From: Haloarcula halobia
GTDB lineage: Archaea; Halobacteriota; Halobacteria; Halobacteriales; Haloarculaceae
DNA: 64,000 nucleotides
Assembly: GCF_029338255.1 (NCBI RefSeq)
Contig: NZ_CP119787.1
Location: 248,001-312,000, forward strand
Direction: 5' to 3'
Under the pieces are notes generated by a model. It did not search any database. It saw nothing but the letters and a program-made list of their open reading frames with translations, and had not been told where the DNA came from. Shown one piece after another: positions 1 to 64,000 of the stretch (its first letter is position 1; each line of letters starts with the position of its first letter). Position numbers and translations under genes: made by a program.

Positions 1-325
1 CGGCGAAGTCCTCGCCCTCGCGTATCGCGCGGGCGACCCGGTCGTAGTCACGGTGGCCGAAGATGACGCTCCGGCGCATCAGGTAGTGGGGGTTCGGGAC
101 GCCCGGGAGGATGTCGTCGAAGGCCCCGATGCCGAACTGGTCGAACAGTTTGCGGTAGTCCGCGACGGTCGAGGAGCCCCAAGGGTCAAGCGCCACGTCG
201 TCGGCACCGGCGGCGTCGGCGCCGCCGTCGGTCCGGAAGTCCTCCGACTCACGCCACGGCGCCCCCGACTGGCGGCGGTCCTCGGCGGGCGATGCGTCGT
301 CGTGGGGCGCGTCGTGGTCGGTCAT
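1..325 (-). CDS. trpS: Tryptophanyl-tRNA synthetase, N-terminal part (cut by window edge)
   Basis: Charges tRNA-Trp with tryptophan in the cytoplasm. Only about the first 108 codons lie in the window. They show an acidic, probably disordered leader (residues 1-45) followed by the archaeal/eukaryotic-type N-terminal stretch DPWGSSTVADYRKLFDQFG and then PHYLMRRSVIFGHRD; the class I HIGH and KMSKS motifs lie outside. The ATG overlaps the TGA of the upstream endA gene as ATGA, so the two are probably translated as a coupled pair. The family assignment rests on the N-terminal similarity and on the endA-trpS pairing, which I recall from other haloarchaea. Confidence 0.88.
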   Translation of the reverse strand, partial: MTDHDAPHDDASPAEDRRQSGAPWRESEDFRTDGGADAAGADDVALDPWGSSTVADYRKLFDQFGIGAFDDILPGVPNPHYLMRRSVIFGHRDYDRVARAIREGEDFA

Positions 326-1320
326 GGTGTCAGTCGGCTCACGGCGAGCCAGCGTACCTCCCCATTGGCCCCGGTCAGCGCAAAAACCATTCGCTTCCGC
401 ACGCCGTGGGCGAGTCGCACGTCCAGCGCGAGGTCGCGGGGCTCGAAGGCGTGGTCGGCTGGCAGCACCCGCACGAGCAGTTCGGAGTGGCCAAGGTTGT
501 CGACGTCCTCGACGTCGGCGTAGGTCCGGAAGTCCGCGCCGAACTTGAAGCCGGTCTTGGGCACGACGCCCGCCTCCCGGAGCGTCGAGTAGACCGCGAG
601 CCGGCGGTCGAACCGGTCGCCCTCGACGTCGCGGCCGCGGGCGACGACGGCGTCGGCGCCACCCTCGACGGCGAGCCTCCCGTCGCTGGCGAGGTACGCC
701 GCCTCCACGAGCGACAGCTGGACGGCGTCGTCGAGCCGCTGGCCGTAGAACGCCTGCTCGTAGAGTTGTGCCGGCGGGTCCCAGCACAGCACCCGCTCGG
801 CAAGCAGCTCGCCCTCGGTCGGGGGGACCGTGCCGTCGCTGGTCCCCGAGACGTCGGGGCGGTCGGTCGCCAGGTAGGTTATCTCGCTCTCCTCGTCGAC
901 CACCGCGAGCACGCAGTCCCCGAGGCTCGCCGCGGGCACGCTGTCGCGCTCGCCGACGACGCGGACGCGGTAGGCGACGGCGTCGTCCCACGGCCCCTGC
1001 CCGCGGGGGTAGACCACGAAGTCCGCGCCGTCGGGGTTCTCGACCCACCCATCGCGGGCTGGCGAGAGGTAGAACCCGCGGTCCCGCAGGTCCTTGTAGA
1101 CGAGGAAGGCCACCCCGGAGACGGCCGTCGACCCGAGGAAGGCCCGGAAGTCCATCCCGTCGACGCGCTCGATGTCGCCACGGTACAGCAGGTGGGCGGC
1201 CTCGACGGGCGCGAGGTCGAGGTCGCCGTTCCGGACGCGACCGTAGCCACGCGAGTCGTAGAACCGCTCGCGGGCGCGCGGGCCGGCCCGGACCACGTCA
1301 CCGTCGAGCGTGAGGTCCAT
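322..1320 (-). CDS. endA: tRNA-splicing endonuclease EndA
   Basis: Cuts introns from pre-tRNA and pre-rRNA at bulge-helix-bulge structures. The 332-residue length fits the haloarchaeal form, in which two endonuclease repeats are fused in one chain and a homodimer acts. The C-terminal repeat carries the expected catalytic residues: Tyr in FGADFRTY, His in LGHSELLVRV and Lys in LAHGVRKRM. The N-terminal repeat is degenerate and structural. It lies directly upstream of trpS with an ATGA overlap. In haloarchaea tRNA-Trp has a large intron, so coupling of endA and trpS makes biological sense (inference). Confidence 0.95.
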   Translation of the reverse strand: MDLTLDGDVVRAGPRARERFYDSRGYGRVRNGDLDLAPVEAAHLLYRGDIERVDGMDFRAFLGSTAVSGVAFLVYKDLRDRGFYLSPARDGWVENPDGADFVVYPRGQGPWDDAVAYRVRVVGERDSVPAASLGDCVLAVVDEESEITYLATDRPDVSGTSDGTVPPTEGELLAERVLCWDPPAQLYEQAFYGQRLDDAVQLSLVEAAYLASDGRLAVEGGADAVVARGRDVEGDRFDRRLAVYSTLREAGVVPKTGFKFGADFRTYADVEDVDNLGHSELLVRVLPADHAFEPRDLALDVRLAHGVRKRMVFALTGANGEVRWLAVSRLTP

Positions 1321-1380
1321 AGCGGGGACTGTCGGGCGGGGGACAAAGCCCCTGCGGGTCGCGCCGTGGCGTCGTCCCGG

Positions 1381-2103
1381 TCAGTCGGCGTGGTCGCAGG
1401 TACTGTCCAGACAGCGCCGCCCGCCGGCCGTCTCGAACGCCGGCAGGCCACAGGCACAGTCGTCGACGACCACCCCCGAGGGCACCGAGAAGGCGGTGTC
1501 GCAGTCGGGGTACCGGTCGCACCCGGCCAGCAGGCCGCCCCGGCGGACGATGCGCAGGTCGCCCTCGCAGTCGGGACAGCCCCACTCGCGGTCGAAAGCG
1601 GCCTTCACGCGGTCGTCCAGCGAGTCACAGTCACGGTCGAGACACACCTCGAAGGCCGCGCCGCGTTCGACGCGCATCGTGGGCAGGCCACAGTCGCCAC
1701 AGCGGCCGCCGGTGACGGTGGCATCGCTCGGCAGGCCATACGACGCCTCGCAGCCGGTACAGGCGACGTCGCCCCGCGTCCGGACGAGCGTCCCCGAACA
1801 GTCCGGACAGTCCGCGACCGGGACGCCGGCGTTCGAGGCCGGGAACCTGGCGCTCCCGTGTTCCTCGTGGGCGACCACCCGCAGGAACTCCTCGCCGTCG
1901 CGGGCGGTGACCACGCCGTCCTCGACGGCGACGCTCTCGGCCCGGGTGAGCCACGCCACGGGCTGGTAGCCCGCGGCGTCGTGGACGAGGACGGTGTTGT
2001 CGGGTTTGACGACGACGAGGACGTCGCCCCGCTGTTCCCGCTCACGGGAGCCCTCGAAGACGGTCGTACACTGGCCGGCCATCACGCGCGTGCCGTCGTG
2101 CAT
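1381..2103 (-). CDS. NucS-N-like domain fused to four topoisomerase-type zinc ribbons
   Basis: Predicted nucleic-acid-binding protein of 240 residues. The N-terminus (about 1-75) resembles the N-terminal domain of NucS/EndoMS, including GDVLVVVKPDNTVLVH and GYQPVAW, but the nuclease domain is absent. The rest is a chain of four Cys4 modules like those at the C-terminus of topoisomerase I: CPDC..CTGC, CGDC..CLDRDC, CPDC..CDRYPDC and CACG..CLDSTC. The start at 2103 is chosen because a TATA box (TTTATATC) lies 24-31 bases upstream. Related haloarchaeal proteins exist; the biochemical role is unknown. Confidence 0.8.
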   Translation of the reverse strand: MHDGTRVMAGQCTTVFEGSREREQRGDVLVVVKPDNTVLVHDAAGYQPVAWLTRAESVAVEDGVVTARDGEEFLRVVAHEEHGSARFPASNAGVPVADCPDCSGTLVRTRGDVACTGCEASYGLPSDATVTGGRCGDCGLPTMRVERGAAFEVCLDRDCDSLDDRVKAAFDREWGCPDCEGDLRIVRRGGLLAGCDRYPDCDTAFSVPSGVVVDDCACGLPAFETAGGRRCLDSTCDHAD

Positions 2104-2126
2104 GGACCGGTCTGGTCCCGGGTTCG

Positions 2127-2134
2127 GATATAAA
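2127..2134 (-). promoter_or_regulatory. TATA box of the zinc-ribbon gene
   Basis: TTTATATC on the minus strand, 24-31 bases before the ATG at 2103. This is the standard archaeal distance to a transcription start at or next to the start codon, so the mRNA is probably leaderless. Confidence 0.7.
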
Positions 2135-2236
2135 CTCTCGGAGGCGTCGGGAGCGGTGGCCGGGCGTGTGTCGCCGAACGCGACCGGCTCACCGGGGCCC
2201 AAACATCCAAACCGGTCGAGCGTGTGGGAGAGGGTA

Positions 2237-2914
2237 ATGAGCCCGCCGCAGGCGATCTGTTTCGACATGGACGGCGTCCTCGTCCAGTCCGAGGACTACT
2301 GGGTGGAAAAGCAGCGGAGCCACATCCTGCCGACGGCGGCCCCGAACGACGACATCCCGCTGTCGGTCATCACCGGGCGGAGCTACAAGGAGGTCTATCC
2401 GGAGCTGGCCGAGCAGTACGAACTGGCCGTCTCGCGCGAGGAGTACGAGTCGCTGTTCGAGGCGGCCGGCCGCGAGATATACCGCGACCACGCCACGCTG
2501 CTGGAGGGCGGGCACGACCTGCTGGCGGACCTCCGGGCCGCAGGCGTCGCCCTGGCGCTGACCACCTCCTCGCCGTGGGACTGGATCGAGGTCGTCGACG
2601 AGCGGTTCGGCCTCCTGGAACACTTCGACGCCGTCGTCAGCGCCGACGACCTGGAGGGGGCCGGCAAGCCCGAACCGGGCATCTACGAACGCGGCGCGGC
2701 GGAACTTGGCGTCGAGCCGGCCGAGTGCTGGGCCGTCGAGGATTCGACCGCGGGGGCGCAGGCGGCCGCCGCCGCAGGCATGACGACGGTGGGCTTCCGG
2801 GGCGACGGCGACGAGACGGACCTCTCGGCCGCGGACTACGTCGTGGCCGGCGCGGCCGAACTCCGGGGGCTGCTGTTTGGCGACGCGGGGGCGTCTCAGG
2901 AGCAGTCGGCGTAG
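2237..2914 (+). CDS. HAD-superfamily hydrolase (phosphoglycolate phosphatase/beta-phosphoglucomutase type)
   Basis: Cytoplasmic phosphatase or phosphomutase of 225 residues. Motif I is FDMDGVL near residue 10, motif II is TTSSPWD, motif III is the Lys in GAGKPEPGIY and motif IV is the acidic VEDSTAGAQAA. A helical cap lies between motifs I and II. The substrate cannot be told from sequence. Its last six codons overlap the end of the convergent small membrane-protein gene (2896-3144). The ATG at 2237 is preceded by GGGAGAGGGTA, a possible ribosome-binding site. Confidence 0.85.
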   Translation: MSPPQAICFDMDGVLVQSEDYWVEKQRSHILPTAAPNDDIPLSVITGRSYKEVYPELAEQYELAVSREEYESLFEAAGREIYRDHATLLEGGHDLLADLRAAGVALALTTSSPWDWIEVVDERFGLLEHFDAVVSADDLEGAGKPEPGIYERGAAELGVEPAECWAVEDSTAGAQAAAAAGMTTVGFRGDGDETDLSAADYVVAGAAELRGLLFGDAGASQEQSA

Positions 2915-3144
2915 CCACGGCCCAGGAGGAGGCCACAGACGTTGAGCGCGACGACGGCACACAGGAGACCGAGCGACTGCGTCGTCAGTTCGCCGACGAG
3001 CAAGAGCGGGTACGCCAGCGGGGCCAGGACACCGGTCCAGAAGCCGACGGTCTCGACCGGCCCGCGACGGGCGGCCCAGGCCACCGAGCGGAACCTCCCG
3101 GACGGCGATTCAGCGGGGGAGTCGAAGGGCGGGGTGTTTGCCAT
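2896..3144 (-). CDS. Small two-helix membrane protein, unknown function
   Basis: An 82-residue protein with two hydrophobic helices (about residues 34-53 and 56-75) and a short polar N-terminus. The ATG is preceded by a clear Shine-Dalgarno-like GGAGG and a TATA-like CTTATACG about 40 bases upstream (3182-3190), so unlike many neighbours it probably has a short leader. Its 3' end overlaps the end of the convergent HAD gene by 19 bases. I do not recognise a named family. Confidence 0.6.
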   Translation of the reverse strand: MANTPPFDSPAESPSGRFRSVAWAARRGPVETVGFWTGVLAPLAYPLLLVGELTTQSLGLLCAVVALNVCGLLLGRGYADCS

Positions 3145-3314
3145 GGTGGACCTCCTCGCCCAGCGGTTGTGGGTGACCGCTCGTATAAGGGGGCGACGCT
3201 CCGGGACCGTTCAGAGGGTTCAGCGCCGTTCGCCGCCGCTCGGGGGCAGATTCGGGCGGGACGGTCGACGAGAACGGTCCCGGCTGAACAGTTCACTCCG
3301 CCGGTAAGACCGGC

Positions 3315-5750
3315 TTAGTCGACGCGGACGGTCCGCTGCTCCGTGACCGACGGGAGCGGGAGGTCGGGGAAGGCCACCTCGACGGTGTAGGTCAGTTCGT
3401 CGGCGTCAGCGCCGAAGACGGCCACCGGGAGCGTTGCCTCACCGAGGTAAGAGGGTTTCGCGGTCATCTCGCGGCCGTTGACCGTCACCCGCAGACCCGC
3501 GCGGGCGGCCCCGCCGGTATTCTCGACGGTAACCTCCCGCATCTCGTTTGCACCCGTGGCGATGGCGTCGGGGAACGCGCCCCAGTCCACGTCGACGACC
3601 GGGAGGTCGCGGGCGTTCGAGAGCACCTGCTCGGCCACGCCCTCCGAGAGCCCGGCCCGGACGAGGCCGTCGACGCCGGCCGCGACCACGTCGGCGGGCG
3701 TCTGGAGCCCCTCGGCGGCGAGTTTTCCGGCGCGACCGGACCCGACGCCGTCGATGGCAGTCAGACCGACGGCGTCGGCGCTGATGCCGTGTTCGACGCG
3801 GGCCTCGACGCGGCAGGCGAGGTTGGCGAAGCGTGCCGGCGCGAGGTCGTCGAGGAACGCCCGCAGGGCCGAAAGCAGGCGAAGCGCGTTCTGCCGGATG
3901 ACCCAGGCGTCGCTCTTGAGTTCCGTCGGCGTCGTCCCGGTCATCCCCGCCTTGCAGATGGCGAGCACCTTCCGCTGGCCGGCGTCTAAGTCCGCATCGA
4001 CGTCACCCAGCACCGCGGCGACCGCGTCCTGTTCGTCCGAGCGGGCGCTGACGCTGTCGAACTCCGTCGCCCCAGCGACGGTGGTGAGGAGGTCCGCGGG
4101 CTCGATGGGAGCCGTGGCCCCGCTGTCGGCCTGCGCCTCGCAGCGCTCGGCCAGGTCGGCGAACCGGCGTGCCGTGTCGAGTCGAAGGTAGAACGTCGAG
4201 GCCAGATGCCCCAGGCGGGTCGGTTCGACGCGGAGGCCGTCCTGTTCGACGAAACCGTCGGCGACCAGCTCCGAGAGGGTGCGGCTGACCCGCTCGCGGA
4301 GGTCGCTGCCGGCGGCGTACTCGTCGGGGGCCGACTGGGCGCGGGCGAAGTAGAACGTCGTCCGGAGCCACGCCATCACGTCGTCGACGTCCCGGATCGT
4401 CCCCAGCGCGATCTCGGCGTTGAGGTGGGCGTCGAGTTCGCCCGCGAGCCGGGACTCGATCTCCTTGCCGTCCCGGAGCAGCGCGCGGTACTTGTCGGCG
4501 TCCGCGCGGTCACAGACGACCCAGGCGTAGCCCATGTCGTCGTAGCCCGGCCGCCCCGCGCGCCCGAGCATCTGGAGGATGTCGAGCGGGCTCATGTCGA
4601 CCTCGCCCTCCAGGGGGTCGTGGAGCTTCGTGTCGCGGATGACGACACAGCGCGCGGGGAGGTTCACGCCCCACGCGAGCGTCGAGGTCGAAAAGAGCAG
4701 CTGTATCTTGCCCTCCTTGAACCAGTCCTCGACGCGGTTCTTGTCCTCGCGGGCGAGGCCGGCGTGGTGGAAGCCCACGCCGTCGAGCACCGATTGACGG
4801 AGCGTGTCGTTCCCCAGGTCGGCGGCGTCGTTGTGGAAGTCGTAGTCGCCCCGCGCCCCGATGGGGACGTCGCGTTCGGCCAGTTCGTCGCGGGCCTTCT
4901 TGGCGGCCTGGACGGTGTCCTGCCGGGAGGAGACGAACACGAGCGCCTGGCCTTCCTCGCGGATGTGGGGCTCGGTCAGGTCCAGCGCCCGATAGAGTCG
5001 GCGGTACTTGTCGGCGAAGGCGTTCTCGCCGTGCGAGTAGGTCTTCACGTCGGCGTTCAGGGGCACCGGACGGTAGTCGTCGCCGAAGGCGAAGGTGGTC
5101 TCGGCGGGGGCGTCCAGCCAGTCGGCGACGTCGTCGATGTTTGGCATCGTCGCCGACAGGGCGACCACGCGGGGGTCACAGAGTCGGCGCAGGCGCGAGA
5201 CGGTGACCTCGAGCACCGCGCCGCGCCTATCGGAGTCGAGCAGGTGGACCTCGTCGATGACACAGCAGTCGACGTCGGTGATGAACGCGTAGCGATGGGT
5301 GTCGTGTTTCCTCGTCGCGGAGTCGGCCTTCTCCGGGGTCATCACGAGGATGTCGGCCCGCTCGGCCCGACGGGGGTTCAGGTCGCGTTCGCCGGTGACG
5401 ACGTACACGGAGTAGCCCATGTCCTCGAAGCGCTCCCACTCGCGCTCTTTCTCGTTGGTGAGCGCGCGCAGGGGGGCCAGAAAGAGCGCGGTCCCGCCCG
5501 CCGCGAGGGTCTTGCAGATGGCCAGTTCCGCCAGCGCGGTCTTCCCGCTGGCGGTCGGGGCGCTGACCACGACGTTGTCCTCGCGTTCTAAGAGCGCGGG
5601 CAACGCCTCGGACTGCATGGCGTTGAACCGCTCGAAGGGGAAGGCGTCGGCGAACTCGGGGAGGGCGTCCGCGACCGCGACGCTCGGCTCGCTGTCGGCT
5701 CGAGGTGGCACGTCAGACAGCGAGCGCCGCGACGGCAAAGGCGTTTCCAT
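3315..5750 (-). CDS. Ski2-like DEAD/DEAH helicase related to Hel308
   Basis: ATP-dependent superfamily 2 nucleic-acid helicase of about 811 residues, probably in DNA repair or replication-fork processing. Seen in order: Walker A APTASGKTALAEL, DEVH box (IDEVHLLD), motif III SATMP, and motif VI QMLGRAGRPGYD. The C-terminal half has a ratchet/HhH region (LTAIDGVGSGRAGKLAAEG) and ends in a beta-rich tail that I would not expect in canonical Hel308. The N-terminal Q-motif-like FNAMQ is present. The reading frame stays open far upstream; I chose METPLPSRRSL at 5750, but a start at 5818 is possible. Confidence 0.85.
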   Translation of the reverse strand: METPLPSRRSLSDVPPRADSEPSVAVADALPEFADAFPFERFNAMQSEALPALLEREDNVVVSAPTASGKTALAELAICKTLAAGGTALFLAPLRALTNEKEREWERFEDMGYSVYVVTGERDLNPRRAERADILVMTPEKADSATRKHDTHRYAFITDVDCCVIDEVHLLDSDRRGAVLEVTVSRLRRLCDPRVVALSATMPNIDDVADWLDAPAETTFAFGDDYRPVPLNADVKTYSHGENAFADKYRRLYRALDLTEPHIREEGQALVFVSSRQDTVQAAKKARDELAERDVPIGARGDYDFHNDAADLGNDTLRQSVLDGVGFHHAGLAREDKNRVEDWFKEGKIQLLFSTSTLAWGVNLPARCVVIRDTKLHDPLEGEVDMSPLDILQMLGRAGRPGYDDMGYAWVVCDRADADKYRALLRDGKEIESRLAGELDAHLNAEIALGTIRDVDDVMAWLRTTFYFARAQSAPDEYAAGSDLRERVSRTLSELVADGFVEQDGLRVEPTRLGHLASTFYLRLDTARRFADLAERCEAQADSGATAPIEPADLLTTVAGATEFDSVSARSDEQDAVAAVLGDVDADLDAGQRKVLAICKAGMTGTTPTELKSDAWVIRQNALRLLSALRAFLDDLAPARFANLACRVEARVEHGISADAVGLTAIDGVGSGRAGKLAAEGLQTPADVVAAGVDGLVRAGLSEGVAEQVLSNARDLPVVDVDWGAFPDAIATGANEMREVTVENTGGAARAGLRVTVNGREMTAKPSYLGEATLPVAVFGADADELTYTVEVAFPDLPLPSVTEQRTVRVD

Positions 5751-5864
5751 CACCGAACGTGAACCCCGCTGCTGGCGAGGTGGCAGGCCCTCTCCTCGCG
5801 GGCAGCGCAGAACCATGTACTCCGGAAATCGGCGTCTCCGAGTGCTAACACGGAGGCATACGCA

Positions 5865-5878
5865 GTTATATAGATATA
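5865..5878. promoter_or_regulatory. AT-rich promoter core, possibly bidirectional
   Basis: TTATATAGATATAG stands out in an otherwise GC-rich stretch. Read on the plus strand it would start RNA near 5893-5900, at the foot of a set of hairpins. Read on the minus strand (TATCTATATAA) it would start RNA near 5840 and give the helicase gene a leader of about 90 bases. Confidence 0.5.
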
Positions 5879-5894
5879 GTGTGTACCGTAGAGT

Positions 5895-6045
5895 ATGGTG
5901 AGGGCGTTCCCTCACCGACGGCCTGGGCCCCGGCGAGCCGTATCTGTCTCGTGTGGGCCGGCCAGTTGCTATCGGGCCCGGTGTAGTGAGCCGGGCACGC
6001 CCGTGCGGTGTTCGCGGTGCTGAACTTTCCGGGACCTCGACCCCT
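5895..6045 (+). ncRNA. Candidate structured non-coding RNA in the 340-base gap between the helicase and HTH genes
   Basis: Begins about 25-30 bases after a strong TATA box and contains a run of inverted repeats: GGTGAGGG/CCCTCACC with a 4-base loop (5896-5915 region), ACGGC/GCCGT, GGGCC/GGCCC, CCCGG/CCGGG and GCACG/CGTGC. It does not show the signature motifs of SRP RNA (GGAAG-containing helix 8 loop) or RNase P RNA (GAGGAAAGTCC). A 42-residue open frame from the ATG at 5895 is basic and Cys-rich, which is atypical of haloarchaeal proteins, so I favour RNA. No expression evidence is available. The rest of the gap (5751-5864) holds the helicase leader. Confidence 0.35.
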
Positions 6046-6090
6046 CGAGTGGACACCGCCCTTTTCTGTCTGGCTCCGTGACCCCGGAAC

Positions 6091-6474
6091 GTGAGCGGAG
6101 ACTGGGACCCCGAGACGGTCTTCGAGGTGCTCGGGAGCGAGGAGGTCCGGCGAATCCTCGCGGTGGCGAACGTGAAGCCGATGTCGGTGCCCGAGCTCGC
6201 GGACGGCCTCGAGGCCTCCGAGCCGACGCTGTACCGGCGAATCAACGTCTGTCAGGAGTACGACCTGCTGACCGAGGCCACCCGCGTCGACGAGGACGGG
6301 AACCACTACAAGGTCTACGAGACGGCGCTCGAGCGGATCAGTTTCGAGCTCGACGGGGGCGGGTTCGAGGTGGACCTGGAACTGCGCCGGGACCTGGTCG
6401 AACAGGCCGAGGACGCCTGGGACGACATCGGCGAGGGGGGTGAGCGACGCGGGGGCGACCGGGACGCGCCGTGA
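6091..6474 (+). CDS. Winged-helix (ArsR-like) transcriptional regulator
   Basis: A 127-residue DNA-binding protein starting with GTG. Residues 8-70 form a winged helix-turn-helix: LGSEEVRRILAVANVKPMSV, then PELADGLEASEPTLYRRINV as the recognition helix region, then DEDGNHYKVYETALERI as the wing. The C-terminal 45 residues are acidic, probably for dimerisation. This pattern is common among haloarchaeal ArsR-family regulators without metal-binding cysteines. A TATA-like CTTTTCTG lies about 27 bases upstream, supporting the GTG start. No target is evident. Confidence 0.82.
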   Translation: MSGDWDPETVFEVLGSEEVRRILAVANVKPMSVPELADGLEASEPTLYRRINVCQEYDLLTEATRVDEDGNHYKVYETALERISFELDGGGFEVDLELRRDLVEQAEDAWDDIGEGGERRGGDRDAP

Positions 6475-6698
6475 GTCCCCAGACGACCCCGACGGCGATT
6501 GTCCGGAGGCTGTGCACGGCTTCACGAGGTGAAACAGCCACGAGAGCGCCCGTGACCGCCGCGTTCGGGCCGTGGAACGGGCAGTTTTCGTGCGGAATCC
6601 GGCGTACAAACTGGCGTGGCCGATGTCGGGAGTTTCGACGGCTGAAACGCCCGGCGGGGTTATAACACGCCGGCGACGCATTGGTGGCAACGGAGTCA

Positions 6699-6863
6699 AT
6701 GTCCGTACTCGAAACTATCCGGGAGACAGTCGGGCTCACAGACGAGAAGACCGAGTACGAGTGTGACGATTGCGGTCACACGTTCCACTCCGACGCCGAC
6801 TCGGGGTCCTACTGGTTCCAGTGTCCGGAGTGCAAGTCCGAGTCGCTGACCGAACTCGAGTAA
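6699..6863 (+). CDS. Small zinc-finger protein (54 aa, two CxxC)
   Basis: Tiny zinc-ribbon protein with CDDC and CPEC about 20 residues apart. A TATA box (TTATAACA, 6660-6667) lies 32-39 bases before the ATG at 6699 and is too close to the in-frame GTG at 6681, so the ATG is preferred. Its layout (MSVLETI..., then YECDDCG, then CPEC) is shared with the 53-residue protein at 25625, suggesting paralogues. Haloarchaea encode many such zinc-finger micro-proteins, some linked to biofilm and swarming; this one has no assigned role. Confidence 0.75.
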   Translation: MSVLETIRETVGLTDEKTEYECDDCGHTFHSDADSGSYWFQCPECKSESLTELE

Positions 6864-6971
6864 CGGGGCCCAGGGCGTATCGTGCGCGAACTGCGGCGTT
6901 CTCTCGCTAGTCGTCGAGGCGGGCGCGGACGAACCCAACGTCTATTGCCCGGTCGCCCCTAGCGGCGACCG

Positions 6972-7892
6972 ATGGGACGCGCCCGGAAACCCGACTGGCT
7001 GAAGATGCGGCCGCCGTCGGGCGAGCGGTTCACCGACATCAAGCGGAGCCTCCGCGACCGGGACCTCCACACCGTCTGCGAGGAGGCCAACTGTCCGAAC
7101 CTCGGGGAATGTTGGAGCGGCCGGGACGGCCCCGGGACGGCGACGTTCATGCTCATGGGCGACCGCTGTTCGCGCGGGTGTAACTTCTGTGACGTCGAGA
7201 CCGGCGGGATGGAGCCGCTGGACCCCGAGGAACCCGAGCGAGTGGCTGACGCCGTCGCGGACATCGGCCTGGACTACGTCGTGCTGACCAGCGTCGACCG
7301 CGACGACCTGTTCGACCAGGGCGCGGGTCACTTCGCCGAGACCATCCGCGCCATCAAGGACCGCGACGCCGGGATCCTGGTCGAGTGCCTGATTCCGGAC
7401 TTCCAGGGGGACCCGGCGCTGGTCGACGAGATCATCGACGCCGACCCGGACGTGCTGGCCCACAACGTCGAGACGGTCGAGCGCCTGCAGTGGCCGGTGC
7501 GGGACCGGCGGGCGGGCTACCGCCAGTCGCTGTCGGTGCTGGCGCGGGCGGCCGAAGCCGACGTCTACGCCAAGACCAGCCTGATGCTGGGGCTGGGCGA
7601 GTACGCCCACGAGGTCTACCAGACCCTCTCGGACCTCCGGCAGGTCGGTGTCGACGTGGTGACCTTCGGGCAGTACCTCCAGCCATCGCGGTCGCACCTC
7701 GAGGTGAGCGAGTACGTCCACCCCGACGTCTTCGACACCTGGCAGCGGGTCGCCGAGGCGGAGTTCGGTTTCGCCTACTGTGCCTCGGGACCGATGGTCC
7801 GCTCGTCGTACAAGGCGGGCGAACTGTTCGTCGAGGCCGTCGCCGACGGCCGGAGCGTCGAGGACGCACGGCGGCTGGCGCGGAGCGACTGA
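6972..7892 (+). CDS. lipA: Lipoyl synthase
   Basis: Radical-SAM enzyme that inserts two sulfur atoms into octanoyl groups on E2 and related lipoyl domains. The protein is 306 residues. The N-terminal auxiliary cluster motif appears as CEEANCPNLGEC (C-x4-C-x5-C) and the radical SAM motif as CSRGCNFC (C-x3-C-x2-C). The C-terminal RSSYKAGE is typical of LipA, supplying the serine ligand. It sits upstream of the 2-oxoacid dehydrogenase genes, whose E2 has a lipoyl lysine, so it probably serves that complex. A gap of about 110 bases separates it from pdhA. Confidence 0.95.
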   Translation: MGRARKPDWLKMRPPSGERFTDIKRSLRDRDLHTVCEEANCPNLGECWSGRDGPGTATFMLMGDRCSRGCNFCDVETGGMEPLDPEEPERVADAVADIGLDYVVLTSVDRDDLFDQGAGHFAETIRAIKDRDAGILVECLIPDFQGDPALVDEIIDADPDVLAHNVETVERLQWPVRDRRAGYRQSLSVLARAAEADVYAKTSLMLGLGEYAHEVYQTLSDLRQVGVDVVTFGQYLQPSRSHLEVSEYVHPDVFDTWQRVAEAEFGFAYCASGPMVRSSYKAGELFVEAVADGRSVEDARRLARSD

Positions 7893-8003
7893 GCGCCAGC
7901 CGACGTTCCCACGTGGGCAGTGTCGACGTCGGGCGACACCGCGGCCCGCGAAAGCCCTAAGCGTGGTGCCCGTGAACTAGTCCCACATGTCACCCCGAGG
8001 CAG

Positions 8004-9119
8004 GTGGTCCCGCTGAGCGTGCTCCAGCGCGACCCCACGGACCAGGTACAGATTCTCGACGAGGAGGGGAAGGTCCGGGATGGCGCGACGGTGCCGGACC
8101 TCTCTGACGACGACCTGGTGACTGTCTACCGGCAGCTGAAACTGGGGCGTCACTTCGACCAGCGGGCGGTGAGCCTCCAGCGCCAGGGCCGGATGGGGAC
8201 CTACCCGCCGATGGCCGGCCAGGAGGCCTCCCAGGTGGGCAGCGCCACCGCCCTGGCCGACGGGGACTGGGTGTTCCCGAGCTACCGCGAACACCTCGCG
8301 CTGGCAGTCCGGGGCTGGGACCTCTCGGACACCCTGCTGTACTGGATGGGCAACGAGCGAGGGAACGCCCCGCCGGAGGGGGTCCACGTCTTCTCGCTGG
8401 CGGTACCCATCGGGACCCAGATACCCCACGCCACCGGCGCGGCGTGGGCGGCGAAGCTCCGCGGCGACGACACCGTCGTGCTGACGTACTTCGGCGACGG
8501 CGCGACCAGCGAGGGGGACTTCCACGAGGGGCTGAACTTCGCCGGCGTCTTCGACGTGCCGGCGGTCTTCTTCTGTAACAACAACCAGTGGGCCATCTCG
8601 ATGCCCCGCGAGCGCCAGACCGCAAGCGAGACGCTGGCCCAGAAGGCGACGGCCTACGGCTTCGACGGCGTCCAGGTCGACGGGATGGACCCCCTCGCGG
8701 TGTATCAGGTGACCCGCGAGGCAGTCGAGAAGGCCCGCGACCCACCCGACGGGCAGTTGCGTCCGACGATGATCGAGGCCGTGCAGTACCGCTTTGGCGC
8801 CCACACCACCGCCGACGACCCCTCGGTGTACCGTGACGAGGCGGAGGTCGAGCGCTGGAAGCGCAAGGACCCCATCCCGCGGGTGGAGCAGTTCCTCCGG
8901 GACCGGGGTCTGCTCGACGACGAAGGGGTCGCCAGCATCGACGAATCGGTCAAAGAGGAGGTTGCCGAGGCCATCGACACCGCCGAGTCGACCGAGCGAC
9001 CCGCCCCGGAGGAGATGTTCGCGGACGTCTACGCCGAGATGCCCCAGCGTCTCGAGGCCCAGCTCGAGTACCTCCGGGACCTGCGTGACCGCCACGGCGA
9101 CGCGGAGGTGCTTGAATGA
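8004..9119 (+). CDS. pdhA: 2-oxoacid dehydrogenase E1, alpha subunit
   Basis: Thiamine-diphosphate subunit that decarboxylates a 2-oxoacid (pyruvate or branched-chain) and passes the acyl group to E2. The ThDP motif runs [18 protein letters not shown] to NNNQWAIS (about residues 155-200). The start is uncertain. Homologues, as I recall them, begin M-S-V/T-L-Q-R-x-P; here that stretch is LSVLQRDP, with CTG where ATG would be expected (8013). In-frame GTGs are at 8004 and 8019; the nearby ATG at 7987 is out of frame and ends after nine codons. I use GTG 8004. The stop overlaps the pdhB start. Confidence 0.9.
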
Positions 9120-10105
9120 GCGCGCAGACCCAGAACCTCACGCTCGTCCAGGCGGTCCGGGACGGCCTCTACGGCGAACTGGAGCGCGACGAGGACGTGC
9201 TCGTGCTGGGCGAGGACGTCGGCCGCAACGGCGGCGTCTTCCGGGCGACCCAGGGCCTCTACGAGGAGTTCGGCGAGGACCGCGTCGTCGACACGCCGCT
9301 CGCGGAGGGCGGCATCGTCGGCACCGCCATCGGGATGGCCGCCTACGGCCTGCGGCCGGTCCCCGAGATACAGTTCTCCGGGTTCATGTACCCGGCGTTC
9401 GACCAGCTCGTGAGTCACGCCGCCCGTCTGCGCACCCGAAGTCGGGGGCGCTACACCTGCCCGCTGACCGTTCGAGCCCCCTACGGCGGCGGCATCCGCG
9501 CCCCGGAGCACCACTCCGAGTCCAAGGAGGCGTTCTACGTCCACGAGCCCGGCCTGAAGGTCGTCGTGCCCTCGACGCCTCGCGAGACCAAGGGCCTGCT
9601 CGCGGCGTCCATCCGCGACCCGGACCCCGTCGTCTTCCTCGAACCGAAACTCATCTACCGGGCGTTCCGGGAGGAGGTCCCCGACGAGTCCTACACGGTC
9701 GAGCTCGGCGAGGCGAACGTCCGCCGGGAGGGCAGCGACGTCTCGGCGTTCACCTGGGGCGCGATGACCCGGCCGACGGAGGAGGCCGCCGAGTCGCTGG
9801 CCGAGGAGGGCATCGACGTCGAAGTCGTGGACCTGCGGACGCTCTCGCCGATGGACACGGACGCAATCGTCGAGTCGTTCAAGAAGACCGGGCGGGCCGT
9901 CGTCGTCCACGAGGCGCCCAGGACAGGGGGGCTCGCGGGCGAGATCATCGCGACCATCCAGGAGGAGGTCCTGCTGTATCAGGAAGCGCCCATCACACGG
10001 GTCACGGGCTTCGACGTGCCCTACCCGCTGTATGCCCTGGAGGACTACTACCTCCCCGAAGCGGCCCGCATCGAGGACGGCATCCGCGAGGCCGTCGAGT
10101 TCTGA
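9116..10105 (+). CDS. pdhB: 2-oxoacid dehydrogenase E1, beta subunit
   Basis: Partner of the alpha subunit in the E1 heterotetramer; 329 residues, the usual size. It has a transketolase pyrimidine domain with the ThDP-activating glutamate region ([16 protein letters not shown] ... [15 protein letters not shown]), the [13 protein letters not shown] stretch, and a C-terminal transketolase domain ([20 protein letters not shown]). The ATG overlaps the pdhA stop as ATGA, so translation is coupled. An E2 gene follows after 70 bases. Confidence 0.95.
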
Positions 10106-10175
10106 GCGGGGCCCGAACGCCTGGGCGGGTCGGGCGACGAGTATCTTTACCACGGTCCGGCGAGCAGTGTCCCCC

Positions 10176-11657
10176 ATGTTCGAGTTCAAACTCCCCGACC
10201 TCGGCGAGGGCGTCGCCGAGGGCGAGGTGCTCGAGTGGCACGTCGCGCCGGGTGACCGCGTCGGCGAAGACGACCTGCTGGCCGAGGTCGAGACGGACAA
10301 GGCCGCCGTCGACGTGCCCTCGCCGGTCGAGGGCGTCGTCCGCGAGCTCCACGCCGACCCGGGCGACGTCGTCGCCGTCGGCGACGTCATCGTCACCATC
10401 GACGAGGACGGGGGGACAGAGGCGACGAGCGAGGGGGACAAAGCGCCCGACGAGACGGCCGTAAGTGGGGCCGAGGGTGGCGACGGCGAGCGCGGCGGCC
10501 GGGTCTTCGCCGCGCCGAGCGTCCGCCGACTGGCCCGCGAGAAGGCGGTCGACATCGCTGACGTCGAGGGGACGGGCCCCGGCGGCAGGGTCACGGAAGC
10601 CGACGTGGAGGCGGCCGCCGACGCCGGGGGGCCGACGTCGGTGGTCTCGCGCGTCGACGAGGACGCCGGCGGGGACGAGCGCGACGAGGGGCCCGCGGTG
10701 AAGTCAGCCGTCCGGCGCGTGTCGGACGACGAGGACGCGCCGCGCGACGGCGAGCGCCGCGACCGGACGCTTGCCACGCCGGCGACCCGCCGACTCGCCC
10801 GGGAGCTGGGCGTCGACATCGACAGGGTACCGACGGACCAGACCCGCGACGGCGAACCGTACGTCGACCAGCCGACGGTCCGGGCGTTCGCCGAGGCCGG
10901 GTCGGCCGAAGGCGGGGTCGAGGCGGCGGCCGCCGCGGAGTCGGCCGCGGCCGGCGAGAAACCCGAGCGCCGCGAACCCTACCGCGGCGTCCGTCGCACC
11001 ATCGGCGAGCAGATGGCCCGCTCCCGGCGGGAGGTCCCCCACGCGACCCACCACGACCGGGTCGAGGTGTCCGGCCTGGTCGAGGCCCACGAGCGCCTCG
11101 AACCGCTCGCCGAGGAGCGGGACGTCCGCCTGACCTACACCCCGTTCGTCCTGAAGTGCGTCGCCGCCGCGCTGACGGAACACCCGGTCCTCAACACGGA
11201 ACTGGACACCGGGGCCGAGGAGATCGTCTACAAGGACTACTACGACGTCGGCGTGGCGACGGCGACGGACCACGGCCTGCTGGTGCCCGTCGTCGAGGGC
11301 GTCGACGAGAAGGGGCTCCTGGAGCTGGCACGCGAAGTGACCGACCTCGTCGCACGCGCTCGCTCGCGTGACCTGGCCCGCGAGGAGATGCAGGGCGGGA
11401 CGTTCACCGTGACGAACTTCGGTGCCATCGGCGGCGAGTACGCCGACCCCGTCATCAACGTCCCGGAGACGGCCATCCTCGGCATCGGCGCGCTGAAAGA
11501 GCGCCCGGTCGCCGAGGACGGCGAGGTGGTCGCCCGGCCGACGCTGCCGCTCTCGCTCGCTATCGACCACCGCGTCGTCGACGGTGCGGACGCCGCACAG
11601 TTCGTCAACACGCTCAAGACCTACCTGGCCGACCCGACGCGGCTCCTCCTGGAGTAG
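10176..11657 (+). CDS. pdhC: 2-oxoacid dehydrogenase E2 (lipoate acyltransferase)
   Basis: Core of the complex; 493 residues. Domain order: lipoyl domain (1-78) with lipoyl Lys42 in ETDKAAV; an acidic linker; a peripheral-subunit-binding domain (about 110-147, APSVRRLAREKAVDI ... GTGPGGRVTEADV); a second PSBD-like segment (about 199-240, TPATRRLARELGVDI) lacking the GTGPxGR loop; and a catalytic domain (about 268-493) with the active-site motif DHRVVDG, His465 and Asp469. Converging on its end is the CheF-like gene on the other strand, three bases away. The 2-oxoacid substrate of haloarchaeal complexes is often unclear. Confidence 0.95.
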   Translation: MFEFKLPDLGEGVAEGEVLEWHVAPGDRVGEDDLLAEVETDKAAVDVPSPVEGVVRELHADPGDVVAVGDVIVTIDEDGGTEATSEGDKAPDETAVSGAEGGDGERGGRVFAAPSVRRLAREKAVDIADVEGTGPGGRVTEADVEAAADAGGPTSVVSRVDEDAGGDERDEGPAVKSAVRRVSDDEDAPRDGERRDRTLATPATRRLARELGVDIDRVPTDQTRDGEPYVDQPTVRAFAEAGSAEGGVEAAAAAESAAAGEKPERREPYRGVRRTIGEQMARSRREVPHATHHDRVEVSGLVEAHERLEPLAEERDVRLTYTPFVLKCVAAALTEHPVLNTELDTGAEEIVYKDYYDVGVATATDHGLLVPVVEGVDEKGLLELAREVTDLVARARSRDLAREEMQGGTFTVTNFGAIGGEYADPVINVPETAILGIGALKERPVAEDGEVVARPTLPLSLAIDHRVVDGADAAQFVNTLKTYLADPTRLLLE

Positions 11658-11660
11658 CGC

Positions 11661-12533
11661 CTACGCGTTCACCCGCTCTAAGTAGTGGGTGACCACGATC
11701 TGTCCCCGGGCGGTGAGCACGGGGCCGCCGTCCTTCGACTCGATGAGCCCCTTCTCGTGGAGCGAGTGCAGCAGGCGCTTGACCTGGTTCGGTTCGGTGT
11801 CGAGGACGTTCGCGAGCGAGACGTCCATGTCGCCGGTCGAGTAGATAGTCGCCAGCGCCTCCGTCTCGGCCTCCGAGAGGGACAGCTGCGAGAGCGAGTC
11901 GATCACGCGCTGGTAGACCCGACGGATGTACCGCCCGAGCAGCGAGAGCTTGCGGTTGGAGTCGACGGCCGCGAGCGTCGTCAGCGCCGTCCCGTCGTCC
12001 ATGTGGCTGACGACCAGCACCGGGCGTCGCTGTCCGTCGACGGCCCGTTCCTCCCGGTTGAAGTCGATGACCGAGTCCAGCGGAATCGTCACCGGCCCCT
12101 CGTCGGTGTCGAACTCGACGGCGCCGGTCTGCAGCGTGAGCAGGCCGCCCTTGAATCCGGCGTCGGTGACCCGCCCCCCGACCTTCGCCGGGTGCTTGAG
12201 CGTCACGTCCGCCCCGTTGAGCATCGCCTTGTACAGCACCGTCACGAACTTCTCGATGGCGTCCTCGCCGGCGGCGACAGCGACGGCCAGCCGCTTGTCA
12301 CGCTCCCGGTAGGCGACGGTGACCGGTTTGCCCGGCATCGGGTCGAAGAAGTTCGGGGTGGTGCCGACCGAGACGTCGAACACCGAGTCCAGCGGGACGC
12401 GCAGGGTATCGTCCTCGCCGGCCGCCAGGACGAGCTGGCCCTTGCCGAGCAGGATCCGTCCCTCGACCGGTCCGTCCCAGTCCGTCGTCTCGGCGGCGAA
12501 CGTCCCCGTGAAGTCGGCGAGCACCGATGACAT
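11661..12533 (-). CDS. CheF-family protein (chemotaxis-archaellum adaptor, DUF439)
   Basis: A 290-residue protein matching the CheF family, which in Halobacterium links CheY/CheD signalling to the archaellum motor. Residues 1-190 contain two related beta-rich modules (GRILLGKGQLVLAA...PLDSVFDV and GRVTDAGFKGGLLTL...PLDSVIDF). Residues 215-290 form a winged helix (LSEAETEALATIYSTGD ... VKRLLHSLHEKGLIES). No che or arl genes are visible nearby; it sits between E2 and E3 of the dehydrogenase complex. It could be a stand-alone paralogue with another role. CheF membership is fairly secure, the taxis role is inference. Confidence 0.78.
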   Translation of the reverse strand: MSSVLADFTGTFAAETTDWDGPVEGRILLGKGQLVLAAGEDDTLRVPLDSVFDVSVGTTPNFFDPMPGKPVTVAYRERDKRLAVAVAAGEDAIEKFVTVLYKAMLNGADVTLKHPAKVGGRVTDAGFKGGLLTLQTGAVEFDTDEGPVTIPLDSVIDFNREERAVDGQRRPVLVVSHMDDGTALTTLAAVDSNRKLSLLGRYIRRVYQRVIDSLSQLSLSEAETEALATIYSTGDMDVSLANVLDTEPNQVKRLLHSLHEKGLIESKDGGPVLTARGQIVVTHYLERVNA

Positions 12534-12583
12534 GTGGCGGTCAGATAGTTCACCTGACGGGCGCGGATGTATTGAGCTTTCGT

Positions 12584-12603
12584 TTCACGGCGCGAGCCGT
12601 GAA
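12584..12603. promoter_or_regulatory. Inverted repeat between divergent cheF-like and lpdA genes
   Basis: TTCACGGC-gcga-GCCGTGAA, a perfect 8-base-arm palindrome in the 110-base divergent intergenic region. It lies just upstream of a TATA-like AGTTAAAC (about 12613-12620) that is correctly placed for lpdA at 12644. A regulator operator or a hairpin is possible; no regulator is known for it. Confidence 0.4.
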
Positions 12604-12643
12604 GCGATACAAGAGTTAAACCGCCCCCGTCCGGACAGGTGGT

Positions 12644-14062
12644 ATGGTCGTCGGAGACGTCACGACGGGGACGGAACTGCTCGTAATCGGGGGCGGCCCG
12701 GGCGGGTACGTCGCCGCGATACGGGGCGCACAGCGCGGACTTGACACCACGCTCGTCGAGAAGAGCGACGTCGGCGGGACCTGTCTGAACCACGGCTGTA
12801 TCCCCTCGAAGGCGCTCGTCTCGGCGGCCGACGTCGCCCACGACGCCAGACAGGCCGAGGACATGGGGGTGTTCGCGGACCCGGCCGTCGACATGGCCGG
12901 CATGACCGCGTGGAAGGACGGCGTCGTCACCCGCCTGACCAGGGGCGTCGAGTCGCTGTGTGAGAACGCCGGTGTGAACCTCGTCTCGGGGACCGCCTCG
13001 TTCGTCGACGAGGAGACGGTCCGGGTCGCCCACGGCGGCGAGGGGCAGGGTTCGGAGTCGATCGCCTTCGAGCAATGCGTCGTCGCGACGGGGAGCCGGC
13101 CGGTCCAGATACCCGGGTTCTCGTTCGCCGACGACCCAATCCTCGCCTCGCGGGACGCACTGGCCCTGGAGTCGGTGCCAGACGACCTGGTCGTCGTCGG
13201 TGCGGGCTACATCGGGATGGAGCTCTCGACGGTGTTTGCCAAGCTGGGTGCGTCGGTCACCGTCGTCGAGGTGCTCGAGGACGTGCTGCCGGGCTACGAG
13301 GACGACGTCTCGCGCGTCGTCCGCGAGCGCGCCGAGTCGCTGGGCGTCGACTTCCGCTTCGGTGAGGCCGCCCGCGACTGGGAGGCGACCGACGACGGCA
13401 TCCGCGTCCAGACGACCGACGAGAACGACGACGTCGTCGAGTACGACGCCGAGACGTGCCTGGTCGCGGTCGGTCGCGAACCGGTCACCGACACGCTCGA
13501 CCTGGACGCCATCGGCCTCGAACCCGACGACGACGGCTTCCTCCGGACCGACGAGCAGGCCCGGACCGACGTCGAGGGTATCTTCGCCGTGGGCGACGTC
13601 GCCGGCGAGCCGATGCTGGCCCACAAGGGCATGGCCGAGGGGGAGGTCGCCGCCGAGGTGGCCGCCGGCGACCCCGCCGCGCTCGACCACCAGGCCATCC
13701 CCGCGGCGGTGTTCACCGACCCCGAGATCGGCACCGTGGGCCTGACCGCGGCCGAGGCCGAGGCCGAGGGATTCGACCCGGTCGTCGGCCGGATGGCCAT
13801 GCGAGCCAATGGTCGCGCGCTCACGCTCGACGAGAAGGAGGGGTTCGTCCGCATCGTCGCCGACGCCGACACGGAGTTCGTCCTGGGCGCCCAGATCGTC
13901 GGGCCCGAGGCCTCGGAACTCGTGGCGGAGGTCGGCCTGGCCATCGAGATGGGCGCGCGACTCGAAGACGTCGCCGGGACGGTCCACACGCACCCGACGC
14001 TCTCGGAGGCCGTCCACGAGGCCGCCCTGGCCGCACGCGGCGAGCCAATCCACACCCGGTGA
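12644..14062 (+). CDS. lpdA: Dihydrolipoyl dehydrogenase (E3)
   Basis: FAD flavoprotein that re-oxidises the dihydrolipoyl arm of E2 and passes electrons to NAD; 472 residues. FAD-binding GGGPGGYVAAIRGAQ is near residue 15, the redox disulfide is in GGTCLNHGCIPSKAL, NAD-binding GAGYIGMELSTVFAKLG is near 186, the second FAD motif is IFAVGDV, and the C-terminal active-site His-Glu pair is in HTHPTLSEAVHE. It completes the E1-E2-E3 set beginning at 8004, although it has its own promoter. Confidence 0.96.
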   Translation: MVVGDVTTGTELLVIGGGPGGYVAAIRGAQRGLDTTLVEKSDVGGTCLNHGCIPSKALVSAADVAHDARQAEDMGVFADPAVDMAGMTAWKDGVVTRLTRGVESLCENAGVNLVSGTASFVDEETVRVAHGGEGQGSESIAFEQCVVATGSRPVQIPGFSFADDPILASRDALALESVPDDLVVVGAGYIGMELSTVFAKLGASVTVVEVLEDVLPGYEDDVSRVVRERAESLGVDFRFGEAARDWEATDDGIRVQTTDENDDVVEYDAETCLVAVGREPVTDTLDLDAIGLEPDDDGFLRTDEQARTDVEGIFAVGDVAGEPMLAHKGMAEGEVAAEVAAGDPAALDHQAIPAAVFTDPEIGTVGLTAAEAEAEGFDPVVGRMAMRANGRALTLDEKEGFVRIVADADTEFVLGAQIVGPEASELVAEVGLAIEMGARLEDVAGTVHTHPTLSEAVHEAALAARGEPIHTR

Positions 14063-14132
14063 GCGACGGGCGGCCGATATCAGCAGAAAAGTTATAATCG
14101 ATGTTGGGTAACGGGAGGCTAGTGTCGGTACG

Positions 14133-14756
14133 ATGGCTCCCCAAGACCACCTCCCGGACGACCGGATTGCACAGTCGGTGCTCTCCGGATCGGCATACGA
14201 GCGCGTCCGGTACCAGCGATACGCCTTCTTCAGGCAGTCGGTACCCCGGACGCTGACCGCCCAGAGCGGCATCCTGGCGCTGCTCGCGCTCACACTCCCG
14301 ATGTACGGCCTCTACCCCGAGAGCGCGGCGGCACTCCTCCCGGCGACCGACCCGGGCGTCGCCTCGCCGAAGGCCATCCTGCTCGCCGTGTTCGGCGGCG
14401 GGATGCTCCTGCTGAGCGCCGCGTTGCTGGTCGGCGCCGGCCTCTACCGGGCCCGGTACTCGCCGCTGACAGAGTCCCAGGCACACAGCGTCATCGACGT
14501 GGAGGACTTCGCCAGGTACGTCGGCCTCGGGACCGGCGCGCTCGCCGTCGTCCTCTCGGTCGCCATCTTCGCCGTCGGCCTCGGCGGCGGCGGAGCCGTC
14601 GGCGCCTACCTCGAGGTGACGGGCCGGAACCCGTTCGTCGACTCCGGGACGGGCGTCTCGGTCCAGGCGGTCGCGCTCGCGGCCTTCGTCGCCAGCGTCC
14701 TGCTCTTCTTCGTGGGGCGCTACCTCTCGGTGCTGCTTGCGGTCACGGCGCGGTGA
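14133..14756 (+). CDS. Membrane protein with four predicted helices, unknown function
   Basis: A 207-residue integral membrane protein. Hydrophobic segments lie at about residues 44-66, 86-109, 132-154 and 176-200, with a polar, Arg/Tyr-rich N-terminus (YERVRYQRYAFFRQSVPR). A TATA box (GTTATAATCG, 14091-14100) lies about 35-42 bases before the ATG, which is preceded by GGGAGG. No family recognised; it may be haloarchaea-specific. Confidence 0.65.
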   Translation: MAPQDHLPDDRIAQSVLSGSAYERVRYQRYAFFRQSVPRTLTAQSGILALLALTLPMYGLYPESAAALLPATDPGVASPKAILLAVFGGGMLLLSAALLVGAGLYRARYSPLTESQAHSVIDVEDFARYVGLGTGALAVVLSVAIFAVGLGGGGAVGAYLEVTGRNPFVDSGTGVSVQAVALAAFVASVLLFFVGRYLSVLLAVTAR

Positions 14757-14801
14757 CCCGACCCACGCACCTATAGGACACGCGGCCGTCATCTGACGAA
14801 C

Positions 14802-15641
14802 ATGGTCTCGAACCGGAGCGGTACCTTCGACATCGGCGGCGACCTCACGGTCAGGCGACTCGGCTTCGGCGCGATGCGCATCACCGGCGACGGCATCATC
14901 GGTGAGCCGGACGACGTCGCGAACGCCCGCGCCGTCCTGGAACGGGCGGTCGAACTGGGCGTCGACTTCATCGACACCGCCGACTCCTACGGCCCCGGCG
15001 TCTCCGAGCGTCTCATCGGCGAGACGCTCGACACCGAGCGGGAGGACCTCGTCGTCGCCACGAAGGGCGGCCTGTTGCGCAACACCGACACGGACTGGCT
15101 CCCCCACGGCGACCCGGACTACCTGCGCAACGCCCAGCTGTGCTCGCGCGACCGCCTGCGGATGGACCCCATCGACCTCTACCAGTTCCACCGCCCCGAC
15201 CCCGACACCCCCTTCGAGGACTCGGTCCACGCGCTCGCGGAGTTGAAAGACGAGGGGCTGGTCCGTCACGTCGGCCTCTCGAACGTCTCGGTCGACCAGC
15301 TGGAGCGGGCCCGTGACATCGTCGAGGTCGCGACCGTCCAGAACCGATACAACATCACCGACCGGGACAGCGAGGCGGTGCTGGAGGCCTGCGAGTCCTA
15401 CGACGTCGGCTTCATCCCGTGGTTCCCCCTCGGGGCCGGCAGCGTCGACGAGGTCGAGGGCATCGACGCGGTGGCCCAGCGCCACGACGCCACGCGCCAC
15501 CAGATCGCGCTGGCGTGGTTGCTCGAACACTCGGACGTGACGCTGCCGATTCCCGGCACCGCGGACATAGCGCACCTCGAACAGAACGTCGCGGCGACCG
15601 AGATCGACCTCAGCGACGCGGACGTGGCGCAACTGCGCTAA
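14802..15641 (+). CDS. Aldo/keto reductase
   Basis: NADPH-dependent oxidoreductase of 279 residues with a TIM-barrel fold. The catalytic tetrad is visible: Asp in DFIDTADSYG, Tyr in the same motif, Lys in LVVATKGG and His in LYQFHRPDP. The C-terminal cofactor motif LPIPGTADIAHLEQN corresponds to the 2'-phosphate-binding loop. It belongs to a group of short bacterial/archaeal aldo/keto reductases; the physiological substrate is unknown. A second, longer member is at 51317-52369. Confidence 0.9.
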   Translation: MVSNRSGTFDIGGDLTVRRLGFGAMRITGDGIIGEPDDVANARAVLERAVELGVDFIDTADSYGPGVSERLIGETLDTEREDLVVATKGGLLRNTDTDWLPHGDPDYLRNAQLCSRDRLRMDPIDLYQFHRPDPDTPFEDSVHALAELKDEGLVRHVGLSNVSVDQLERARDIVEVATVQNRYNITDRDSEAVLEACESYDVGFIPWFPLGAGSVDEVEGIDAVAQRHDATRHQIALAWLLEHSDVTLPIPGTADIAHLEQNVAATEIDLSDADVAQLR

Positions 15642-15699
15642 GCGAGACGGCGGTCCACCACAAGAAGGTTACCGCGCCGTCGTGACGGTCGGCGTACAG

Positions 15700-16161
15700 A
15701 TGGCCCGCCCGTTCCGGCGCGAACGTCCCCTCCAGACCGCGAAACTCGCCGGGGTAGTGGTCACGCTCGGGTACGCTGTCGGCGTCTATCTCGGCATCGT
15801 GTCGTCCGGGAGCATCACGAGCCTTATCGTCGTGCCGCTTCTCGGACTCGGCCTCGTGCTCGCCGTCGTCGCCGAGTCGCTTCTCGCTGGTCACAGACTG
15901 GTCCGCGACGAGACCACGGTCGGCGACCGCCTCTCGGCCCGGCCGTTGTACACCGCCGTCCGTGCCGTCGAGGCGCTGAGCGTCGTGCTGGCGGTGGCGT
16001 TCTTCGGAGCCCTCGTCGTCTGGATTCCGTCGGGTCCGATGGCCGGTCCGGGCGCTATCGGGGTCTTTTTCGTCGTCCTGGGTCTCGGCCTCCTCGTCGT
16101 CGTCGGGACGCTCTGCCGGACGCTGGCGGAGTACTACTTCTACCGACGAGCGAGCACGTAG
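15700..16161 (+). CDS. Membrane protein with four predicted helices, unknown function
   Basis: A 153-residue hydrophobic protein with helices at about residues 17-38, 42-63, 88-109 and 117-140 and a basic N-terminus (MARPFRRERPL), consistent with a cytoplasmic N-terminus. A GTG 18 bases upstream (15682) is an alternative start. No family recognised and no operon partner is evident: the gap to the next gene is 57 bases and that gene has its own functional context. Confidence 0.6.
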   Translation: MARPFRRERPLQTAKLAGVVVTLGYAVGVYLGIVSSGSITSLIVVPLLGLGLVLAVVAESLLAGHRLVRDETTVGDRLSARPLYTAVRAVEALSVVLAVAFFGALVVWIPSGPMAGPGAIGVFFVVLGLGLLVVVGTLCRTLAEYYFYRRAST

Positions 16162-16218
16162 GCGGTTTCCCGACGAGCGACCGGGGTTCTTTTCATGTCG
16201 AGCGGTCTACCGGCTGGT

Positions 16219-17034
16219 ATGACGACCATCACGCTGGGCCCGTCCGGGACCTACTCCCATCGGGCCGCACAGGCGCTCGGCGACGAGGACATCGAGTTCG
16301 CCGAGTCGATGACCGCCATCGTCGAGGCCGTCGCCGAGGGCGAGGCGGACCACGGCGTCGTCCCGGTCGAGAACAGCATCGAGGGCTCCGTGACCGAGTC
16401 GCTGGACGCCTTCGCGACCTACGACGTCGCCGTCGTCAGGGAGATCATCACGCCCATCCGTCACGCGCTGCTGGCCCAGGGCGAGGAGTTCGACCTCATC
16501 GCCAGTCACGCCCAGGCGCTGGCCCAGTGCCGGGGCTGGCTGGAGGAACACTACCCGGACGTCGACGTCGAGGCCGTCGCCTCCACCGCCCGCGGCGTCG
16601 AGCGCGCCCGCGAGGACGCGTCGGTGGCGGCCATCGGCCACCCCGCCAACGCCACGAACGGGGCCGAGCTCGAACTGCTGGCCGAGGACATCCAGGACAA
16701 GTCCTCGAACGCGACCCGGTTCCTGGCCGTCGCGCCCGCCAGCGAGCGCTCCCGGGCCGGCGGCAAGACCTCGTTCATCGTCTACCCCAACGACGACCAC
16801 CCCGGCCTCCTGCTGGAACTGCTCAGGCCCTTCGCCGACCGGGACATCAACCTCACGCGACTGGAGTCGCGCCCGAGCGGGGAGCGCCTGGGCGATTACC
16901 TCTTCCACATCGACATCGCGGCGGGGCTCTACGAGGAGCGCACCCAGGCGGCCCTCGAGGACATCGAGGCCCTCGCCGAGAACGGGTGGGTCCGCCGGCT
17001 GGGCTCGTACGACTCACAGACGGTGTTGGACTGA
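16219..17034 (+). CDS. pheA: Prephenate dehydratase
   Basis: Converts prephenate to phenylpyruvate in phenylalanine synthesis. The 271 residues comprise a PDT domain (1-180; LGPSGTYSHRAAQ, VPVENSIEGSVTESLD, and the catalytic region SSNATRFL) and a C-terminal ACT domain (about 190-270; FIVYPNDDHPGLLLELL, then NLTRLESRPS) that normally binds phenylalanine for feedback inhibition. No chorismate mutase domain is fused. The start MTTITLGP is chosen over an ATG 24 bases upstream because the PDT fold begins there. Confidence 0.95.
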   Translation: MTTITLGPSGTYSHRAAQALGDEDIEFAESMTAIVEAVAEGEADHGVVPVENSIEGSVTESLDAFATYDVAVVREIITPIRHALLAQGEEFDLIASHAQALAQCRGWLEEHYPDVDVEAVASTARGVERAREDASVAAIGHPANATNGAELELLAEDIQDKSSNATRFLAVAPASERSRAGGKTSFIVYPNDDHPGLLLELLRPFADRDINLTRLESRPSGERLGDYLFHIDIAAGLYEERTQAALEDIEALAENGWVRRLGSYDSQTVLD

Positions 17035-17126
17035 CCGGCCCGCGGACGGTCTGCCGAGAGAGCCGCCGGCCGGCGAACCTGACAGTCCGTTCTAGAGTTA
17101 AGTCCACGGGCGACGTACGCGTGGCC

Positions 17127-17531
17127 ATGAGCGACAGCGACCCACTCGGCGAGCTCGAACGAGCGCTCGACCTTATCAACGACCAGTTCGGGACCGGCCT
17201 GGCGGGCGTGCCGACGGACGTCGTCGACGAGGGCGAGGCGTTCGTCGTCCACGCCGACCTCCCGGGCTACGCGAAAGACGACATCGAGGTCCAGCTCGCC
17301 GACGAACGGAAGCTCACCGTCAGCGCGACGGCGAGCGAGGACCGCGAGACCGGGGCGGGCACCTACGTCCAGCGCGAGCGCAGCCGACAGTCGGCCAGCC
17401 GGACGGTGGTCCTCCCGGAACCCGTCGACGAGTCGGCGACCAGCGCCGCCTACGAGGACGGCGTGCTGACGGTCCGGCTGACCAAGGCGACCCGGACCGA
17501 CGACGGGGGGACCGATATCCCGGTGAACTGA
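17127..17531 (+). CDS. hsp20: Small heat-shock protein, Hsp20/alpha-crystallin family
   Basis: ATP-independent holdase chaperone, 134 residues. The alpha-crystallin domain spans about residues 35-125: FVVHADLPGYAKDDIEVQL and ERKLTVSATA, ending with the family motif A-x-x-x-x-G-V-L-T-V (AAYEDGVLTVRL). It lacks a C-terminal IXI motif of the usual kind; the tail ends TDIPVN. It overlaps closely with the peroxiredoxin gene (two bases apart), so the pair is probably a stress operon. Confidence 0.92.
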   Translation: MSDSDPLGELERALDLINDQFGTGLAGVPTDVVDEGEAFVVHADLPGYAKDDIEVQLADERKLTVSATASEDRETGAGTYVQRERSRQSASRTVVLPEPVDESATSAAYEDGVLTVRLTKATRTDDGGTDIPVN

Positions 17532-17533
17532 CG

Positions 17534-17992
17534 ATGGTACTCCATCCCGGGACGGCGGTCCCGACGATACGTGCACGCAACCAGCGGGGCGAGTCGGTCC
17601 GCCCTGACTTCCGGACGCCCACCGTGCTGTACTTCTACCCGAAGGACGACACCCCGGGCTGTACGACCGAGGCGACCCAGTTCAACGAGCGCTACGAGCG
17701 CTACGCCGAGGCCGGCGTCGAGGTGTACGGCGTCTCGACTGACACCGTCGACGACCACCGCGAGTTCGCTCAGGCACAGGACCTCTCGTTTGACCTGCTT
17801 GCGGACCCCGACGGCAACCTCGCCGCGGCGTTCGACGTCGACCTCGTCGACGGGCGCGCCCGGCGGACGACGTTCGTCATCGCCCGGGGGCAGGTCGTCG
17901 GCGTCTACGAGGGCGTCCGGGCGGCGGGGCACGCCACGGAGGTCCTTCGTGACCTCCAGGACGCCGGCCTGATTCAGCTGCGCGAGCCGTAA
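17534..17992 (+). CDS. bcp: Peroxiredoxin (Bcp/PrxQ type)
   Basis: Thiol peroxidase of 152 residues that reduces hydroperoxides. The peroxidatic cysteine is in the motif YPKDDTPGCTTEA. The resolving cysteine five residues later in E. coli Bcp is absent, and this appears to be the only cysteine, so a 1-Cys mechanism with an external thiol is likely (inference). It is two bases downstream of hsp20, consistent with a shared stress response. Its stop codon directly abuts the stop codon of the convergent leuS. Confidence 0.92.
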   Translation: MVLHPGTAVPTIRARNQRGESVRPDFRTPTVLYFYPKDDTPGCTTEATQFNERYERYAEAGVEVYGVSTDTVDDHREFAQAQDLSFDLLADPDGNLAAAFDVDLVDGRARRTTFVIARGQVVGVYEGVRAAGHATEVLRDLQDAGLIQLREP

Positions 17993-20692
17993 TCAGGCCT
18001 CGATGTCGATGCCCGGGCGACCGGGCGCGGCCTTCTTCACCAGGTCGTCGTCGGCCGCCTCGGCCGACTGGACGACCACCTCGGCGTCGAACTCGCGCTC
18101 GACGAGCCAGGTGGCCCGCCGGAGCGCCGCCAGCTCGCCGGCCGGGTCCAGGTGCTCGTCCAGCGACTGGGCGCGACCCGCGATCTCCTTCGCGAAGTCG
18201 GCGGCCGCCTCGCCGTGCTGGCGCAGGTCCTCGTCCTGCATGACGGTGCCGACGACGTTGCCGTCGGCGTCCCTGGCGAGTTCGACCACGCGGTGCTTCC
18301 ACTGCGGGGCGACGGCGAGCGTGATGCGCTGGGGGTCCTCGATGCCGACGGTGTCGACGATGTCCCGGACGTCCTCGCGGGTGTTCTCGACCAGGCGCCG
18401 GCCGACGTCGTAGTCGGCGGGCACCTCGCCGTCGGGCCAGTCGGCCTCCGCCAGCAGACCGTCGTTGCCCAGCAGGTCCCACACCTCTTCGGCGACGTGG
18501 GGAGCGACCGGCGCGAGGAGTTTCGCGGCGACGCGAATCCCGCGTTCGAGGGTCTCGGCGTCCGGCGTGGTCGCGTCCTGGTAGCGCCGCAGCAGCGACA
18601 CCAGTTCGCGCAGCGCCTGCATGGCGTGGTTGAACCGGAACTGCTCGTACTCCTCGCTCGCTCGCGCGGCTGTCGCGTCGATCTCGCGGGCGACGTAGGC
18701 CGCGATGTCCGCGCGCTCGTCGTCGTCGCTCCCGGCGTCGCTACTCGTCTCTATGTCGCCCTCGACGTAGGCTTCGGCCAGCGTGTAGACGTTCTGGAGG
18801 AACGAGTGGGCCGCCTGGACCTCCTCGGCACTCCAGGCCAGTTCCTTCTCCGGCTGGGCGGCCTCCATGATGAACAGGCGGGCGGTGTCGGCCCCGTACT
18901 CGTCGACGATGCGCTGGGGCGAGACGCCGTTGCCGCGGCTCTTGGACATCTTGTGACCGTCCTCGCCCAGCACCATCCCCTGGTTCGTGAGGTTCGAGAA
19001 GGGCTCGCGGATCCCGGAGAGCAGGTCGATGTCGTCGAGCACCTTCGTGAAAAAGCGGGCGTAGAGCAGGTGCATCACGGCGTGCTCGATGCCGCCGACG
19101 TACTGGTCGACGGGCATCCAGTCGGAGGCCCGCTCGGTGTCGAACGGGGCGTCCGCGAGGTCCGGCGAGGTGTAGCGCAGGAAGTACCACGAGGAGTCGA
19201 CGAACGTGTCCATCGTGTCCGTCTCGCGCTCGGCGGGTTCGCCACAGTCCGGACACTCGGTCTGCTTCCACGCCTCGGCCGCATCGAGGGGATTGCCCGT
19301 CGTGTGGATGAACTCCGGCAGTTCGACGGGCAGGTCCTCGTCGGGAACCGGGACGTAGCCACACTCCTCGCAGTGGACCATCGGGATCGGCGTCCCCCAG
19401 TAGCGCTGGCGGGAGATGCCCCAGTCGCGCAGGTTGTACTCGGTGCGGTGCTCGCCGTCGAACGCCTCGACGAAGCGGTCCCGAGCCTCCTCGCTGTGGA
19501 GACCGTCGAACTCGCCGCTGTTGACGAGCAGGCCATCCTCAGGGTAGGCGGCCTCCTGGACGTCGACGTCCTCGGCGTCGACGTCGGCGTCCTCGGTGGG
19601 TTCGACGACCTGTACGATGTCGATGTCGTGGTGCTCGGCGAACTCGTGGTCGCGCTCGTCGTGGGCCGGTACGGCGTAGAGTGCGCCCGTGCCCACGTCG
19701 GTCAGGACGTAGTCGGCGACGTAGACCGGAATCTCCTCGCCCGTCGCGGGGTTGACGGCGTACTCGCCGGTGAACACGCCCGAGGTGACGTCCAGGTCGT
19801 CCTCGTCGGCGTGCTCGGCCATGTGGATGTACTCCGCGACGTCCTCGTTGTCCTCGGCGATTTCCTGGGCGACGGGATGACCGGGAGCCAGCGAGAAGAA
19901 GGTGGCCCCGTAGATGGTGTCCAGGCGGGTCGTGAAGATGTCCACGTCGCCGTAGCCGGGGATCTCGAAGGCGACGCTGGCGCCCTCCTGCTTGCCGATC
20001 CAGTTGCGCTGCATCTCCCGGACGTTGTTGGGCCAGCCCTCCAGATTCTCGAGCGCCTCGAGCAACTCCTCGGCGTAGTCGGTGATGGTGAGGAACCACT
20101 GGTCCATCTCGCGGTGCTCGATGGGGGAGTCACACCGCCAGCACAGTTCGGCCTCGCCTTCGACCTGCTCGTCGGCCAGGACGGTCTCGCAGGAGGGACA
20201 CCAGTTCAGCTCCGAGGCCTGGCGCTCGACCAGGCCGGCCTCGCGGAACTGCGTGAACAGCCACTGGTTCCAGCGGTAGTACTCGGGTTCGCAGGTGGTC
20301 ACCTCCCGCTCCCAGTCGTAGCCAAAGCCCATGTCGGTCAGCTGTGCCTTCATCGAGTCGATACACTGCATGGTCCACTCGCGGGGGTTGGTGTCCCGCT
20401 CCTCGGCAGCGTTCTCGGCTGGGAGGCCAAACGAGTCCCACCCCATCGGGTGCAGGACGTTCTCGCCGCGCATCCGCTCGAAGCGAGCGAACGCGTCCGT
20501 GATGGTGTAGTTCCGGACGTGTCCCATGTGGAGACTCCCCGAGGTGTACGGGAACATCGCCAGCACGTACTCCGGGTCCTCGGCGTCGTCGTCGATGCGG
20601 AACACGTCGGCCTCCTCCCAGGCGGCCTGCCAGGCGGGTTCGATCGCCGAGTGGTCGAACCCACGCTCGCGCTCCTCGCCAGTCGTGGTCAT
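17993..20692 (-). CDS. leuS: Leucyl-tRNA synthetase (bacterial-type)
   Basis: Charges tRNA-Leu; 899 residues. HIGH motif as HMGH in SGSLHMGHVRNY, KMSKS motif as GHKMSKSRGNGV, a zinc ribbon in LNWCPSCETVL...CWRCDSP, a second Cys-x2-Cys pair in HCEECGYVPV/CPDCGEPAERE, and the CP1 editing domain between (FTTRLDTIYGATF). The architecture resembles bacterial LeuRS rather than the typical archaeal/eukaryotic form; haloarchaea are known to carry such enzymes. Transcribed toward the peroxiredoxin gene, with the two stop codons directly adjacent. Confidence 0.96.
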   Translation of the reverse strand: MTTTGEERERGFDHSAIEPAWQAAWEEADVFRIDDDAEDPEYVLAMFPYTSGSLHMGHVRNYTITDAFARFERMRGENVLHPMGWDSFGLPAENAAEERDTNPREWTMQCIDSMKAQLTDMGFGYDWEREVTTCEPEYYRWNQWLFTQFREAGLVERQASELNWCPSCETVLADEQVEGEAELCWRCDSPIEHREMDQWFLTITDYAEELLEALENLEGWPNNVREMQRNWIGKQEGASVAFEIPGYGDVDIFTTRLDTIYGATFFSLAPGHPVAQEIAEDNEDVAEYIHMAEHADEDDLDVTSGVFTGEYAVNPATGEEIPVYVADYVLTDVGTGALYAVPAHDERDHEFAEHHDIDIVQVVEPTEDADVDAEDVDVQEAAYPEDGLLVNSGEFDGLHSEEARDRFVEAFDGEHRTEYNLRDWGISRQRYWGTPIPMVHCEECGYVPVPDEDLPVELPEFIHTTGNPLDAAEAWKQTECPDCGEPAERETDTMDTFVDSSWYFLRYTSPDLADAPFDTERASDWMPVDQYVGGIEHAVMHLLYARFFTKVLDDIDLLSGIREPFSNLTNQGMVLGEDGHKMSKSRGNGVSPQRIVDEYGADTARLFIMEAAQPEKELAWSAEEVQAAHSFLQNVYTLAEAYVEGDIETSSDAGSDDDERADIAAYVAREIDATAARASEEYEQFRFNHAMQALRELVSLLRRYQDATTPDAETLERGIRVAAKLLAPVAPHVAEEVWDLLGNDGLLAEADWPDGEVPADYDVGRRLVENTREDVRDIVDTVGIEDPQRITLAVAPQWKHRVVELARDADGNVVGTVMQDEDLRQHGEAAADFAKEIAGRAQSLDEHLDPAGELAALRRATWLVEREFDAEVVVQSAEAADDDLVKKAAPGRPGIDIEA

Positions 20693-20844
20693 AGTAGTGG
20701 GGATTCGGACACCGAGATTGCTATACCTTTCCCTTCACGGGGCCACCGAGCGACGACTGGAGCCACGACCCCGCCGACCCGCTCCCGGCCTGCGTTCGTG
20801 ACAGCGAAGCTATCCTTATGCGCACAGCGGCCTTACTGACGGGT

Positions 20845-21054
20845 ATGGCCGAAAACGAACCGTCGAACGACTCGATACTCCCGGAGCCGATCCGGTCGGT
20901 GACGCCCCTCACCGGAACACGCCCCAACCAGAGTATGGACGTCATCGGGTGGGGGATCTTCCTCGGGCTGGTGCTCCTCCTGGTGCCCCTGCTCCCTTTC
21001 ATCATCGTCGTCTGGCTCATCTCGAAACTCGTCGAGGCCCTGACGCCGAGCTAG
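20845..21054 (+). CDS. Small single-helix membrane protein (DUF7535-like)
   Basis: A 69-residue protein with a conserved-looking N-terminus (LLPEPIR-type: ILPEPIRSVTPLTGTRPN) and one strong hydrophobic region (GWGIFLGLVLLLVPLLPFII), which may form one long or two short helices. TATA-like TATCCTTATG at 20811-20820 lies 25-34 bases before the ATG at 20845 and overlaps an earlier ATG at 20818, so 20845 is preferred. I recall similar proteins in most haloarchaea (DUF7535), all uncharacterised. Its TAG overlaps the stop of the convergent cyclodeaminase gene (shared CTAG). Confidence 0.72.
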   Translation: MAENEPSNDSILPEPIRSVTPLTGTRPNQSMDVIGWGIFLGLVLLLVPLLPFIIVVWLISKLVEALTPS

Positions 21055-22046
21055 GCCATGTCGGTGCCCACGAGGGAGAAGTCGAGTCCGTCCCCGGCCT
21101 CCCGGGCGTTCTCGTAGACGACGTGTGCGGCCGCGACGTCCTGGATGGCCAGCCCCGTCGAGTCAAAGAGCGTGAGAGCGTCCGCGTCCGTTCGGCCGTC
21201 GAGGTCGCCGGCGACGATGGCGCCGAGTTCGCCGTAGACGTCGTCGTCGGTGAGGCGCCCCTCGCTCCAGGGGACGTTGATCTCGCCGGAGTGGGTACAC
21301 TGCTCGTAGTCGTCGATGACGAGCTTGGCGTCGAGCAATGTCCGGTCGTCGTGTTCGTGCTTGCCCGCGGCGTCGGCGCCGATGGCGTTGACGTGGGTGT
21401 GCGCGCCCAGCCACTCGCGGTCGACGATCGGCGACTCGACGGGCGTTATCGTCGAGAGGACGTCACAGCCCGCGGCGTCCTCGATGCTGCCCGCGCGCAC
21501 GTCGAACTGGTCGGCGAAGTGGTCGACGAACGCCTGCTGTTTCTCGTCGCTCCGGTCGGCGACGACGACCTCGCGGATGTCCCTGACGGCGGCGATGGCC
21601 GCCAGTTGCGTGTACGACTGGACGCCCGCCCCGACGAGGCCGAGCGACGTCGCGTCCGGAACCGCCAGGTGGTCGGTGGCGACGGCGGCGGCCGCGCCGG
21701 TCCGCACCCTCGTGAGGACGGTGCCGTCCATCACCGAAAGCGGGAACGCCGTCTCGGGGTCCGAGTAGATGAGCGTCCCGAGCACCGTCGGCAGGTCGTG
21801 GTCGCTGGGGTTGTCCGTGTGGACGTTGACCCACTTGACCGCCGCGGCGTCCCACCCGTCGGCGTTCACGTAGGCCGGCATCGACCGGAAGTCGCCGTTG
21901 TACTGTGGCAGGTCGATGTAGGACTTGGCCGGCATGATGGTGTGTCCGCGCGCGTCTGCCGCGAACGCGGCCTCGACGGCGTCGACGACCGCTGGCAGGT
22001 CGGCGTGTGCTTCGACCGCGTCGGGACCGAGCAACAGCGTCTGCAT
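21051..22046 (-). CDS. Ornithine cyclodeaminase/alanine dehydrogenase family protein
   Basis: NAD(P)-dependent enzyme of the mu-crystallin family, 331 residues. The substrate-binding region is near the N-terminus (MPAKSYIDLP ... VKWVNVHTDNP), the Rossmann motif is GLVGAGVQSYTQLAA, and the conserved ITPVESPIV and GADAAGKHE segments follow. Members deaminate ornithine to proline, interconvert alanine and pyruvate, or reduce cyclic imines; the sequence alone does not decide. A TATA box (GGTATAAG, 22071-22078) sits 25-32 bases upstream of the ATG, indicating a leaderless transcript and fixing the start. Confidence 0.88.
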   Translation of the reverse strand: MQTLLLGPDAVEAHADLPAVVDAVEAAFAADARGHTIMPAKSYIDLPQYNGDFRSMPAYVNADGWDAAAVKWVNVHTDNPSDHDLPTVLGTLIYSDPETAFPLSVMDGTVLTRVRTGAAAAVATDHLAVPDATSLGLVGAGVQSYTQLAAIAAVRDIREVVVADRSDEKQQAFVDHFADQFDVRAGSIEDAAGCDVLSTITPVESPIVDREWLGAHTHVNAIGADAAGKHEHDDRTLLDAKLVIDDYEQCTHSGEINVPWSEGRLTDDDVYGELGAIVAGDLDGRTDADALTLFDSTGLAIQDVAAAHVVYENAREAGDGLDFSLVGTDMA

Positions 22047-22122
22047 ACTCGACGGTGGGTCGTCGGCCCACTTATACCCCACTCGCCAGTGGCGTTTTAT
22101 CGCGCCGGGTCGTGCGCTCCGT

Positions 22123-22968
22123 ATGGACGCGGGCGTCCCGACCGCCGTACTCGCGCTCTGCCTGGTCACGGCCGGGTGCACCGGGTTCGTCGGGAGCGAC
22201 CCGGCCGCGTCGGAGACAGTCACGCCTGCACCGGTGCCGGAATCGCCGCCGACGGCCGTCGCCCCCGGCCTCTCCGAGGAAAGGGTGCGCGACGTGGACG
22301 CCCTCGTGCGGGCCCACGTCGCTGGCCTCTCGAACACCTCCTACACCGTCGAGCACCGCCGGACGGTCGACGACGCGACGGGGGCGCGACGCGTCGACCA
22401 GACCACCCGCGCCGAGATCAGCGCCCAGTACCGGTCGTACACGGCGGTCCGGACCATCACGGGCCCGGCGGTCACCGACCAGGTGATCCGGGCCCACTCG
22501 GAGGACCGCCGCGCCATCCAGTGGATACTTGGCGACGGGACCAACAGCAGCAGAATCGTCGCCGACGGACGCGGTATCGGCGCGCCGCCGCGACCACCCC
22601 GCGAAGCGCTGTTCTTCGAGCCGACCTACCACTCGCGCATCAGGGCGCTCTTTCTCGGGGCGAACGTGACCGCCGTCGTCCCGGTCCACACCGGCGACGC
22701 CGAGACACGCGGGACGCGCGTCGTCTGGGTCCACGCGAGCAGCGCGGCCGACCGGTCGCAGTTCCCGGTCGCCGCTGCCGACCGGGTCGGCGACGTCAGC
22801 TTCACCGCCACGGTGACGCCGTCTGGCGTCGTCCGGTCGTACGACCTCCAGTACACCGTCGTCCGCAACGAAACCACGCTCCGGGTGACGGAGTCGCTTC
22901 GCTACACAGACCTCGGCGCCACGACCGTCGACACGGACGCCGTGGGTCCTGACGGGGCGACCGGGTGA
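22123..22968 (+). CDS. Predicted secreted lipoprotein, haloarchaeal, unknown function
   Basis: A 281-residue protein with a signal peptide ending in a lipobox (LVTAGC, Cys19), followed by a Ser/Thr/Pro-rich linker (22-48) and a beta-rich domain. The mature part has repeated antiparallel-strand patterns (SYTVEHRRTV, YRSYTAVRTI, VSFTATVTPSGVVRSYDLQY) like the outer-membrane-lipoprotein-carrier-like folds seen in other haloarchaeal lipoproteins. It would be anchored outside the membrane. TTTTAT at 22095-22100 is the likely TATA box. Divergent from the cyclodeaminase gene. Confidence 0.75.
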   Translation: MDAGVPTAVLALCLVTAGCTGFVGSDPAASETVTPAPVPESPPTAVAPGLSEERVRDVDALVRAHVAGLSNTSYTVEHRRTVDDATGARRVDQTTRAEISAQYRSYTAVRTITGPAVTDQVIRAHSEDRRAIQWILGDGTNSSRIVADGRGIGAPPRPPREALFFEPTYHSRIRALFLGANVTAVVPVHTGDAETRGTRVVWVHASSAADRSQFPVAAADRVGDVSFTATVTPSGVVRSYDLQYTVVRNETTLRVTESLRYTDLGATTVDTDAVGPDGATG

Positions 22969-23176
22969 GCGCGACGGGTCGCCCGGCCGTCGTGTAATTC
23001 AGACAATCTTTTTGCCCCCGCGAGTGGTAGGCGGTACCGCGGTTGCGGGGCGACCGAGCGCGGCAGTCACCGGCGGCAGTGACACAGGCCACCCCAGCGC
23101 GACCTGCACCCGCGGCAGGGGGCCTCCCGGAATCGCCACGATGGCTGTCGGGCGACGCCAGGGAGCAGTGACACTG

Positions 23177-23425
23177 ATGACAAACACCGATACGCCGGAC
23201 CGAGCGCAGTCGACGAGCGAACAGGTAGTCAGGGCGGTTGCAGACCACCGGGGCGTCGACCCCGGCAGCCTCGAGCAGTCGCTGTACAGCGTCATCAACC
23301 CGGACGCCCTCGATGCGCTCTTCGCTCACACCACGGGAGAGTCCGGCGTGCGGCGCCTCCAGTTCCAGTACCTCGAACACGAGGTCACCGTCGAGGGCGA
23401 CGGCACCGTCACGGTGACCGACTGA
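23177..23425 (+). CDS. HalOD1 output-domain protein
   Basis: An 82-residue stand-alone HalOD1 domain, a haloarchaeal signalling output module usually attached to receiver domains. Recognisable features: EQVVRAVADHRGVDPGSLEQ, then LYSVINPDALDALF, then a C-terminal beta-hairpin QFQYLEHEVTVEGDGTVTV. Function of the domain is unknown. A receiver-HalOD1 fusion occurs at 55818. The 208-base gap upstream (22969-23176) has a T-rich CTTTTTGC, a likely terminator of the lipoprotein gene, and nothing else I can support. Confidence 0.78.
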   Translation: MTNTDTPDRAQSTSEQVVRAVADHRGVDPGSLEQSLYSVINPDALDALFAHTTGESGVRRLQFQYLEHEVTVEGDGTVTVTD

Positions 23426-23570
23426 CGGCGGCGCCGTCGCTGGGGTCGGTCGGTCACAGCGTCGGGTTCGAGCGCGGACGCCGTCGAAATAAGAGGGAGA
23501 ACGTCAGTGAGCGTTCGGTGCGGCGGTCGACGGGGAAGGCTGGCATCCGCGGCCGGAGGCCGTGGTTCTC

Positions 23571-23640
23571 GGAATCGCCGCGGGCGAGGTCGCAGGGCGA
23601 CCTCGAACGCGAACGGCAAGGCCGTGAGCACGGCGATTCC
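23571..23640. repeat. Nested perfect inverted repeats downstream of the first thermosome gene
   Basis: GGAATCGCCG (23571-23580) pairs perfectly with CGGCGATTCC (23631-23640). Inside are CGAGGTCG/CGACCTCG (23585-23605) and, overlapping the right arm, GCCGTG-ag-CACGGC (23621-23634). The 293-base gap between the HalOD1 gene and the thermosome stop holds this cluster and the terminator-like element at 23644-23718, but no gene. Confidence 0.6.
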
Positions 23641-23643
23641 GCC

Positions 23644-23718
23644 TTTTTCCCCAAGTTTTTACGCGGGGGTCGAGCGCTCGCCGGAGGCGGGCGCGAGGCC
23701 CTCGCGTAAAAAGTGGGT
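23644..23718 (-). terminator. Hairpin element after first thermosome gene
   Basis: Read in the sense of the thermosome gene, CCCACTTTTT starts one base after the stop codon and the element ends CTTGGGGAAAAA. Perfect arms TTTTTACGCG and CGCGTAAAAA (23656-23665 and 23703-23712) enclose a GC-rich centre, and CCCA/TGGG can extend the stem. The same framework follows the second thermosome gene (38014-38077). T-rich strands would suit archaeal termination. Confidence 0.6.
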
Positions 23719-25419
23719 CTACATCATGCCGCCCATGCCGCCGCCCATACCGCCCATGCCGCCACCCATGCCGCCGCCCATGCCGCCGGGGCCGCCGGGT
23801 GCGCCGCCTTCGTCGTCGTCGTCGTCGCCCTGGCCACCCTTGAGGTCGCCCGCGGCGATGACGTCGTCGATGCGCAGGATCATGACGGCCGCCTCGGTGG
23901 CGGACTCGATGGCCTGGGTCTTGACGCGCAGCGGTTCGACGACGCCGTCTTCCTCCATGTCGACGACTTCGCCGGTGTAGGCGTCGAGGCCGGAGGTGAC
24001 GGCACCGCCGTCGTGCTTGCTGCGCAGGTCGACCAGCGAGTCGATGGGATCGTGACCCGCGTTCTCGGCGAGGGTACGCGGGATGACGTCGATGGCGTCG
24101 GCGAAGGCCTCGACGGCGAGCTGCTCGCGCCCACCGACGGAGTCGGCGTAGTCACGCAGGCCCAGCGCGAGCTGGGTCTCGGGGGCACCGCCGCCGGGCA
24201 GGACCTTGCCGTCCTCCAGCGTGGCGGCGACGACGCCGAGCGAGTCCTCGATGGCGCGCTCGACCTCGTCGACGACGTGTTCGGTGCCGCCACGGAGGAT
24301 CATCGTGACGGCCTTGGCGTCCTCGACGTCCTCGACGAAGATGCGCTCGTCGCCCGCGATGTCCTTCTGGGCGACGGAGCCGGCGAAGCCGAGGTCGTCG
24401 GCCTCGACGTCCTTGATGTTCGAGATGATGCGGGCGCCAGTCGAGCGCGAGAGGGCCTCGAGCTCGGACTTCTTGGCGCGGCGCACGGCCAGGATACCCT
24501 CCTGAGCGAGGTAGTGCTGGGCCATGTCGTCGATGCCCTTCTGGCAGAAGACGACGTCGGCGCCGGCGTCGACGAGGTAGTCGACGTACTCCTTGAGCTG
24601 TTGCTCCTCCTGGTCGAGGAACTGCTGGAGCTGGTCGGGGTCGGTGACGTTGACCTCGGTGTCCAGCTCGGTCTCGGGGACCTCGATCGGCGTGTCCAGC
24701 AGGGCGATGTTGGCGTCCTCGACGGCGAAGGGCATGTTGTCGTGGACGCGTTCCTTGTCCACGATGACCCCCTCGACGAGTTCGGACTCGTCGGTGGCGC
24801 CGCCGACGACGGTCTCGATCTGGATGTTGTCGGTGTCGACGGTGCCGTCGTCGTCGGCGACAGACTGGACCGCGCGCACGACGAGCTCGGAGAGGACGTC
24901 CTTGGAGGACTCGGCGCCCTTGCCGGTCATCGCGGTGCCGGCGACCTTCTCGAGCGTCTGGGTGTCCTCGGGGTCGACGTCGATGGCGTTCTCCTCGAGG
25001 ATCTCCTTTGCCTTCTCGGCGGCCTGGCGGTACCCCTGGGCCAGGATGGTGGCGTGGATGTCCTGGTCCAGCAGTTCCTCGGCCTTCGAGAGCAGTTCAC
25101 CGGCGATGACGACGGCCGTCGTCGTGCCGTCCCCGACCTCGTCCTCCTGGGTCTGGGCGACCTCGACGATCATGTTGGCCGCCGGGTGCTCGATGTCCAT
25201 CTCATCGAGGATGGTGACGCCGTCGTTCGTGACGACGACGGACCCGGAGTTGTCGACGAGCATCTTGTCCATGCCCTTCGGCCCGAGCGTGGTCCGGACG
25301 GCCTCCGCGACGGCCGTCCCGGCAGTGATGTTCATCGACTGTGCGTCTTTCCCGGATGTCCGCTGGGACTCCTCGGAAAGTACGATCATGGGCTGGTTGC
25401 CCATCTGCTGTTGAGCCAT
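23719..25419 (-). CDS. thsA: Thermosome (group II chaperonin) subunit
   Basis: ATP-dependent folding chaperonin subunit of 566 residues, assembling into eight- or nine-fold double rings. Equatorial ATP-binding motifs: [23 protein letters not shown] and the late [11 protein letters not shown]. The apical domain carries the built-in lid segment. The C-terminus is a Gly-Met-rich tail (repeats of GGMGG) that extends into the cavity. A strong TATA box and its downstream bases (25432-25453) match those of the second thermosome gene at 36267. The ATG at 25419 fits that promoter at 34 bases. Confidence 0.97.
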
Positions 25420-25431
25420 AGTCAAGACGAT

Positions 25432-25453
25432 GATTGAATGTGATTCTATATAA
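25432..25453 (-). promoter_or_regulatory. Core promoter of first thermosome gene, shared with second
   Basis: Minus strand TTATATAGAA-T-CACAT-T-CAATC. It differs from the promoter at 36233-36254 at only two of 22 positions, and in both cases the first T is exactly 34 bases before the ATG. In Haloferax, cct gene promoters are known to drive heat-shock induction from sequences around the TATA box; the identity here points to co-regulation. Confidence 0.75.
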
Positions 25454-25624
25454 CTGTTTTGGTGCCGGCCGACGTATCGTCGGGCAGTCCCCCACTCGCC
25501 GGGGTGTGACAGTAGATACCGTGGTGGGTTTAAATACACGCTCTCGCCGCCTGCAAGCGGGTAAGCGTGAACTATCGGGCGGCTTTGTATTCCGTCCGGC
25601 CGAACTCCCACCGGGAGGACACCG

Positions 25625-25786
25625 ATGGGCGTCCTCGAGAGCATCTCCGACCTGTTCGGGACCGAATCGGCCGAGAAGTACCGCTGTGACGACTGCGGCG
25701 CGGTATGCAAAGTCGAGGCCGGATCGGACGACCCGACCTGTGGACAGTGTGGGTCGACGGCGGTCGAGTTCGTCAACCGCGTCTGA
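25625..25786 (+). CDS. Small zinc-finger protein (53 aa, two CxxC)
   Basis: Tiny acidic zinc ribbon: [12 protein letters not shown], then [10 protein letters not shown] and CGQCG about 18 residues later. The start is supported by a Shine-Dalgarno-like GGGAGGA six bases before the ATG. A TATA-like TTTAAATAC (about 25530) would give a leader of roughly 65 bases; a closer weak TTTGTATTC (about 25584) is an alternative. Same layout as the protein at 6699, suggesting a paralogous pair. Role unknown; short zinc-finger proteins of this kind are numerous in haloarchaea. Confidence 0.75.
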
Positions 25787-25813
25787 GCGGGCTGACGACG
25801 GTTACGCCGGTTT

Positions 25814-26875
25814 TCAGTACCCCATCCCGAACCGGCGTTCGCGCAACTCGGGTGTGATCTGGATGCGCTCGACCGACTGGCCCGTCCGGTACCAGACGAA
25901 CGCCGCGCGCGTGAACAGTTCCCGGCAGTCGATGCGGACCTCGCGGGGGTTGCCTTCGGTGTGCTCGTGGATGTCCTCGATGGCCGCCCGGGTGAACAGG
26001 TCCGGCGCCTCACCCTGGTAGGGTTCGTCCCGGAAGTACGCGAACGACCGGGCGATGTACTCCGCGATGTCGTCGGGGCTGAACGGGTCGATGTTCTCGT
26101 AGTAGCGCAGGCGGGAGTCGAGCGTCCCGCGTATCTCGGCGACCCGTCGCTTGCCCTCGGGGGTCCCGGTCAGGAACAGGCGGACTCCGGCATCCCCGGC
26201 CACCTGCAGCGGCGACAGGAGGTCCACCTCGAGGACCTCTATCTCGTCGACGACGAGCAACAGCGTCTTGTCGTCCTGTCGGATGCGGCGCATCACCTCG
26301 TGGACGGCCGCCTTGGTGTCGGCGGTGGCCCACGGGATCCCGTTGCGGACCTGCGAGTAGTTCGACGGGTCGATGGAGTAGCCCGCCCCGTACGCCGCCG
26401 TCAGCACCGTCCGGTAGAGCTGGCGGGCGGTCGTCTCGCGGGGATTGTCCAGGTGCGTGACGATGAAGTCGTCGTGTTTCGAGAGGTCACGCAGGACGAT
26501 CTCGCGGAACGCCGACTTCCCGGTCCCGTAGGGGCTCACCAGCCCGATGTGCTGGTCCTGCAGGAGCCAGGAGGTGACCTGGTTCAGCATCTCCGTGTCG
26601 TGGCGGACGTAGAGCGGTTCCGGCATGTGGTCGAGTCCCGCCTCCTCGGTGAACGGGAGGTCGGTGACGTCCTCGATGTCGCCCCCGAGCGCCTCGCCGA
26701 AGGCGAGCAGCCGCTCTTCGACCTCCTGTAACTGGTCGAGCAGGACGCCCTCGGAGGGTGCTTCCGAGCGCGCTCGCTCGCCGGCACGGACCTCCTCGAG
26801 TCGGTCCATCACCTCGTCGACGGTCTGGCCGGCCTCGCCGTCGGTCCCCGCTGGGCCGTCGGAATCGTCAGACAC
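25814..26875 (-). CDS. AAA+ ATPase (Orc1/Cdc6-like fold), unknown role
   Basis: A 353-residue P-loop ATPase. An acidic N-terminus (1-75) precedes the AAA+ core: Walker [11 protein letters not shown] (about 118-127), Walker [12 protein letters not shown], sensor-1 LFLTGTPEG, and a sensor-2/lid region [15 protein letters not shown]. The arrangement resembles STAND/Orc1-like AAA proteins, but there is no clear C-terminal winged helix. The TATA-like CATATAAC (26909-26916) upstream lies at the edge of the TnpB remnant, so the insertion may have come close to its promoter. Confidence 0.8.
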
Positions 26876-26942
26876 GGTTGTACTCCAGCGTAGTTGACCG
26901 CCTGCAGCGTTATATGTTACGGAGAATCAAGGAGAAAGCCCC

Positions 26943-27926
26943 TCCGAGCCTGTCATAGAAAGCTTCGCACACTCTGCCCGTCCAAGCCTTGGTACGATCA
27001 CGTTCAAGCAGAAAGGCTTCAAACTCGACACCGAGCACAACCGCGTCCGACTCTCCAAAGGCTCGAACCTCAAAGAGTATTGGTCGGACTTCATCCTCTG
27101 CGAGTACCAGACTCGTCCCGATGTTGACCTCTCCACCGTGGAGAACGTCCAACAAGTTCGGGCGGTTTGGACCGGTGTCGAATGGGAGCTACACTTCGTC
27201 TGCAAAGTCGAAATCGAAGTGTCAGAGGAACCCGGTAACAAAACCGTTGGTGTTGACCTCGGCATCAACAATTTCGCCGCCCTCGCCTACGAAGACGGGC
27301 ACAGCGAACTGTACCCGTTGAACTGCTTGAAACAGGATGACTACTACTTCAGCAAACGCATCGCCCAGTGTGACGACTCGACTTCCGAGCAAGCCACGCG
27401 GTTGAACCAGAAAAAATCGACTCGCCGCACTCATTACTTCCACGCGCTCTCGAAACACATCGTTCAGCGGTGTGTTGGTGAGGGGATTGGAACCATTGTG
27501 GTAGGTGACCTCTCCGGTATCCGTGAGGACGAGGAGAACGATGAGTCGAAGTATTGGGGAAAGCACGGCAACCTCGACCTGCATTCGTGGGCGTTCGACC
27601 GCTTCACCGACCTACTCGAATACAAGGCCGAAATGGAAGGTATCACGGTCGAACAAGTGTCCGAGCGGGATACCTCGAAGTCGTGTTCGTGTTGTGGTCG
27701 GGAGCGTGACGCGAACCGTGTTGAACGGGGGTTGTACGTCTATGATGAGTGCGACTTGGTAGCGAACGCGGACGTGAACGGTGCTGAGAACATACGACAG
27801 AAAGTATCTCCGAGTCTCGCCACGGATGGCGGTGATAGGAGTAACGGCTGGTTGGCACAGCCATCGACGTTCCTGTTCGACAAGGAAACTGGTGCGTTCG
27901 CACCTCAAGAAGAGGTCACGTCGTAA
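26943..27926 (+). pseudogene. tnpB: TnpB (RNA-guided nuclease family), N-terminally truncated
   Basis: The open frame matches TnpB from a mid-protein segment (GTITFKQKGFKLD...RLSKGSNLKEYWSDF) to the C-terminus; roughly the first 100 or more residues are missing and there is no in-frame ATG until 27138. RuvC-I is GVDLGINNFA and RuvC-III is NADVNGAENI. At RuvC-II, where most TnpBs have Glu in an EDL motif, the sequence reads VVGDLSGIRE. The zinc ribbon is damaged: CSCC is present but the second pair reads YDEC instead of CxxC. Probably inactive as a nuclease. Confidence 0.82.
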
Positions 27927-27936
27927 ACCACAATAT

Positions 27937-27983
27937 CCCAACGGCGGTTGGGAATCCTCGCCCTCTAGGGCGGGGAGGATGTC
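27937..27983 (+). ncRNA. Omega-RNA (reRNA) 3' scaffold at the right end of the TnpB element
   Basis: Two hairpins directly downstream of the tnpB stop: CCCAAC-ggcg-GTTGGG and CCTCGCCC-tcta-GGGCGGGG (one T-G pair), ending at the element border GGATGTCAA. TnpB guide RNAs come from this part of IS605-family elements, with the guide taken from flanking DNA; the flank here is the end of the gene at 27991. Placement is by family knowledge, expression is not shown. Confidence 0.45.
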
Positions 27984-27990
27984 AAGCCGG

Positions 27991-28101
27991 TCAGGCCCAG
28001 TCTTCGAGGACGACGACGGCGGTGGTCGAGAGCCACTCGCCGTCGGCGTCGGTCCGCAAAATTGCCTTCTCGTCACGTTCCTCGTAGGTCACTTCACTCA
28101 T
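27991..28101 (-). CDS. Small acidic protein (36 aa), unknown
   Basis: Short frame MSEVTYEERDEKAILRT... ending VVLEDWA. Composition is typically haloarchaeal (12 of 36 residues D/E). A TATA-like CATATAG (about 28117-28123) lies 16-22 bases upstream of the ATG, consistent with a leaderless mRNA. The style (short, one beta-hairpin, aromatic end) matches conserved haloarchaeal micro-proteins, but I cannot name a family. The TnpB element ends about eight bases beyond the stop. Confidence 0.55.
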   Translation of the reverse strand: MSEVTYEERDEKAILRTDADGEWLSTTAVVVLEDWA

Positions 28102-28197
28102 CGTATTACACTATATGGGCTGTCCGAAGGAGTTCTCTACACCTACCCAGTTAGGGACGCCCGTGCGGGCGGATGCACTGACAGCGGTGACGCCCGC

Positions 28198-28746
28198 TCA
28201 CCCGGTGAACTGGTGGTACTCCAGCTCCTTGTGTTTCATCTCGTTGTGCTTGCGCTCCAGGAACGAGTAGACCGAACCGTGGGGCGCGCCGTCGAGCAGC
28301 ATCTCGACGGCCTCCCGGACGGCGTCGACCTGTTCGGGGCCGCCGATGATAGAGAGCGTCGACCCGTAGATGACGACGGCCGCGCCGGACAGCTCCTGCA
28401 TCAGCTCGCGGGTGCGCCCGCCCTCGCCGATGAGTCGACCCTTGTGGCGCCGGAGGTCGTTCTTGTTGCGCGAGGCCGCCTCGATGTCGATGACCTCTAA
28501 CATCATCATGTCGTCTTCGAGCAGTGCCAGGGCGTCCTCCGGCGCGAACCCGCGGCCGATGGCCTTCACGATGTCCGGCCCCTTCAGCGCCGTCACGGGG
28601 TCGCCGACGGACTCGACTTTCACCGACCCGTCCTCGGAGTCGATGTCGAGACGCACCTCCGCTCGCTCCTCGATCTCGCGCATCGTCTCACCGCCCTCGC
28701 CGATGAGCACGCCGATGCGGTCCTGCGGAATCTTCACGTGTTGCAT
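28198..28746 (-). CDS. KH-domain RNA-binding protein (Dim2/Pno1-like)
   Basis: A 182-residue protein with two KH domains. KH1 has IGVLIGEGGETMREIEE (GxxG loop GEGG, about 12-15) and KH2 has HKGRLIGEGGRTRELMQ (about 105). Archaeal Dim2/Pno1 binds the 3' end of 16S rRNA during small-subunit maturation. In many archaea it clusters with eif1A and rio1; here those genes are upstream on the same strand but separated by the HTTM gene at 28838. A TATA-like TTTTAAAC (about 28777-28785) indicates its own promoter. Confidence 0.9.
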   Translation of the reverse strand: MQHVKIPQDRIGVLIGEGGETMREIEERAEVRLDIDSEDGSVKVESVGDPVTALKGPDIVKAIGRGFAPEDALALLEDDMMMLEVIDIEAASRNKNDLRRHKGRLIGEGGRTRELMQELSGAAVVIYGSTLSIIGGPEQVDAVREAVEMLLDGAPHGSVYSFLERKHNEMKHKELEYHQFTG

Positions 28747-28837
28747 AAGTATACGTCTCTGTAGGGCGCTCAGCCTGTTTAAAACTTCGGCGTCGGGACC
28801 GGGCGGTGTGGCGTCGGGCGATTTTGGCGGGCGCCGG

Positions 28838-30370
28838 CTATCGACCGCGCGCTCGGGCCTCACACCGGTGGCCGGCCAGCCGGGCGACGCCCTGCCTGAC
28901 CGTCCCCGTCTTCGTCGTCCGGAGCGTGACGTACTCGAGCTCGACGCGCTCGACGTCGACGGCGTGGTTCCGGTTCCACCGGCTGCAGTGATACGCCAGG
29001 AACAGGCGTCGCTCGTCGCCGTACCCGGGTTCGAGCAGGTTGCTCACGTACTTGCGCCAGCGCTGGTTGGGGTACTGGGCCGCCAGGTCGTCGGCCAGGG
29101 CGGGGGGTCGTTCCTCGGTGACCGGCCCGCCGCGGGCGACGTCGACGGTGGTCCCGTTCTCCAGGCGGCCGGGCAGGCGGTACCACCCCGTCTCGCGCAG
29201 GGGGTCCGGCGCGAACATCGTCCAGTGCTGGGTCAGCGACGCCGTCTCGCCGTAGGTCTCGAGCGGTTCGGGCACCGTGTCCTGCGGGCCGACGTCGGCC
29301 CGGTTCGTCAACACCTGAACGTTGTAGAGGCCGACGAACAGCACCGAGACCACGATGACGACCGCGGCGAGGACCCGGAGCCCCCGGCGCACGCTGTCGA
29401 ACCGCTCGTGGGGCGCGGCCGTCGGATACAGCCCGCGCGCCAGCGCAGTCGCGCCGGTGGTCCGTAGCCGCGCTCGGCCACGCTCGACCCGGGCGGCCGG
29501 AAGCAGGCGGTCCCAGACCGTCGGCGGGAGAAAGAGGAGCAACGTCGTGACGACCACGAGCGGGAACAGGCCCAGGTGCATCGAGAGGGCCATCCCGACG
29601 TGCATCGCCACGAACGCCGCCGCGAGCGCGGCCCGCTTCCACCCGGTCAGCAGGACCAGGCCGGGCGAGAAGGTCCACAGCACGTACACCGCGTACCCGA
29701 GCGCCGTCGTTACCAGCGGGAGCGTGCTCAGCAGCTCGCCGAACGGCGTCGTGAAGTGGCCCAGCTGGAGGGCGTAGGTCAGGCCGTCGCCCGCCCGCCA
29801 GACGACGCCCATGTGCTTGAGCGCGACGTTGGTGCCGTACATGAACACGACCTGGCCGAGCAGCGCGGCGGTCCCCATCGAATGGACCGTCTCGGGCGGG
29901 GCCTCGCGGTGGAGGGCGTCGACGGAGAAGCGCGCCCCGAGGGGGACGAACAGCGACCAGAACAGCGACATGCGCAGGAGGGTGTCGCCGCCGTTGAGCA
30001 CCAGCGGGAAGCGAGCGTGCAGGGAGAGCCAGAGCACCCACGTCAGCAGCGTCGCCAGCCGGGTCCGGTAGCCGACGAGGAAGCAGACGGCCACGAGCGC
30101 CTGGAGGGCAAAGAGGGCGGCGAGTGCCGGCCCGTCGCCCACGGCCAGGTGCACCGAGAGCGGGTCGTAGAGGCGAATCGCGGCCGGCCGCGGGAACACC
30201 CCGCCGTCGCTGTAGTGTGCCCCCAGGTCACGCGCTCGCAGGAGGACGTCGAGGACGAGCAGCGTCCCGAGAAGGATGCGAAAGACGCCCAGCGCCCGCG
30301 CGTCGACGGCGACCCGTTCGCGGATGCCGGCCCGGACCCCCGACGGGAGGTGGCGTCGCCACGTGGCCAT
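28838..30370 (-). CDS. HTTM-domain membrane protein (vitamin K-dependent carboxylase-like)
   Basis: A 510-residue polytopic membrane protein. The first 300 residues have about eight hydrophobic helices with the HTTM signature: LGVFRILLGTLLVLDVLLR, FFLVGYRTRLATLL-type loop and LLRMSLFWSLFVPLGARFS. Residues 370-510 form a soluble C-terminal domain (WTMFAPDPLRETGWYRLPG ... HCSRWNRNH). Homologous domains occur in gamma-glutamyl carboxylase and in many bacterial proteins of unknown role. Inserted between rio1 and the KH gene. GC and codon use match the surroundings. Confidence 0.85.
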   Translation of the reverse strand: MATWRRHLPSGVRAGIRERVAVDARALGVFRILLGTLLVLDVLLRARDLGAHYSDGGVFPRPAAIRLYDPLSVHLAVGDGPALAALFALQALVAVCFLVGYRTRLATLLTWVLWLSLHARFPLVLNGGDTLLRMSLFWSLFVPLGARFSVDALHREAPPETVHSMGTAALLGQVVFMYGTNVALKHMGVVWRAGDGLTYALQLGHFTTPFGELLSTLPLVTTALGYAVYVLWTFSPGLVLLTGWKRAALAAAFVAMHVGMALSMHLGLFPLVVVTTLLLFLPPTVWDRLLPAARVERGRARLRTTGATALARGLYPTAAPHERFDSVRRGLRVLAAVVIVVSVLFVGLYNVQVLTNRADVGPQDTVPEPLETYGETASLTQHWTMFAPDPLRETGWYRLPGRLENGTTVDVARGGPVTEERPPALADDLAAQYPNQRWRKYVSNLLEPGYGDERRLFLAYHCSRWNRNHAVDVERVELEYVTLRTTKTGTVRQGVARLAGHRCEARARGR

Positions 30371-30408
30371 ACGTGCTGTCGACAGGACCCGGCCTTAGGG
30401 CTTTGGCC

Positions 30409-31347
30409 CTACTCCTCGTCGCGGTCGGCGGGCGTCCCCTGGGGCACCGCGTCGTCGTCGCTGCCCGGCGCGGTGTCCTCGTCGTCCCGCGGCGTGGCGT
30501 ACTCCCGCACGTACGAGAGAAGGTCCTCGGGCGTGGCGTCGGCGCCCTGCCGGGCGAAGAAGTTCGCGACGTTCCGGCAGTCCCGCTCTAAGAACTCCTC
30601 GGCGTTCGGGTGGTAGACGGTCACGGCCTGCCCGAGGTCGATGATGTAGAGCTGGCCCTCGTGGAAGACGATATTGTACTCCGAGAAGTCGCCGTGGACC
30701 AGGCCGGCGTCGTAGAGCCGGCGCATGTACTCCTTGACGACCTCGTAGGCGGTCTCGGGGTTCTCGATGTGGACCTCGTTCAGACGCTTGGCCCGGCCCT
30801 CCTCTGTCCCCAGATACTCCATCACCAGGACGTTCCGCTCGACGGCGATGGGTTCGGGCGTCCGGACGCCGGCGCGGCGGGCCCGCTTGAGGTTCGAGGA
30901 CTCCTTGCGGACCCAGGCGGTGACGACCTTCTTCTTGTCCGACCCGATGCCCTCGAATCGGGGGTCGCCGTCGAGGTAGCCCCGCATGTCCTTGAAATCG
31001 GAGGCGTTGATGCGGTAGACCTTCACCGCGACCTCGTGGTCGCCCGACAGCGCCGTGTAGACGTTGGCCTCCTTGCCCGTCGAGATGGGGCCGCCGAAGG
31101 CGTCGATGTGGCCGTCCTGGACCAGCTTGTAGAGCGCGCCGTAGGTGGCGTCGTCGAAGACGCTGGCCTCGACCTTGAACTGGTCTGCGTCCTTGATGCG
31201 CTTGCGGAACTCGCTGAACTCGCGGTCCCGCTTGCGGGCGATGCGGTCGGCCTCCGTGTCGGAGACGTCGAGTTCCTCCCACTCGTCACCCGGGGCCTCG
31301 GCCTCGTCGGTGTCGAGCAGGCCGAAGTCCGCCTCGCTGTCGGTCAC
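30409..31347 (-). CDS. rio1: Rio1 serine protein kinase/ATPase
   Basis: Atypical kinase of 312 residues acting in late small-ribosomal-subunit maturation. Nucleotide-binding loop STGKEANVYTA (about 90), catalytic Lys in VAVKVYR, catalytic loop VHGDFSEYNIVF and metal-binding IIDLGQA. N- and C-termini are acidic extensions. The start is GTG; a 12-codon open frame beginning at 31382 ends in a TGA that overlaps it (GTGA), which could allow translational coupling from the eif1A message. It follows eif1A by 43 bases. Confidence 0.95.
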   Translation of the reverse strand: MTDSEADFGLLDTDEAEAPGDEWEELDVSDTEADRIARKRDREFSEFRKRIKDADQFKVEASVFDDATYGALYKLVQDGHIDAFGGPISTGKEANVYTALSGDHEVAVKVYRINASDFKDMRGYLDGDPRFEGIGSDKKKVVTAWVRKESSNLKRARRAGVRTPEPIAVERNVLVMEYLGTEEGRAKRLNEVHIENPETAYEVVKEYMRRLYDAGLVHGDFSEYNIVFHEGQLYIIDLGQAVTVYHPNAEEFLERDCRNVANFFARQGADATPEDLLSYVREYATPRDDEDTAPGSDDDAVPQGTPADRDEE

Positions 31348-31390
31348 GACTCGACCTCCGTCGGCGCGTGGGCGCGGGCCATCAGTGGGG

Positions 31391-31678
31391 CTACTCCTGG
31401 ATGTGTCCCTCCTCGCGCAGCTGGTCTGCCTCCTGCTTCTCGTAGCGCCACGTGATGTCTGCCTTCTCGTCCTGCCAGTCCCACGGCTCGACGAGCACCA
31501 CGTCGTCTTCCCGGATCCAGATGCGCTTCTGCATCTTGCCGGGAATCCGGGCCGTCCGTTCGACGCCGTCCATACAGCGTACCTTCACGCGGTTCGCGCC
31601 GAGCATGTCTGTCACGACAGCGAACACCTCGCTGTCGTCGGGCATCCGCAGGTCCTTTCGGCCGTCGTTGTCGCTCAT
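31391..31678 (-). CDS. eif1A: Translation initiation factor aIF-1A
   Basis: OB-fold factor of 95 residues that binds the A-site of the small subunit and promotes scanning or correct start selection. Recognisable: [39 protein letters not shown] and [19 protein letters not shown]. First gene of the eif1A-rio1 cluster. The N-terminal acidic tail [13 protein letters not shown] is short. The start at 31678 fits the family length exactly. Confidence 0.96.
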
Positions 31679-31836
31679 ACCAGACAGTTCGACCCCGGGA
31701 GGTTTAGTTTCTGCGAGGTTTCCCCGGGCCGAGGGGCCGGCGGCGTCGACCGGCGTTGCTCGCCCGTCGCGGCCCGACAGCGCCGGCCGACAGCGAAGTG
31801 GCAAAGCCCAAGGTCCGACCGGCCCACGCCCCGACA

Positions 31837-32250
31837 ATGACGTACACGTTGCCGACCGACGCCGGAGACTGGGTCGCCGCCTGGCGCGAGCGAATCAACG
31901 ACCGCGAGGCGTTCGCCGCGGCCGCCGAGGGGTTCGACGCCACCTTCTGCTTCGAGATCTACGACGACGGCCGCTACGACGGCGAGCCGATAGTGTTCAC
32001 CGTCGCCCTCGACGACGGGACGTGTACGGGCGCGCGACTGGCCGACGACGACGCCGACTACGACTTCGCGCTGCGTGGCCCCTACGATGCCTGGGCGGCG
32101 CTGCTCCGGGGGGAACTCGACGTCGCCGAGGCCGTGATGGACGGCACCTTCGATATCGAGGGGAACACGATGACCCTGCTGAGTCGCCAGGACGCCGTCG
32201 CGGAGATGATCACGGCGGCACAGAACGTCGACACCGAGTTCGCCCACTGA
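31837..32250 (+). CDS. SCP2 (sterol-carrier) domain protein
   Basis: A 137-residue cytoplasmic protein with an SCP2-like lipid-binding fold: [48 protein letters not shown] and [16 protein letters not shown]. Small SCP2 proteins in haloarchaea are uncharacterised and may bind hydrophobic ligands or membrane lipids. It is 47 bases upstream of the small membrane-protein gene at 32298 and could be co-transcribed with it. The ATG at 31837 begins the domain directly. Confidence 0.8.
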
Positions 32251-32297
32251 GCGGCAGGACCGGGGGGCTTTTGATGCCACGCCGACCGTTGGAAGAC

Positions 32298-32537
32298 ATG
32301 TTCGACAAACTCGGCACGGTCGGTCTCGCCGGAGTCGTCGTCCTGCTTGGCGGCATCAGCCTCGTCGCCTGGCAGAACCTGATCCTCGCCGCGGGCCTGG
32401 CGCTGGTCGTCGGCGGCGTCGGCCTCATCGTCTACGGCCTCGTCACCAGTCTGCTGGGCGCGTTCGGCCTCGGCGGCATGGGCGGTGGCGGCATGGGTGG
32501 CGGCGGCATGGGTGGCGGCGGCATGGGCGGCATGTAA
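32298..32537 (+). CDS. Small membrane protein with Gly-Met-rich tail
   Basis: A 79-residue protein: MFDKLGTVG, then two hydrophobic helices (about 9-27 and 31-55), then a C-terminal run of GGGGM repeats ending MGGM. The tail looks like the Gly-Met tails of thermosome subunits, including those at 23719 and 36267. An ATG 24 bases upstream (32274) is in frame; homologues, as I recall them (DUF7470-like), start at MFDKLG. Function unknown. Confidence 0.7.
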   Translation: MFDKLGTVGLAGVVVLLGGISLVAWQNLILAAGLALVVGGVGLIVYGLVTSLLGAFGLGGMGGGGMGGGGMGGGGMGGM

Positions 32538-32629
32538 ACACGGGACGGGAACGATCCCCGAATCGCGGGGCCCGTCCGTCGCTGGAACCGGACGACGCGA
32601 CACGAACGCCGTCTCGCTCGCGACGTGAC

Positions 32630-33061
32630 TCACGCGTCGGCCCGGCCGGCCGGGACGGTGTGAACCTCGACCGGCGCCGACCGGACGACGCGTTCGGTGA
32701 CGCTGCCGACGTGCCGGAACCGGTCGAGGCCGGTCCGGCCGTGGGTCCCCATCACCACCAGGTCGGCTGCGTAGTCGTCGACGGCGTCGAGTATCTCCTC
32801 GTGGGGGACGCCCCGGCGGAGGTGCTTCTCGACGGAGACCCCGTGTTCCGTACCGCGATCGCTCGCCGCCTCCAGGGCGGCCGTCGCCTCGCGCTCGGCC
32901 GCCTCGACGGGGGCGTCGAACTCGTCGGCCACGAACCGCTCGTCGACGACGTACAGCGCGTGGACCGGCGCGTCGAACCGGCCCGCGAGGGCGAACGCCA
33001 CGTCGGTCGCTGCGGCGGCACCCTCGCTGCCGTCCGTCGGGAGCAGTACCTGGTCGTACAT
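32630..33061 (-). CDS. Universal stress protein (UspA family)
   Basis: A 143-residue single Usp domain. Starts MYDQVLLPTDGSEGA, and the ATP-binding signature appears as MGTHGRTGLDRFRHVGSVTE (G-x2-G-x9-G-S). So it probably binds ATP. Most haloarchaea have dozens of Usp paralogues, mostly without known roles. Transcribed away from the DUF460 gene by about 80 bases on the same strand, each probably with its own promoter. Confidence 0.9.
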   Translation of the reverse strand: MYDQVLLPTDGSEGAAAATDVAFALAGRFDAPVHALYVVDERFVADEFDAPVEAAEREATAALEAASDRGTEHGVSVEKHLRRGVPHEEILDAVDDYAADLVVMGTHGRTGLDRFRHVGSVTERVVRSAPVEVHTVPAGRADA

Positions 33062-33140
33062 CGTGTTCCGTGTCACCACGCGACTACAAGTAAGCACCGG
33101 CGGACGCCGACACCCGACCGGCCCACGCCACGCGTCGCAG

Positions 33141-35126
33141 TCAGTTCTCGCCGCTGGCCGGGCGGTCGGCGCGGTGTTCGCTGATTATCTGGTCGACCAT
33201 CTCGGTCTTGCGCTCCTTCGTGCGCTCCTCGGCGCGGCGCTCCCAGTCGGCGACGGCCGCCTCGACCTCCCGCTCGCGGGCGATGGCCAGCTCGTCGACC
33301 TCCTGGACGGTGACCATCTCGGCGGGAGCGACGGGCACCTCGTTCTCGAAGAGCACCTCGTCGGCGGCGTCCGAGAGGTTCCCGTTGCGCAGGACGACGC
33401 GGGGGTCGACGTCGGCGAGGCGCCGCGCAGTCGAGCGTCCGGCACCCGAGGCGTCCCGGAGCAACACGATGTCGTCCCGGGCGAGGCCGAAGCGCTCGTC
33501 GGCGTCCTCGATGGCGTCGCGGGTGAACTGTGCGACGACCTTCACCGGGACCAGTCCCTCCTGTTGCTCGGAGACGTCGGCGAAGTTCGAGTGGTCGAGC
33601 TTCCACAGCGACTTCAGGCGCTCCAGTTTGTCCTCGAGCGCCTCGCGTTTGTCCTGCTCGTCCTCGACCTGCCGTTCGAGCGCCTCGTTGCGCCGCTGGA
33701 GGCGGGTGACCTCGCGGTCCTTGCGCACCTCCCGGCGGCCCTCGCTTCTGGCCTTCTCGAGTTGCGTTTCCTTCTCGGCGAGTGCCTCGTCCTTGCTCGC
33801 GATTGTCTCTCTGAGGTCCTCGACCTTCGACTCGAGGCGACGGGTGCGGGCCTCCAGGCGCTTTATCTTCTTCTCCTCGGCGGTCAGCTCGCGGGGCTGG
33901 TGTTCGGACTGCTCGGGTTCGGGCTCCTCGTCGCCCTCGAGGTCCCGCAGGACGCTCTCGACGGACTCCTCGCCGGCGACGACGCGGGCGACGACGCGTC
34001 CTACCTCGTGCTGGGGCGGGACCTTCTCGGCCACGCGGTCGAACTGGCTCTCGTGGGCGTCGAACGCACAGAGCGCGGCGGCCATCGCGTCCCGTTCGTG
34101 GTCGTTGTCGTAGGCCGCCTCGCGGGTGCGGTGTTTCTTCTCGTCGACCGGCAGGTCCCGCTCGGGTTCCCACCCGGCGGCACTGAACGATCGCCGCAGT
34201 TTCTCGACGGTCTCGGGCATCGGCGTCACGTCGGCGGCGACGACGACCGGCCGGCCGTGTTCGATGATCCACTCGGTGACCTCGGCCGTGTCGTTGGTCC
34301 GCGAGGAGTAGACGTCCAGGACGCTGCCGTCCAGGCCGACGACGGCGACGGCAGTGGTCGTCCCGGGGTCGACGCCGACGACGACGTGGTCGCGGCGCTT
34401 GGCCAGCGGGCGGAACTCGATGCCGTCCCGGCGCATCCGCTCGATCTCGATGCGGACGTCGCCCGAGCGCTCGGTCGAGACGGGGATGTCCTGCGGGCGC
34501 GCCTCGACGCGGAAGACGGCGTTCGAGAACCCGCCGTACTTCTCTGTCACGTCGCGCTCGTACTCCAGGCCGGCCCCGTCGAGCTCGGACTCGACCTCGC
34601 GGGCGCGCTTCTTCACGGAGCCGTGGATGCGCCGCGTGTAGCGGTCCTCGGACCACCCGCCCTTGCCGGTCGAGCGGCCCCGGGAGACTTTCACCTCGGT
34701 CGTGTCGGTGAACGCGGACACCTCCTGGCCGACGCTGGCGGCCGCGAGTCGGGCGGCGGCCTCGGCCTCCTCCATCGGGTCCTTGCCGTAGGGGACGCCG
34801 TGGCGTTTGGCCACCCGCGAGAGGGGTTCGGGCCGCTCGTCGCCGGTCACCTGCACCAGTTTCGTCCCGTCGGGGAGCGACCCGAGGAAGTGGATCAGCT
34901 GGTCCTTGTCGGCGGCCAGTTCGTACATGTTGTCCGTCGCGACGATGGCCGGTTCGTCGCTCTCTATCTGCCGTCGCAGTTTCCGTCGCGAGACGACGTC
35001 CCGCTCGACGTGCTCGCCGTCGAACGTCACCAGCGCGTAGGAGGGGGCGTCCCCGCGGACGTCACCGCTCTGGATGTCGACCCCGAAGACGACGGCGTCG
35101 AGCGCTGCCGTGCGGTTCACACCCAC
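33141..35126 (-). CDS. DUF460 protein: RNase H-like fold plus coiled coil
   Basis: A 661-residue conserved archaeal protein. Residues about 1-330 contain two RNase H/RuvC-like segments: an N-terminal LDAVVFGVDIQSGDV, then the clearer VVVGVDPGTTTAVAVVGLDG with later acidic positions (VAADVTP, ERDAMAAALCA). Residues 400-520 are strongly coiled-coil, full of E, K, R and L heptads, followed by a C-terminal domain (VPVKVVAQFTRDAIED...). The combination suggests a nucleic-acid-processing or structural role, but no activity has been assigned that I know of. Confidence 0.85.
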   Translation of the reverse strand: MGVNRTAALDAVVFGVDIQSGDVRGDAPSYALVTFDGEHVERDVVSRRKLRRQIESDEPAIVATDNMYELAADKDQLIHFLGSLPDGTKLVQVTGDERPEPLSRVAKRHGVPYGKDPMEEAEAAARLAAASVGQEVSAFTDTTEVKVSRGRSTGKGGWSEDRYTRRIHGSVKKRAREVESELDGAGLEYERDVTEKYGGFSNAVFRVEARPQDIPVSTERSGDVRIEIERMRRDGIEFRPLAKRRDHVVVGVDPGTTTAVAVVGLDGSVLDVYSSRTNDTAEVTEWIIEHGRPVVVAADVTPMPETVEKLRRSFSAAGWEPERDLPVDEKKHRTREAAYDNDHERDAMAAALCAFDAHESQFDRVAEKVPPQHEVGRVVARVVAGEESVESVLRDLEGDEEPEPEQSEHQPRELTAEEKKIKRLEARTRRLESKVEDLRETIASKDEALAEKETQLEKARSEGRREVRKDREVTRLQRRNEALERQVEDEQDKREALEDKLERLKSLWKLDHSNFADVSEQQEGLVPVKVVAQFTRDAIEDADERFGLARDDIVLLRDASGAGRSTARRLADVDPRVVLRNGNLSDAADEVLFENEVPVAPAEMVTVQEVDELAIAREREVEAAVADWERRAEERTKERKTEMVDQIISEHRADRPASGEN

Positions 35127-35234
35127 GATAGGGAATACGTGCTAATAAATCCGTTTCCGAACCGCCCCAGCGTCGCTGAAACCAGCGCTTGAGCGTGCGC
35201 CAGCCATTTTTTACCGGCGATCCCATCACCGCCG

Positions 35235-35546
35235 ATGACAGCCTCACAGATCTCCGGCACCGTCGGGGACCGCCTCCGCTGGGCGCTCTCCGAGGCGGCC
35301 GTGCTCGCAGGCATCCTCGCCTTCTGGCTGGCCGTCGCCGTGGCCCTGACTGTCGGCCTCTCGGTCCTGGCCACAGTGGTGCGGGCACTCCGAATCGAAC
35401 AGTTGCGCCCGGTGTACGAACTGGTCACCCGCGTCGAGTTGCTCTGGCCGGCTGTCTTCGCGCTCACTGTGGCGACGGCCGCGCTGTACGTCCTCGCCCG
35501 GGTCGGGACGCTACTGATCGCCCGGTTCCGTCGCGGCGAGTCCTGA
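35235..35546 (+). CDS. Two-helix membrane protein, unknown function
   Basis: A 103-residue protein with hydrophobic helices at about residues 20-45 and 69-92 joined by a polar loop (RIEQLRPVYELVTRVELL), ending in a basic stretch RFRRGES. No family recognised. Its stop codon TGA is immediately followed by the 80-bp MITE at 35547 and the same TGA is repeated after the MITE, so the element appears to have inserted precisely at the stop codon without changing the protein. Confidence 0.62.
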   Translation: MTASQISGTVGDRLRWALSEAAVLAGILAFWLAVAVALTVGLSVLATVVRALRIEQLRPVYELVTRVELLWPAVFALTVATAALYVLARVGTLLIARFRRGES

Positions 35547-35626
35547 TAGTAATTGCTGTGACTGTGTACCGGCACGACCGCACGCAGTCGTGCGGTCGAT
35601 GCCGAAATGACTCACAGCAGTCACTA
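35547..35626 (+). mobile_element. MITE copy A (80 bp, non-coding, terminal inverted repeats)
   Basis: Ends TAGTAATTGCTGTGA and TCACAGCAGTCACTA (13 of 15 positions pair), with a central perfect palindrome GACCGCACG-cagt-CGTGCGGTC. Flanked by TGA on both sides (35544-35546 and 35627-35629), a probable 3-bp target duplication. About 91 percent identical (7 differences in 80) to the reverse complement of copy B at 38878-38957. It encodes nothing and would need a transposase elsewhere. Confidence 0.82.
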
Positions 35627-35701
35627 TGACTCGTCGCTGCCCGTCGCCGCCGCACCCCGTCGGGGGTCTCGTTTATGTATTCCCCGTCCGACACGTCGAG
35701 T

Positions 35702-36091
35702 ATGTCCTGCCGTGCCAACTATGCGCGCTGTACGTTCCAGCAACATCTCGGCCCGTCGGCGGCCTCGCTCGACGTCCCCTGGGCAGAGTTCACCGGTGAC
35801 GCGTCCGACGAGCGGACCTTCGAGGTGCCGACGGCCGACCCGCGCGACCCCTACGTCGAGATGCAGGTGTTCGACGTCGGCGACTACGGCCACGACATCC
35901 TGGTCAACGGGGCCGCACTCTCCGGGTTCGACATCGCGACAAGCGACCGGTGGCAGTACTGGATGGATACGCTCGCAGTCGATCACCTCGGGGCGGGCGA
36001 GAACACCCTCCAGTTCCGTCGGAACACCGACAGCGACGACGCGTTCGTCGTGGGCACTGTCATCGTCAACTGGCGCGAACCGGTCGAGTGA
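35702..36091 (+). CDS. Small beta-rich protein, unknown function
   Basis: A 129-residue protein, SLDVPWAEFTGDASDERTF then VEMQVFDVGDYGHDILVNG and GENTLQFRRNTDSDDAFVV, reading like a small jelly-roll or galactose-binding-like fold. The TATA box GTTTATGT (35671-35678) is 24-31 bases before the ATG at 35702, so that start is chosen over an ATG 27 bases upstream. No signal peptide. It ends just before an AT-rich AATATATAAAG (36092-36102) that may be part of its terminator or a promoter. Confidence 0.65.
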   Translation: MSCRANYARCTFQQHLGPSAASLDVPWAEFTGDASDERTFEVPTADPRDPYVEMQVFDVGDYGHDILVNGAALSGFDIATSDRWQYWMDTLAVDHLGAGENTLQFRRNTDSDDAFVVGTVIVNWREPVE

Positions 36092-36232
36092 ATATATAAA
36101 GACTCCCGCGGTCTGCCGCGGTAGCGTGCTACGCAGTACCACACGAACGCCGGTTATCCGTCGCAGTACGGTGGTTCTGCGCGCTCGCTGACGCCGGTCG
36201 GCCGTCCGGCCGTCCGGCCGTAACCCCTACAT

Positions 36233-36254
36233 TTATATAGAACCACATGCAATC
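36233..36254 (+). promoter_or_regulatory. Core promoter of second thermosome gene
   Basis: TTATATAGAA-C-CACAT-G-CAATC, 34 bases before the ATG, matching the promoter of the other thermosome gene at 20 of 22 positions and in exact spacing. Directly upstream are three tandem 8-base units, GGCCGTCC, GGCCGTCC and GGCCGTAA (36200-36223), in the region where transcription factor B or a regulator would bind. Confidence 0.75.
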
Positions 36255-36266
36255 TCTCGACTGATT

Positions 36267-37952
36267 ATGAGTCAGCGCCAGATGCAGGGCCAGCCGATGA
36301 TCATCCTGGGCGAAGACGCCCAGCGGATGAAGGACAAGTCTGCACAGGAACACAACATCTCGGCCGCCCGTGCGGTCGCCGAGTCGGTCCGGTCGACGCT
36401 CGGACCGAAGGGTATGGACAAGATGCTCGTCTCCTCGCTTGGCGACGTAACCGTCACGAACGACGGCGTCACCATCCTCAGAGAGATGGACATCGACAAC
36501 CCGACGGCCTCGATGATCGTCGAGGTCGCCGAGACACAGGAAGACGAGGCCGGTGACGGCACCACCTCCGCGGTCGCCATCGCCGGCGAGCTCCTGAAGA
36601 ACGCCGAGGACCTCCTGGATCAGGACATCCACCCGTCGGCCATCATCAGCGGCTTCGACATGGCCGCCGCCGAGGCCAAGTCCGCGCTCGCCGAGATCGC
36701 CACCGACGTCGACCGCGACGACGAGGAGCTGCTGAAGAAGGTCGCCGAGACCTCGATGACGGGCAAGGGCGCCGAGCTCAACAAGGACCTGCTCGCCCAG
36801 CTCATCGTCGACGCGGTCCGTGCCGTCACCGTCGAGGCCGAGGACGGCAGCGTCGTCGCCGACCTCGAGTACCTCGACATCGAGACCCAGACCGGCCGCT
36901 CGGCCGGCAACTCCGAACTCCTGGAGGGCGCTGTCGTCGACAAGGACCCCGTCCACGAGGAGATGCCCACGGAGGTCGAGGACGCAAAGGTCCTCCTGAT
37001 GGACACCGCCATCGAGCTCGACGACACCGAGGTCGACGCCCAGCTCTCCGTCGACAGCCCCGACCAGCTCCAGACCTTCCTCGACCAGGAGGAAAAGCAA
37101 CTGCGCGAACTGGTCGAGAAGGTCGAGGCAACCGGCGCCAACGTCCTGCTCTGTCAGAAGAACATCGACGACATGGCCCAGCACTACCTCGCCCAGAAGG
37201 GTATCCTGGCTATCAAGCGTGCCAAGAAGTCCGACATCGAGTTCCTCAAGGAAGTGCTCGACGCCAGCGTCGTCTCCGACCTGGACACCGCCAGCGAGGA
37301 CGACCTCGGCCACGGCACGGTCACCCGCGACGAGAAGCAGGGCCTGTTCTACATCGAGGGGACCGGCGATGACGCCCACGGCGTCACGCTCCTGCTCCGT
37401 GGCTCCACCGAGCACGTCGTCGACGAGCTCGAACGCGGCGTCGAGGACGCGATGGACGTCGTCACCTCCACCGTCGCCAACGGGCGGGTCCTCGGTGGCG
37501 GCGGCGCCCCCGAAATCGAGGTCGCCCGTCGCCTGCGTGACTACGCCGACTCCGTCGAGGGCCGCGAGCAGCTCGCCGTCGAGGCTTTCGCCGACGCGCT
37601 CGAGATCATCCCGCGCACCCTCGCCGAGAACGCGGGTCTGGACAGCATCGACACGCTCGTCGACCTGCGTGCGGCCCACGAGAGCGGCGAGGTCAGCGCC
37701 GGCCTGAACGTCTTCTCCGGCGAGGTCGAGGACACGCTCGAAACCGGCGTCGTCGAACCCGAACACGCCAAGCGCCAGGCCATCTCCTCGGCCGCCGAGG
37801 CCGCGAACCTGGTGCTCAAGATCGACGACATCATCGCCGCGGGCGACCTCTCGACCGAAGGCGACGAGGACGAAGGCGGCCCCGGCGGCGCGCCCGGCGG
37901 TATGGGCGGCGGCATGGGCGGTATGGGCGGCGGCATGGGCGGCATGATGTAG
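36267..37952 (+). CDS. thsB: Thermosome (group II chaperonin) subunit, second copy
   Basis: 561-residue chaperonin subunit paralogous to the one at 23719. Equatorial motifs [29 protein letters not shown] and [14 protein letters not shown]; intermediate and apical segments include [17 protein letters not shown]. The C-terminus is again a GGM-rich tail. Haloarchaea usually have two or three paralogues that form mixed rings, with subunit ratios changing under heat and salt stress. Shared promoter and 3' elements with thsA suggest joint control. Confidence 0.97.
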
Positions 37953-38013
37953 GAGACGAGCGGAGCGAAGTCTCCGAACTGCCGAGCGGGAGCGTAGCGA
38001 CACGCGAGGTAAA

Positions 38014-38077
38014 CCCACTTTTGCACCTCACTCGCGCCGCTTCGCGGCGCTCGTTCGGGCAAAAACCTGGGGAAAAA
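38014..38077 (+). terminator. Hairpin element after second thermosome gene
   Basis: CCCACTTTTGC ... GCAAAAACCTGGGGAAAAA, about 60 bases after the stop, with an inner hairpin GCGCCGC/GCGGCGC. The frame CCCACTTTT and TGGGGAAAAA matches the element after the first thermosome gene (23644-23718). Further hairpins follow (GCGCGC-ctccg-GCGCGC and GGCGGC-ttc-GCCGCC, about 38099-38155) before the next gene ends at 38235. The 282-base gap holds no gene that I can support. Confidence 0.55.
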
Positions 38078-38234
38078 TCGCGGCTTGCGCTCCCGTCGCG
38101 CGCCTCCGGCGCGCGGTAGTCGCTCGCCGCGGTTGAATCGGCGGCTTCGCCGCCGAATGCTTTCCCGTCTTGCCTTCCGCCGTCTCGCACCGCTCGTCAA
38201 CTGACTTCTCTCCCCGCTTCGACACCGCGAGTCC

Positions 38235-38768
38235 CTACTGTTCGACGGTGAACTCCTCGAAGACCGCCTCGAAGCCGTCGCCCTGTGGCGCCGCGGCCAT
38301 CAGTCCGACCTGTAGCGCGTCGGCGTCGCTCAGGTAGCCCTGGCGGATCATCGTGTAGTCGACGCCGTCGAGCGAGTAAGACACCTCGAGGGTCGCGCCG
38401 ATTCGCTCGACGCGGACCCACACCGGCCCGGGGGCTTCCTCGAGAGGCAGGACAGACCAGTCCGAGTAGTCACGCGTGAGGACGGCGCTGGCCTGCTGGA
38501 CGCCGTCGAGGACCTCGACGCCGCACTTCAGCCAGTGGGTCTCGCTCTCGCGGACCATCAGCCCCACCTGATCGTACTGGTCGTCGTAGTCGCCGGTCAC
38601 CCGGACCGTCGCGGTGAAGTCGCCGTCGACCGCGCGGTAGTAGAAGGGCGCGTCGTCGGCGACGAAGTCGTGGCGCGTGACGCGCCAGCAGTCGGTGTCA
38701 CCGGGGACGGTCAGTCGGACCTCGTCGTCGGTTGCCGCCCACGTCTCGGGTTCGTTGTACCACTGCAT
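38235..38768 (-). CDS. DUF1349 (concanavalin-like) protein
   Basis: A 177-residue beta-sandwich protein. Typical segments: MQWYNEPETWAATDDEVRLT, DCWRVTRHDFVADDAPFYY, VTGDYDDQYDQVGLMVRESE, WLKCGVEVLDG and WSVLPLEEAPGPVWVRVER. DUF1349 members are found in bacteria, fungi and archaea as regulators of, or accessories to, carbohydrate metabolism, with no firm function. No signal peptide, so cytoplasmic. MITE copy B lies in its upstream region, 107 bases before the start codon. Confidence 0.85.
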   Translation of the reverse strand: MQWYNEPETWAATDDEVRLTVPGDTDCWRVTRHDFVADDAPFYYRAVDGDFTATVRVTGDYDDQYDQVGLMVRESETHWLKCGVEVLDGVQQASAVLTRDYSDWSVLPLEEAPGPVWVRVERIGATLEVSYSLDGVDYTMIRQGYLSDADALQVGLMAAAPQGDGFEAVFEEFTVEQ

Positions 38769-38877
38769 GGGCGTAGGTCACCCGGCCGAAGCAAGAACGC
38801 TGGGGTCGGTCCGGCGGTCCCTCGCTGCCGTTCAGTCCCACCAACACTGGCTGACCACCTGGCTGTGAGTGGACTGA

Positions 38878-38957
38878 TAGTGACTGCTGTGAGTCATTTC
38901 GGTACCAACCGCACGACTACGTGCGGTCGTACCGGTAAACAGTCACAGCAATCACTA
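38878..38957 (-). mobile_element. MITE copy B (80 bp), inverted relative to copy A
   Basis: Same length and structure as copy A: ends TAGTGACTGCTGTGA and TCACAGCAATCACTA, central palindrome ACCGCACG-acta-CGTGCGGT, flanked by TGA at 38875-38877 and 38958-38960. It lies in the 322-base divergent gap between the DUF1349 gene and the AI-2E-family transporter, whose own promoter (GCTTTTCT, 39061-39068) is downstream of it. The rest of that gap shows no gene. Confidence 0.82.
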
Positions 38958-39090
38958 TGAAAGGGGCGTTATCGGCGCGTCGCGCCCGACAGCAGCGGGG
39001 ATTCCTAGGTGTTTACACCCGCGATCTCGCACCTAAACGCGAGGGTGAACGACCGGGAACGCTTTTCTCCCACCCGGGCAAACGTCGCCT

Positions 39091-40080
39091 GTGTCCGATT
39101 CCCGACGGCCCGTCCTGCTGGCGACGCTGCTCGCTGTCGCCTGCCTGCTGGCGATGGCGATGCTCTCGAGCGTGCTGGCGACCATCTTCTTCGCCATCAC
39201 CGTCGCCTACGTCCTCTATCCGCTGTCGGGGTGGCTCGTCGACCTGGGCCTCTCGAAGCGACTCGCGGCCGCGGTGGCGACGGCCGTCGCCTTCGGTGCC
39301 GGGACGGCCATCGCCGTCCCGCTCGGTGCGGTGGTCTACCTCCGCCGGCGCGACCTCTTCGCGTTCTTCCGGCAGCTGCCCGACACCGTGACGCTAGAGG
39401 TCGGTGGGATGGTCTACGTCCTGGAGGTGGAGGCCGCGCTGGCCAGTGCCAGGGGAGCACTGACAGACGCCGCCGTCGCGCTCGCCGCCGAAGCCCCGGT
39501 GCTCGCGCTGAAGGCGGTCCTCTTTACCATCCTCGTCTACGCCATCCTCTGGCGGCCGACGGCGCCGCGCGAGGAGATTTTCCGGATGGTCCCCCCCGGG
39601 TACCACGACGTCTTGCACCGCCTCCACGAGCGGCTGCGCTCGACGCTGTACGCCATCTACGTCCTGCAGGCGGCCACGGCCTTCGGTACGTTCCTCGTTG
39701 CCTGGGTGTTCTTCGCGGTGCTCGGCCTGCCGGGCGCGTTCGCGCTGGCGGTGCTGGCAGGCATCCTCCAGTTCGTGCCCATCGTCGGCCCGAGCGTCGT
39801 CGTCGTGGCCATCGGCGTCGCCCAGGCCGTCGCCGGGGACGTCGTCGGTGCCGTCCTGGTCGTCGTCTTCGGCCTGATCGTCATCGGCTTCATGCCGGAC
39901 GCGGTCATCCGCCCGCGTCTGGCGCGGTACACCACGGGGATGCCGACGAGCCTCTACTTCGTCGGGTTCGTCGGCGGGTTACTCTCGCTGGGCGCGATCG
40001 GGTTCATCGCCGGCCCGGTCATCATCGGCCTGCTGGTGGAGTTGCTCCACCTCGTGACCGACGAGCAGACGGCGAGCTAG
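39091..40080 (+). CDS. AI-2E family transporter (PerM/TqsA-like)
   Basis: A 329-residue integral membrane protein with about eight helices. Family features: FFAITVAYVLYPLSGWLVD early, a soluble segment near residues 95-190, and the late motif GILQFVPIVGPSVVVVA with LVVVFGLIVIGFMPDAVIRP and TSLYFVGFVGGLLSLG. Members export small molecules or act as Na+/H+ antiporters; the haloarchaeal substrate is unknown. It starts with GTG, supported by a TATA-like GCTTTTCT 23-30 bases upstream. Confidence 0.88.
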   Translation: MSDSRRPVLLATLLAVACLLAMAMLSSVLATIFFAITVAYVLYPLSGWLVDLGLSKRLAAAVATAVAFGAGTAIAVPLGAVVYLRRRDLFAFFRQLPDTVTLEVGGMVYVLEVEAALASARGALTDAAVALAAEAPVLALKAVLFTILVYAILWRPTAPREEIFRMVPPGYHDVLHRLHERLRSTLYAIYVLQAATAFGTFLVAWVFFAVLGLPGAFALAVLAGILQFVPIVGPSVVVVAIGVAQAVAGDVVGAVLVVVFGLIVIGFMPDAVIRPRLARYTTGMPTSLYFVGFVGGLLSLGAIGFIAGPVIIGLLVELLHLVTDEQTAS

Positions 40081-40114
40081 CGGGAGTACGCCCGAACGCA
40101 GCGCGGCGGGCCGC

Positions 40115-40897
40115 TCACTCCTCGACGAGCGGGCGGTCCTGGGCCTCCCACTCGGTGAGGCTGCCCTCGTAGAACGCCACGTCCTCGAAGCCGAGGTGGC
40201 GGAGGACGACGTAGGTGTGACTGATTCGCCGGGCGGTGTTGCAGTAGAGGACGACGCGCGTCTCGGGGACGACGCCGACGGATTCGAGCACCGCGAGGGC
40301 GTCCTCGCGAGGGAGGACGCCGCGCGTCTCGTCGTCGACCAGGTCGCGCCAGTCGAGTACCACGGCCCCGGGGATGTGGCCCGCGTCGTACTCGGCCTCG
40401 TCGCGGGTGTCGACGAGCACGGCGTCGGGGTCGTCGACGGCCGCCGCGACGTCCTCGGCCCCGACCAGCGGCGTCTCGTCGGGTCGCTCGACGACGTACT
40501 CCGTCGGCTCGACGTCGGGCGCCTCGCCCGTGGTCTCGTTGGACTGCTGCCAGCTCGAGAAGTCGCCGTCGAGCAGGTGGAGGCGGTCCGGGTCGTGGCC
40601 CAGCAGCTCCGCCGTGACCAGAAAGCGCGCCGCGAAGACGCCGTGGTGGTCGTCGTAGGCCAGGATCTCGCTCTCGCGGTCGATACCGGCCGCAGAGAGG
40701 AGGGTTACCCAGTCCTCCGTCGTCGGTAACAGCCCCGCCGTACCCCCGTTGTCGGCCGCGCGGAACTCGTCGAACGGGACGTTCACCGCGCCCTCCAGGT
40801 GGCCGAGGCCCTCGTACTCCCAGGCGTCGCGGACGTCGACGACCCGGAGGTCCTCGAGGCGGTCCGCGACCCACTCGGCGGAGACGATGTCGGTCAT
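40115..40897 (-). CDS. Thiosulfate sulfurtransferase, two-domain rhodanese
   Basis: Transfers a sulfane sulfur to cyanide or thiol acceptors; 260 residues with two rhodanese domains. Domain 1 (about 1-115) starts VSAEWVADRLEDLRVVDVRD and lacks the active cysteine. Domain 2 carries VLVDTRDEAEYDAGHIPGAV and the active-site loop VLYCNTARRISHTY with the catalytic Cys. Shared ancestry with the divergent gene at 41145. The start at 40897 is chosen from the family N-terminus. Confidence 0.9.
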   Translation of the reverse strand: MTDIVSAEWVADRLEDLRVVDVRDAWEYEGLGHLEGAVNVPFDEFRAADNGGTAGLLPTTEDWVTLLSAAGIDRESEILAYDDHHGVFAARFLVTAELLGHDPDRLHLLDGDFSSWQQSNETTGEAPDVEPTEYVVERPDETPLVGAEDVAAAVDDPDAVLVDTRDEAEYDAGHIPGAVVLDWRDLVDDETRGVLPREDALAVLESVGVVPETRVVLYCNTARRISHTYVVLRHLGFEDVAFYEGSLTEWEAQDRPLVEE

Positions 40898-41144
40898 TGC
40901 CCGCGTGTACCCGCTCGTCACGCTTGAAAACTGCCATCCCCGGCGGTCGAAGACCGTGGCAACATTCGCCCGTAGTTCTGCGTCACGGGGGCGCCGGCCA
41001 CCCCTCGTCTGCGACTCCCCTGACATGTATTCTCATGGAACTGTCGGCCGTTCGAGGCAACATCTGCCGTCAGGGGGTACGAGTGGCCGAACCTGCCGAA
41101 AGTCGTAGTAATATATGGCCGGGAGACTAGTACTCGAGTGCATT

Positions 41145-41999
41145 ATGACCGATTACGCTAACGACGTGCTCGTCTCGGCCGACTGGGTCAGCGAGCACCT
41201 GGACGAGTTCCAGAGCGACGACCCCGCCCACCGCCTGGTCGAGGTGGACGTCGACACGGAACTGTACGACGAGAGCCACGCGCCCGGCGCCGTCGGCTGG
41301 AACTGGGAGACGGACCTGCAGGACCAGACCACCCGCGACATCCTGACGAAGGCGGACTTCGAGGCCCTGCTGGGCGAGGCCGGCATCACCGAGGACTCCA
41401 CCGTCGTCCTCTATGGCGACAACTCCAACTGGTTCGCCGCCTACACCTACTGGCAGTTCAAGTACTACGGCCACGACGACGTCAAGCTGCTCGACGGCGG
41501 CCGCGAGTACTGGGTCGAGAACGACTACGAGCTGACCGACGCGGTACCGGAGTTCCCCGCCCAGGAGTACACCGCTGCCGGGCCGCGCGAATCCATCCGC
41601 GCCTACCGCGAGGACGTCGAGAACGCCATCGAGCGCGGCGTCCCGCTGGTCGACGTCCGCTCGCCCGAGGAGTTCTCCGGCGAGATCCTCGCACCCCCCG
41701 GACTCCAGGAGACCGCCCAGCGCGGCGGCCACATCCCCGGCGCCCGTAACATCTCGTGGGCGGCCGTCACCAACGACGACGGCACGTTCAAGAGCTACGA
41801 CGAGCTCGAGGAACTGTACGCCGAGGAGGGCATCGACGGCGAGTCGACGACCGTCGCCTACTGCCGCATCGGCGAGCGCTCCTCGGTCGCCTGGTTCGCG
41901 CTCCACGAGCTGCTGGGCTACGAGGACGCCATCAACTACGACGGGTCCTGGACCGAGTGGGGCAACCTGGTCGGCGCGCCCATCGAGAAGGGCAACTAG
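41145..41999 (+). CDS. Thiosulfate sulfurtransferase, two-domain rhodanese
   Basis: 284-residue rhodanese, paralogue of the gene at 40115 and transcribed away from it. Domain 1 (about 8-130) has LVEVDVDTELYDESHAPGAV; domain 2 has VPLVDVRSPEEFSGEI, HIPGARNISW and the active-site loop AYCRIGERSSVAWF with the catalytic Cys. Acts in cytoplasmic sulfur transfer or cyanide detoxification (family knowledge). TATA box TAATATATGG (41109-41118) lies 27-36 bases upstream, which fixes the start at 41145. Confidence 0.92.
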   Translation: MTDYANDVLVSADWVSEHLDEFQSDDPAHRLVEVDVDTELYDESHAPGAVGWNWETDLQDQTTRDILTKADFEALLGEAGITEDSTVVLYGDNSNWFAAYTYWQFKYYGHDDVKLLDGGREYWVENDYELTDAVPEFPAQEYTAAGPRESIRAYREDVENAIERGVPLVDVRSPEEFSGEILAPPGLQETAQRGGHIPGARNISWAAVTNDDGTFKSYDELEELYAEEGIDGESTTVAYCRIGERSSVAWFALHELLGYEDAINYDGSWTEWGNLVGAPIEKGN

Positions 42000-42244
42000 G
42001 CCGCCGAGCGTCGCGAGGGCTGACCGGCGGGACGACCTCGAATTGCAGGCGGGCAGTTGCCCGTGAGCGGTTTCGCGCGAGAGCGTAGGTAGCTTCTCGG
42101 GGAGCAGGGCGACTGCGCGGGCGGACTCGTCCTGTTTCCGCGCCGCGTGCGAGCACCCGAGTAGCCACGCCGTAGTCGTCTGCGTGCCACCGTCGTGACG
42201 CGCACCCGGGACACATTCAATACGGGGGCCGCCCAGACACGGAC

Positions 42245-42529
42245 GTGGACCGGAGTGCACTCGAGCGCGAGCTCGAAGCGACGTTCGACGCCGACGGGGA
42301 CGTGGTCACCGTCGTCGCCCGGCAGGCCCGTGACCTCGCGGACTCGGGCCGGTTCGACGCGGACTTCGACGCCGAGTTGACCGTCGCGGACGTCGTCGAG
42401 AACCTCGAGGACGCCCCCGAGGGGTACAGTCTGGCCGAGCGATGGAACTGGTGGCTCGGCGCACTGGAGGTCTCTCACGGGGGGTACACGGAGTTCGGCG
42501 TCCGCCAGGACCGCGGGCGGCGCTCCTGA
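42245..42529 (+). CDS. Small conserved protein, unknown function
   Basis: A 94-residue acidic, mainly helical protein starting with GTG: ALERELEATFDADGDVVTVV, then VADVVENLEDAPEGYSLAER and WNWWLGALEVSHGGYTEF. TTCAATAC (42217-42224) 21-28 bases upstream fits a leaderless start. The WNWWLGALE region is distinctive. I recognise it as a type of protein seen in other haloarchaea, without a function. The upstream gap from the rhodanese gene (42000-42244) shows nothing else. Confidence 0.65.
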   Translation: MDRSALERELEATFDADGDVVTVVARQARDLADSGRFDADFDAELTVADVVENLEDAPEGYSLAERWNWWLGALEVSHGGYTEFGVRQDRGRRS

Positions 42530-42597
42530 CGGGTGCGGGCGACTGAAAACCGGCCGTCGTCCCGGTCGACCGGGACCGACAGTGTCGACGCCAGCCG

Positions 42598-42720
42598 TTA
42601 GAATACCGAGAGTCGGTGCGACTCCCGAGCGTGTTCGAGAAGCGCCTCCGTCGTCTCGAACTGCTCACCACAAGAACACGTGTGATACGTAGTCGTCGGA
42701 GTCTGCTGGCGTGTCGCCAT
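42598..42720 (-). CDS. Small C2H2-like zinc-finger protein (40 aa)
   Basis: MATRQQTPTTTYHTCSCGEQ... with C-x-C and then HARESH, a C2H2-type pattern (C-x1-C-x12-H-x3-H). A strong TATA box TATTATAC (42743-42750, minus strand) is 23-30 bases before the ATG at 42720, so the longer in-frame reading from 42804 is unlikely. An isolated gene between the protein at 42245 and the aldolase. Likely a nucleic-acid-binding micro-protein (inference). Confidence 0.72.
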   Translation of the reverse strand: MATRQQTPTTTYHTCSCGEQFETTEALLEHARESHRLSVF

Positions 42721-42940
42721 ACAGAGTAATGTTCCTGCCGGAGTATAATAATTGTTTGTGGACGTTTGGTAGCAATACACAACCGACGTGCTACCGGGAC
42801 ACAACGTCGGGAGGCGCCGGTCGAGCGAGACGGACGCACGCGGCGCTGAAGCGGTGAGCGACGCGCCATCGGGGCCGCTCGTGGCGGTGCAAGAATGGCT
42901 TTATATCGGGTGCGGTCAAATCCCGACCCGGTGACAACAG

Positions 42941-43933
42941 ATGCCATTCAAGGGCGGTTCTGAGCTCTCGGACGTGTACGACGTCGCGCTCGAGGAGGGC
43001 TTCGGCCTGGTCGCGAGCAACATCGCGGAACCGAACATCATGATGGGCCTGATGGAGGGGGCCTCGCGAGTCGAGTCCGACCTCCTGTTGCAGCTGAGCA
43101 ACGGGGCCTGCACGTTCGCCGGCAACGGCGACCCAATCGCGGGCCTGCAGGCGATGGGCAACTACATCGACATCATCGCCGAACAGTACGACATCGGCGT
43201 CTTCCTGAACATGGACCACCAGACCGACCTGGAGACCATCCAGGCCCAGATCGACCTGGACATCCCCTCCTCGATCATGATCGACGCCTCCCACGAGCCC
43301 TTCGAGGAGAACGTCGCGACGAGCAAGGAGGTCGTCGAGATGACCGACGAGGCCGACAGCGACATCTTGGTCGAGGCGGAACTGGGTCAGATCAAGGGCG
43401 TCGAGGACGAGATCGAGTCCGAGGACGCCTTCTACACCGACCCCGAGCAGGCCGTCGAGTTCGTCGAGCGGACCGGCTGTGACCTGCTGGCCATCTCCGT
43501 GGGCACCCAGCACGGCGTCGCCAAGGGCAAGGACCTCGAACTCCGCCCGGACCTGGCACGCGACATCCGCGAGGCGCTGAACGACCACGGCCTGGACACG
43601 CCGCTGGTGCTACACGGCTCCTCGGGCGTCCAGGAAGACCAGCTCCAGCAGATGCTCCAGCACGGCATCTGCAAGGTCAACAAGGACACTCGCTACCAGT
43701 ACGAGTACACCCGCACCGCCTTCGACCTCTACAACGAGTCCCCGACCGACATCGTCCCGCCGACGGACGTCGACGGCGACCGCGATACCTTCTTCAACGA
43801 CGTCGACTGGTCGCCCAACAAGGACCGCTTCGACCCGCGGGTCGCCGGCCGGGAGATCCGCGAGCGCATCGCCGACGTCCACGTCGACCTGGCCGAGATG
43901 GCCGGCAGCGCCGGCCACAGCCGCTACGTGTAA
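42941..43933 (+). CDS. fba: Class II fructose-bisphosphate aldolase
   Basis: Zinc-dependent aldolase of 330 residues that splits fructose-1,6-bisphosphate or forms it in gluconeogenesis. Metal-binding and catalytic segments: [38 protein letters not shown] and [11 protein letters not shown]. Haloarchaea use class II aldolases of this kind alongside other types. A TATA box TTTATATC (42900-42907) lies 34-41 bases upstream, implying a leader of about ten bases. Confidence 0.94.
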
Positions 43934-44072
43934 AGGCCCGGAACCACTCGTCTGTTTCTGTCCGGTGTCGGCACGGTCGGTAGTCGTCGTCCGGACGCTG
44001 TGGCCCGTCCGACGACGCTGTTCCGGTGACGAACCGACGGAGGGAAACCCGCGCGGGCGATACGGTGGGGTG

Positions 44073-45305
44073 ATGGACGTCCAGTTCCTCGGCGGGGCCG
44101 ATGAGATCGGGCGCAGCGCCGTCCTCGTCGACGACCGGTTGCTGCTGGACTACGGGATGGCGAGCGAATCGCCACCCCAGTACCCCGTCGGGGACGTCGA
44201 CCCCGAGGCGGTCGTGGTCAGCCACGGCCACCTCGACCACGCCGGGGCCGTGCCGGCGCTGATGGGCGCGGGCGACCTGCCGCCGGTCCACTGGACGCCC
44301 CCGACGCGCGACCTGGCGGTGACGCTCGCAGAAGACACGCTGAAGCTCCACGGGTCGACGCCGCGCTGTCCGTTCACCGACACCGACGTGCGCCGGGTCA
44401 CGCAGGCCTCGCGGACCCACAGCTACGGCGAGACGTTTTCGGCCGCCGGCTACGAGGTGACGCTGTACAACGCCGGTCACATCCCCGGAAGCGCCCACGT
44501 CCTCGTCGACGATGGGGCGACGCGACTCCTCTATACGGGGGACTTCCACACCGGCCGCCAGCGCCTCGTCGAGGCGACGACGGCCCGGCCCGAGGCCGAC
44601 GCGGTCGTCTGCGAGTCGACGTACTCTGACGTGACCCACGAGGCCCGCGACGCCGTCGAGCGCGGGTTCGTCGAGAGCCTTCGACAGACCGTCTGGCAGG
44701 GCGGGACCGTCGTCGTCCCCGCCTTCGCCATCGGCCGCACGCAGGAGGTCATGCTCGTCTGTGCCGCCAACGACGTGGACTGCTACGTCGACGGGATGGG
44801 CCAGCGCGTGACCGACCAGCTGCTCTGCCACCCCGAGTTCCTCCGTGACGCCGAGGCGCTGCGGGGGGCCCGCGCCAGCGCGCGGTACGTCGACGGCCGC
44901 GACGGCCAGCGGCGACGCATCGCCGAACAGAACGCGGTCATCGTCACGACGTCGGGGATGCTCTCGGGCGGCCCGGCGATGACCTACGTGCCCGCCATCC
45001 GCGGGCACCCGACGAACAAAGTCGCGCTGACGGGCTACCAGGTGGATGGCACGCCCGGCCGGGAACTGCTGGAGACCGGCAGCGCCGAGTTCGACGGGCG
45101 GATGCTGTCGGTGAGCGCCCGGGTCGAACTCCACGAGTTCTCCGCGCACGCCGACCGCGAGGGACTCGCCGACTTCCTCGAGCCCTACCGGGACAGCACG
45201 GTCCTGGTCACCCACGGCGACCGCTGTGACGTGTTCGCGGCGGCCCTGCGCGAGGACGGCTACGACGCCGACGCGCCGGAACTGGGCGAGACCGTCGCCC
45301 TCTGA
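44073..45305 (+). CDS. Beta-CASP metallo-beta-lactamase-fold nuclease
   Basis: Predicted zinc-dependent RNA- (or DNA-) processing nuclease of 410 residues. MBL motifs: motif 1 D in LLLDYGM, motif 2 SHGHLDHAG, motif 3 NAGHIPGSAHV, motif 4 LYTGDFHTG. Beta-CASP motifs: A (VCESTYSD), B (EFSAHADR) and C (VLVTHGD). No KH domains at the N-terminus, so it is not the CPSF-like aCPSF1; it belongs to shorter archaeal members (aCPSF2 type). The start MDVQFLGGADEIG matches the family. Confidence 0.9.
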   Translation: MDVQFLGGADEIGRSAVLVDDRLLLDYGMASESPPQYPVGDVDPEAVVVSHGHLDHAGAVPALMGAGDLPPVHWTPPTRDLAVTLAEDTLKLHGSTPRCPFTDTDVRRVTQASRTHSYGETFSAAGYEVTLYNAGHIPGSAHVLVDDGATRLLYTGDFHTGRQRLVEATTARPEADAVVCESTYSDVTHEARDAVERGFVESLRQTVWQGGTVVVPAFAIGRTQEVMLVCAANDVDCYVDGMGQRVTDQLLCHPEFLRDAEALRGARASARYVDGRDGQRRRIAEQNAVIVTTSGMLSGGPAMTYVPAIRGHPTNKVALTGYQVDGTPGRELLETGSAEFDGRMLSVSARVELHEFSAHADREGLADFLEPYRDSTVLVTHGDRCDVFAAALREDGYDADAPELGETVAL

Positions 45306-45455
45306 GGGCGTCGACAGGGGCGCACCTCGGCGTCGGCCGTCGCCGGGAGACGGGGCGCGTGGGGTCACGCGGGGCGGCGGTCACACGGCTCGGCGGGGAG
45401 CGTCGGGAGACGGACACAGAGCAGGCGGGGAAACGACGGGGACGAGTCGGGGCGA

Positions 45456-45620
45456 CTACTCTCGACGGTCGATGTCGAGCTGCTCGTCGAGCTCCTCGAT
45501 CCAGTCGGCGTCCTCGAGTTCGGCCATCTGCTCGCGGAAGTGCTCCGTGCAGACGCCGACCTTCACTCCGTCCTTCTCGACGGCGACGTCGGCTTCACGA
45601 TCGCAGTAGTGACACTGCAT
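45456..45620 (-). CDS. Small CxxC protein (DUF6757-like, 54 aa)
   Basis: MQCHYCDREADVAVEKDGVK... then CTEHFREQMAELED. One CxxC near the N-terminus plus a later Cys-x2-His gives a possible zinc site. I recall very similar proteins across haloarchaea (DUF6757), all uncharacterised. It ends TAG at 45456. It lies between the beta-CASP gene (convergent) and the PHP gene upstream on the same strand, 54 bases away. Confidence 0.78.
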   Translation of the reverse strand: MQCHYCDREADVAVEKDGVKVGVCTEHFREQMAELEDADWIEELDEQLDIDRRE

Positions 45621-45674
45621 ACCTCCAGGTAGCGTCCGGCAGACATTGAACCCTCTGATTCCGGCTGCCGAGCG

Positions 45675-46451
45675 TCAGACGCCGAGGGCCGCGCGGACTC
45701 GCTTCCAGGCCCGCTCGTCGAGACCGGTCTCGCCGACGGACTCGCCGTGGGCGTCGCTCCCGCCGGTCGGGAGCAGGTCGTCGTCCTCGATGGCCGCATC
45801 GAGTGCGGCGTCGTCGACGGGCCGGCCGTAGGGGTACCAGTACTCGACGGCGTCCAGCGTGCGACAGCGGGCCAGCGCGGCCTCGGGGTCGGGGTACCGG
45901 AAGGGGTGGGCGAGCGCGACGAGGCCACAGGCGTCGGCGAGCAGGTCCCGGCCCCGCTCGAAGGAAGGGACCTGGCGGGCGACGTAACAGGGACAGTCGT
46001 CACCGATGAGATCGTCGAACGCGCTCTGGACGGTGTAGTCCGTGGCGTCGGCGATGGCTCGGGCGACGTGTGGTCGGCCCAGTCCGTCGCGCGGTTCGAC
46101 GTCGAGCGTGACGCCGAGACGGTCCTCGACGCAGTCGATGATGCGCCGGCCCCGCTCGCGACGATCGCGCTGGATGCGGGCACACTCGGCCTCGAGTGCG
46201 TCGGTCGGGTCGACCCCGTACCCGAGCAGGTCCAGACGCTGGTCGCCGGCGTCGACCCGCAGTTCGATCCCGTGGACGACGGTCAGCCCGTCGTGGGTCG
46301 TCACCGGGCTGTCGAGGTCAGGGTGGATGCGGTCGTGGTCGGTGACGGCGACCACGTCGACGTCCGCCGCCACCGCGGCGGCCGGGAGCGTCTCCAGGGT
46401 CAGCGTCCCGTCCGAGCGCGTCGTGTGCACGTGCAAGTCGGCGACGACCAT
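45675..46451 (-). CDS. PHP-domain metal-dependent phosphoesterase (RNase AM/TrpH type)
   Basis: A 258-residue PHP protein with all four metal motifs: I DLHVHTTRSDG, II VAVTDHD, III VVHGIELRV and ALAHPFRYPD, IV TGGSDAHGES. The relatives in E. coli (RNase AM) hydrolyse 3',5'-nucleotide bisphosphates and trim RNA 5' ends; a related activity is likely here. Next to a beta-CASP nuclease gene, although on the other strand, so RNA processing may be a common theme. Confidence 0.9.
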   Translation of the reverse strand: MVVADLHVHTTRSDGTLTLETLPAAAVAADVDVVAVTDHDRIHPDLDSPVTTHDGLTVVHGIELRVDAGDQRLDLLGYGVDPTDALEAECARIQRDRRERGRRIIDCVEDRLGVTLDVEPRDGLGRPHVARAIADATDYTVQSAFDDLIGDDCPCYVARQVPSFERGRDLLADACGLVALAHPFRYPDPEAALARCRTLDAVEYWYPYGRPVDDAALDAAIEDDDLLPTGGSDAHGESVGETGLDERAWKRVRAALGV

Positions 46452-46667
46452 ACCGCCGACAGGACCGCCGGAAGCGAAGAATCTTGGGGTCGCGGGCCGG
46501 ACGTCGCTGGCCGGGACCGGTCAGCGAGGCAGCTGCCCCACGGGTCAGTAATCCAGTTGACACATCCCTGTGGGCGTGGGATTCCGTACCGTGGTCCTTA
46601 AACACATTGTACAACTCATAACAATAGATGGTGAAGGTTTATTATCGACCATTAACTTTCTCCCCCC

Positions 46668-46955
46668 ATGAGGCTACTGACAGAGGTTCAGACCGCGTTC
46701 GAGGCACACACCTACCCGATGACGACCGAGGAGCTCATCGAGGCCGACGGCGACATGGTCCTGGAGCTGCCAAACGGGACCGAGACGCTGGCCGACGCGC
46801 TCGACCGGTCGGGCCCCGAGACGTTCGAGACGGCCGAGGACGCGATGCTGACGGCCTGCTCTGGGATGTCCGACAAGGCGATCGGCCGCGTCGGCTACTC
46901 CGACCGCGACCCGGTCGCGATGGGCGAGGACGGTCCCGAACAGGTCTCGTTCTGA
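46668..46955 (+). CDS. Small conserved haloarchaeal protein (DUF5789-like)
   Basis: A 95-residue protein: MRLLTEVQTAFEAHTYPMT, TEELIEADGDMVLELPNG, TLADALDRSGPETFETAEDA and RVGYSDRDP. I recall this pattern as DUF5789 (related to DUF2795), helical and uncharacterised. TATA box TTTATTAT (46638-46645) is 23-30 bases upstream of the ATG. The 216-base gap upstream (46452-46667) contains only this promoter. Confidence 0.75.
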   Translation: MRLLTEVQTAFEAHTYPMTTEELIEADGDMVLELPNGTETLADALDRSGPETFETAEDAMLTACSGMSDKAIGRVGYSDRDPVAMGEDGPEQVSF

Positions 46956-47037
46956 GCGACCCGGCGCCGGGGACACCCGGCAGTACGACTCGTTTCTTTC
47001 GACGGCTACTCCGTGAGCGGCGCGTCCGTGCCGACCG

Positions 47038-47448
47038 CTACCGGTCCAGGAAGTCCGGCCGCGAGGTCGCCTCGGTGCTGTCGACGTCCTGTCTGTCGAG
47101 CAGTTCCGTCGGTTCGAGCGCCTTCGGGAGGCGGTCGCGGCCGCCGGTCGGGACGTCGTCTGGGTCGACGTAGGTCGTCTCGCCCTCGACGAGCTCGTTC
47201 CAGACGGCCTCCTTGTCGGCGTCGTCGGCCGTCGCGGCCTCCTTGGCCTCGTTTCGCCCCTCGTCGTAGGCGAGTTCGACCATGCTGCGGTGGTACGCCG
47301 AGTCCATCTCCCGGTAGATGGCCTCCAGTTCCTCGCGGTTGTACTCGCCGAAGCGTTCGGCGACGCCGATGGCGTAGGCCCGGTCCGTCGCCTCGTCCTT
47401 CTCGAGCGTGGCCCACCCCGTGTCGTACTTTCGCTCGTAGAGACTCAT
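47038..47448 (-). CDS. Conserved haloarchaeal protein, unknown function
   Basis: A 136-residue acidic, mostly helical cytoplasmic protein: MSLYERKYDTGWATLEKDEA, RAYAIGVAERFGEYNREELE, HRSMVELAYDEGRNEAKE. The C-terminal 50 residues look disordered. It starts only five bases after the stop of the KaiC/RAD55-like gene, so the two form an operon and may work together. I do not recognise a characterised family. Confidence 0.75.
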   Translation of the reverse strand: MSLYERKYDTGWATLEKDEATDRAYAIGVAERFGEYNREELEAIYREMDSAYHRSMVELAYDEGRNEAKEAATADDADKEAVWNELVEGETTYVDPDDVPTGGRDRLPKALEPTELLDRQDVDSTEATSRPDFLDR

Positions 47449-47453
47449 CTTGA

Positions 47454-48164
47454 CTACGTCTGGACCTTCTCGTCGATGACGTTCAGGCCGTGATCGGTGA
47501 ACTCTATCTTGCGGATGTCACAGTCGATGGCGGTCCCGCGCATCTTGATGACCTGGACGCCCCGCGTCATGCTCCCCTTCTCCAGGAAGTTGTGGAAGAA
47601 GATGACGCCGTGAGCGAGGTAGTGCTCGTCGCTGTACGAGGAGGGGTCGGTCATCTCGGAGATGAGCAGCGTCGTCGCCTCGGTCTGTTTCAGCGCCGAG
47701 AGGAAGCCCGTGATCTCGCTGTCGACGTCCTGCATGAAGTGCTGGAGGAGCATCGTCGAGTCGATGACGACCCGCTGGATGTCGTTTTGTTCGATGAACG
47801 CGACCAGGCGGTTCGTCAGGCCGCCGTCGGTGCCAAACTGCGTGATGGTCCGCTTCCCGGACTCGGTGACGAGGTTGAGAAACTGGATGGCGTCGGACTG
47901 CATCGCCCGGTCGAAACCGAAGTCGTAACCGGCCATGTCCTGCATCAGCTCCGCCTTGGTCTCGTGCATCGTGACGTAGAGACAGGACTCACCCTCTTTG
48001 GCTCCCTGGGTGATGAACTGCGAGGAGAAGGTGGTCTTCCCGCTGCCGGGCGGTCCGCTGACGACGTAGAGACGGTTAGAGAGGAGGCCACCTTCGACGA
48101 GAGTATCGAATCCGGGGACGCCGGTCGAGAGACGCATACCACCAGCCTGTGCGCGTCTGGACAT
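47454..48164 (-). CDS. KaiC/RAD55-family ATPase
   Basis: A 236-residue RecA-fold ATPase: GVPGFDTLVEGGLLSNRLYV, Walker A SGPPGSGKTTF, Walker B RVVIDSTMLLQ. These single-domain archaeal KaiC-like proteins are implicated in signalling; some were earlier labelled HTR-like proteins in Halobacterium. The start is either the ATG at 48164 (supported by a TATA-like TTATCAG about 29 bases upstream) or the ATG at 48137, which gives MRLSTGVPGFD, the usual family start. Directly followed by its operon partner at 47448. Confidence 0.85.
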   Translation of the reverse strand: MSRRAQAGGMRLSTGVPGFDTLVEGGLLSNRLYVVSGPPGSGKTTFSSQFITQGAKEGESCLYVTMHETKAELMQDMAGYDFGFDRAMQSDAIQFLNLVTESGKRTITQFGTDGGLTNRLVAFIEQNDIQRVVIDSTMLLQHFMQDVDSEITGFLSALKQTEATTLLISEMTDPSSYSDEHYLAHGVIFFHNFLEKGSMTRGVQVIKMRGTAIDCDIRKIEFTDHGLNVIDEKVQT

Positions 48165-48197
48165 ATGCTTTCGTACTCGGTTTTCAGCCCTGATAAC

Positions 48198-48908
48198 TCA
48201 TTTTGACTGGTCGATTACAGGAGCGGCGTCGACGGCCGCCAGCAGGCGCCCGGTCCCCGCCTCGTCGAACCGGAGCGGGCGCCGCCACCAGGGCCCCTTC
48301 CCCGAATCGGCCGAACAGTCGGTGACCAGCCAGTTGGCCTCGGTCCCGGCGGCGGGCGTCGACAGCGGGACGGCCGCGTCGTAGAGCCGCGAGTCCTCGG
48401 GGTCGCCGAGGACGAGCACGCGGGCGTCGAAGGGGTCGCGCCTGACGTGGGCGTTGGAGGCAAAGACCGCCCGCTCGTCGGGCGGGAGGTCGGCGTAGGC
48501 CTCGCCGGTCACCGGCGGCCGGGCCAGGCGGAAGTGGCCGATGCAGAAGGCGCCCCACTCGGGCGGTGCCCAGTCGGGCGGGTCGGCGGGCGTCGACAGC
48601 GTCGCGTAGAAGACGAGGTAGTCGCCGGTCGAGAGCGACGCGATGGGGCCGGCCTTCACCCCGTGTTCGTCGCCGTACGTGTAGCGCTCTCCGCCGACCT
48701 CGGGGAACTCCGGGTCGAAGTGGACGGGCCGGTCGGCGACGTCGCGGACGTCCGTCGCCAGGTCGAGGTCGGCGTAGGTCGGCACCGCCTCGCTCGTGGG
48801 CTTCGACTCGGGGATGGGGACGTACTCGAACGACCCGTCGGGGTAGAGGGGGCCCCGAAAGCCCGGTTCGTTGGTGTTGGCGCCGACGTTGATAGCCAGA
48901 CTGCGCAT
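48198..48908 (-). CDS. Nmad3-like protein (nucleotide-modification-associated domain)
   Basis: A 236-residue protein: MRSLAINVGANTNEPGFRGP, DGSFEYVPIPES, TYGDEHGVKAGPIASLSTGD, YLVFYATLS and HVRRDPFDARVLVLGDPEDS. The N-terminus and layout match what I remember of Nmad3, a family proposed by comparative genomics to handle modified nucleotides in DNA or in nucleotide pools. No other modification gene is visible nearby. Assignment is from memory of the family and is not certain. Confidence 0.62.
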   Translation of the reverse strand: MRSLAINVGANTNEPGFRGPLYPDGSFEYVPIPESKPTSEAVPTYADLDLATDVRDVADRPVHFDPEFPEVGGERYTYGDEHGVKAGPIASLSTGDYLVFYATLSTPADPPDWAPPEWGAFCIGHFRLARPPVTGEAYADLPPDERAVFASNAHVRRDPFDARVLVLGDPEDSRLYDAAVPLSTPAAGTEANWLVTDCSADSGKGPWWRRPLRFDEAGTGRLLAAVDAAPVIDQSK

Positions 48909-48932
48909 GCGTGAGGTAGTGGCGGCGGGGCG

Positions 48933-49169
48933 TTACTCGAGTGGTTCGACGCAGGTCCGACAGTATCGGACGGTCCGGTGGGCCTCGTTGTGTGACCCGC
49001 AGTGGCGACACTCGACCACCGGCGGGCCCGACGCGGGAGTGTCGCCCGTCACACTGGCGCCCCGGCTACTGCCCGGCGTCGGTTCGCGACGGCCGAAGTG
49101 GCGATAGAGCAGGACCTGCAGGAGTCCGAACCCGACGAGGGAGACGAGGAGCCAGCCAAGGGGCTGCAT
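48933..49169 (-). CDS. Membrane-anchored zinc-ribbon protein (DUF7577-like)
   Basis: A 78-residue protein with an N-terminal helix (LGWLLVSLVGFGLLQVLLY), a 25-residue polar linker and a C-terminal Cys4 ribbon (VECRHCGSHNEAHRTVRYC..C). Tail zinc ribbons of this kind occur at the ends of many haloarchaeal membrane proteins (DUF7577, by recollection). Part of the minus-strand run with the Nmad3-like gene 24 bases downstream. Confidence 0.72.
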   Translation of the reverse strand: MQPLGWLLVSLVGFGLLQVLLYRHFGRREPTPGSSRGASVTGDTPASGPPVVECRHCGSHNEAHRTVRYCRTCVEPLE

Positions 49170-49220
49170 GGGACGGTGTTGCGACCGGGGGTACTTCGGT
49201 GTTGCTCCCCGGGACCGGGG

Positions 49221-50123
49221 CTACCGGTCGGGCGGCGAGCGGTCGCGCTGGAACTCGTCGAACCGGTTGAGGCCGTCGGGCACGTCGTACGGAATCTGGC
49301 GCTCGGCGCGGCGGTCGACGTTCGCGCCCTCGAGCGGGTCGGCGACGGACTCCCAGCCGTCCTTGACGGCGATGGACTTCGCGGGCGTGCCCGCGGCGAT
49401 GTGGTGGGCGGGGATGTCCGAGCCCGCGATCGACTTGGCCGCGAGGACGGCGTTCTCGCCGACGCGGACGCCGGCCCGGACCATCGAGTCGTAGGTCAGA
49501 CGGACGTCGTCCTCGACGATCGTGTGGTAGTTGTCCACCTGGGTCTGGTCGACGACGTCGTGGTCGTGGCTGTAGACGTGAGCGTCGTCGGAGATGGAGA
49601 CGCGGTCCCCGATGGTCAGTTTCCCCCGGTCGTCCAGGTGGACGTCGTCGTGGACGACGACGTTGTCGCCGATCTCGATGTTGTGGCCGTAGGTGAAGCT
49701 GATGTTCTTGAAAAAGCGGCAGTCGTCCCCGCAGTCCGCAAAGAGGTGCTCGGCGAGCATCTGCCGGAAGCGCAGGGCGAACTCGACGTTGTCGGCCATC
49801 GGCGTGGCGTCGAACTGTCGCCAGAGCCACTGGAGGTGTTTGGAGTGTTTGAACTGCTCTTCGTCTTTCTCGGCGTAGTACTCGCTCTCTAGGGTCGTGT
49901 TGCACGGGTCGTAGCCCTGCAGGCGGACCCGCTCGGCCGGCGAGACGTCGCCGCCGGCCTGCCAGCGCTCGTATGCCCCCCGGTCCCCGTGGAGGTCCAC
50001 GAGCACGTCGGTCACCACGTCGCAGGTCTCTTCGGGACCCGACAGGCGTTCGTCGACCTCGTCGATGAACGTCTGGAGGCCCTCCTCGGCCATCGGTGGG
50101 AGCGACACGTGGCGTTTGGTCAT
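49221..50123 (-). CDS. Hexapeptide-repeat acyltransferase (LbetaH)
   Basis: A 300-residue protein. Residues 1-130 are helical (EEGLQTFIDEVDERLSG ... LQWLWRQFDATPMADNVEF) and residues 130-255 form a left-handed beta-helix of hexapeptide repeats (ISFTYGHNIEIGDNVVVHDD, TIGDRVSISDDAHVYSHDHD, VRVGENAVLAAKSIAG, HHIAAGTPAKSI). This fits maltose/galactoside O-acetyltransferase-like enzymes, and the paired His is in YSHDHD. A TATA-like ACTATCTG (about 50142-50149) supports the start at 50123; an ATG ten codons later is possible. Confidence 0.85.
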   Translation of the reverse strand: MTKRHVSLPPMAEEGLQTFIDEVDERLSGPEETCDVVTDVLVDLHGDRGAYERWQAGGDVSPAERVRLQGYDPCNTTLESEYYAEKDEEQFKHSKHLQWLWRQFDATPMADNVEFALRFRQMLAEHLFADCGDDCRFFKNISFTYGHNIEIGDNVVVHDDVHLDDRGKLTIGDRVSISDDAHVYSHDHDVVDQTQVDNYHTIVEDDVRLTYDSMVRAGVRVGENAVLAAKSIAGSDIPAHHIAAGTPAKSIAVKDGWESVADPLEGANVDRRAERQIPYDVPDGLNRFDEFQRDRSPPDR

Positions 50124-50259
50124 GTCCCGTACCTGGAATCCAGGGCAGATAGTGGTTTCCGTTACCGTTGCGATACCCGGTTACGCCGCCGCCACGACAG
50201 GCCGTGCCACGGGGCCCCTGTGGCGTGCCTGTTAAGACGCCGCCGGGTGAGTCCCCGCT

Positions 50260-51291
50260 ATGGTCAGGTCGGATTTCATCATGGAGATTCGGGGGTACAT
50301 GGTCAACCCGGCCGAGCGGCGGCTGCGCTCGCCGTGGCGCGTGACCATCTGGGTCTTCGTCGCCGGGTTCCTGACCATCGTCTTCGCCGGCCTCGCCGGC
50401 GCGGTGCTCCCGGCGGGGAGCGGGACCGGCATCGGGGCCGTCCTGCGCAACGCCGCCCGGACGACCTGGGTCTGGGTGGCCGCGCTTGGCAGTGGCCTGG
50501 GCGTGGGCTACCTGCTCGACCGGCGCCACCTCGAGGACTTCGGCCTGCAGCTCGACCGCCAGTGGTGGCGCGACGCCGCCTTCGGCCTCGCGCTTGGCGT
50601 CGCGCTCCCGACGGTCGTCCTGGTCGTCGAGCTCGCGGCCGGCCTGGTGACGATCACCGACGTGCTCGTGACCAGTCCGGGTGGCCCCATCGGGTTCGGC
50701 ACGACCGGGGCCCTGACCCGCCTGGCCCTGCTGGCCGTGTTCTTCCTCGTCCAGGCCACCACCGAGGAGGTGCTCGTCCGGGGCTACCTGCTGACCAACG
50801 CCGCCGAGGGGTTCTCTGGGCCCTTCGGGAAGTGGCGGTCGACCGTCGCTGCGACGGTGCTGACAGGCGCCCTCTTTGGCATCCTGCACGCGACCAACCC
50901 CAGCGCGTCGCTGCTCAGCGTCACCAACATCACGCTCTACGGCGTCCTGCTGGGGGCCTGCTACGTCCTCACCGGCCGTCTGGGGATCGCCACGGGGTTC
51001 CACGTCGCCTGGAACTACACCCTCGGCCTCTATGACTTCCCGGTCAGCGGCATCTCGACGGGCGCGGCGCTCATCGGCACCGAGACCACCCGCCTCCCAC
51101 TGGTGACCGGCGGCTCGTTCGGTCCGGAGGGCGGCCTCGTCGCCCTCCCGCTGCTCGCGGTCGGCGTCGCCGCACTCGGCTGGTGGGTCCGCCGCGAGTA
51201 CGGGTCCGTCGAAGTTCTTGAGTCCGTCGCGACGCCGAGGCTGCGCCACGCCGTGCGCTCTATCGACTGGCCGAAGAACCAAGATGGCTAA
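50260..51291 (+). CDS. CPBP-family intramembrane metalloprotease (Abi/Rce1-like)
   Basis: A 343-residue membrane protein with eight or so helices. CPBP motif 1 is TTEEVLVRGYLL (EExxxR), motif 2 is LFGILHATN (FxxxH) and motif 3 is HVAWN (HxxxN/D). The family includes Rce1-type prenyl proteases and bacteriocin-immunity proteins; the archaeal substrate is unknown. The TAA stop is 25 bases upstream of the aldo/keto reductase ATG, so they may be co-transcribed. Confidence 0.88.
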   Translation: MVRSDFIMEIRGYMVNPAERRLRSPWRVTIWVFVAGFLTIVFAGLAGAVLPAGSGTGIGAVLRNAARTTWVWVAALGSGLGVGYLLDRRHLEDFGLQLDRQWWRDAAFGLALGVALPTVVLVVELAAGLVTITDVLVTSPGGPIGFGTTGALTRLALLAVFFLVQATTEEVLVRGYLLTNAAEGFSGPFGKWRSTVAATVLTGALFGILHATNPSASLLSVTNITLYGVLLGACYVLTGRLGIATGFHVAWNYTLGLYDFPVSGISTGAALIGTETTRLPLVTGGSFGPEGGLVALPLLAVGVAALGWWVRREYGSVEVLESVATPRLRHAVRSIDWPKNQDG

Positions 51292-51316
51292 GTGCGCAGC
51301 GCCGTAACTGGGTCAC

Positions 51317-52369
51317 ATGAATTACCGCACACTCGGGGACTCCGGTATCGAGGTCTCGGAAGTCGGCTTCGGGGCCTGGGTCGTCGGCACCGACTGGTGG
51401 GGCGACCGCACGCGCGAGGACGCTGTCGAGATGGTCGAACACGCGCTCGAACAGGGCGTGACCTTCTTCGACACCGGCGACGTCTACGGCCACGGCGACA
51501 GCGAGGAGATCATCGGCGAGGCGCTTTCCGACCGCCGCGAGGAGGTCACCGTCTCGACGAAAGTGGGGTACGACTTCTACAACAACCCCCAGGCGGGCCA
51601 CGGCGAGCTCCCCAAGAAGGTCACCCCCGACTGGATAGAGACGGCACTGGACCGCTCGCTCTCCCGCCTGGAGATGGATCACGTCGACCTCCTGATGCTC
51701 CACAACGCCAACGTCGACGAGGTCGACGCGGACGTCCTGGCGACGCTCGACGACCTGCGCGATGCCGGGAAAGTCGACGCCGTCGGCTGGGCGCTCGGGC
51801 CGTCTATCGGCTGGCTGGCCGAGGGCGACGCCGCCGTCGCAGAGGAGTTCGACGTGATCCAGACCGTCTTCAACCTCTTCGAACAGACCCCCGGCCAGCA
51901 CTTCCTCGACACCATCCGCGAACAGGACGCCGACACCTCGCTCGTCGCTCGCGTGCCCCACTCCTCGGGCCTGCTGAACGAGCAGGTCACCCCCGACACC
52001 GAGCTGGGCAAGGGCGACCACCGCGCTCACCGGCCGACCGAGTGGTACGAGACCGGGTGGGAGAAGGTGGAGTCGATCCGATTCCTCGAACGCGACGGCG
52101 AGCGCACGCTGGGCCAGGCCGCCATCCAGTGGCTGCTGTACCACGACGAGATGGCCTCCGTGACGCCGACGTTCCGGACGACCGACGACATCGACGAGTG
52201 GGCGGCGGCCAGCGACAGGCCGCCGCTCAGCGACGAGGAGTACCAGCGCGTCCAGGACCTATATGCCGACAACTTCGGCGTCGACCGCGACGACGGCATG
52301 GACGCCCTCCGCTCGTCGGTGGGCGGCGCGGACCTCGAGGGGACCGGCATGAAATCCGCCGGCGACTAG
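51317..52369 (+). CDS. Aldo/keto reductase
   Basis: 350-residue NAD(P)H-dependent reductase. Starts MNYRTLGDSGIEVSEVGFG, the family N-terminus. Catalytic residues: Asp and Tyr in FFDTGDVYGHGDSEE, Lys in TVSTKVGYDF, His in LLMLHNANV. The insert of about 20 residues near 225-245 (GKGDHRAHRPTEWYE) is unlike the shorter paralogue at 14802. The C-terminal cofactor loop is VTPTFRTTDDIDEW. Substrate unknown. Confidence 0.9.
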   Translation: MNYRTLGDSGIEVSEVGFGAWVVGTDWWGDRTREDAVEMVEHALEQGVTFFDTGDVYGHGDSEEIIGEALSDRREEVTVSTKVGYDFYNNPQAGHGELPKKVTPDWIETALDRSLSRLEMDHVDLLMLHNANVDEVDADVLATLDDLRDAGKVDAVGWALGPSIGWLAEGDAAVAEEFDVIQTVFNLFEQTPGQHFLDTIREQDADTSLVARVPHSSGLLNEQVTPDTELGKGDHRAHRPTEWYETGWEKVESIRFLERDGERTLGQAAIQWLLYHDEMASVTPTFRTTDDIDEWAAASDRPPLSDEEYQRVQDLYADNFGVDRDDGMDALRSSVGGADLEGTGMKSAGD

Positions 52370-52680
52370 ACGGGCGACGGGACGCCGGGGGCGACCCGGC
52401 AGGTCGTGCCGGACGTGCAAGGATCTGGCGACGAGCAGACGGGGCCGCGATGGAACGACGTTCGGCACACCGTGACGGAGTGCTCGCTCGGAACCCCTTC
52501 GTTTCGCGAGGAGATGCCGCCCCGTCTTGCGGTTCGGTACCACCCAGACCACTTTCACTCCGGTGCGTCAGACGGCCGACAGACGCCGGACGGCGGGCCG
52601 GTGGACTCCAACCGGGGGGTCCGACGGAAGTCGCCCGGCCAACGGGCGCGTGGGACAGGTGCGCCGGCCGATGCGCGCGG
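52370..52680. other. 311-base gap with no supported gene
   Basis: Lies between the end of the aldo/keto reductase and the end of the histidine kinase (convergent genes). Open frames cross it on both strands but have compositions unlike the neighbours (Arg/His/Pro-rich) and no promoter. I see no repeats, RNA gene or terminator beyond short GC hairpins. Confidence 0.6.
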
Positions 52681-53730
52681 CTACTCGGCCAGGGTCACGC
52701 CGGTGACGACGAACATCGCGCCGCCGTCCGGTGCCGCCGACGCCTCGACGGCCCACCCGTGTGCGTCGGCGATGCGCTCGACGATGGGCAGGCCGAGGCC
52801 GGTGCCGCCGTCGTCCCTGTTGGTCGAGTAGCCCGGTTCGAAAACCTGCTCGAGCTTCTCCTCGGGGATGCCCTGCCCGTCGTCTGCGACCACGAACCCG
52901 TCCTCGAGCGGTTCGACGGTCACCGTCAGGTCGCCGTCGCCCACCGCGCCGTGTTCGACGGCGTTGCGAAAGAGGTTCTCGAACAGCTGGGCCAGGAGGC
53001 TGGCGTCCGCCCGGACTGGGGCGGTGCCGGCCACCGAGAGCGACGCGCCGGCGGTCGAGACCTGGTCCCAGGCGTCCCGGGCGGTCGATGCGAGGTCCAC
53101 CTCGTCGACGTCCGTGACCTCCGTGCCCCGCGCGAGCAAGAGCGCGTCGTCGATGATGGCGTTCATCCGCTGGAGGGACTCGAGAATCTGGGTGTCGTGG
53201 TCCTCCTCGGGGGCCTCGCCGTCCACGACCATCTCGGCGTGGGCCAGCGCCACCGACAGCGGGTTCCGGAGGTCGTGACTGAGAATCCCGGCGACCTGTT
53301 CCAGCTGGTCGTTTCGCTCGCTGACGCTCTGTTCGGCCAGGTGGCGCTCGGTGACGTCTGTGTGGACGACGAGGACCAGCGACTCGCCGGCCAGTTCGAA
53401 CGGGGTCACGCGCACGGTGAACCAGCGTTGTGCCTCTGACGTGTGACACGGGTACTCCAGAGAGAACTCGTCGGTCTCACCGGCGATGACCGACTCGATA
53501 CCGTCGGCGATCGTCTGCGACCGATCGCCCAGCGAGTCGTGACAGACCGTCAGGTAGTTCTGCCCGACCATGTCGACGTCGCCCTCGATGCCGTTCTCGA
53601 AGCCGAAGGAGTCCCACGTGTGATTCGTCAGGCGGATGACCCCGTCGGTATCGAGGACGGCGACCTGGTCGGGGAGTTCGTCGAACGCCGCCTCGGCGAG
53701 GCGAATCCTGTCGGTCGGTCGGTCGCTCAC
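52681..53730 (-). CDS. PAS-domain sensor histidine kinase
   Basis: 349-residue soluble histidine kinase starting with GTG. PAS domain at about 15-125 (LPDQVAVLDTDGVIRLTN HTWDSFGF split by no helices), DHp with H-box ILSHDLRNPLSVALAHAEM, and a catalytic ATPase domain with N-box ENLFRNAVEHGA, G1 VADDGQGIPEE and G2 GTGLGLPIVERI. No membrane segment, so it senses an intracellular cue such as redox or a ligand. No receiver gene is adjacent; the receiver-HalOD1 gene at 55818 is the nearest candidate partner. Confidence 0.9.
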   Translation of the reverse strand: MSDRPTDRIRLAEAAFDELPDQVAVLDTDGVIRLTNHTWDSFGFENGIEGDVDMVGQNYLTVCHDSLGDRSQTIADGIESVIAGETDEFSLEYPCHTSEAQRWFTVRVTPFELAGESLVLVVHTDVTERHLAEQSVSERNDQLEQVAGILSHDLRNPLSVALAHAEMVVDGEAPEEDHDTQILESLQRMNAIIDDALLLARGTEVTDVDEVDLASTARDAWDQVSTAGASLSVAGTAPVRADASLLAQLFENLFRNAVEHGAVGDGDLTVTVEPLEDGFVVADDGQGIPEEKLEQVFEPGYSTNRDDGGTGLGLPIVERIADAHGWAVEASAAPDGGAMFVVTGVTLAE

Positions 53731-53783
53731 TTGGACACCGTTAGGAGTCAGAGACCAAAAGTGACCCGTGTCGGTGAGGGGGC

Positions 53784-54830
53784 CTACTCGTCCATCAGGC
53801 CGCCTTCCTCGACGCGCATGACGGCCTCGCCGTCGGGGAGGTTGGGCGCGTCGACGAGCTTGACGATGCGCTTGTTGCCCTTGGACTTGCGGAGGTACAT
53901 CCGGAACGTGGAGGTGTGACCCAGGATGTTGCCGCCGATGGGCTGGGTCGGGTCCCCGAAGAACGAGTCGGGGTTCGAGGCGACCTGGTTCGTGACGACG
54001 ACGGCGGTGTTGTTCAGGTCGCCCACGCGCATCAGGTCGTGGAGGTGCTTGTTGAGCTTTTGCTGGCGGTCGGCCAGTTCGCCCCGGCCGACATACTCGG
54101 CGCGGAAGTGGGCGGTCAGCGAGTCCACCGCGAGCAGGCGCACCGGGAACTCGTCGTCCTGGGTCCCGCTGGCGATCTCCTGGGACTTCTCGGCAAGCAG
54201 TATCTGGTGGTTGGAGTTGAACGCCTTCGCGACGTGGATCTTGTCGAGCATCGACTGGACGAGGTCGTCGAAGAGTCCGTCGTCGGTGGCGTCGGCCTCG
54301 CCGTCCTCGGCGACGCCGTGGAGGACCATCGTGTCCTCCATGACCTCGTCGTCGAGGCCGCGGACCATCTGCTCGATGCGTTCGGGGCGGAACGTGTCCT
54401 CGGAGTCGATGAAGATGGCGCTGCCCTCGAGGCCGCCGTGTTCGGCCGGAATCTGGACGTTGACCGCGAGCTGGTGGGTCACCTGGGACTTGCCGGCCCC
54501 GAACTCGCCGTACACCTCGGTGATAGACTGGGTCTCGACGCCGCCGCCGAGCAGGTCGTCCACCTCGTCGATGCCCCAGGAGAGCTTGCCGATCTGTTCG
54601 CGGCGCTCGAGCACGGTCGACCCCGTCTCGAAGCCGCCGATGTCGGCTGCCTCGCGGGCGGCGTTGATGATGTCGGCGGCCGACGACTCGCCGATGTCGG
54701 CCGTGTTCGACAGCTCGCCGGGCGAGGCGACTGCGATCCCCTGGTAGGAGTCGAACCCGTTTTCTTTGAGCTTCTCTGCTGTCGCCGGACCGACGCCCGG
54801 CAGGTCTTCGAGGTCCTCGCTTGCGGACAT
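53784..54830 (-). CDS. radA: DNA repair and recombination protein RadA
   Basis: Archaeal RecA/Rad51 recombinase, 348 residues. N-terminal helix-hairpin-helix domain ([20 protein letters not shown]), polymerisation motif region near residue 70, Walker [14 protein letters not shown], Walker [16 protein letters not shown]1/L2 loops and [15 protein letters not shown]. Forms filaments on single-stranded DNA. A TATA box TTTATCAC (54853-54860) lies 23-30 bases before the ATG, indicating a leaderless mRNA. Confidence 0.97.
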
Positions 54831-55001
54831 GGACGTGGCTTGTGCGTCCGGGGTGATAAAGGCTCGTTAACAGGAAGGTGAAAGTGAAAGTGCCCGAGTG
54901 CGGACTGACCGGGCCGACGTGGACCACGGCATTGAAAGGCGATGGGCGCGCCGGGACGCGAGACCGACACGCTTTCGACGCGTCCGGCCCGACGGTGGCG
55001 C

Positions 55002-55739
55002 ATGTTCCCCGAGTTCGAGGTGGTCCCCGCCGTCGACATGCAGGACGGGCAGGTCGTCCAGCTGGTCGGTGGCGAGCGTGGCACCGGGAAGACGTACGGC
55101 GACCCCGTCGAGGCGGCGCGCCGGTGGGTCCAGGCGGGCGCGCGGACGCTGCACCTGGTGGACCTCGACGGCGCGTTCGCGGGCGAGCGACGGAACGCCG
55201 CGGCGATAGACGCCGTCATCGACGCCGTCGGGGCCGACGTCGACGTGCAACTGGGCGGCGGCATCCGCACCGTCGCGGACGCCGTCTCGCTGCTGGACCG
55301 CGGCGTCGACCGGGTCATCCTCGGGACGGCGGCCGTCGAGAACCCCGACATCGTCGCCGACATCAGCGCCGACCACCCCGGGAGCGTCCTGGTGAGTCTC
55401 GACGCGAAAGCCGGCGAAGTCGTCGTCTCGGGGTGGACGGAGGGGACCGGCCTGGACCCCGCCGAGGCCGCCGCGCGGTACGCTGACCTCGGCGCCGGCG
55501 GCATCCTCTTTACCGACGTCGACGTGGAGGGCCAGCTCGAGGGGGTCCGGACCGACCCGGTCAGGCGGGTCGTCGAGGCAGTCGAGGTCCCGGTGATCGC
55601 CAGCGGGGGCGTGGCCACCGTCGACGACGTCCTGGCGCTCGCGGACACCGGGGCCGCCGCAGTGGTCGTCGGCAGCGCGCTCTACGAGGGGGCGTTCACG
55701 CTCGAGGCCGCGAACGAAGCTGTCGAAAGCGCGCGATAG
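55002..55739 (+). CDS. hisA: ProFAR isomerase (histidine biosynthesis)
   Basis: TIM-barrel isomerase, 245 residues, catalysing the fourth step of histidine synthesis. Catalytic Asp in VVPAVDMQDGQVVQLVGG and in FTDVDVEGQLEG; phosphate-binding QLGGGIRT and IASGGVATVDD, VVGSALYEG. Haloarchaeal his genes are scattered; hisB lies 4 kb away at 59696. The start follows the family N-terminus. Confidence 0.95.
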   Translation: MFPEFEVVPAVDMQDGQVVQLVGGERGTGKTYGDPVEAARRWVQAGARTLHLVDLDGAFAGERRNAAAIDAVIDAVGADVDVQLGGGIRTVADAVSLLDRGVDRVILGTAAVENPDIVADISADHPGSVLVSLDAKAGEVVVSGWTEGTGLDPAEAAARYADLGAGGILFTDVDVEGQLEGVRTDPVRRVVEAVEVPVIASGGVATVDDVLALADTGAAAVVVGSALYEGAFTLEAANEAVESAR

Positions 55740-55817
55740 CGGCCCCTAGAGCGGCCAATATGACGGGGTTCGTGAAGTAATACATAGAGTTATCCCGCCG
55801 ACTATCGAACCGCCCGT

Positions 55818-56501
55818 ATGCAACAGGGAGGGCCAACGACGGTGCTGTTCGTCGACGACGAACCACTGGAGCTGGAGCTGTACACCGATTTCTTCGAGAC
55901 CGAAGCCGGCATCACACCGGTCGCGGCCGGGTCCGCGGAGGAGGGCCTCGCGGCGCTGGCGTCGACGTCCGTCGACTGTCTCGTCAGCGACGGCCTCCTG
56001 ACCGAGGACGGCAGCTCGTTCGTGACGGTCGCCACGGAGACCTATCCAGACCTGCGGACCATCCTCTACTCGGGGAGCAAGCGCGAGGCGCTCCCGGTCG
56101 AGCGCGTCGCGCGGTACCTCCGGAAGGGGACCTCAGAGGCCGGCCCGGCCCTCGAGACCCTCGCGGCCACGATTCGCGAGGTGACGACATCGAGCGACGC
56201 AGTCGCGGCCGACGGCGCGGGCGAGGAGTGGCGCGTGCTGGGGACCTACTCCTGGACACCCGAGATGGACGTCGGGAGTGTGGTCGTCCGGGCACTTGCC
56301 GAGCAGGCGGACCGTGAGGTGCGCGAGTTCCCGCCGCTGTACGACGCCGTCGACTCGGACGCCCTCTCACGGCTCGTCACCGGGACGTTCGACAGGGACG
56401 CCGACGAGGCGGTCCAGGTCCAGTTCTCGTACGACGACTACCACCTCCGGATCACCTCCGACGGCGTCGTGGCCTGCCGGTCGGCGCCGGCGGGACGATA
56501 A
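55818..56501 (+). CDS. Response regulator: receiver domain plus HalOD1
   Basis: 227 residues. The receiver domain (about 7-125) has acidic VLFVDDEP, phospho-acceptor Asp58 in CLVSDGLL, Ser/Thr in ILYSGS and Lys in RYLRKGT. The C-terminal HalOD1 domain (about 145-227) contains VVVRALAEQADREVREFPPL, YDAVDSDALSRLV and VQFSYDDYHLRITSDG. Output unknown. TATA-like GTTATCCC (55789-55796) is 22-29 bases before the ATG. A lone HalOD1 protein is encoded at 23177. Confidence 0.9.
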   Translation: MQQGGPTTVLFVDDEPLELELYTDFFETEAGITPVAAGSAEEGLAALASTSVDCLVSDGLLTEDGSSFVTVATETYPDLRTILYSGSKREALPVERVARYLRKGTSEAGPALETLAATIREVTTSSDAVAADGAGEEWRVLGTYSWTPEMDVGSVVVRALAEQADREVREFPPLYDAVDSDALSRLVTGTFDRDADEAVQVQFSYDDYHLRITSDGVVACRSAPAGR

Positions 56502-56563
56502 ATTCTCACGCGCTGCGAATTGTAGCCGTCTTTTTTTGCAGTCGGAGCAGATACGCTGGTGGA

Positions 56564-56824
56564 ATGTTAGAACTGTACCAGTCAGAGGGCTGTCCGCACT
56601 GTGGGAAAGTTCGTCAAACGCTCTCCGAGCTCGGCGTTTCGTACGTCGTCCACAATCCCCGCCTTCCCGGTGACGAAGGCGGCAACGTGACCAACGAGGT
56701 CACGTACGGCGAACTGGAAGCCGGCGGCGCCGACCAGATTCCCTACCTAGTCGATACCGATCGCGGCGTGACCATGTACGAGAGCGACGACATCGTCGAG
56801 TACCTCGAGTCGCACTACGGGTGA
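56564..56824 (+). CDS. Glutaredoxin-like protein (GST N-terminal type)
   Basis: 86-residue thioredoxin-fold protein: MLELYQSEGCPHCGKVRQ with redox CPHC at residues 10-13, cis-proline in QIPYLVD, and ESDDIVEYLESHYG at the C-terminus. It resembles the N-terminal domain of glutathione S-transferases; haloarchaea use gamma-glutamylcysteine instead of glutathione, so the partner thiol would differ (inference). A T7 run (56530-56537) just upstream serves as terminator of the response-regulator gene or promoter element. Confidence 0.88.
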   Translation: MLELYQSEGCPHCGKVRQTLSELGVSYVVHNPRLPGDEGGNVTNEVTYGELEAGGADQIPYLVDTDRGVTMYESDDIVEYLESHYG

Positions 56825-56937
56825 CCTCCGCCACGGTCTCGTACGTTTACCGACCGGTTCAGTCAGATTGATATCCGTACAGCCAGCGGCGGTTTTTTGT
56901 CGGTCACAGCGAGATTCGACAGCGCCGAGGAAAGCGA

Positions 56938-58002
56938 CTACGCCCCGTCGTACAGCGTCACCGACTCGGCGGCGTAGCCCTCGTAGAACGGCACGATACC
57001 CCCGTCGCCGCTGCCGGCCGCGAGCCGGCCGTCGGGCGTCGCGAAGGTCATCCCGTTCTCGATGGGGAAGTCGTTGGTCGCCTCGCCGACGAGGTTCTGG
57101 CTGACGCCGACGACCGGGACGCGCTCGTACGTGGTCTCCGCGCCGGTGTCGACGTCACGGAGGGTGACGTCGGCCAGCAGGTCCCGCCCCGCGGCCCGGT
57201 GGAGCGCCGCGTTGGTCACGGCGGTCCGGAAGTGGTCGTACGACGCCGGCAGCGGGTCGGGGTCGGCGACGTACCGCGTGGTCGCCATCGGCCAGAAGTT
57301 GCTCACCGCGTTGCCGTAGAACGCCTCGCCGATGTCGGGCTGGGCGAACCCGAGCGCGTACTCGGCGCCGTGCCGGCCCGAGAGGACGCTGTGTGCCCCC
57401 ATCAGCCCCCGGGTCCCGTCGGTGATGACGTGGACCGGCCCGGGCATGTCCCACGTCCGGACCACGTCGGCGTACCGGCCCCAGTCGACGGCGACGTCGT
57501 CCAGCGGCGAGACGGCGAGCAGGTAGACGAAGACGCCGCGTTCGCGGGCGGCCGACAGCGCGTCGGACAGCTGCTCGAACTCCGGGAACGGAAGGATGAG
57601 GAACGCCTCGTCGGTGGCGTCGGCGAGCGCGCTCCGGGCACGCTTGCGGACCGTCGCGCGCGAGTGGAGCACCTCCACGGCCGTCTCCGGGTCGGGCGTC
57701 TCGTCGTACAGCGTCTCGATGCGGTCGCCAAGCTCCTCGAGGCGGGCCGACAGCGACCCGACGGCCTCCTCGGGTGGACGAGCACGCAGGACGGTCGGAC
57801 TCGCCGTCTCGTCGATGGTCACGAGGCCACGCTCGGACAGCGACCCGGCGATCTCGTAGACGTAGCCCTGCGAGACGTCCGCGGCCCGCGAGACGTCCTT
57901 CGTCGTCGCCGCACCCGCCCGCAACACGGCGAGGTAGGCGGCGACCTCCTTCTCGGAGAGGCCGAACGTCGTCAGGTGGTCCCGGAGCGCCTGGGCAGTC
58001 AT
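56938..58002 (-). CDS. TrmB-family transcriptional regulator
   Basis: 354 residues. N-terminal winged HTH (about 5-75): HLTTFGLSEKEVAAYLAVLR, ATTKDVSRAADVSQGYVYEI and LSERGLVTIDE. A coiled helix (85-115) and a C-terminal sugar/effector-binding-like domain follow (FLILPFPEFEQLSDALS ... VSQNLVGEATNDFPIENG). TrmB proteins repress or activate sugar transport and metabolism. Divergent from the MFS gene at 58063, which is probably its target. The intervening 60 bases hold a palindrome and both TATA boxes. Confidence 0.9.
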   Translation of the reverse strand: MTAQALRDHLTTFGLSEKEVAAYLAVLRAGAATTKDVSRAADVSQGYVYEIAGSLSERGLVTIDETASPTVLRARPPEEAVGSLSARLEELGDRIETLYDETPDPETAVEVLHSRATVRKRARSALADATDEAFLILPFPEFEQLSDALSAARERGVFVYLLAVSPLDDVAVDWGRYADVVRTWDMPGPVHVITDGTRGLMGAHSVLSGRHGAEYALGFAQPDIGEAFYGNAVSNFWPMATTRYVADPDPLPASYDHFRTAVTNAALHRAAGRDLLADVTLRDVDTGAETTYERVPVVGVSQNLVGEATNDFPIENGMTFATPDGRLAAGSGDGGIVPFYEGYAAESVTLYDGA

Positions 58003-58010
58003 GGAAGACG

Positions 58011-58037
58011 GTTGTACAACTATATACAAAATATTTT
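58011..58037. promoter_or_regulatory. Divergent promoters with palindrome between TrmB and MFS genes
   Basis: Perfect palindrome GTTGTACAAC (58011-58020) adjoins CTATATACAA (58020-58029), which read on the minus strand is TTGTATATAG, the TATA box of the TrmB gene; AAATATTTT (58029-58037) is the TATA box of the MFS gene, 26-34 bases before its ATG. The palindrome lies between the TrmB TATA box and its start, suiting autorepression. Confidence 0.55.
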
Positions 58038-58062
58038 TCCACCAGTACCTGCAGGCTCGTGT

Positions 58063-59274
58063 ATGGCCGAGACGACCACCGACAGCGAGCCCGCTCGGAC
58101 GGAGACAGGCGCCGGGCGGGGCAACCGCCGCTGGTGGACCGCGGCCGTCTTCGCGTACATCGTCCTCGAGGGCGCTGGCCTCCAGATGCGCGGGGCCGTG
58201 GTCCCGGAACTGCGCCGGACCTTCCCCGTGACGGACTGGCAACTCGGACTGGTCGCGCCGGCGGGCACCCTCGGCTTCCTGGTCGTGGTGGTGCTCGTCG
58301 GCGCCGTCGCCGGCCGGTTCCGGACCCGGAGACTGCTCTTCCTGGGCGTGGTCGGTACCGGCGTCGGCGTCTTCCTGATGGGACTGGCCCCGTCGTTCGG
58401 CCTCTTCCTGGCAGCGCTCCTGGGTCGGGGGATGCTGACCGGCGTCGCGCGCGGCACCGACCGGCCGCTGTTGAGCCACCTCTACCCCGAGGCCCGCGGG
58501 CGGATCTTCGGCTACTACGACATGATGTGGGCCGTCGGCGCGACGGCGGGGCCGGTGCTCGTCGCCGTGGCCGTCTCGCTGGGGAACTGGCGCCTGGCGT
58601 ACTTCGCGCTGGCGGTGGCCTTCGTCCCCGTCGCGGCGCTCGTCTGGTGGCTCCCGGCACCCGAGGAGAACGGCGGGGACGCCCCGCTCGACGTTGCGGA
58701 GCTGCGCCGCATCGGCCGCCGCCCGGAGGTGGTGGCGATGGCGCTGGCCGTCTTCCTCTCGACGGCCGTCGAGGGTGGCCTGTTCACCTGGCTGACGACC
58801 TTCGCCGAGGGGCGGCTCGCCGGCCCGCTCTCGACGGCGTCGCTGAGCGTCATGCTCGCCGCGTACGTCCCCGGCCGCCTCGTCTCGGGCCAGCTCTCCG
58901 AACGCTTCGGGTACGTCCGTCTGAGCGTCGGGCTCGCCGCCGTCCTGATTCCGGCGCTCGCGTACACCTTCTTCCTCGCCGAGGGGCTGTGGCTCCTGGT
59001 CGGCTTCTTCGCGGTGGGGCTGACGGTGTCGGGGCTCTACCCGACGCTGCTGGCCTACGGGACCGAGGCGGTCCCCGAGCACAGCGCCCCGGTCAACGCG
59101 ATGGCGGCCGTCACCTCCGCGATGGGTATCGCCGTCGCCCCGGCGGTGATGGGCTTCGTCATCGGCGACGCGGGCGTCGCCTTCGCCATGCAGCTGCTCG
59201 TCGTCCCGGCCGGGCTGTTGCTCGGCCTCGTCGTCGCCACCGACCTGCTCGCCGGTCGGGCGAGCGAGACGTGA
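58063..59274 (+). CDS. Major facilitator superfamily transporter
   Basis: 403-residue protein with about 12 transmembrane helices. MFS loop motif between helices 2 and 3 is GAVAGRFRTRRLLFLG, and GRGMLTGVARGTDRPLLSHL precedes helix 5. The N-terminus (1-22) is charged and cytoplasmic. The substrate is unknown; the divergent TrmB-family regulator suggests a sugar or related carbon source, a typical haloarchaeal arrangement. Confidence 0.9.
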   Translation: MAETTTDSEPARTETGAGRGNRRWWTAAVFAYIVLEGAGLQMRGAVVPELRRTFPVTDWQLGLVAPAGTLGFLVVVVLVGAVAGRFRTRRLLFLGVVGTGVGVFLMGLAPSFGLFLAALLGRGMLTGVARGTDRPLLSHLYPEARGRIFGYYDMMWAVGATAGPVLVAVAVSLGNWRLAYFALAVAFVPVAALVWWLPAPEENGGDAPLDVAELRRIGRRPEVVAMALAVFLSTAVEGGLFTWLTTFAEGRLAGPLSTASLSVMLAAYVPGRLVSGQLSERFGYVRLSVGLAAVLIPALAYTFFLAEGLWLLVGFFAVGLTVSGLYPTLLAYGTEAVPEHSAPVNAMAAVTSAMGIAVAPAVMGFVIGDAGVAFAMQLLVVPAGLLLGLVVATDLLAGRASET

Positions 59275-59283
59275 GGCCGCCGA

Positions 59284-59466
59284 CTACCTGCCCGACGACC
59301 GCCCGGACGAGCGCACGAGGCGCGGCAGTAACAGGGTGTAGGTGCCACCGCCGACCAGAAGCGCGCCCAGGAAGCCCGTCTCCGTGTCCGTGGCGAAGAG
59401 AAAGCCCGCAAGCAACAACGAGCCGCCGACGGCTTCGGCCCGGGACGTCACGTGAGAGACTACCAC
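59284..59466 (-). CDS. Small two-helix membrane protein (about 60 aa), unknown
   Basis: GTG-started frame with helices at about residues 13-27 and 31-50 and an Arg/Ser tail (RSSGRSSGR). Composition suits a real haloarchaeal membrane micro-protein and it ends ten bases from the end of the convergent MFS gene. A second GTG at 59451 would shorten it by five residues. No family or promoter recognised; a chance frame cannot be excluded. Confidence 0.45.
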   Translation of the reverse strand: MVVSHVTSRAEAVGGSLLLAGFLFATDTETGFLGALLVGGGTYTLLLPRLVRSSGRSSGR

Positions 59467-59695
59467 GAACGCGGTGAAGAACCCCGGGCAGACGGTCGGC
59501 TGACGGCCGGCAGACGCCGCAGGCCGGTTCGGGTGCGGGGCGTGAACAGTCAGGACGGAACCTCCCCTGGCGTGTCGCCCGGTGACCGACCACCGCGACC
59601 GGGGGCTTTCGGAAGCTCTACCGGCGTCGGGATACCGACCAACTCATCCGCTAGCGGGCGCAATCCCCAAATACGCGGGCCGTGACGTGTCGGGT

Positions 59696-60283
59696 ATGAC
59701 CGACCGCACGGCGGCCGTGACGCGCGAGACGGCCGAGACGGACATCGACGTGACGCTCGACGTCGACGGTGACGGCGACAGCACCGTCGACACCGGCGTG
59801 GGCTTCTTCGATCACATGCTGACGTCGTTTGCGACACACGGCCTGTTCGACCTCACCGTCGACTGCGACGGCGACCTGGAGATAGACGCCCACCACACCG
59901 TCGAGGACGTGGCCATCACCGTCGGCCAGGCCTTCGACGAGGCGCTGGGCGAGAAGCGCGGTATCCAGCGCTTCGCCGACCGCAAGGTCCCGCTGGACGA
60001 GGCCGTCGCCAGCGTCGTCGTCGACGTCTCGGGCCGGCCGTACTTCTCGTTCGACGGGGAGTTCTCCCAGGCCGAGGTCGGCGGGATGACCAGCCACATG
60101 GCAAAGCACTTCTGTCGCTCGCTTTCGACGAACGCCGGCCTCACCCTGCACTGTGGCGTCGAGGGCGAGAACGCCCACCACGAGGTCGAGGCGCTGTTCA
60201 AGAGCCTGGCACGGGCGTTAGACGACGCTACGCGCATCGACGAGCGCCGGTCGGACGTCGCGAGCACGAAAGGCGAGCTGTAG
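59696..60283 (+). CDS. hisB: Imidazoleglycerol-phosphate dehydratase
   Basis: Sixth step of histidine biosynthesis, 195 residues, the monofunctional form. The two Mn-binding repeats show as [40 protein letters not shown] and [20 protein letters not shown] at 59696 is preceded by a TATA-like CAAATACG about 27 bases upstream. The TAG stop directly abuts the stop of the convergent frameshifted gene. Confidence 0.95.
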
Positions 60284-60498
60284 TCAGTCGGGGCTCTCGT
60301 CGCGCTCCCAGAAGCGGTCGACGAGGCCGACGCCGACGGCCAGCAGGAGGACACTCGCGGCGACCGCGACGGTCCCGTCGCCGAGGCCCAGAAGTGCCGC
60401 CACCGGGGAGTCCCGGCCGTGGCGGGAACCGAACACGAGGATGCCGGCGAGCCCGACGTCCCGACCATGCCGCCGACGTTCACCAGGGGGTGGGCCAT
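60284..60498 (-). pseudogene. Small membrane-protein gene with apparent frameshift
   Basis: From the ATG at 60498 one frame reads MAHPLVNVGGMVGTSG and then turns into a Ser/Arg-rich sequence; in the next frame, starting near the same point, the sequence reads GLAGILVFGSRHG ... GTVAVAASVLLLAVGVGLVDRFWERDESPD. Joined, they give a plausible 70-residue protein with two hydrophobic helices. The total length (215 bases) is not a multiple of three. This is either a real frameshift or a sequence error; alternatively only the second frame (from 60526) is used. Confidence 0.4.
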
Positions 60499-60634
60499 AG
60501 CGGTGACTTGCTCCAGGGGCAGGCAAACAGGTAGGGCCGTGGCTCGCGGACTGCTGGCGTGCTCGGTCGGTTGACCGCCTCCGGGACCCGCCACGAGCGG
60601 TGCAATATTACCCCCGGGCCCCGTGGCTCCGGGC

Positions 60635-61138
60635 ATGTTCGACGAGATCATGCAGAAGTTCGAGGACTCGCCGGGCCAGCAGGACGTCATCCGTCTCCTG
60701 CTGGAGCGGGGGTTCTCGGTCAACGACGAGGGGCGGGTGGTCTCTGGGGGCATCGAGATCCCAAACACCGGCATCGCCCGCGAGGCCGGCGTCGACCGGC
60801 GCGTCGTCAACGCCACGACAGACGCCATCCTCGAGGACGACGAACTGCGGCGCATCTTCCGGAACATCTCCGCCGTGCCGAGTCTGCTGGACCTCGCCCC
60901 CGTCCTCGATTTGACCGCCATCACCGTCCACGTCCGGGAAGCCGAGGAGGCGGGCATCGTCGCCACCGTCACCAGCGCAATCGCCGACCACGGGATCAGT
61001 ATCCGGCAGGTCCTCACCGAGGACCCGGAGTTCACCGACGAGGCGGTGCTGTACGTCATCACAGACGAGGAGCTGCCCGGCGACCTCATCAACGAGATCC
61101 GCGCGCTGTCGTTCGTGCGGACCATCGAACTGGCCTGA
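60635..61138 (+). CDS. ACT-domain transcriptional regulator
   Basis: 167 residues. An N-terminal HTH region (VIRLLLERGFSVNDEGRVVS, IEIPNTGIAREAGVDRRVVN) is followed by an ACT domain (about 90-165: LTAITVHVREAEEAGIVATV ... ADHGISIRQVLTE). ACT domains bind amino acids, so it probably senses one. TATA-like GCAATATTA (60602-60610) is 25-33 bases upstream, supporting the ATG at 60635. The 2Fe-2S ferredoxin gene follows after four bases. Confidence 0.88.
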   Translation: MFDEIMQKFEDSPGQQDVIRLLLERGFSVNDEGRVVSGGIEIPNTGIAREAGVDRRVVNATTDAILEDDELRRIFRNISAVPSLLDLAPVLDLTAITVHVREAEEAGIVATVTSAIADHGISIRQVLTEDPEFTDEAVLYVITDEELPGDLINEIRALSFVRTIELA

Positions 61139-61142
61139 CCCA

Positions 61143-61457
61143 ATGGCCGCTCTCACCGTCCACACGCCCGACGGCGAGACCCACGAACTGACCGCCGAGG
61201 CGGGCGCGGTCCTGCGTGACGTGCTCCTGGAGGCGGATCTGTCGCCACACGGCCGCTACGCCCGCCGGGTGAACTGCGGCGGCCGTGGTCTCTGTGCGAC
61301 CTGTGGCGTGCGACTGGGCGACGCCCCCGCACCCGACCACTGGCACGACGACCTGGCGGATCGCTTTGGCTACCCACGTCTCTCCTGTCAGCTCCGGGTC
61401 CGTGACGGGATGACCGTTCGACTGCTGGACAAGCGTGCGTGGGGCGGGCGGAAGTAG
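61143..61457 (+). CDS. 2Fe-2S ferredoxin
   Basis: 104-residue plant-type ferredoxin. Cluster ligands Cys45, Cys51, Cys54 and Cys82 in the pattern C-x5-C-x2-C-x27-C (NCGGRGLCATC and LSCQL). It lacks the N-terminal acidic insertion of the main haloarchaeal ferredoxin, so it is a specialised electron carrier. Four bases after the ACT-regulator gene, so co-transcribed with it. Confidence 0.92.
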   Translation: MAALTVHTPDGETHELTAEAGAVLRDVLLEADLSPHGRYARRVNCGGRGLCATCGVRLGDAPAPDHWHDDLADRFGYPRLSCQLRVRDGMTVRLLDKRAWGGRK

Positions 61458-61516
61458 GACTGTCGTCGCTCGAAGGAGGTCGGGGATTTTTAGCGAGTCG
61501 GCGGATACGTCCTCCA

Positions 61517-62071
61517 ATGGCCGACTACGAGGCGATCGATCCGGCTGTCGAGGTTCACGGGCAGACGATACGGACCGTAATCGAGGACGCACTGGCTCGG
61601 TTCTCGGTGGAGTACCAGGAGCTGGCGCGCGAGGCGCTGGCCGAAAACGGGGTCGAGAACCCGTCGACAGAGGAGTGGTATCCCCAGCAAGCGTGGCTGA
61701 ACACCTTCGGGACCCTCGCCGAGGAGACGGAGCCACACATACTGGATCGCCTCGGTGAACAGATCCCCGACGTCGCCGAGTGGCCGTCGGACGTCTCGAG
61801 CGTCGAGGAGGGGCTGGCGGCTATCGACGAGGCGTATCAGCTGAACCACAGGGGGAGCGACGAAATCGGCTACTACCGCTTCGAATCGGTGGACGAGCGA
61901 ACCGCCAGGGTGACGTGCAGGAACCCGTATCCCTGTCCGTTCGACCGGGGGTTGATACGGTCGGTCGCGCGGCAGAACGCGCCCGTCGAGTCGTTCGTCT
62001 TCGTCGAGGAGCGCGGCGACGAGTGCCGGCGGACGGGTGGGGAGACGTGTACGTACACGGTCTCGTGGTAG
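61517..62071 (+). CDS. V4R/heme-NO-like haloarchaeal protein, unknown role
   Basis: 184 residues. Helical N-terminal half (YEAIDPAVEVHGQTIRTVIE ... EEWYPQQAWLNTF) and a beta-rich C-terminal half with VTCRNPYPCPFDRGLIRSV and DECRRTGGETCTYTVSW. The C-terminal GGxxCTYxV pattern is that of V4R/HNOB-type small-molecule or heme-binding domains. The four or more cysteines could bind a metal. TATA-like ATTTTTAGC is 24-31 bases upstream of the ATG. Similar proteins occur in other haloarchaea, uncharacterised. Confidence 0.7.
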   Translation: MADYEAIDPAVEVHGQTIRTVIEDALARFSVEYQELAREALAENGVENPSTEEWYPQQAWLNTFGTLAEETEPHILDRLGEQIPDVAEWPSDVSSVEEGLAAIDEAYQLNHRGSDEIGYYRFESVDERTARVTCRNPYPCPFDRGLIRSVARQNAPVESFVFVEERGDECRRTGGETCTYTVSW

Positions 62072-62089
62072 CGGCCCGGCGACAGATCG

Positions 62090-62611
62090 CTAGTCGAGAT
62101 CCGACTGCTCGATCGCAGTGATGAGGTCCTCCGGGGAGTGGTTCATCGCCATCGTGAGAAGCGTCTGGAACTGCTCGTAGGTCTCCGCGAGGTCTGCGAT
62201 CTGCTCGCGGCGTCGGTCGCTCCGGTCCTCCTCGAGGTCCGCGAGGTCGTCGAGCGCTCGCTCGAACGTCCGCTGTGTCAGTTCCATCTCCCGGTCGACG
62301 TACTGTCTGAAGACGTCCTGGACGACGAACCAGAGGTCCGGCTCCGGAGCGAAGCGGACGCGGCGACCGCCGCCCTGGGACGACCGCCGGTGGATCATCC
62401 CGATACGCGTGAGTTTGCGGGTGACGGTGCTGATCGTGGACTTCGCGTAGCCCGTCTCCTCGACGAGTTCGGGGATCGAAAGGGGGCCGTCGGCAAAGTA
62501 GAGCACGCCGTAGACGCGTCCGGCGCTCCGGCTGAGGCCGTAGACTTCGGCCGACCGTTCGATCGATTCGATCACGTCCTCCGTGACGACCGCCGTCTCG
62601 TCGCCCGTCAT
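62090..62611 (-). CDS. GbsR/MarR-like winged-helix regulator
   Basis: About 173 residues from ATG 62611 (an in-frame TTG at 62671 would add 20). A winged HTH spans about 20-95: EVYGLSRSAGRVYGVLYFAD, PLSIPELVEETGYAKSTIS and VTRKLTRIGMIHRRSSQGGG. The C-terminal half is a long helix pair for dimerisation. The family in haloarchaea often controls osmolyte or drug-response genes. A TATA-like TTAATACTT (about 62681-62690) is upstream and abuts nested inverted repeats. Confidence 0.82.
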   Translation of the reverse strand: MTGDETAVVTEDVIESIERSAEVYGLSRSAGRVYGVLYFADGPLSIPELVEETGYAKSTISTVTRKLTRIGMIHRRSSQGGGRRVRFAPEPDLWFVVQDVFRQYVDREMELTQRTFERALDDLADLEEDRSDRRREQIADLAETYEQFQTLLTMAMNHSPEDLITAIEQSDLD

Positions 62612-62700
62612 CGGTAGCGGATCGGCGGCGTCGGGCAGTACGGTTGGGTCTCGTCCATCGGATTCATACAACAGACCGTAAGTATTAAATTGTTTGGATT

Positions 62701-62745
62701 GTTTGTTCAGTACGAGCCGAACAAACAGAACAATCGGCTCGTACC
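62701..62745. promoter_or_regulatory. Two overlapping perfect inverted repeats between divergent regulators
   Basis: TGTTTGTTC (62701-62709) pairs with GAACAAACA (62720-62728), and GTACGAGCCG (62711-62720) pairs with CGGCTCGTAC (62736-62745). The left arm of the second lies inside the loop of the first, so the two stems exclude each other. They sit directly upstream of the TATA-like box of the GbsR-like gene and before the ArsR-like gene start, a typical position for operators. Confidence 0.65.
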
Positions 62746-62778
62746 CGGCGGCACGTGACCGCCACCGGGCGTGATATC

Positions 62779-63195
62779 ATGTCAACACCATTCCCGCTTC
62801 GCCCCGCTGTCGAACACACACCGGAGTCAGTGTCGACGTTCGCCTTCGGAGACGACGAGACGGCAGCAGTCCTCGAGACACTCACGTCGGAGAAGGCCCG
62901 GGCCATCCTCGCAGCGGTGGCCGAACGGCCCGGGACCGCATCCGACGTCGCGACCCGCGTCGAGACCTCCCTGCAGAACGCCCACTATCACCTCACGAAC
63001 CTCTCGGACGCGGGTCTCGTCACCGACGCCGGAACCTGGTACTCCTCGAAAGGGACGGCGATGACCGTCTACGCGGTCACGAGTGAACGCCTCGAGCTCC
63101 ACCTCGAGCCGAACGACGCCTCGGCGGCGATGGAACCGACGCTGGCACCGGCCTCGGATTCGCCGCCGACCGACACCACGACGATGGGTGAGTGA
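62779..63195 (+). CDS. ArsR-like winged-helix regulator
   Basis: 138 residues. Winged HTH at about 27-95: AVLETLTSEKARAILAAVAE, TASDVATRVETSLQNAHYHL and TDAGTWYSSKGTAMTVYAVT; the tail is a polar, probably disordered Pro/Thr/Ser stretch. This pattern (S-x-K-A-R-x-I-L with HYHL) is common among haloarchaeal HTH regulators. A GTG 24 bases upstream (62755) is an alternative start. Divergent from the GbsR-like gene across the nested inverted repeats. Confidence 0.82.
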   Translation: MSTPFPLRPAVEHTPESVSTFAFGDDETAAVLETLTSEKARAILAAVAERPGTASDVATRVETSLQNAHYHLTNLSDAGLVTDAGTWYSSKGTAMTVYAVTSERLELHLEPNDASAAMEPTLAPASDSPPTDTTTMGE

Positions 63196-63352
63196 CGCTC
63201 ACCGCTCACTGCTGGTATCCGGGTCTCGGCTGTGTCGTCTCTTCCTGCCGATCACACCGAGCAACCGGGGTCCGGCTGTCGGCTCACCCGACCCGGGCCG
63301 GCGCGGCGTTCGAACGGCAAGGGCTATCGGTCCCCCGGCGCTACCGGCGGGC

Positions 63353-63955
63353 GTGACAGACACGTACCGGACCGTCGCGGGCCGCGGCGAGGCCCGTTTC
63401 GAGGTGCGGGGGTCGGCGTTCATCGGTCACGTCGCGCCCGCGGCCACCGTCGAGGCGGCCGAGGCGTTCGTCGAGTCGGTCCGCGAGGAGTACGGCGACG
63501 CGACGCACAACGTCCCCGCCTACCGCGTCCGCGCCGACCCCTTCCGAGAGTACGCGAGCGACGACGCAGAACCCTCGGGGAGCGCCGGCAAGCCCGCACT
63601 GAACGTCCTCCAGCAGCGCGAGGTGGAGAACGTCGTCGCCGTCGTCACCCGGTACTACGGCGGGACCAACCTCGGGGTGGGCGGACTGGCCCGCGCGTAC
63701 TCGAGGGCCGTCAGGGACGGTGTCGACGCGGCCGGCGTCGTCGAGGAGGTGCCCCACGAGACGTTCGGCGTCACCGTCGAGTACGACGATTCGGGGAGCG
63801 TCCGGGGACTGCTCGAATCGGCCGGCGTTGAGTTCGAGGCCGCCTACGAGGCCGACGTGACCTTCGACGTGCGGGTACCGGTCGCCGAGGGCGCGGCCCT
63901 TCGCGACCGCATCCGGAGCGCGACTAGCGGGCGGGCAGACATCGACGTCGACTGA
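63353..63955 (+). CDS. YigZ/IMPACT family protein
   Basis: 200 residues, GTG start. The N-terminal IMPACT domain contains EVRGSAFIGHVAPAAT, DATHNVPAYRV, EPSGSAGKPALNVLQ and VTRYYGGTNLGVGGLARAYS, the family signature, and the C-terminal DUF1949-like domain contains VTVEYDDSGSVRGLLES. Family members (YigZ, eukaryotic IMPACT) are linked to translation control, with unclear biochemistry. The remaining 45 bases of the window hold nothing I can support. Confidence 0.9.
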   Translation: MTDTYRTVAGRGEARFEVRGSAFIGHVAPAATVEAAEAFVESVREEYGDATHNVPAYRVRADPFREYASDDAEPSGSAGKPALNVLQQREVENVVAVVTRYYGGTNLGVGGLARAYSRAVRDGVDAAGVVEEVPHETFGVTVEYDDSGSVRGLLESAGVEFEAAYEADVTFDVRVPVAEGAALRDRIRSATSGRADIDVD

Positions 63956-64000
63956 CGCCCTTCGACAACTGTTGACAAGTGTGACGGCTGTCCGGCGCCT

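What the first reader, a model, noticed from the sequence alone, without database searches (positions are those of the whole stretch)
26943..27983. TnpB remnant with damaged zinc ribbon and an atypical RuvC-II site
The N-terminal part is deleted, the last Cys pair of the zinc ribbon reads YDEC, and at RuvC-II the usual Glu-Asp-Leu is Gly-Asp-Leu. I recall GDL in other members of this haloarchaeal subgroup, so loss of the canonical Glu may be a group trait. That would make the subgroup interesting as nuclease-altered TnpB relatives, while this copy is simply decaying.
Basis: partly seen in the sequence, partly recalled or inferred. Interest (0 to 1): 0.5.

Follow-up and report, generated by a model that had tools for sequence, protein, structure and literature searches.

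The report
Decayed TnpB with relocated catalytic glutamate
This is a broken copy of a haloarchaeal jumping-gene protein (TnpB); the active-site residue that looked lost appears to have moved to the position used by the related eukaryotic Fanzor nucleases, so the group is probably an ordinary working nuclease of a known kind and only this copy is damaged.

Summary
The feature is real. Window 26921-27985 is a solo-tnpB IS200/IS605-type (IS1341-like) element inserted directly after TTAC (26917-26920); the closest held relative has the empty site. The copy keeps its left end, right end and a full-length, high-scoring omega RNA (Rfam RF02656). It has lost the first ~116 codons, has no in-frame start before 27138, and departs at 1 of 101 near-invariant positions: the third zinc cysteine reads Tyr. 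Gly at the canonical RuvC-II Glu place is a group trait, but a Glu is not missing from the group. It sits six residues before the first zinc CxxC (27663-27665 here), the 'Ealt' position described for Fanzors and a D-phi-G TnpB clade (Yoon et al. 2023). In a first set of 137 aligned TnpBs, 108 have Gly at the canonical place and Glu at Ealt, 29 the reverse, and none lacks both; in a wider set of 218 the split is 160 and 56, with 2 others. An AlphaFold2 model of an intact member folds as a complete TnpB (Z 22.7 to ISDra2). So 'nuclease-altered subgroup' is not supported, 'this copy is decaying' is, and the type is already described. Catalysis and 3D distances in the active site were not tested.

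The parts
26917..26920 (+). TTAC target tetramer just outside the left end (TAM by inference)
   Evidence: Empty site GTTATATG-TTAC-GCCGGTCAG in the nearest relative L177; TTAC precedes the left-end motif in 51 of the 60 loci (of 80 searched) in which the motif was found
26921..26942 (+). surviving left end of the element
   Evidence: 26917-26942 is 26/26 identical to the left ends of L069 and L080
26943..26993 (.). 51-nt filler at the deletion junction; 26946-26961 (GAGCCTGTCATAGAAA) equals an end-repeat of a DDE-transposase IS type
   Evidence: No match in tnpB copies of the loci held at the settings; 11 places within 1 mismatch in the own genome, this one included, 0 for the reversed control; a DDE_Tnp_1 gene lies between two such repeats in L134
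26994..27926 (+). remnant of tnpB (residues 117-426 of the intact protein, then stop): part of WED, RuvC, TNB
   Evidence: 82-89% DNA identity to the relatives listed; PF01385 and PF07282; NF040570 guided_TnpB 158.3 bits
27255..27257 (+). RuvC-I Asp (DLG)
   Evidence: Equals D204 of L069, invariant in A1 and A2
27504..27506 (+). Gly at the canonical RuvC-II Glu place (GDL)
   Evidence: Aligned with the Glu of AsCas12f and, in the A2 profile, of a designed TnpB-like nuclease; Gly287 invariant in A1
27663..27665 (+). Alternative Glu (Ealt), six residues before the first zinc CxxC
   Evidence: equals E340 of L069, invariant in A1, at least 90% in A2
27741..27743 (+). Tyr in place of the third zinc Cys (YDEC)
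   Evidence: Only near-invariant departure, 1 of 101
27771..27773 (+). RuvC-III Asp
   Evidence: Equals D376 of L069, invariant in A1 and A2
27802..27976 (+). omega RNA / sotRNA region, overlapping the tnpB 3' end
   Evidence: Rfam RF02656 sot0042, 200.2 bits, model 1-174 of 174, gathering 88
27977..27985 (+). right end of the element (...GGATGTCAA)
   Evidence: Empty-site join; of 61 right ends found with a pattern ending in TGTCA, 61 have A next and then variable bases
27986..28005 (+). sequence in the guide place, i.e. the flank of the empty site (20 nt is a recalled guide length)
   Evidence: Continues the empty site of L177; no other TTAC-adjacent target in the own genome at up to 3 mismatches

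Best explanation
The window holds a dead copy of a solo-tnpB transposon. It entered an intergenic site right after TTAC, then lost its N-terminal part (116 of 426 residues), probably through insertion of a second IS and a deletion next to it, and picked up a Cys-to-Tyr change in the zinc ribbon. The subgroup it comes from is not glutamate-less: its RuvC triad is most likely Asp (DLG), Glu at the alternative place just before the zinc ribbon, and Asp (DxN). Intact members should therefore cut TTAC-flanked DNA under their omega RNA, as other TnpBs and Fanzors cut theirs. Shown here: the element's ends, the empty site, the deletion, the Cys loss, the reciprocal use of the two Glu places, and the TnpB fold of an intact member. 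Inferred: that Ealt is the metal ligand in this subgroup, that TTAC is the TAM, that intact members are active, and how the deletion arose.
For: Reciprocity: 108 of 137 distinct rows Gly/Glu, 29 of 137 Glu/(Pro 24, Ala 4, Ser 1), none with neither. In 218 rows including viral loci: 160 Gly/Glu, 56 Glu/non-Glu, 1 Ser/Glu, 1 Gly/Lys with a Glu one residue earlier. Spacing E-x6-C is exact in the window. The published expression for D{P}G + Ealt matches 67 of 70 rows from L067-L146 and 27 of 28 from L038-L066, and 0 of 29 canonical rows from L007-L036 (expression from PMC10711439). SpuFz1 E541, D383, N385 and D606 bind the metals (PMC10432273, passages). In the 426-aa model (pLDDT 79.4) strand 334-339 ends just before E340, strand 281-288 carries G287, strand 199-205 carries D204 near its end, and D376 lies at the start of helix 375-385; the 10-residue blocks with D204, G287, E340 and D376 have mean pLDDT 85-89. 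Fold: Z 22.7 to ISDra2 TnpB, 20.5 to mimivirus Fanzor2. Empty site. Omega RNA.
Against: No coordinates were available, so closeness of D204, E340 and D376 was not measured, and no activity was tested. On the tree there are only two independent contrasts between the Glu types, both reciprocal (sign test p 0.5). Some rows are odd: the own-genome copies such as L174 have two more residues between Glu and the ribbon and GHP, not GDL, and L285 has Lys at the column. PMC11423790 states the Glu-before-TNB place for Fz, TnpB and Cas12a alike (passage), which does not fit the Ecan/Ealt distinction of PMC10711439. The link of the filler to an IS rests on 16 nt.
Confidence: 0.92

Rival explanations
1. 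The subgroup has lost a working RuvC site and acts as an RNA-guided binder or repressor, as the TldR proteins do (TldR: only the listing of PMC13418256 seen; that TldRs lack the RuvC triad is recalled).
For: Gly at the canonical Glu place is invariant in 28 of 28 intact members.
Against: The two Asp and the Ealt Glu are invariant in those 28 too. Loss of function should scatter substitutions, not leave Glu at one alternative column in 108 of 108 Gly rows.
Confidence: 0.04
2. The remnant still has a role: its omega RNA is bound in trans by another TnpB of the genome and guards the empty site, or the frame from 27138 makes a useful fragment.
For: The omega RNA scores 200.2 bits, more than the intact copies L069 (194.6) and L067 (189.2). 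One relative with an unbroken long frame exists in the genome, L174, 56% identical. The coding part shows only one near-invariant change.
Against: The omega RNA of that relative scores differently (122.6 bits). The fragment lacks the first 116 residues. The empty target is not present elsewhere in the genome at up to 3 mismatches. Slow decay of a fairly recent copy explains the preservation equally well.
Confidence: 0.06
3. The Glu before the zinc ribbon is conserved for another reason, for example folding of the ribbon, and the subgroup uses a weaker two-Asp site.
For: Glu lies beside the ribbon; no 3D distance could be measured here.
Against: Most viral relatives whose ribbon is degenerate still have Glu at this column (0 of 68 viral rows match the expression that asks for the ribbon and Ealt), so it is not kept for the ribbon alone. 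E541 is a metal ligand in the solved SpuFz1 (PMC10432273).
Confidence: 0.04

Closest known systems
TnpBs with D-phi-G RuvC-I and alternative RuvC-II Glu (Ealt), Yoon et al. 2023, NAR (PMC10711439; passages and sections 10 and 23 read)
   Same: DLG at RuvC-I, Glu six residues before CxxC, Asp at RuvC-III; 94 of 98 rows of the two close haloarchaeal sets pass their expression
   Different: The main text does not hold words beginning with 'archaea' or 'halo', though their search included an archaeal protein set; the window copy is truncated and lacks one zinc Cys
Fanzor (SpuFz1 and others)
   Same: Position of the active-site Glu; fold (Z 20.5 to a mimivirus Fanzor2)
   Different: Fanzors carry DPG at RuvC-I; here DLG; host and transposon type differ
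ISDra2 TnpB (canonical, D191/E278/D361, PMC10097598, passages)
   Same: Whole fold of intact members (Z 22.7), TNB zinc ribbon in intact members, omega RNA at the 3' end
   Different: Canonical Glu replaced by Gly; Glu sits before the ribbon; no tnpA found beside the subgroup's copies
Haloarchaeal sotRNA / omega RNA elements (RF02656, RF02657; PMC12558985, passages)
   Same: RF02656 hit of 200.2 bits in the window
   Different: Nothing in kind

Membership tests
TnpB (IS200/IS605 accessory nuclease) | OrfB_IS605 and TNB domains, guided_TnpB model over cut-off | tested here: met
TnpB (IS200/IS605 accessory nuclease) | Full-length WED-REC-RuvC-TNB fold | tested here: not met
   The window copy lacks residues 1-116; met by the modelled intact member L069. 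The window copy is a remnant, not a working member
TnpB (IS200/IS605 accessory nuclease) | omega RNA at the 3' end, right end next to a variable guide | tested here: met
Ealt (D-phi-G) TnpB clade | D{P}G ... E-x6-CxxC ... CxxC ... D | tested here: met
   Met by 67 of 70 and 27 of 28 rows of the two close sets; the window itself passes only if Tyr is allowed for the third Cys
Ealt (D-phi-G) TnpB clade | Ealt rows form one clade apart from Ecan rows | tested here: inconclusive
   The quick tree of 73 rows needs 2 changes between Ealt and Ecan, 3 with L285 counted as its own class; holding all 54 Ealt rows together is not rejected, p-AU 0.49
Fanzor / pro-Fanzor | DPG at RuvC-I together with Ealt | tested here: not met
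   DLG in the window and D204-L-G206 in the group. The DPG expression matches 2 of 70 rows of L067-L146; L068 has a DPG upstream of its DLG and is probably one of them; the other was not inspected
TldR-like nuclease-dead TnpB | Loss of the RuvC triad (recalled) | tested here: not met
   D204, E340 and D376 invariant in 28 intact members
IS200/IS605 element with its own Y1 transposase | tnpA beside tnpB | tested here: not met
   0 of 80 loci L067-L146 within the flanks held (up to 3 kb) and 0 of 29 loci L038-L066, against 20 of 30 canonical loci L007-L036; a solo-tnpB (IS1341-like) element
RNA-guided DNA nuclease | Cuts TAM-flanked DNA under the omega RNA | not testable with these tools
   Needs an assay

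The most novel reading that the evidence does not exclude
A transposase-less haloarchaeal TnpB clade, found in about 90 of 146 genomes of the family by hand count, runs a Fanzor-type active site, and its decayed copies, which keep a complete omega RNA, still supply guides in trans to intact relatives.
Probability: 0.06. Interest if true: 0.45.

Novelty: new member of a known kind. Interest (0 to 1): 0.17.

Why it matters
It removes a false lead: haloarchaeal GDL TnpBs should not be listed as nuclease-dead because the canonical Glu is missing. It also points to a common archaeal set of Ealt enzymes with a likely TAM (TTAC) and defined ends, usable to compare the two active-site layouts (for example collateral cutting) outside eukaryotes. 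The copy itself is ordinary IS debris.

Tried and rejected
Rejected: catalytic loss in the subgroup. Rejected: plain 5' truncation; the left end survives. Rejected: sharing of right ends with the TnpA-bearing canonical elements; the 20 inspected run on from the stop codon through TAGTTCAC, the 6 readable subgroup ones through GGATGTCA. A first AlphaFold2 job on 28 close members was useless (pLDDT 37.0) and was not used; the second, with 68 diverse rows, gave 79.4. A 3D distance check of the triad was not possible: no coordinates are laid in the box. A viral scan with one distant member found only itself. tblastn of L069 in plasmids and phages gave 2525 and 357 records with a match; only their listings were looked at. 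The script stopped with an error after part of its output; its deviation count was redone. The left-end pattern was mistyped (3 of 80 found) and was replaced. The six-row alignment A3 misplaces the EDL of L260 and was used only for the window, L069 and L174. Rows dropped before counts: 24 of 170 matching frames shorter than 330 aa, then 9 duplicates, 50 of 268 (short or duplicate). One of the 15 TnpA loci (L295) entered the TnpA profile in a wrong frame. Print: of the paper searches, only one search used the word Ealt, and the only listed paper holding it was PMC10711439. Most subscription papers are not in the library, among them probably the 2023 PNAS survey of TnpB diversity that I recall, so I do not claim that the haloarchaeal case is unpublished.

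Full report
What is there. The stop-to-stop frame at 26898-27926 (+) encodes 342 residues with PF01385, PF07282 and NF040570 guided_TnpB matches. The flanking genes are an AAA-domain protein (25814-26875, -) and a KH-domain protein (28198-28863, -). The own genome has 7 matching stretches to this protein, itself included; the nearest others are 54-60% identical.

Element borders. Homology to relatives at the DNA level runs from about 26994 to 27985. A separate block, 26917-26942, is identical over 26 bases to the left end of several copies. In the closest same-genus genome (97% identical over the KH gene, 96% over 416 bases of left flank, 79% over the right intergenic flank) the place is empty and reads GTTATATG-TTAC-GCCGGTCAG. 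The insert is therefore 26921-27985, placed after TTAC. TTAC precedes the left-end motif in 51 of the 60 loci (of 80 searched) where the motif was found. Of 61 right ends found with a pattern ending in TGTCA, 61 have A next and variable bases after it; in two 64-65% identical relatives, L060 and L066, T follows TGTCA. No Y1 transposase lies in the held flanks of 80 of 80 loci L067-L146 or of 29 of 29 loci L038-L066; 20 of 30 loci of canonical family members have one.

How this copy is damaged. Against L069 the element is 413 bp shorter (1065 against 1478 nt). Residues 1-116 are missing, which takes the first strand (2-14) and the three helices within 17-95 of the model of L069. The junction holds 51 bases (26943-26993) without a match in tnpB copies. 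They contain, from 26946, GAGCCTGTCATAGAAA. That 16-mer occurs at 11 places within one mismatch in the genome, this one included (reversed control 0), and in L134 two such repeats flank a DDE_Tnp_1 gene. I read this as the end of another IS left by a deletion; that is an inference. Apart from the deletion, the copy departs at 1 of 101 near-invariant positions, the third zinc Cys; 52 of the 93 other rows compared depart as often or more. The rest of the frame is thus not visibly decayed, which bears on 'simply decaying': the decay is one deletion, one filler and one zinc mutation.

The RuvC-II question. At the canonical place the copy and its group have Gly. Alignments to solved chains put this Gly opposite the Glu of AsCas12f and, in the A2 profile, of a designed TnpB-like nuclease. 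The group has a Glu at E-x6-CxxC. In 137 distinct rows of at least 330 aa, 108 are Gly with Glu at this place and 29 are Glu with Pro (24), Ala (4) or Ser (1). In 218 rows with viral loci added, 160 are Gly/Glu, 56 are Glu/non-Glu, one is Ser/Glu and one is Gly/Lys. In 28 intact members D204, G287, E340 and D376 are invariant; in 68 diverse rows D204 and D376 are invariant and G287 and E340 are at 90% or more.

What is known. Yoon et al. 2023 (PMC10711439; passages and sections 10 and 23 read) call the two places Ecan and Ealt, define Ealt as the Glu six residues before the zinc motif, and report Ealt rows split into a D-phi-G and a DPG clade. In SpuFz1 the metals are bound by E541, D383, N385 and D606 (PMC10432273, passages). 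PMC11423790 (passages) describes the RuvC Glu as lying on the loop between the fifth strand and TNB, but says so of Fz, TnpB and Cas12a alike, so it does not help to tell the two layouts apart. The subgroup fits the D-phi-G Ealt part: their expression matches 67 of 70 and 27 of 28 rows of the two close haloarchaeal sets, 0 of 29 canonical ones, and 0 of 68 viral rows, most of which have a changed ribbon. It is not a Fanzor or pro-Fanzor, since RuvC-I is DLG.

Structure. The model of intact L069 (68-row alignment, pLDDT 79.4, pTM 0.64) matches AsCas12f 7wju (Z 26.3, rmsd 4.0, 356 aligned), ISDra2 TnpB 8exa (Z 22.7, rmsd 4.0, 318 aligned) and mimivirus Fanzor2 9b0l (Z 20.5, rmsd 4.2, 363 aligned). 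D204 lies at the end of strand 199-205, E340 follows strand 334-339, and D376 lies at the start of the last RuvC helix, as one would expect for a triad. Distances were not measured.

History of the swap. On a quick tree of 73 representatives (Glu columns left out) the two labels need 2 changes, 3 with L285 counted as its own class; one Ealt clade is not rejected (p-AU 0.49). Only two independent contrasts exist, both reciprocal, so the association cannot be significant on the tree alone. The case rests on the exact position and on published structures.

Spread. By my hand count of the table, about 90 of 146 genomes of the family have a match to this protein at E 1e-60 or better. The subgroup rows sampled from such matches that entered the alignment (from L038-L066) were all Gly/Glu.

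Verdict. The subgroup is a member of a published kind, and the copy is an ordinary remnant with a well-kept omega RNA.

Noticed in passing
L213-L288 (IMG/VR loci), rows: Most of these viral/phage TnpB relatives have Gly at the canonical place (often Gly-x-Asn), Glu before a Tyr-Thr-Ser-like motif at Ealt, and a changed or lost CxxC ribbon; 0 of 68 viral rows match the published Ealt expression. A minority (e.g. L243-L268 in part, L279, L283) are canonical.
   Followed up: partly
G000:C2:96340-97266 (L174), G000:C2:20741-21665 (L003), G000:C1:1930666-1931589 (L005/L160): The other subgroup members of the same genome have two extra residues between Ealt and the ribbon; L174 reads GHP, not GDL. 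The C2:20741 copy is split over two frames and the C1:1930666 copy has an in-frame TAG.
   Followed up: partly
G000:C1:2258477-2259226 (L006) with Y1 transposase at C1:2259583-2259930 (L304): A second, distant Ealt type (GDM ... NEYDTS) in the same genome does sit beside a Y1 transposase, so Ealt is not tied to solo tnpB.
   Followed up: partly
window 26946-26961: End-repeat-like 16-mer of a DDE-transposase IS at the deletion junction; 11 places within one mismatch in the genome, this one included.
   Followed up: partly
window 26910-26920 and L178, L181-L183, L185, L186, L189, L196: The insertion site TTATATGTTACGC is the same in these eight same-genus loci beside the AAA-protein gene, possibly its promoter, so the insertion may have struck a promoter region.
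   Followed up: no
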